Shown here piece by piece: positions 1 through 12,491 of a stretch of DNA of 12,491 nt. Below the pieces are notes generated by a model. The model was not told the origin of the DNA and did no database searches. It saw nothing but the letters and a program-made list of their open reading frames with translations. The translations under genes were made by a program, and so were the position numbers. The DNA is taken from NCBI GenBank assembly GCA_902799875.1, contig CADCCH010000048.1, positions 1 through 12,491 of the forward strand, written 5' to 3'. Each line of letters opens with the position of its first letter. Positions within the stretch are counted from its first letter, which is position 1. Source of the stretch: an uncultured Bacteroidales bacterium (GTDB lineage Bacteria; Bacteroidota; Bacteroidia; Bacteroidales; Paludibacteraceae).

Positions 1-56
1 GTACGGCATACACCGCACGGATACAGACGCTGCAATAGATTCTTGATTGCTCCCAT
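1..56 (-). CDS. Unidentified ORF, N-terminal fragment cut by window edge
   Basis: An open frame starts with the ATG at 56-54 and runs off the window after 18 complete codons, beginning MGAIKNLLQRLYPCGVCR. Its start overlaps the stop codon of the upstream ROK kinase in a TAATG arrangement, which usually signals translational coupling in one operon. The CxxC pair (PCGVC) could be a metal or thiol motif, but 18 residues are too few to identify a family. There is no clear Shine-Dalgarno sequence, which is normal in this group. It may be a real fifth gene of the operon or just a chance open frame. Confidence 0.35.
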   Translation of the reverse strand, partial: MGAIKNLLQRLYPCGVCR

Positions 57-1012
57 TACCATGCCAATGAAGATGCGCCAAGTATAGCGGCATCGCTGTC
101 TTTAAGAACCGAGATGGAAACAGGGATCTTACCCTTCCAGATCGGCATAAGGTTCGCGTCAAGCGCCTCACGGATCGGATCCATGATCCAATGACCCGAT
201 TTCGTCAGACCGCCGAAGAGGATGATTGCCTCCGGGCTTGAGAAATGCACATAATCAGCGAGTTTCTCACCGAGCAGACGACCCGTGTAGTCAAAGATCT
301 CTTTAGCTACGAGGTCGCCTTTCTCTGCGGCATCGAACACATCCTTGGAGGTAATATGGTCAATATCTGCCACTTGACGGAGAAGCGTCGGTTGTGTGGT
401 GGAAGTGACGATCTCTTTTGCCGTACGAGCCACACCGGTAGCGGAAGCATAAGCCTCGATACAACCTTTCTGACCGCAACCGCAGAGACGACCGTTACCC
501 GAATGATCAACCTTGCAGTGACCTAACTCACCGGCAAAACCATCGTGACCATAGAGCAGTTTGCCATCAATGACGATACCCGAACCGACACCGGTACCGA
601 GGGTGATGACGATGAAGTTCTTCATGCCGCGTGCCGAGCCGTAGATCATCTCGCCCTGAGCCGCAGCGTTGGCATCATTGGTGATGGTGCATTTCACGCC
701 CATACGTTCGCTGATGAGTTTAGCGAAAGGCACAACACCTTTCCACGGGAGGTTCGGAGCCTGCTCAATGCAGCCGGAATAGAAATTAGCGTTCGGAGCA
801 CCGCAGCCGATACCCACGATATCTGCCATGGTCAGCCCTTCGTCTGCCACCAACTGTTTCAAACCAGCACACAACACATCGCAGTAGTTGTCGATATCCG
901 GATACTGCTGTGTGGGAATAGAATTACTACGAAGAACTTTACCTTCTTCATTTACCAAACCGAACTTAGTGCCTGTACCGCCTAAGTCAATGCCTAATGC
1001 ATACTTTTTCAT
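56..1012 (-). CDS. ROK-family sugar kinase (glucokinase-like)
   Basis: This 318-residue protein has the full ROK signature. The N-terminal ATP phosphate-binding motif DLGGTGTK is at residues 9-16, the catalytic Asn-Asp pair at 112-113, the second phosphate loop TLGTGVGSG at 137-145, and GELGH at 161-165. The zinc motif CGCGQKGCIEAY follows at 177-188, with His165, Cys177, Cys179 and Cys184 as likely ligands. ROK kinases phosphorylate hexoses in the cytoplasm, most often glucose, N-acetylglucosamine, mannose or fructose. Length matches the family (about 300-320). The gene lies 19 bp downstream of an FHS-type sugar permease on the same strand, so uptake followed by phosphorylation is the likely pathway, and glucose the likeliest substrate. 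Exact sugar specificity cannot be read from the sequence. The ATG at 1012 begins MKKYALGIDLGG, the standard ROK N-terminus, so the start is secure. Confidence 0.95.
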   Translation of the reverse strand: MKKYALGIDLGGTGTKFGLVNEEGKVLRSNSIPTQQYPDIDNYCDVLCAGLKQLVADEGLTMADIVGIGCGAPNANFYSGCIEQAPNLPWKGVVPFAKLISERMGVKCTITNDANAAAQGEMIYGSARGMKNFIVITLGTGVGSGIVIDGKLLYGHDGFAGELGHCKVDHSGNGRLCGCGQKGCIEAYASATGVARTAKEIVTSTTQPTLLRQVADIDHITSKDVFDAAEKGDLVAKEIFDYTGRLLGEKLADYVHFSSPEAIILFGGLTKSGHWIMDPIREALDANLMPIWKGKIPVSISVLKDSDAAILGASSLAW

Positions 1013-1031
1013 GATATAATGTATTTAAAAA

Positions 1032-2291
1032 TTAGTCCACCTTAATATTTTTATTGACATTCTTGCTCCCCCAGATAGCGTAGAAGAGTATATAAGCTAC
1101 ACCGATCAAGGGTACGATATAACTAAACAAGCAATTATGCGCAGCTATCACACTCTGGAAATACGGCACTACACCACCGCCGAACACCATCATCATAAAT
1201 ATACCACTTGCTTTAGCGGTGTACTTACCTAATCCCTCGGTAGCCATATTAAAGATCGAACCCCACATGACCGAAGTACACAAACCTACCATCATGATCA
1301 GCAATGCTGCAATTGGCATCGCCTGCATCTCAAAGGTCCAGTTTGTCGGCATATTCACCATTACGCTGTTGTCTAACGCCATCGCTCCTCCCATCAGGGC
1401 GATAGCTAATGCGGCTACGCAAATGACCATTACTCTACTGCTCACCTTACCTCCGATGACGGAACCGATGAAACGTCCCACTAACATCAGCAACCAGTAC
1501 AGACCGGCAACAAACGTAGCATCATCATATCCCGTTCCTGCCGCCTTATGCAGATAACTGATCAGCGTAGCGGGTACACCGACCTCGATTCCCACATAGA
1601 AGAAGATAGCTACGGCACCTAATACGAAATGGCGAAATGCCCATGGGCTGCGCTCATACACTACCGCATCGCCGACCTTGGAGGGCTCTGCGATAGGCGT
1701 GAAGGAGATGATGATGAAGATAAGGGCAAAGATTGCCATCGCAATGTATAACACGATGTTCACATCGTCTATCTCTTTGCCCACCAGACTTTCTCCAATA
1801 ATGGCACCTACTAACATCGGGGTCAGAGCTGCAGAGAATGATTGAAAAGTACCACCAATAAGGTTCAACTGGTTACCTTTGTTACCACCACCTCCAAGCA
1901 GGTTCAGCATCGGGTTGCCGACCGTATTCAGGATACATACGCAGAATCCGCAGATAAGCGCACCCATCAGATAGACATAGAAACTATCCGTTATGCCGGA
2001 CAACCATTGTACGCCAATTCCGACAAAACCCAAGGCCAACGCCACCAACGCGGTCTTTTTATATCCGTATTTGGCAAGGATGTTTCCTGCAGGAATACCC
2101 ATGATGAGGTACGCCAAGAAATTAAAGAGGTTACCCAACATGCCCATACGCTCTGCCTGCGCAGGATCCGTAAACGACTCGCCCCAAATCTTACCCACCG
2201 GAGCTGCTAAGTTTGTCACAAACGCAATCATCGCATAGAGAAACATCATCGCGATGATGGTGACGATTGTTAATGTTTTGTTGTTTTTCAT
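1032..2291 (-). CDS. FHS-family MFS sugar permease (glucose/galactose or fucose type)
   Basis: A 419-residue, very hydrophobic protein with about twelve membrane segments, as expected for a major facilitator. The motif NTVGNPMLNLLG (residues 122-133), followed by QLNLIGGTFQSFSAALTPML (141-160), is characteristic of the fucose-galactose-glucose:H+ symporter (FHS) subfamily. A conserved acidic patch occurs in YVGIEVGV (232-239), and GGGVVP near residue 371 matches the late-helix glycine motif of FucP relatives. It should import a hexose across the inner membrane with protons. It precedes the ROK kinase by 19 bp and follows the S9 peptidase by 33 bp, consistent with one operon. The short upstream gap is filled by a heptamer repeat with promoter-like -7 boxes (2302-2329), so the permease and kinase may also be transcribed separately. 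The start ATG at 2291 gives a normal MFS N-terminus. Glucose or galactose is more likely than fucose because the neighbour is a ROK kinase rather than a fuculokinase. Confidence 0.92.
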   Translation of the reverse strand: MKNNKTLTIVTIIAMMFLYAMIAFVTNLAAPVGKIWGESFTDPAQAERMGMLGNLFNFLAYLIMGIPAGNILAKYGYKKTALVALALGFVGIGVQWLSGITDSFYVYLMGALICGFCVCILNTVGNPMLNLLGGGGNKGNQLNLIGGTFQSFSAALTPMLVGAIIGESLVGKEIDDVNIVLYIAMAIFALIFIIISFTPIAEPSKVGDAVVYERSPWAFRHFVLGAVAIFFYVGIEVGVPATLISYLHKAAGTGYDDATFVAGLYWLLMLVGRFIGSVIGGKVSSRVMVICVAALAIALMGGAMALDNSVMVNMPTNWTFEMQAMPIAALLIMMVGLCTSVMWGSIFNMATEGLGKYTAKASGIFMMMVFGGGVVPYFQSVIAAHNCLFSYIVPLIGVAYILFYAIWGSKNVNKNIKVD

Positions 2292-2301
2292 ATCTGATAG
2301 A

Positions 2302-2329
2302 AATTCAAAATTAAAAATTCAAAATTAAA
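2302..2329. repeat. Intergenic heptamer repeat (AATTCAA/AATTAAA), two 14-bp units
   Basis: The 14-bp sequence AATTCAAAATTAAA occurs twice in perfect tandem (2302-2315 and 2316-2329). Each unit is built from two related heptamers. The array fills most of the gap between the S9 peptidase and the permease and includes the peptidase stop codon (2325-2327). On the minus strand each unit contains TAATTTTG, which fits the Bacteroidetes -7 consensus TAnnTTTG and is identical to the -7 box at 5705-5712. Confidence 0.85.
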
Positions 2330-4403
2330 GACTGCGCGCGAGGAAGCGAAGGATACGCTCATGCATATGAGGCGCATTATTACCTTTGCGCAGATGATGG
2401 TTATCATCGGGATAGAGCTGCATCTCGAATTGCTTGTCCGCACGCACGAGTGCGTCTATATATTGCATCGTGTGCTGTACATGCACATTATCATCCGCCG
2501 TTCCGTGAATGATCAGCACGTTGCCTTTCAAATCCGCTGCTTTGTTGAGAAGCGAAGCCTCTTCGTAGCCCTTTGGGTTCACTTGCGGACGACGCATATA
2601 ACGCTCCGTATAAGCGCTGTCATACAGTTTCCAATCTGTCACAGGTGCGATAGCAATACCCGCTTTGAAAGGATGATTCTTCTGCGACATCGTATAGAGG
2701 GTTTGGTAACCGCCGTAACTCCAACCGAGGATTGCCATACGGTCACCGTCAATATCTTTCCTCCAACCGAGGATTGCCATACGGTCACCGTCAATATCTT
2801 TCCGTTTGGAGATGTACTTAGCCGCAGCAATCAGATCTTCCGCCTCTTTCTGACCAAGCGACATATAAGTCTCGTTTCTCCAAGCCCGACCACGGCAATC
2901 CGATCCTCGTGTATCCACGATAAGCACCGCATATCCGGCATCCGCCAAAGCATATTCGAAACGCTTACGCCAACGGTTGAGTACACGCTGACTCTGCGGA
3001 CCGCTGTAGTGCATGACGACTAAGGGGATTTGAGATTTGACATTTGACATTTGAGATTTGTCATTTGGAACCATCAGCATTGCCTCTAAGTCTTGTCCCT
3101 TGGCATTGGGGATCTTCATGAGTTGGGGTTCGGGCAGTTTATTGGCTTGCCAAGCTGCCTTGACCTCCGCATTGTCCTCTATAATGGACCATTTGTCCTT
3201 GGTGGACAAGATATATTCATTAGGGGTGTCGAACGACTGATGGCATAAGATAGAACTGTTGCAGTCCTTCGCAAAACGGGCAGACCAGATACCATCTTCT
3301 TTGGAAACTTGAGTAATGGTATTTTTCTTCAGGCTGAGTCCGTATATATGCCGTGTGGAAGGCGTCGGAGCGGCTTGATAGAAGAGGATTTGAGTCTTCT
3401 CGTTCACGCCGTACAATGCCGTTACGTCTATCTCATCCGGCGTCAAAGCACGCAGTTGGATACCGTCTTTTCCATATAAATACGCGCGTCTCCAGCCTTC
3501 CTGCTCACTGAGGACGATCACTCTTCCGTCGGTTAACCACTGCCACTGGTCGAAGAGGGAATAGTCCACGAAGTATTTCTTACTCTCCTCGTGATACCAG
3601 AGGTTCGAGACGGTCGATTTGGCATTGCAGGAAAGCACGTCCATCTTCGTCTGGTCGCGGTTCACGCGCAGAACAAACAAAGTGCTCTCGTTATACCATT
3701 TGAGACGCGGGAAATAGAAGTCCTTGTCGCTGGTCGTTGGTCGTTGGTCGTTGGTCACCTGCATCGTGAGGATCCCTTTGGTAGCCACATCATAGACGCA
3801 GACCGATGCCTTCGCATTCTGACAACCGGCTTTCGGATAGCGCAGGCTCTCCAAGGTCGGATATTGAGTATCAGCATACACTTCCCATGAGAAACTTGGC
3901 ACCTCAGTCTCGTTGAGCCGAACGAACGCCAACTGTTTAGAATCGGGACTCCAAGCAAAGAGGGCGGTTGTACCAAACTCCTCTTCGTACAACCAATCAG
4001 CCACACCGCTGATGATATCGGTGTTCTCCTCTTTGGAGACCGCCACCTCGGTACCGAAATCGAGCTTATGGATATAGAGGTTGTTATCCTTCGCAAACGC
4101 CACGTACCTTCCGTTAGGCGACATCACCGCGTCACGCACCTTGACTTCTGCTCCGAATATACCTTCGCCCAAACGCTTACGCGTATGACGCATGGTATCA
4201 TAAACGAACCAATCCGCCACTTCGGAATGACGAAAGATCTTCTGTTCATTCTCTTTCTCCAGACGGTAGCGACCTTTGGGAGTCAAGGAAGGATTATAGA
4301 CAGCCAAGATACTATCCTGCTCTGCTTCACTGAGCGTTTTGGCGTTATAGTCGCCGCTCAGTATTCCGGTTAAAACCGATAGTATAATTACCAATAATTT
4401 CAT
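2325..4403 (-). CDS. Dipeptidyl peptidase IV-type S9 serine peptidase with repeat insertions
   Basis: A 692-residue exported peptidase. It has a short N-terminal signal segment (MKLLVIILSVLTGILSG), a beta-propeller to about residue 440, and a C-terminal alpha/beta hydrolase. The DPP IV double-glutamate motif is visible as DWLYEEEF (136-143). The oxyanion tyrosine lies in YSGPQSQ (Tyr466), the nucleophile in GWSYGGY (Ser562), the aspartate in HGTADDNVH (Asp637) and the histidine in DDNHH (His669). The enzyme should release N-terminal Xaa-Pro or Xaa-Ala dipeptides in the periplasm. Three odd segments stand out: VTNDQRPTTSDKD (216-228) and NDKSQMSNVKSQI (447-459) come from heptamer repeats, and RKDIDGDRMAILGW is duplicated in tandem (534-547, 548-561) right before the catalytic serine. 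The reading frame stays open, but the duplicated strand could impair folding. It lies 17 bp downstream of the InlB-like gene and shares its promoter. Confidence 0.95.
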   Translation of the reverse strand: MKLLVIILSVLTGILSGDYNAKTLSEAEQDSILAVYNPSLTPKGRYRLEKENEQKIFRHSEVADWFVYDTMRHTRKRLGEGIFGAEVKVRDAVMSPNGRYVAFAKDNNLYIHKLDFGTEVAVSKEENTDIISGVADWLYEEEFGTTALFAWSPDSKQLAFVRLNETEVPSFSWEVYADTQYPTLESLRYPKAGCQNAKASVCVYDVATKGILTMQVTNDQRPTTSDKDFYFPRLKWYNESTLFVLRVNRDQTKMDVLSCNAKSTVSNLWYHEESKKYFVDYSLFDQWQWLTDGRVIVLSEQEGWRRAYLYGKDGIQLRALTPDEIDVTALYGVNEKTQILFYQAAPTPSTRHIYGLSLKKNTITQVSKEDGIWSARFAKDCNSSILCHQSFDTPNEYILSTKDKWSIIEDNAEVKAAWQANKLPEPQLMKIPNAKGQDLEAMLMVPNDKSQMSNVKSQIPLVVMHYSGPQSQRVLNRWRKRFEYALADAGYAVLIVDTRGSDCRGRAWRNETYMSLGQKEAEDLIAAAKYISKRKDIDGDRMAILGWRKDIDGDRMAILGWSYGGYQTLYTMSQKNHPFKAGIAIAPVTDWKLYDSAYTERYMRRPQVNPKGYEEASLLNKAADLKGNVLIIHGTADDNVHVQHTMQYIDALVRADKQFEMQLYPDDNHHLRKGNNAPHMHERILRFLARSL
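2719..2802. repeat. Perfect 42-bp tandem duplication inside the S9 peptidase gene
   Basis: Positions 2719-2760 and 2761-2802 are identical over all 42 bases. The duplication is exactly 14 codons, so the frame is kept. It repeats RKDIDGDRMAILGW, the strand and loop that lead into the nucleophile elbow GWSYGG. The first copy therefore ends in W-R and only the second reaches W-S-Y-G-G. Full identity points to a very recent event or to an assembly error. Confidence 0.97.
3028..3069. repeat. In-frame heptamer array, six ATTTGnn units
   Basis: Six consecutive heptamers read ATTTGAG, ATTTGAC, ATTTGAC, ATTTGAG, ATTTGTC, ATTTGGA. On the coding (minus) strand they give NDKSQMSNVKSQI, replacing the usual linker between the propeller and the hydrolase domain of the S9 peptidase. 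A related array of the same heptamer family occurs in the TPR-like gene at 11891-11918. Confidence 0.9.
3725..3759. repeat. In-frame heptamer array, GGTCGTT type
   Basis: Three perfect GGTCGTT heptamers (3732-3752) are flanked by a degenerate copy on each side (3725-3731 TGTCGCT and 3753-3759 GGTCACC). The coding strand reads VTNDQRPTTSDK, a hydrophilic insertion in the beta-propeller of the S9 peptidase. Confidence 0.88.
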
Positions 4404-4420
4404 ATGCTATTATCAACTAT

Positions 4421-5683
4421 TCAATCATTTATTTTCGTCCCCATAATCGTATAGGTCTCTCCGTTGAGGAGGATCAACACTTGTCCGTTACGGAGTATTT
4501 TTAGGGCTTTACCTTCAGAGGAAGGAATAAGATCCGTTCCCATGAGCCGCTCGGGATGACAACTGTACCGCAAAGCTTCGCGTCGGTGCGAAGGCAGCAA
4601 AGCCATCGGAGAAGTCATCGGGTTAGCTTGCAGCAAACCGGCATAGCAATTCTCTCCAGCTCCATCACAAATATTCAGCCAAAGGATGTAGTTCTTCGCG
4701 TCGATGACGGTATAGAACAAAGTCTCATCCCCTTGATGGTACACTAACCATGGACTCGGTTTTATCGCCATCTTGGTTCCCGCATAGCCTATCGGATTAC
4801 CTGTTTTGGTATGCGTGATATAGGCAGTGTCCGGCGAAGCAAACGATATCGTATAGTATTGATTTTCATCATGTACGTCCGTTATACTCCAAGACATTTT
4901 ACTTGTCTCTGAATCCGGAACACCATTGAGCGAGATATCAAAAGCTCTATTCACATACAGGTACTCTCCGTCCACCAGATCTGTCACATAGGCTCTATCC
5001 GGGGTATCATTATAGAAGAACACCGCCCACAGCGTGCAGTTCTCTTCGGGATAGAACATCTCATAAGCTTTGTACAAAGGCGGCATCTCGTCCAACTCAT
5101 CAAACTCTGTATCACTCCACCCCACGAACTGCCATCGGTCTTGATTCTCCATCCTCGGCAGAAGCACTCCCGATCCGCCTGTCTCTTCGCGCAAGGTGTC
5201 CATCGGGGTAGCACCGCTCATGAGCGTCACGGACTTCGCAGGCGAATCGCCGTACGTAACGACAAATTTCTCGATATGAAGCGAATTAGCGGTTCCGATC
5301 AGTTGGATTGTCAAACTATAGACATTCGCTACACTGCCGGAAACCAGCGTAATAGCGTGATAATTCTGACTATCATACGCGCCTGTCCAATCCTTGAATA
5401 TGCCGGATTTCTGCCCCACCGTATATCCGTTCGCGCGCACCTCAAAATTACCGGCTCCACCGCTGGCATTCGAGCGCACATATGCCACCACTTTCTCTAC
5501 CGCAATACCGCCCAACTCACGAAGCATCAATGCCGCTACGTCGTTTTTCCGCACATCGCCCTTCTGATAGGTGTTGCTATACTCCACCTCCATATTAGAA
5601 GGCGTAGCACCCTCTACAGACACCGTGGTTTTAGTCTGTATCGTAAAACTCATGACGGACAATAGTATAAGCAGTAGTTTCAT
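4421..5683 (-). CDS. Exported InlB-like repeat protein with T9SS-style C-terminal tail
   Basis: I chose the ATG at 5683, giving 420 residues that begin with a signal-like MKLLLILLSVMSFTIQ. The frame stays open upstream to 5956, but that part crosses the predicted promoter (5705-5736) and encodes low-quality sequence. Residues 20-145 form a beta-rich domain of unknown type. Residues 150-222 resemble an InlB/Listeria-Bacteroides repeat, including WQFVGWSDTEFDELDE and a closing CTLWAVFF. The C-terminus (391-418, with KILRNGQVLILLNG and TYTIMGTKI) resembles tails seen on many secreted Bacteroidales proteins and thought to act as type IX secretion sorting signals; that is my recollection of the pattern, not a search result. 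It is the first gene of the operon with the peptidase, permease and kinase. It is probably a surface or secreted protein of unknown function, possibly adhesive. Confidence 0.8.
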   Translation of the reverse strand: MKLLLILLSVMSFTIQTKTTVSVEGATPSNMEVEYSNTYQKGDVRKNDVAALMLRELGGIAVEKVVAYVRSNASGGAGNFEVRANGYTVGQKSGIFKDWTGAYDSQNYHAITLVSGSVANVYSLTIQLIGTANSLHIEKFVVTYGDSPAKSVTLMSGATPMDTLREETGGSGVLLPRMENQDRWQFVGWSDTEFDELDEMPPLYKAYEMFYPEENCTLWAVFFYNDTPDRAYVTDLVDGEYLYVNRAFDISLNGVPDSETSKMSWSITDVHDENQYYTISFASPDTAYITHTKTGNPIGYAGTKMAIKPSPWLVYHQGDETLFYTVIDAKNYILWLNICDGAGENCYAGLLQANPMTSPMALLPSHRREALRYSCHPERLMGTDLIPSSEGKALKILRNGQVLILLNGETYTIMGTKIND

Positions 5684-5704
5684 GTATTCACACAATTTAG
5701 CGTG

Positions 5705-5736
5705 CAAAATTACAAAAAATAATTGACATACGCAAG
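5705..5736 (-). promoter_or_regulatory. Bacteroidetes-type promoter for the 5683-to-56 operon
   Basis: On the minus strand, CTTG (5736-5733) is followed by 20 bp and TAATTTTG (5712-5705), matching the -33 TTTG / -7 TAnnTTTG pattern with one mismatch. Transcription would begin near 5698, giving a leader of roughly 15 nt before the ATG at 5683. A possible plus-strand promoter overlaps it (ATTG 5722-5725, 19 bp, TATTTTTG 5745-5752). The rest of the divergent 5684-5972 region is AT-rich and holds no convincing gene. Confidence 0.6.
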
Positions 5737-5886
5737 CAAATTCGTATTTTTGTAAAAAAAAGACCTTTTTGAGCTGTTTGTGGAATGCATGAGTGAGAGC
5801 AAGAAAAATATCGAAAAAGTCCAAAATACTGCTCGCAGTGAGCTGGAAACGTGCTTTTTTGAGAAATTTATGCACTTTTTCGCATT

Positions 5887-5910
5887 TTTTCTTGCATATA
5901 TGCAAAAAAA
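5887..5910. promoter_or_regulatory. Palindrome overlapping the symporter promoter (candidate operator)
   Basis: TTGCATATATGCAA (5892-5905) is a perfect 14-bp palindrome. It extends to 24 bp with a single mismatch because a T-tract on the left faces an A-tract on the right. It overlaps the -33 box and half of the spacer of the promoter at 5891-5922, a position where a bound dimeric regulator would block RNA polymerase. Confidence 0.4.
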
Positions 5911-5922
5911 GCAGTACCTTTG
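5891..5922 (+). promoter_or_regulatory. Bacteroidetes-type promoter for the symporter-porin operon
   Basis: CTTG (5891-5894), 20 bp, then TACCTTTG (5915-5922), with transcription expected near 5929 and a leader of about 43 nt before the ATG at 5973. The stretch AAAAAAAGCAGTACCTTTGC (5904-5923) is repeated exactly, on the other strand, in the tRNA-Gln promoter. Confidence 0.7.
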
Positions 5923-5972
5923 CGCGCTTTTTTGGTTTTTGATAACAAATAATCATTCAAGATATAGAAATT

Positions 5973-7376
5973 ATGAAAAATGTAAATGTTAAAAAACATG
6001 TGTTGCTGCCGTTGACCATTCTGGCTGTACTGTTCTTGTGGTTTGCACCGGCATCAATGTTTCACATGGAAGGTTTGACAGTCGTTCAGCAACGTACGAT
6101 AGCTATCTTCTGCTATGCGGCACTCATGTGGATGTTTGAGATCATCCCTGCTTGGGCTACGTCTGTGAGCACGATTGTTTTTCTGTTGCTCTCGGTTTCC
6201 AACAAAGGATTTACGAATCCGGAAATGGGCGATTTGGTTAATTTTAAAGAGCTGATGGCTTCTTTTGCAGACCCGATTATTATGCTCTTCTTGGGCGGTT
6301 TCGTGTTGGCTATCGCAGCGAGCAAAGTGGGTTTGGATGTCTATTTGGCGCATATTCTGCTGAAGCCGTTCGGTACCAAGCCCAGCAATGTGTTGCTCGG
6401 ATTCTTAGTGCTCATCAGCGTGATGTCGATGTTCATGTCCAATACAGCTACGGCTGCGATGATGTTAGCGTTCTTGACTCCGGTATTGAAAACGCTGCCT
6501 GCAGAAGGAGGCGGAAGGGTGAGTCTCGCGCTTTCTATTCCTATTGCAGCCAACATAGGCGGTTTGGGTACTCCTATCGGCACGCCTCCTAACGCTATCG
6601 CTATCGGTCAGTTGGCTTCCAGCGGTATTGAAATAGGTTTTGGCGCATGGATGCTGCGTTTCGTGCCGGTGGTAGCGATTATGATTCTTTTCGCTTGGTG
6701 GTTGCTGCAGGCACTTTTCCCCTTCAAGACCAAATGTATCAATATCGTCATCGACGGTACGTGCAAGAAAGATTGGAGATTCTGGATGGTGACCATCACT
6801 TTCCTCGGTACGATCTTACTGTGGATGACCGGAGAGCTGACGCACCTGAACTCCAACGTGGTAGCGCTTATTCCGTTTGCTATCTTCGCACTCTTCGGTA
6901 TTTTCACCCGCGATGATTTTGCCAAGATCGATTGGCATGTGCTCTGGATGGTGGCCGGTGGATTTGCGTTGGGAACTGCGCTGAACAAGACCGGTTTGGC
7001 AGCAGGTTTGGTACAAGCTATTCCGTTCGGCACTTGGTCGGCTTTGGCTGTACTGATCATCGCAGGTCTGTTAGGCTGGTTGCTCAGTAACTTCATTGCC
7101 AACTCGTCGGCAGCGAACTTGTTAGTGCCGATCCTCGCAGTTGTGGGTACCGCGATGGCGGAGAACCTCGCACCGATGGGCGGCGTGACCACGCTGTTGG
7201 TTTGCGTAGCGGCTTCTACCTCGTTCGCAATGCTCTTCCCTATTTCTACCCCGCCGAATGCGATCGCTTCTTCTACCGGAATGATCAAGACGCACGATAT
7301 GACCGTTGTGGGTCTGATCGTTGGTGTACTCGGTATCGTCGTTTCGTACGGAGTGATGTTGTTGTTCCCGTTCTAA
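5973..7376 (+). CDS. SLC13/DASS divalent anion:Na+ symporter
   Basis: A 467-residue polytopic membrane protein with the inverted-repeat layout of the DASS family. The first-half hairpin motif is SNTATA (SNT at 156-158), followed by GTPIGTPPNAIA (199-210). The second half carries ANSSAANLL (NSS at 377-379) and PISTPPNAIAS (423-433). In characterised relatives such as the Vibrio succinate transporter, two SNT-type motifs hold the carboxylate substrate and the TPP regions help bind sodium. Succinate, fumarate, malate or a related dicarboxylate is therefore likely, though sulfate cannot be ruled out. The second motif reads N-S-S instead of S-N-T, which may alter specificity. The protein would sit in the inner membrane. 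It is the first gene after its own promoter, with a porin-like gene 12 bp downstream, so both are probably expressed together. The ATG at 5973 gives MKNVNVKKHVLLPL, a typical cytoplasmic N-terminus. Confidence 0.93.
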   Translation: MKNVNVKKHVLLPLTILAVLFLWFAPASMFHMEGLTVVQQRTIAIFCYAALMWMFEIIPAWATSVSTIVFLLLSVSNKGFTNPEMGDLVNFKELMASFADPIIMLFLGGFVLAIAASKVGLDVYLAHILLKPFGTKPSNVLLGFLVLISVMSMFMSNTATAAMMLAFLTPVLKTLPAEGGGRVSLALSIPIAANIGGLGTPIGTPPNAIAIGQLASSGIEIGFGAWMLRFVPVVAIMILFAWWLLQALFPFKTKCINIVIDGTCKKDWRFWMVTITFLGTILLWMTGELTHLNSNVVALIPFAIFALFGIFTRDDFAKIDWHVLWMVAGGFALGTALNKTGLAAGLVQAIPFGTWSALAVLIIAGLLGWLLSNFIANSSAANLLVPILAVVGTAMAENLAPMGGVTTLLVCVAASTSFAMLFPISTPPNAIASSTGMIKTHDMTVVGLIVGVLGIVVSYGVMLLFPF

Positions 7377-7388
7377 CAAAGAGTAAGA

Positions 7389-8807
7389 ATGCATATGAAA
7401 AAGATAGTAATGATAGTGCTCTCAGCTTTGATTCTGATGCCGATGATGGCTCAGGAGGTTAGCAAAGAGAGCAAGAAAGAAGCGGTAAAAAGCCACCTCA
7501 AGCAGCATTTCAAGCCGTACGGATTTATCCGCAACTATTTCGCGTTTGACTCGCGGGAATCGATGTCCGGAACGGGTGATTTGTATAACTATCAGCCCAA
7601 AGATGAGAACTGGAACAAAACCGACGATCCGGAATTACGTCAGGATCTGAATGCTATCTCCACGTTCCGTTTTCTCACTCTCACGACTCGTGTGGGTCTG
7701 AATATCGTGGGTTATAAATGGCGCAACACGGAGTTTGGCGCTAAGATCGAAGCGGATTTCTATGCCGGTTTGAGTACCAAAGGCACGGGTTCACACTCCG
7801 TTTCAGGAACTGCACAGCTTCGTCTTCGTCAGGCATATCTGACCTTAGCTTGGGATAGCCTGCGTATGAATAATAAGGATTACGCGCGCGTAGAGCTGTT
7901 GATGGGTCAGGCTTGGCATCCTATGGCAGCCGATTTATGCGACGCTATCGCGCTTAACTCCGGTGCTCCGTTTGGTCCTTTCTCGCGTACGCCGCAAGTG
8001 AAGATGGATGCCCGTTTGGGTAATCTGTTCACGTTGACGGGTGCTTTGATTTGGCAGATGCAATACTGCTCCATCGGTCCGGACGGACAATCGGCGGAGT
8101 ATATCGGTTATAGCAAGACGCCGGAGGCTTATTTAGGTCTGACTTTCCACCATAAAGGCTGGTTAGTACGTGCCGGAGCGGATGTGCTGAGTATCAAGCC
8201 GCGTCATATAGGAAAAGTAATACCAACGCCCGGAGATACAGTTGCAGTAAAAGTTTCCGACCGCCTTACGACCGTTTCCCCGTTCGTGTATTTGCAGTAT
8301 AAGAAAGGCGAGTTCTCCATCAAAGCGAAGTCCATCTTTGCCGAGTCCGGAGAGCATATGAATATGAACGGCGGTTATGGAGTGAGCGACGTGAAGAGTG
8401 ACGGTTCTTGGGCATATACCCCGACACGCACATCTTCGTCTTGGATCAGTATAGTGTATGGCGGCAAAGTCGGAGCGCAGGAAGACAAACATCCGCAGAA
8501 GTTACAGGGAATTCTTTTTGCCGGTTACGTTCGTAATTTCGGTACCAAGGAAGAGCTTGCGACCAAAGCGAACGGTTCGCTTGTCGGTTACTTCTATCCG
8601 CGAGCTGCGAATATGTACCGGATGTTCCGTGTGACGCCGACTCTGCTGTACACCATCGGCAAGTTCCAGATCGGCTGCGAGTACGAAGTGACTTCCGTTC
8701 ATTACGGCGATGCAAGCAAAGGTCTCAATGCCCATGGTTTGGCAGACAAAGGTCTCCATTGGGTCACGAACCACCGCGTCCAGCTCATGACGAAATACAA
8801 CTTCTAA
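7389..8807 (+). CDS. Outer-membrane porin-like beta-barrel protein
   Basis: A 472-residue protein with a clear signal peptide (MKKIVMIVLSALILMPMMA, cleavage before QEVS). Either ATG 7389 or ATG 7395 could be the start, and the second gives the more usual MKK opening. After cleavage comes a short charged, Lys-rich segment and then KPYGFIRNYFAFDSRES, a beta-strand opening reminiscent of porin-like proteins in Bacteroidales. The remainder alternates polar and aromatic residues, and the final residue is phenylalanine (KYNF), the usual last-strand signal for outer-membrane barrel assembly. Size suits a barrel of roughly 16-18 strands. It lies 12 bp after the symporter gene and ends in a terminator, so it probably provides outer-membrane passage for the symporter's substrate. 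That role is inferred from operon structure only; I do not recognise a characterised homologue. Confidence 0.8.
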   Translation: MHMKKIVMIVLSALILMPMMAQEVSKESKKEAVKSHLKQHFKPYGFIRNYFAFDSRESMSGTGDLYNYQPKDENWNKTDDPELRQDLNAISTFRFLTLTTRVGLNIVGYKWRNTEFGAKIEADFYAGLSTKGTGSHSVSGTAQLRLRQAYLTLAWDSLRMNNKDYARVELLMGQAWHPMAADLCDAIALNSGAPFGPFSRTPQVKMDARLGNLFTLTGALIWQMQYCSIGPDGQSAEYIGYSKTPEAYLGLTFHHKGWLVRAGADVLSIKPRHIGKVIPTPGDTVAVKVSDRLTTVSPFVYLQYKKGEFSIKAKSIFAESGEHMNMNGGYGVSDVKSDGSWAYTPTRTSSSWISIVYGGKVGAQEDKHPQKLQGILFAGYVRNFGTKEELATKANGSLVGYFYPRAANMYRMFRVTPTLLYTIGKFQIGCEYEVTSVHYGDASKGLNAHGLADKGLHWVTNHRVQLMTKYNF

Positions 8808-8836
8808 CAAGCGCCCCAAGTGGGCGTTTGTTTTTT
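8806..8836 (+). terminator. Intrinsic terminator after the porin-like gene
   Basis: An 11-bp stem with one G-U pair (8806-8816 with 8822-8832) closes a five-base loop (CAAGT) and runs into a T-tract. It overlaps the last two bases of the stop codon (8805-8807), so the transcript ends immediately after the coding sequence. Confidence 0.85.
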
Positions 8837-8926
8837 GTAAATATGGGGTGTTTTAAACCCAAAATAATAAAAACTTACCTCAAAATCATAAAAAAAGCAA
8901 TTTTTATGCATTTTTTTATCGAAATA

Positions 8927-8958
8927 TTTGGTAGTATCAGCAAAAATGACTATTTTTG
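8927..8958 (+). promoter_or_regulatory. Bacteroidetes-type promoter for the 9037-11264 operon
   Basis: TTTG (8927-8930), 20 bp, then TATTTTTG (8951-8958): both boxes match the consensus. Transcription should start near 8965, leaving a leader of about 70 nt before the ATG at 9037. That leader contains a tiny ORF (8971-9006) encoding MKRRMPKSRSK. The 8837-8926 stretch is A/T-rich with no gene. Confidence 0.75.
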
Positions 8959-9036
8959 TGCGCAATTTCAATGAAACGGAGAATGCCGAAAAGCCGATCA
9001 AAGTGAGTAGGCCAGACAAACTAACTCTATTACTCT

Positions 9037-9801
9037 ATGAGAAAAACATCTCTACTTCTTGTTGCGCTGATGAGTGTTAGCGTAGCATTTGCTCAGATTT
9101 CTACAGGTGAGCCTAACTCGTCTGTAATTCCGCGTACAGGTAACCGTCCGCAAGCTGGTGATTTCGGAATGTACCTCGGTGTATCCGTAACCCAGATCAT
9201 GGACTTGGTTGAGTTGAACAAAGATGAACCCTTCAAGAACAACATCTTCTGGGCGCTTCCTATGATCAACCTCAAGTATTACTTCACGGACAAATGGGAG
9301 GGCCGTCTTGGTTTCCAGTTTGCATGTAAGAATGAGAACAGCCGTCTCAAAGACGACAATCTCGATTACAGCCACGTAAGAGACATCAACTACACCCGTT
9401 TCCTGCCGGGCTGCGCCTATCACTTCAATCCTATTAACGTGCTGGATGTATATTTAGGAGCACAGATGCCTATCGGATTTAATATCGACTCTGAAAAAAC
9501 GAAAAACGGTACCTTGACTACCAAAACGACCAACAACAAGTTCGTCATCGGTGGTGGTATCTTCCTCGGTTTGCAGTTCTTTGTTGCAGATCTTCCGTTC
9601 GCTATCGGTTTTGAGGGCGGTTACTCCGGTCAAGCAAGCTTCAGCGCAGGACAGAAAACAACGATTAACAACGACGGTAACAAGCAGACCAGCGTTACTA
9701 TTGACGGTAGAACAGCTACTGACCCCTCCAAAGCCAGCCATATAGAAGCTACTTGGGGCGCTGATGCAGCTATCACGTTCACCTATTATTTCCGCAAGTA
9801 A
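9037..9801 (+). CDS. Small outer-membrane beta-barrel protein
   Basis: This 254-residue protein begins with a textbook signal peptide (MRKTSLLLVALMSVSVAFA, cleaved before QISTG). The mature chain alternates hydrophobic and polar residues in strand-length blocks, with glycine-aromatic patches such as FGMYLGVSV, KYYFTDKWEGRLGF, DVYLGAQMPIGF and FVIGGGIFLGLQFFV. It finishes with AAITFTYYFRK, where the terminal strand is followed by a two-residue tail. This is the pattern of 8- to 10-strand outer-membrane barrels (OmpW/OmpX-like or generic outer-membrane beta-barrel families). A Thr/Asn-rich loop near residues 150-165 and a second near 210-235 are probably surface loops. It is the first gene of a three-gene operon with two lipoproteins, suggesting a joint envelope function. 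I cannot assign a specific role. Confidence 0.85.
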   Translation: MRKTSLLLVALMSVSVAFAQISTGEPNSSVIPRTGNRPQAGDFGMYLGVSVTQIMDLVELNKDEPFKNNIFWALPMINLKYYFTDKWEGRLGFQFACKNENSRLKDDNLDYSHVRDINYTRFLPGCAYHFNPINVLDVYLGAQMPIGFNIDSEKTKNGTLTTKTTNNKFVIGGGIFLGLQFFVADLPFAIGFEGGYSGQASFSAGQKTTINNDGNKQTSVTIDGRTATDPSKASHIEATWGADAAITFTYYFRK

Positions 9802-9824
9802 TTAACGTCTAATTTTTATCGATT

Positions 9825-10451
9825 ATGAAACAACGCATATTACTACCTGTACTGCTTTTGATAGCAGTGATAGGCACTTCGTGCGTCAGCCAGCATAATG
9901 TAGAGAGAAACTACTCCGACCTCAGACCGGATGTAGTTCGTCTGGAATTGACGATGGACGACTACCAATATATGGGTGACGTGAATATCGAGGTGGAATA
10001 CAAGACATACTTAGGAATCTTCTCGAAGATTCTGACGGTCAACGGAGAGAAGTATGACCCGCGTTTCTACCATAAAACGAATATCGCTTTCCGCAAGAAA
10101 GTGAAACTGGGCAAACTGAAATTGGCATTGCACAAAGTGTTAGAGCTGTATCCCAATGCTGATTACATCATCCCCGCTTCTTTCAACGACCAAGTGGAGC
10201 ATATGATGGGAGGTCGTATTCACAAACGTACTATGACCCTCAAAGTATATGCTATCAACAAGGTTTCGGCAACTCAAGCAGAACAAAAGCACCAAGCCGA
10301 GGTTCAGGCATTGGACAACAAGAATGCAGCACTTAACCAACAGGTTGAAGCGTTGCAGGCAGAGTTGAATGCGACTAAAGAGGCTCTGGAGAAAGCTGAG
10401 TTGGAAGCACGTATCAACGAGCAAAAGAACAATAAAAACCGCCGTCGTTAA
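9825..10451 (+). CDS. Lipoprotein with C-terminal coiled coil
   Basis: A 208-residue protein with a lipoprotein signal sequence: hydrophobic residues 5-17 followed by GTSC, giving a lipidated Cys20. Residues 35-145 form a compact alpha/beta-looking domain, including LTMDDYQYMGDVNIEVEY and a helix-strand segment ending LELYPNADYIIPASF. This resembles a recurring lipoprotein family in Bacteroides, a match I recall but cannot verify here. Residues 150-200 are a strongly predicted coiled coil rich in Ala, Glu, Gln and Leu (for example QQVEALQAELNATKEALEKA). The chain ends in a basic NKNRRR. The coiled coil could drive oligomerisation or reach toward a partner in the periplasm. It sits 23 bp after the beta-barrel gene and 6 bp before the next lipoprotein gene, so the three are almost certainly co-transcribed. 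Function unknown. Confidence 0.85.
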   Translation: MKQRILLPVLLLIAVIGTSCVSQHNVERNYSDLRPDVVRLELTMDDYQYMGDVNIEVEYKTYLGIFSKILTVNGEKYDPRFYHKTNIAFRKKVKLGKLKLALHKVLELYPNADYIIPASFNDQVEHMMGGRIHKRTMTLKVYAINKVSATQAEQKHQAEVQALDNKNAALNQQVEALQAELNATKEALEKAELEARINEQKNNKNRRR

Positions 10452-10457
10452 TAACGC

Positions 10458-11264
10458 ATGAGAAAAACTCTTTTGATTCTATTGTCAGCGCTTAGTCTGA
10501 TCGCCTGCAATAAACAGTCCGAATTGGTGACTATTATGCGCATTGATAATGTGGATTGGCAGAAGGCACCTGTTGCATCAGGTGCCGTTCTGCACGTCAC
10601 AGTCCTTGCAGAAGCAAAGTCTTCTCCTATACAGCGTATCGTCATCTCATCCGAGGACGTTGAATATAAAAACAAAGACGTCTTAGACAGTACGCTTGCT
10701 TGGCCGTTAAAAAACGTCAACATGAGTTGGTATTACGCTCTGCCGTACTATCAGGACACCACCAAGGTTGTTCTCACAGCACGGTCATTTGACGGGTCAG
10801 GAAACATGATGTCCTACTCTATCACAATGCTGGTGGCACCCGGAGAAGAGAAACTGCGTACATTGGATAATATGACTTTGTATTCCGCAGCTTCCGTGGG
10901 CAAATCCGCGTTCTCGTTAGAGACCTTACAACCGGTATATTTGAACAAGGATTCAGCTACCGTCGCATTCTATGATGTCTTGGATAAGACGTTACAAGCG
11001 CCTTCCTGCATATGGCATTCCGAGTCCGGACTGCTGTTCTCTCGCACCGAAGGGTTTAACTTCTCCGAAGCAAGCGTTCAGAGTCTGGAGAATGTATGGC
11101 CTAATCTGATGAAGACATCCACCATCAAAGATCTGAAAGCGGACGATGTGCTGCTGATCGGTAAAGGGGACAAGGCGATAGGTGCCATAAAGATCCTGCA
11201 AATCATTGACGAACAAGGAACAGACATGGACCGCTATATTTTCTCCCTCAAGATTCGCCCATAA
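10458..11264 (+). CDS. Putative lipoprotein of unknown function
   Basis: A 268-residue protein with a clear lipobox, LIAC at residues 14-17, so Cys17 is the expected lipidation site. The mature chain looks mainly beta-stranded. The first half (residues 20-130) may be an Ig-like or fibronectin-like fold, judged from spaced strands such as GAVLHVTVLAEAK, QRIVISSEDVEY and TTKVVLTARSFDGSGNMMSY. A second half from about 140 carries ATVAFYDVLDKT and DVLLIGKGDKAIGAIKIL, which might be another small beta domain. I recognise no catalytic motif. It is the last gene of the barrel-lipoprotein-lipoprotein operon, 6 bp after the coiled-coil lipoprotein, and is followed 19 bp later by a perfect terminator hairpin. 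The start ATG at 10458 is fixed by the signal sequence. Confidence 0.82.
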   Translation: MRKTLLILLSALSLIACNKQSELVTIMRIDNVDWQKAPVASGAVLHVTVLAEAKSSPIQRIVISSEDVEYKNKDVLDSTLAWPLKNVNMSWYYALPYYQDTTKVVLTARSFDGSGNMMSYSITMLVAPGEEKLRTLDNMTLYSAASVGKSAFSLETLQPVYLNKDSATVAFYDVLDKTLQAPSCIWHSESGLLFSRTEGFNFSEASVQSLENVWPNLMKTSTIKDLKADDVLLIGKGDKAIGAIKILQIIDEQGTDMDRYIFSLKIRP

Positions 11265-11283
11265 CACTCTCCAATATCCACAT

Positions 11284-11313
11284 AAAAAGCCAAGCGTGAA
11301 TGCTTGGCTTTTT
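11284..11313 (+). terminator. Intrinsic terminator, works in either direction
   Basis: A perfect 12-bp stem (11284-11295 with 11302-11313) encloses a six-base loop GTGAAT, with an A-tract on one side and a T-tract on the other. It ends the 9037-11264 operon and could also stop leftward transcription that passes the tRNA. Confidence 0.93.
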
Positions 11314-11346
11314 ATGTTGCACCTCTGGGTGAAAGCCGGTTCGCAA

Positions 11347-11373
11347 AAAAAGTCCCCCAAAGGAGGACTTTTT
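11347..11373 (-). terminator. Intrinsic terminator of the tRNA-Gln transcript
   Basis: The stem 11347-11358 with 11362-11373 has a three-base loop and a run of seven T on the minus strand. The one imperfect pair is G-U when read from the minus strand but C-A from the plus strand, which favours a leftward terminator. It begins 3 bases beyond the tRNA 3' end. Confidence 0.85.
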
Positions 11374-11376
11374 ATG

Positions 11377-11447
11377 TTGCCGAACCAGGACTCGAACCCA
11401 GACAGACAGAACCAGAATCTGTAGTGCTACCATTACACAATTCGGCA
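11377..11447 (-). tRNA. tRNA-Gln (anticodon CUG)
   Basis: The 71-nt sequence folds as a cloverleaf. The acceptor stem pairs TGCCGAA with TTCGGCA, with A as discriminator base. The D stem is GTG/CAC, and the anticodon stem ACAGA/TCTGT surrounds loop TTCTGGT, placing CUG at positions 34-36. The variable region has four bases and the T loop is TTCGAGT. CCA is not encoded and must be added after transcription. It reads only CAG glutamine codons by strict pairing, so a second tRNA-Gln (UUG) is expected elsewhere. It has its own promoter and terminator. Confidence 0.95.
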
Positions 11448-11509
11448 AAATTTAATGAACAATGTATCACTTATGAAACACAATTCACATCGTTTTTCAA
11501 AAGCGGGTG

Positions 11510-11541
11510 CAAAGGTACTGCTTTTTTTTGATATAAGCAAA
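11510..11541 (-). promoter_or_regulatory. Bacteroidetes-type promoter for tRNA-Gln
   Basis: On the minus strand, TTTG (11541-11538), 20 bp, then TACCTTTG (11517-11510) match both boxes. Transcription should start near 11503, about 56 nt upstream of the mature tRNA. It shares a 20-base core exactly with the symporter promoter. The A/T-rich stretch just upstream (11542-11568) could act as an UP-like element. Confidence 0.8.
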
Positions 11542-11568
11542 TATTTTTGCAAAAAAATGCAAAAAAAA

Positions 11569-12210
11569 TCACTTTTTTAGTTTTTTATGGCATTGTTGGA
11601 CGTACATATGCGTTGCTTCACGTATCCAGCAGTACTTCCATTCGGGTTTTCGGAAGTGCTTCTCAGCACGCTCAAACCACGCTAAAGCATCCTTTTTGCT
11701 GCCAAAGGGTTTGGGGGCATAAAAGAGGCAAGTACCATAGTAAGAGAGAACCAACGGATCGTTGGGCGCCAGTTTGGTGGCATCCTTTGCCAGAGACATC
11801 GCCTTAATGGGATGAATAGACTCATGCAAACGGAGTTCAAACACATAGACCGCAGAGAGGTACATCTCGTAGTGCCCTTTGGGCAGTTGGGATTTGAGAT
11901 GTGAGATGTGCGATTTGAACTGCTGGACGTAGCGTTTGGCTTCCGGCAGGAGAGCTTCTTTGCCTTCTTTCTTTGCTTCCGCTACGATATATCCGCAGTA
12001 ACCGTATTCGTACACCAGATCCTTTGTACCTTGTACTTTGTCCCCTTGTACCTTATCTATATATGTTTTCCAAACGCTCATGTCTTCCCGTTGGTAAGCA
12101 TCGAATAATTCCCTGTCCGCAGAGAAGTCTTGTGCGGACAGGGAAATACTCATTGCCATAAGGAGAAACAAAACGCTCCTTTGTACGTTGTACATTGTCC
12201 CTTTGTACAT
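11569..12210 (-). CDS. Exported TPR-like protein with heptamer-derived segments
   Basis: A 213-residue protein, helical, with a signal peptide (cleavage likely after LSLSA-type residue 26, before QDFS). Residues 135-187 resemble one or two tetratricopeptide repeats: AMSLAKDATKLAPNDPLVLS followed by FGSKKDALAWFERAEKHF. It is probably periplasmic and may act in protein-protein contacts; no catalytic motif is visible. Two internal segments come from heptamer arrays: IDKVQGDKVQGTKDL (51-65) and FKSHISHLKSQL (98-109). A third array forms the N-terminus, MYKGTMYNVQRS. The start may be ATG 12210, 5 nt after the pfp stop, or the ATG at 12195. Both give the same signal peptide, and AAAGGG just before 12195 could serve as a ribosome site. 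It probably shares a transcript with pfp. No strong terminator separates it from the tRNA promoter. Function unknown. Confidence 0.8.
   Translation of the reverse strand: MYKGTMYNVQRSVLFLLMAMSISLSAQDFSADRELFDAYQREDMSVWKTYIDKVQGDKVQGTKDLVYEYGYCGYIVAEAKKEGKEALLPEAKRYVQQFKSHISHLKSQLPKGHYEMYLSAVYVFELRLHESIHPIKAMSLAKDATKLAPNDPLVLSYYGTCLFYAPKPFGSKKDALAWFERAEKHFRKPEWKYCWIREATHMYVQQCHKKLKK
11891..11918. repeat. In-frame heptamer array, GATTTGA/GATGTGA type
   Basis: Four consecutive heptamers read GATTTGA, GATGTGA, GATGTGC and GATTTGA, the same family as the array at 3028-3069. The coding strand gives FKSHISHLKSQ in the TPR-like protein. Confidence 0.8.
12022..12057. repeat. In-frame heptamer array, CTTTGTA/CCTTGTA type
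   Basis: Heptamers CTTTGTA, CCTTGTA, CTTTGTC, then one extra base, then CCTTGTA and CCTTATC. The extra base turns the coding into a five-residue repeat (DKVQG DKVQG) in the TPR-like protein. A matching array sits at 12181-12209. Confidence 0.78.
12181..12209. repeat. Heptamer array covering the TPR-like gene start
   Basis: Units TTGTACG, TTGTACA, TTGTCCC, one extra base, then TTGTACA. On the minus strand these encode YKGTMYNVQ and supply the internal ATG at 12195; the array also abuts the ATG at 12210. It has the same one-base slip as the array at 12022-12057. Confidence 0.8.
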
Positions 12211-12215
12211 CTCCT

Positions 12216-12491
12216 TTATTTGCCGCGCTCCAAGAGCAAAGTGCGGGTCGGTTGATCGCAGACCTCGGTCGGACCGTAGTACTGGATCGGACCCGGGTAG
12301 ATATAACTGGTGTTCGCGTCAGCCCACTCTGCCCGATGTGCCTGCAGGTACTTGAAGGGCGCACCGTCGAGCTCTACAAGGGCTTTCTGGATAACCGGTT
12401 TCATCTTACCGTTACGCTTCTCCATGTTCATCATCATCGTGATAGGCACACCACCGGCTAACCACTCTGCTGCGGGTTTGGTGAGGTTGCG
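12216..12491 (-). CDS. pfp: PPi-dependent 6-phosphofructokinase, C-terminal part
   Basis: The final 91 residues of a longer protein whose 5' part lies outside the window; the frame is open to the edge, starting [10 protein letters not shown]. The segments [37 protein letters not shown] and [18 protein letters not shown] are characteristic of the long-type diphosphate:fructose-6-phosphate 1-phosphotransferases (about 550 residues) used by Bacteroidales. The enzyme uses pyrophosphate to phosphorylate fructose 6-phosphate reversibly in the cytoplasm, acting in both glycolysis and gluconeogenesis. The family is recognised from memory of these motifs, not from a search. The active site is upstream of the window, so I cannot check it. 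The stop is followed after only 5 nt by the TPR-like gene, which suggests co-transcription. Confidence 0.88.

What the first reader, a model, noticed from the sequence alone, without database searches (positions are those of the whole stretch)
2302..12209. A dispersed set of heptanucleotide repeat islands in four sequence families
Six short arrays share a 7-bp period but differ in sequence: 2302-2329, 3028-3069, 3725-3759, 11891-11918, 12022-12057 and 12181-12209. Two families occur twice, in unrelated genes. A common period with several unrelated units suggests one generating process rather than chance low complexity. The format recalls the short tandem heptamer (STRR) sequences known from cyanobacteria. 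I know of no named equivalent in Bacteroidales, but I could not search.
Basis: partly seen in the sequence, partly recalled or inferred. Interest (0 to 1): 0.72.

Follow-up and report, generated by a model that had tools for sequence, protein, structure and literature searches.

The report
Fast-changing seven-base repeat islands
Close relatives of this gut bacterium carry many short seven-base repeat arrays in gaps between genes and in loops of proteins; sister genomes often hold different repeats at the same spot, and some arrays form the mirrored arms of a small element that appears to move.

Summary
The six heptamer islands are real, though two are weak. No genome is held for the window, so I used 80 related loci found through its S9 peptidase; two (RUG454 = G001, RUG715 = G002) match it at about 94-98% in DNA. 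Samples of G002 and G001 hold 115 and 72 period-7 arrays in 400 and 330 kb; one resample of each holds none. Families are genome-specific: AACGACN triplets number 93 in G002, 9 in G001, 0 in two other relatives. At 15 of 72 orthologous sites the sisters carry different or only distantly related heptamers. One array core recurs at unlinked places with mostly unrelated flanks (six matches in G001, nine in G002). An 84-bp element, E1 (29 copies compared), is bounded by inverted ACAATnn heptamer arms, with a near-clean empty site in the sister. I read the islands as fast-turnover heptamer repeats that grow locally and are also copied between sites, a multi-family, partly mobile variant of known bacterial heptanucleotide repeats. 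No reverse transcriptase was found in either sister. The copying machinery is unknown, and E1 accounts for under a tenth of arrays.

The parts
2301..2329 (.). Heptamer array AAATTMA (14-bp dimer AAATTCAAAATTAA), in the gap between the MFS transporter gene and the 3' end of the S9 peptidase gene
   Evidence: TRF; same array in L001 and L002; L003, loosely anchored, has an AATTTTN-type array near the site
3028..3067 (-). Heptamer array ATTTGAN, in frame in the S9 peptidase gene (peptide ..NDKSQMSNVKSQI..)
   Evidence: TRF; L001 same length, L002 21 bp shorter; L003 and L006, loosely anchored on one side, show other heptamers
3726..3756 (-). Heptamer array GTCGTTG (coding strand CCAACGA), in frame in the peptidase gene (peptide ..TNDQRPTTSDK..)
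   Evidence: TRF; the loop carries a period-7 array in 6 of 47 extracted orthologues, 5 families
11891..11918 (-). Heptamer array GATGTGA/ATTTGAG, in frame in the 213-aa gene of unknown family
   Evidence: TRF; identical in L001 and L002; no Pfam match for the gene
12022..12057 (-). Weak array TTGTACC (GTACAAN, close to the unit family of the E1 arms), in the same 213-aa gene
   Evidence: TRF, 76% matches and 8% indels; present in L001 and L002
12181..12210 (-). Weak array TTGTACA, same family, at the start of the 213-aa gene
   Evidence: TRF, 70% matches and 8% indels; L001 and L002 carry a further copy beside it
2325..4403 (-). Host gene of two arrays: S9 dipeptidyl peptidase IV-type protein, 692 aa
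   Evidence: PF00930 E 5.4e-75 and PF00326 E 1.5e-58
11569..12210 (-). Host gene of three arrays: 213-aa protein of unknown family
   Evidence: ORF; 0 Pfam families

Best explanation
The islands are members of a genome-wide set of dispersed heptanucleotide arrays in a gut lineage of Bacteroidales (Paludibacteraceae by its relatives' labels). Two steps are well supported by the sequences. First, arrays change length and unit composition locally, at some sites in 7-bp steps, which fits replication slippage. Second, some array pieces, with their non-repetitive cores, sit at unlinked sites with mostly unrelated flanks, so array DNA has been copied or inserted between sites. Inferred: copying goes through short homologies between arrays (template switching or patch conversion) for core-less arrays, and through a transposition-like route for E1, an 84-bp core whose mirrored heptamer arms serve as repeated end motifs. 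Sites that tolerate insertion (gene junctions, protein loops) keep an array while its family is replaced as one family spreads in a lineage. The arrays in this window are most likely neutral or mildly selfish rather than regulatory.
For: Abundance: 115 (G002, 400 kb) and 72 (G001, 330 kb) period-7 arrays, 0 and 0 in resamples; 66 of 80 relatives' loci hold at least one. Genome-specific families: AACGACN triplets 9, 93, 0, 0 in four genomes, controls 0; TCAAATN triplets in 6 of 101 family genomes, 64 hits in G001 and at most 10 elsewhere, while the reversed control, itself a heptamer pattern, has 168 hits in G017 and 99 in G043. Local change: of 40 same-family orthologous sites 22 have equal length, 7 differ by a multiple of 7, 11 differ otherwise. 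Replacement: 11 different and 4 related at 2 mismatches, of 72 sites; in other pairs L019/L028 is classed different, and L014/L054 (GTGATTG against ATTTTTG) and L022/L059 related at 2 mismatches. Spread: AACGACY arrays of G002 face another heptamer in G001 at 7 of 16 sites, other families at 3 of 40, Fisher p 0.0035 (family chosen, uncorrected). Copying: a 17-mer core inside AACGAC arrays, 6 matches in G001, 9 in G002, 1 in a third genome, 0 in 17 others, controls 0; flanks by eye mostly unrelated. E1: 29 copies, mirrored arms on both sides in all but one; 20 matches in G002, 3 in G001; near-clean empty site in G001 opposite G002 C45 89810.
Against: E1 accounts for under a tenth of arrays: 15 copies beside 342 arrays. 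Array surroundings do not share non-periodic 14-mers more than other intergenic windows do: 33 against 72 pairs in G001, 95 against 99 in G002; the control windows' top shared words look like promoter sequence. No target-site duplication was established and no transposase was looked for beyond Y1. Some swaps fit purely local change: at G002_C39 45889 both sisters share first and last units and differ inside. Of 17 'none' sites several are contracted or degenerate arrays. The flanks of the core-bearing arrays are not all unrelated: G001 C30 twice, G002 C14 three times in tandem, one orthologous pair, and a short likeness upstream in G001 C80 and G002 C36. Only two near-identical genomes were compared deeply, both metagenome assemblies, and several of their contigs were chosen because they held an array.
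Confidence: 0.6

Rival explanations
1. Purely local slippage: each array is born from a chance near-duplicate and expands in 7-bp steps because of a polymerase property; no movement between sites.
For: Heptanucleotides are the most abundant long simple repeats in most genomes and a polymerase footprint was proposed (PMC4679880 and PMC4692102 passages, citing Mrazek 2007, not read). Unit-length changes at 7 of 40 same-family sites and 21 bp in the peptidase array.
Against: Unit families are shared across unlinked sites of one genome and nearly absent from relatives; a 17-mer core recurs in arrays with mostly unrelated flanks; conserved E1 cores with arrays at both ends.
Confidence: 0.2
2. Binding-site arrays kept by selection: the heptamers are sites for a regulator or nucleoid protein, with the fixed positions as contacts and the variable positions as spacer.
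For: Variation is position-specific: TCAAATC-like units in G002 (units within 2 mismatches of the seed) deviate at 0.44, 0.24 and 0.21 at three positions and 0.01-0.10 at the other four. Regulatory binding was proposed for TAACTGA repeats (PMC4679880, abstract and passages).
Against: Arrays sit at gene junctions and inside coding sequence alike: 56 of 115 and 35 of 72 in heuristic ORFs. Families differ at the same site between sisters at 15 of 72 sites, unexpected for a fixed regulator.
Confidence: 0.1
3. Arrays are written by a templated enzyme: a reverse transcriptase of telomerase or retron type, or a REP-type Y1 transposase moving single-stranded units.
For: Degenerate positions within a fixed unit recall stuttering templated synthesis (inference).
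Against: PF00078: 0 matches in G001 and G002, 3 of 8 genomes positive. PF01797: 0 in G002; in G001 one partial match over 57 of 121 positions at the cut-off (22.6 bits, 23.9 with its neighbours; cut-off 23).
Confidence: 0.04
4. Assembly or binning artefact of metagenome genomes.
For: The genomes compared deeply are metagenome assemblies.
Against: The window, L001 and L002 show the arrays at the same places; the swapped sites lie between the same flanks in both sisters and the arrays there are short.
Confidence: 0.03

Closest known systems
Heptanucleotide simple sequence repeats: TAACTGA of Beggiatoaceae, cyanobacteria and some Bacteroidetes (PMC4679880); cyanobacterial STRR (recalled)
   Same: Period 7, short tandem arrays, mostly intergenic, sporadic across taxa; in two Bacteroidetes the intergenic regions hold other heptamers too, and relatives with the same neighbours lack obvious repeats there.
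   Different: [quoted passage not shown] here dozens of families share a genome, families differ at orthologous sites and an array core recurs between sites.
GGGAATC heptamers of Xanthomonas and GGGGA(C/T)T of Nostoc (PMC4692102, passages)
   Same: Dispersed heptamer arrays, positions 1-4 and 6 conserved and the others variable; the majority between the same genes in two species, with length and sequence variation.
   Different: One G-rich family with a proposed quadruplex structure; ours are many and mostly not G-rich.
BrickBuilt MITE of Porphyromonas gingivalis (PMC4596501, abstract and outline)
   Same: A dispersed intergenic Bacteroidales element that joins a tandem repeat with small inverted-repeat ends.
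   Different: 23-bp repeat inside the element; E1 has 7-bp repeats as mirrored arms around a non-repetitive core.
Foldback and Galileo elements of Drosophila (PMC3573991, search listing only)
   Same: Internally repetitive terminal inverted repeats.
   Different: Eukaryotic elements with long arms; Galileo has a P-type transposase, none was identified for E1.
Tandem repeats of archaeal Borgs (PMC9879509, passages)
   Same: Rapidly evolving tandem repeats in intergenic regions and in reading frames.
   Different: The authors infer local origin with repeats unique to each locus, and units in ORFs are divisible by three. Here units are shared between loci and the period is 7 also in genes.

Membership tests
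Heptanucleotide simple sequence repeats (STRR-like, LSSR) | Tandem period-7 arrays in excess of chance | tested here: met
   58 against 0; 115 and 72 against 0 and 0
Heptanucleotide simple sequence repeats (STRR-like, LSSR) | Intergenic enrichment | tested here: met
   59 of 115 and 37 of 72 arrays outside heuristic ORFs that cover 90-91% of the samples
Heptanucleotide simple sequence repeats (STRR-like, LSSR) | Copy-number variation by whole units | tested here: met
   7 of 40 same-family orthologous sites differ by a multiple of 7 bp; 22 equal, 11 other
Cyanobacterial STRR sensu stricto | The published cyanobacterial unit sequences | not tested
   Unit sequences only recalled; no call made
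MITE or Foldback-like element (for E1) | Terminal inverted repeats around a conserved core, multiple copies | tested here: met
   29 copies, mirrored ACAATnn arms, confirmed without unit filtering on 28; 20 matches in G002
MITE or Foldback-like element (for E1) | Insertion polymorphism with an empty site | tested here: met
   G002 C45 89810 filled, G001 lacks it. Of 15 copies, 5 places could be located: 1 shared, 1 empty, 2 with other sequence in G001, 1 rearranged; 9 gave no orthologous site and 1 was outside the joined contigs
MITE or Foldback-like element (for E1) | Target-site duplication | tested here: inconclusive
   TTGTTA borders both sides at the one empty site but also occurs in the arm repeat
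MITE or Foldback-like element (for E1) | A partner transposase with the same ends | not tested
   No search for an autonomous partner was made
Reverse-transcriptase-written repeats (retron, telomerase-like) | A reverse transcriptase in the genome | tested here: not met
   PF00078 absent from G001 and G002 at E 0.001
REP elements with Y1 transposase | Y1 transposase | tested here: inconclusive
   PF01797: 0 in G002, one partial match at the cut-off in G001
Phase-variable contingency loci | On/off switching of a gene by copy-number change | not testable with these tools
   Needs population reads

The most novel reading that the evidence does not exclude
Heptamer arrays are repeated end-recognition motifs of a class of small mobile elements with mirrored, internally repetitive ends (a bacterial analogue of Foldback elements). 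Fixed unit positions are contacts for an unidentified recombinase, solo arrays are element ends or remnants, and each lineage's array spectrum records which element family has been spreading. Two inverted array pairs of other families in other genomes (L067 8220, AAATGTT/TTAACAT, 108 bp apart; L210 134, TAGTTTA/AAACTAT, 81 bp apart) hint that E1 is not the only one.
Probability: 0.2. Interest if true: 0.85.

Novelty: new variant of a known kind. Interest (0 to 1): 0.66.

Why it matters
Heptamer repeats have been noted in several bacterial groups without an accepted account of how they arise or spread. Here sister genomes differ in array family at the same gene junction, an array core recurs at unlinked sites, and one family is tied to a dispersed element with a polymorphic insertion. 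That turns a descriptive oddity into a testable mobility question and shows a source of rapid change in intergenic spacers and protein loops of gut Bacteroidales.

Tried and rejected
Ordinary conserved protein sequence: rejected, 41 of 47 extracted orthologous loops lack the array (33 of 80 loci gave no loop with my search expression). Hairpin constraint on E1 arms: one filled copy folds better than shuffles (z -5.7), but facing variable positions agree less than shuffled ones (0.372 against 0.465), so complementarity beyond the shared motif is not maintained. Arm conservation was inflated because units had to match ACAAT at 4 of 5 positions; the unfiltered recount is the one to use. Reverse transcriptase: not found in the sisters. 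Y1 transposase: none in G002, one partial match in G001. A systematic test for shared non-periodic words beside arrays was negative. Broad spread of the AACGAC core: 5 of 295 order genomes match with up to 2 mismatches, only G001 with 0 or 1. E1-like pattern in viral contigs: 0. Rfam on L118 16000-17400, which holds one E1 copy: only a tRNA above its gathering score. A shared unit mask TNTNAAN fits 177 of 342 arrays against 22% of shuffled units, but the mask was chosen after seeing the data. Literature: eight library searches listed no description of multi-family heptamer arrays in Bacteroidales; most subscription papers are not held. No tRNA scan was made and Rfam was not run on the window.
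Full report
What is in the window. Tandem Repeats Finder gives a period-7 row at all six reported places. Four are clear; 12022-12057 and 12181-12210 are weak, with 8% indels. 2301-2329 is a perfect 14-bp dimer. The arrays belong to four families, two of them seen twice. Two islands lie in an S9 dipeptidyl peptidase IV-type gene (PF00930, PF00326), one just beyond its 3' end, and three in a 213-aa gene without a Pfam match. A 42-bp tandem duplication at 2719-2803 lies in the same peptidase gene.

Relatives. No whole genome is held for the window. A scan with the peptidase kept 80 loci, the best 80 of 295, labelled Bacteroidales, Bacteroidia or Paludibacteraceae; where a title names a host it is mostly a ruminant. 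L001 (RUG454, genome G001) and L002 (RUG715, genome G002) align to the window at about 94-98% in their long blocks, and to each other at 95.1% over 18,984 aligned bases. I call them the sisters; the window's own placement in Paludibacteraceae is inferred from these labels.

More than chance. In the window plus 80 loci (1,454,525 bases) exact period-7 runs number 58 against 0 in one second-order Markov resample. Other periods also exceed the resample: 19 for period 8, 18 for 11, 23 for 14 and 14 for 15. With a tolerant detector, 400,000 bases of G002 hold 115 period-7 arrays and 329,762 bases of G001 hold 72, with 0 and 0 in resamples. These stretches are not random, since several contigs were chosen because they held an AACGAC match. 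Of the 80 loci, 66 hold at least one array (counted). Twenty genomes drawn from the phylum (297,226 bases) hold 4, three of them in one genome, and seven drawn from the family (109,355 bases) hold 0, while two other family genomes picked for their pattern counts hold 17 in 62,753 and 4 in 24,127 bases. The phenomenon is strong in this lineage and patchy elsewhere.

Where they sit. With a crude ORF caller, 59 of 115 and 37 of 72 arrays fall outside ORFs that cover 90-91% of the samples, about five times the expectation. ORFs can run through arrays in the stop-free orientation, so the coding share is an upper estimate.

Families are genome-specific. AACGACN triplets number 93 in G002, 9 in G001 and 0 in G003 and G004, controls 0 (overlapping triplets of one array count separately). 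TCAAATN triplets occur in 6 of 101 genomes of the family, 64 in G001 and at most 10 elsewhere; the reversed control is itself a heptamer pattern and scored 168 in G017, 99 in G043, 22 in G091 and 20 in G024. In 118 phylum genomes 6 match, G001 with 64 and the rest with one or two. Within single loci two arrays share a family in 16 of 296 pairs, between loci in 199 of 16,175.

Variation is position-specific. Among units within 2 mismatches of a seed, the TCAAATC family of G002 deviates at 0.44, 0.24 and 0.21 at three positions and 0.01-0.10 at the other four; GACTAAC deviates at 0.47, 0.15 and 0.15 against 0.00-0.03; other families are less sharp. The same kind of pattern, positions 1-4 and 6 conserved, is reported for GGGAATC in Xanthomonas (PMC4692102, passages).

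Change at orthologous sites. I mapped arrays between the sisters by their flanks, 66 of 183 from G002 and the rest from G001, and kept 72 distinct sites after dropping 38 duplicates, 13 with loose flanks and 2 with overlapping flanks. Same family: 22 of equal length, 7 differing by a multiple of 7 bp, 11 differing otherwise. Related at 2 mismatches: 4. Different heptamer family: 11. No array by the detector in the other genome: 17, several of them contracted or degenerate arrays. An example is GGATCAAT-(GGACAAA)n-TTAAAAAT in G001 against GGATCAAT-CA(GTCGTTG)n-TTAAAAAT in G002, with imperfect units. AACGACY arrays of G002 face another heptamer at 7 of 16 sites, other families at 3 of 40 (Fisher p 0.0035; the family was chosen, no correction made). 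In 13 other pairs of loci, counted in both directions, 18 sites were the same, 8 none, 3 related at 2 mismatches, 1 different and 25 unmapped. Two of the three 'related' rows are one site seen from both sides, where L014 carries GTGATTG and L054 ATTTTTG arrays; the different one is L028 CCAACGA against L019 CCCCTAA. In the peptidase loop of 3726-3756, 6 of 47 extracted orthologues carry a period-7 array, in five families.

Copying between sites. Inside AACGAC arrays a non-repetitive core recurs. The 17-mer CGACAGCCCTTGCATGG has 6 matches in G001, 9 in G002 (three in one tandem), 1 in G236 and 0 in 17 other genomes, controls 0 in all 20. By eye the flanks beyond the arrays are mostly unrelated; exceptions are two neighbouring copies in G001 C30, three in tandem in G002 C14, one orthologous pair (G001 C80, G002 C63), and a short likeness upstream in G001 C80 and G002 C36. 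With two mismatches allowed, 4 of 294 other order genomes have one match each, at 2 mismatches, controls 0. This is hard to reconcile with slippage alone. Against a general rule, array surroundings do not share non-periodic 14-mers more often than other intergenic windows, where the most shared control words look like promoter sequence.

E1. An 84-bp core (ACAAAGGGCT ... GTACGGACT ... TTTGTACAAAACC ... GGACGCTTTGT) was found in 15 distinct copies in the sequence fetched by then, and in 18 genomes searched whole at E 0.001 or better with 20 matches in G002, 7 in G225, 3 in G001, 2 in G231, 2 in G234, 1 in G224 and none in 12; the more diverged copy shared by both sisters is not among the listed ones, so these are lower bounds. 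Of 29 distinct copies with both ends recognised, all have one to six ACAATnn units on the left and all but one have one to five mirrored units on the right (a unit had to match ACAAT at 4 of 5 positions and arms were read to 42 bases). Without that filter, the three heptamers next to the core on either side of 28 copies agree with ACAATT at 0.87-0.92, 0.74-0.81, 0.98-0.99, 0.98-1.00, 0.87-0.92 and 0.70-0.81, and only the seventh position is freely variable (0.43-0.48). Facing units do not covary at positions 6-7 (0.372 against 0.465 shuffled), so a selected hairpin stem is not supported although one copy folds well as DNA. Of 15 copies, 5 orthologous places could be located: one shared, one near-clean empty site in G001 (opposite G002 C45 89810), two where G001 has other, apparently repetitive, sequence, and one rearranged. 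E1 therefore looks like a small inverted-repeat element whose ends are heptamer arrays. It explains few arrays: 15 copies beside 342 arrays. In one search, neighbouring arrays within 260 bp were related in direct orientation 22 times, inverted 11 times, ambiguous once and unrelated 30 times; by eye six of the inverted pairs are E1 copies and three more have its unit family.

Mechanism. Shown: excess, genome-specific families, change of length in units at some sites, different families at orthologous sites, a core shared between unlinked arrays, an element with mirrored heptamer arms and a polymorphic insertion. Inferred: slippage as the local step, short-homology copying for core-less arrays, a transposition-like step for E1. 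No reverse transcriptase in either sister (PF00078) and no full Y1 transposase (PF01797) disfavour templated or REP-type writing, within the limits of incomplete assemblies.

Known and new. The kind is known: heptanucleotide repeats in cyanobacteria, Beggiatoaceae, Xanthomonas and a few Bacteroidetes (PMC4679880 abstract, passages and section 12; PMC4692102 passages). In Xanthomonas most repeats lie between the same genes in two species, with length and sequence variation. Borg tandem repeats are thought by their authors to arise locally (PMC9879509, passages). BrickBuilt (PMC4596501, abstract and outline) joins a 23-bp tandem repeat with inverted-repeat ends in Porphyromonas. New here, as far as my eight library searches go, are many families in one genome, different families at orthologous sites, a shared array core at unlinked sites, and mirrored heptamer arms. 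I file it as a new variant of a known kind.

Noticed in passing
window 2719-2803: A perfect 42-bp tandem duplication inside the S9 peptidase gene; both copies map to one 42-bp stretch in L001 (BLAST blocks), so it is absent there, or an assembly slip here.
   Followed up: partly
L118 16236-16316 and 16370-16440; L008 near 20600; 24 distinct matches over the fetched loci: A second small dispersed element, AATAATCGT - variable, apparently stem-loop, stretch - (G/C)TAAGA, found inside heptamer arrays of different families in different genomes (TCAAATN, TCTGAAN, TTTCAAC) and, in L118, near a tRNA gene.
   Followed up: partly
G001_C33 near 47416 and the G001 place opposite G002_C50 23230: Sequence of the type CTCCCTTTAAGGGAAAGG or CCCTTCCCTAAAAGGAAGGG occupies places where the sister has a heptamer array or E1; it looks like a further dispersed repeat, not counted.
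   Followed up: no
L006, L012, L022, L059: Period-8 stretches (GAGTGAAA/GAATGAAA) occur in several relatives in similar places; periods 8 and 11 are also over-represented.
   Followed up: no
L271-L279: Nine viral-contig stretches contain an exact four-unit AACGACN array; whether these are phage or host DNA was not examined.
   Followed up: no
window 5864-5934 and 11500-11570: Stretches with TGCAAAAAAAGCAGTACCTTTGC or its complement, resembling the Bacteroidetes TAnnTTTG promoter (recalled); similar stretches seem to recur widely in the sisters.
   Followed up: no
L067 8220-8400 and L210 134-300: Inverted heptamer array pairs of families other than that of E1, 108 and 81 bp apart, in other genomes; among 26 neighbouring pairs, 8 were inverted, 5 direct, 12 unrelated and 1 ambiguous.
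   Followed up: no
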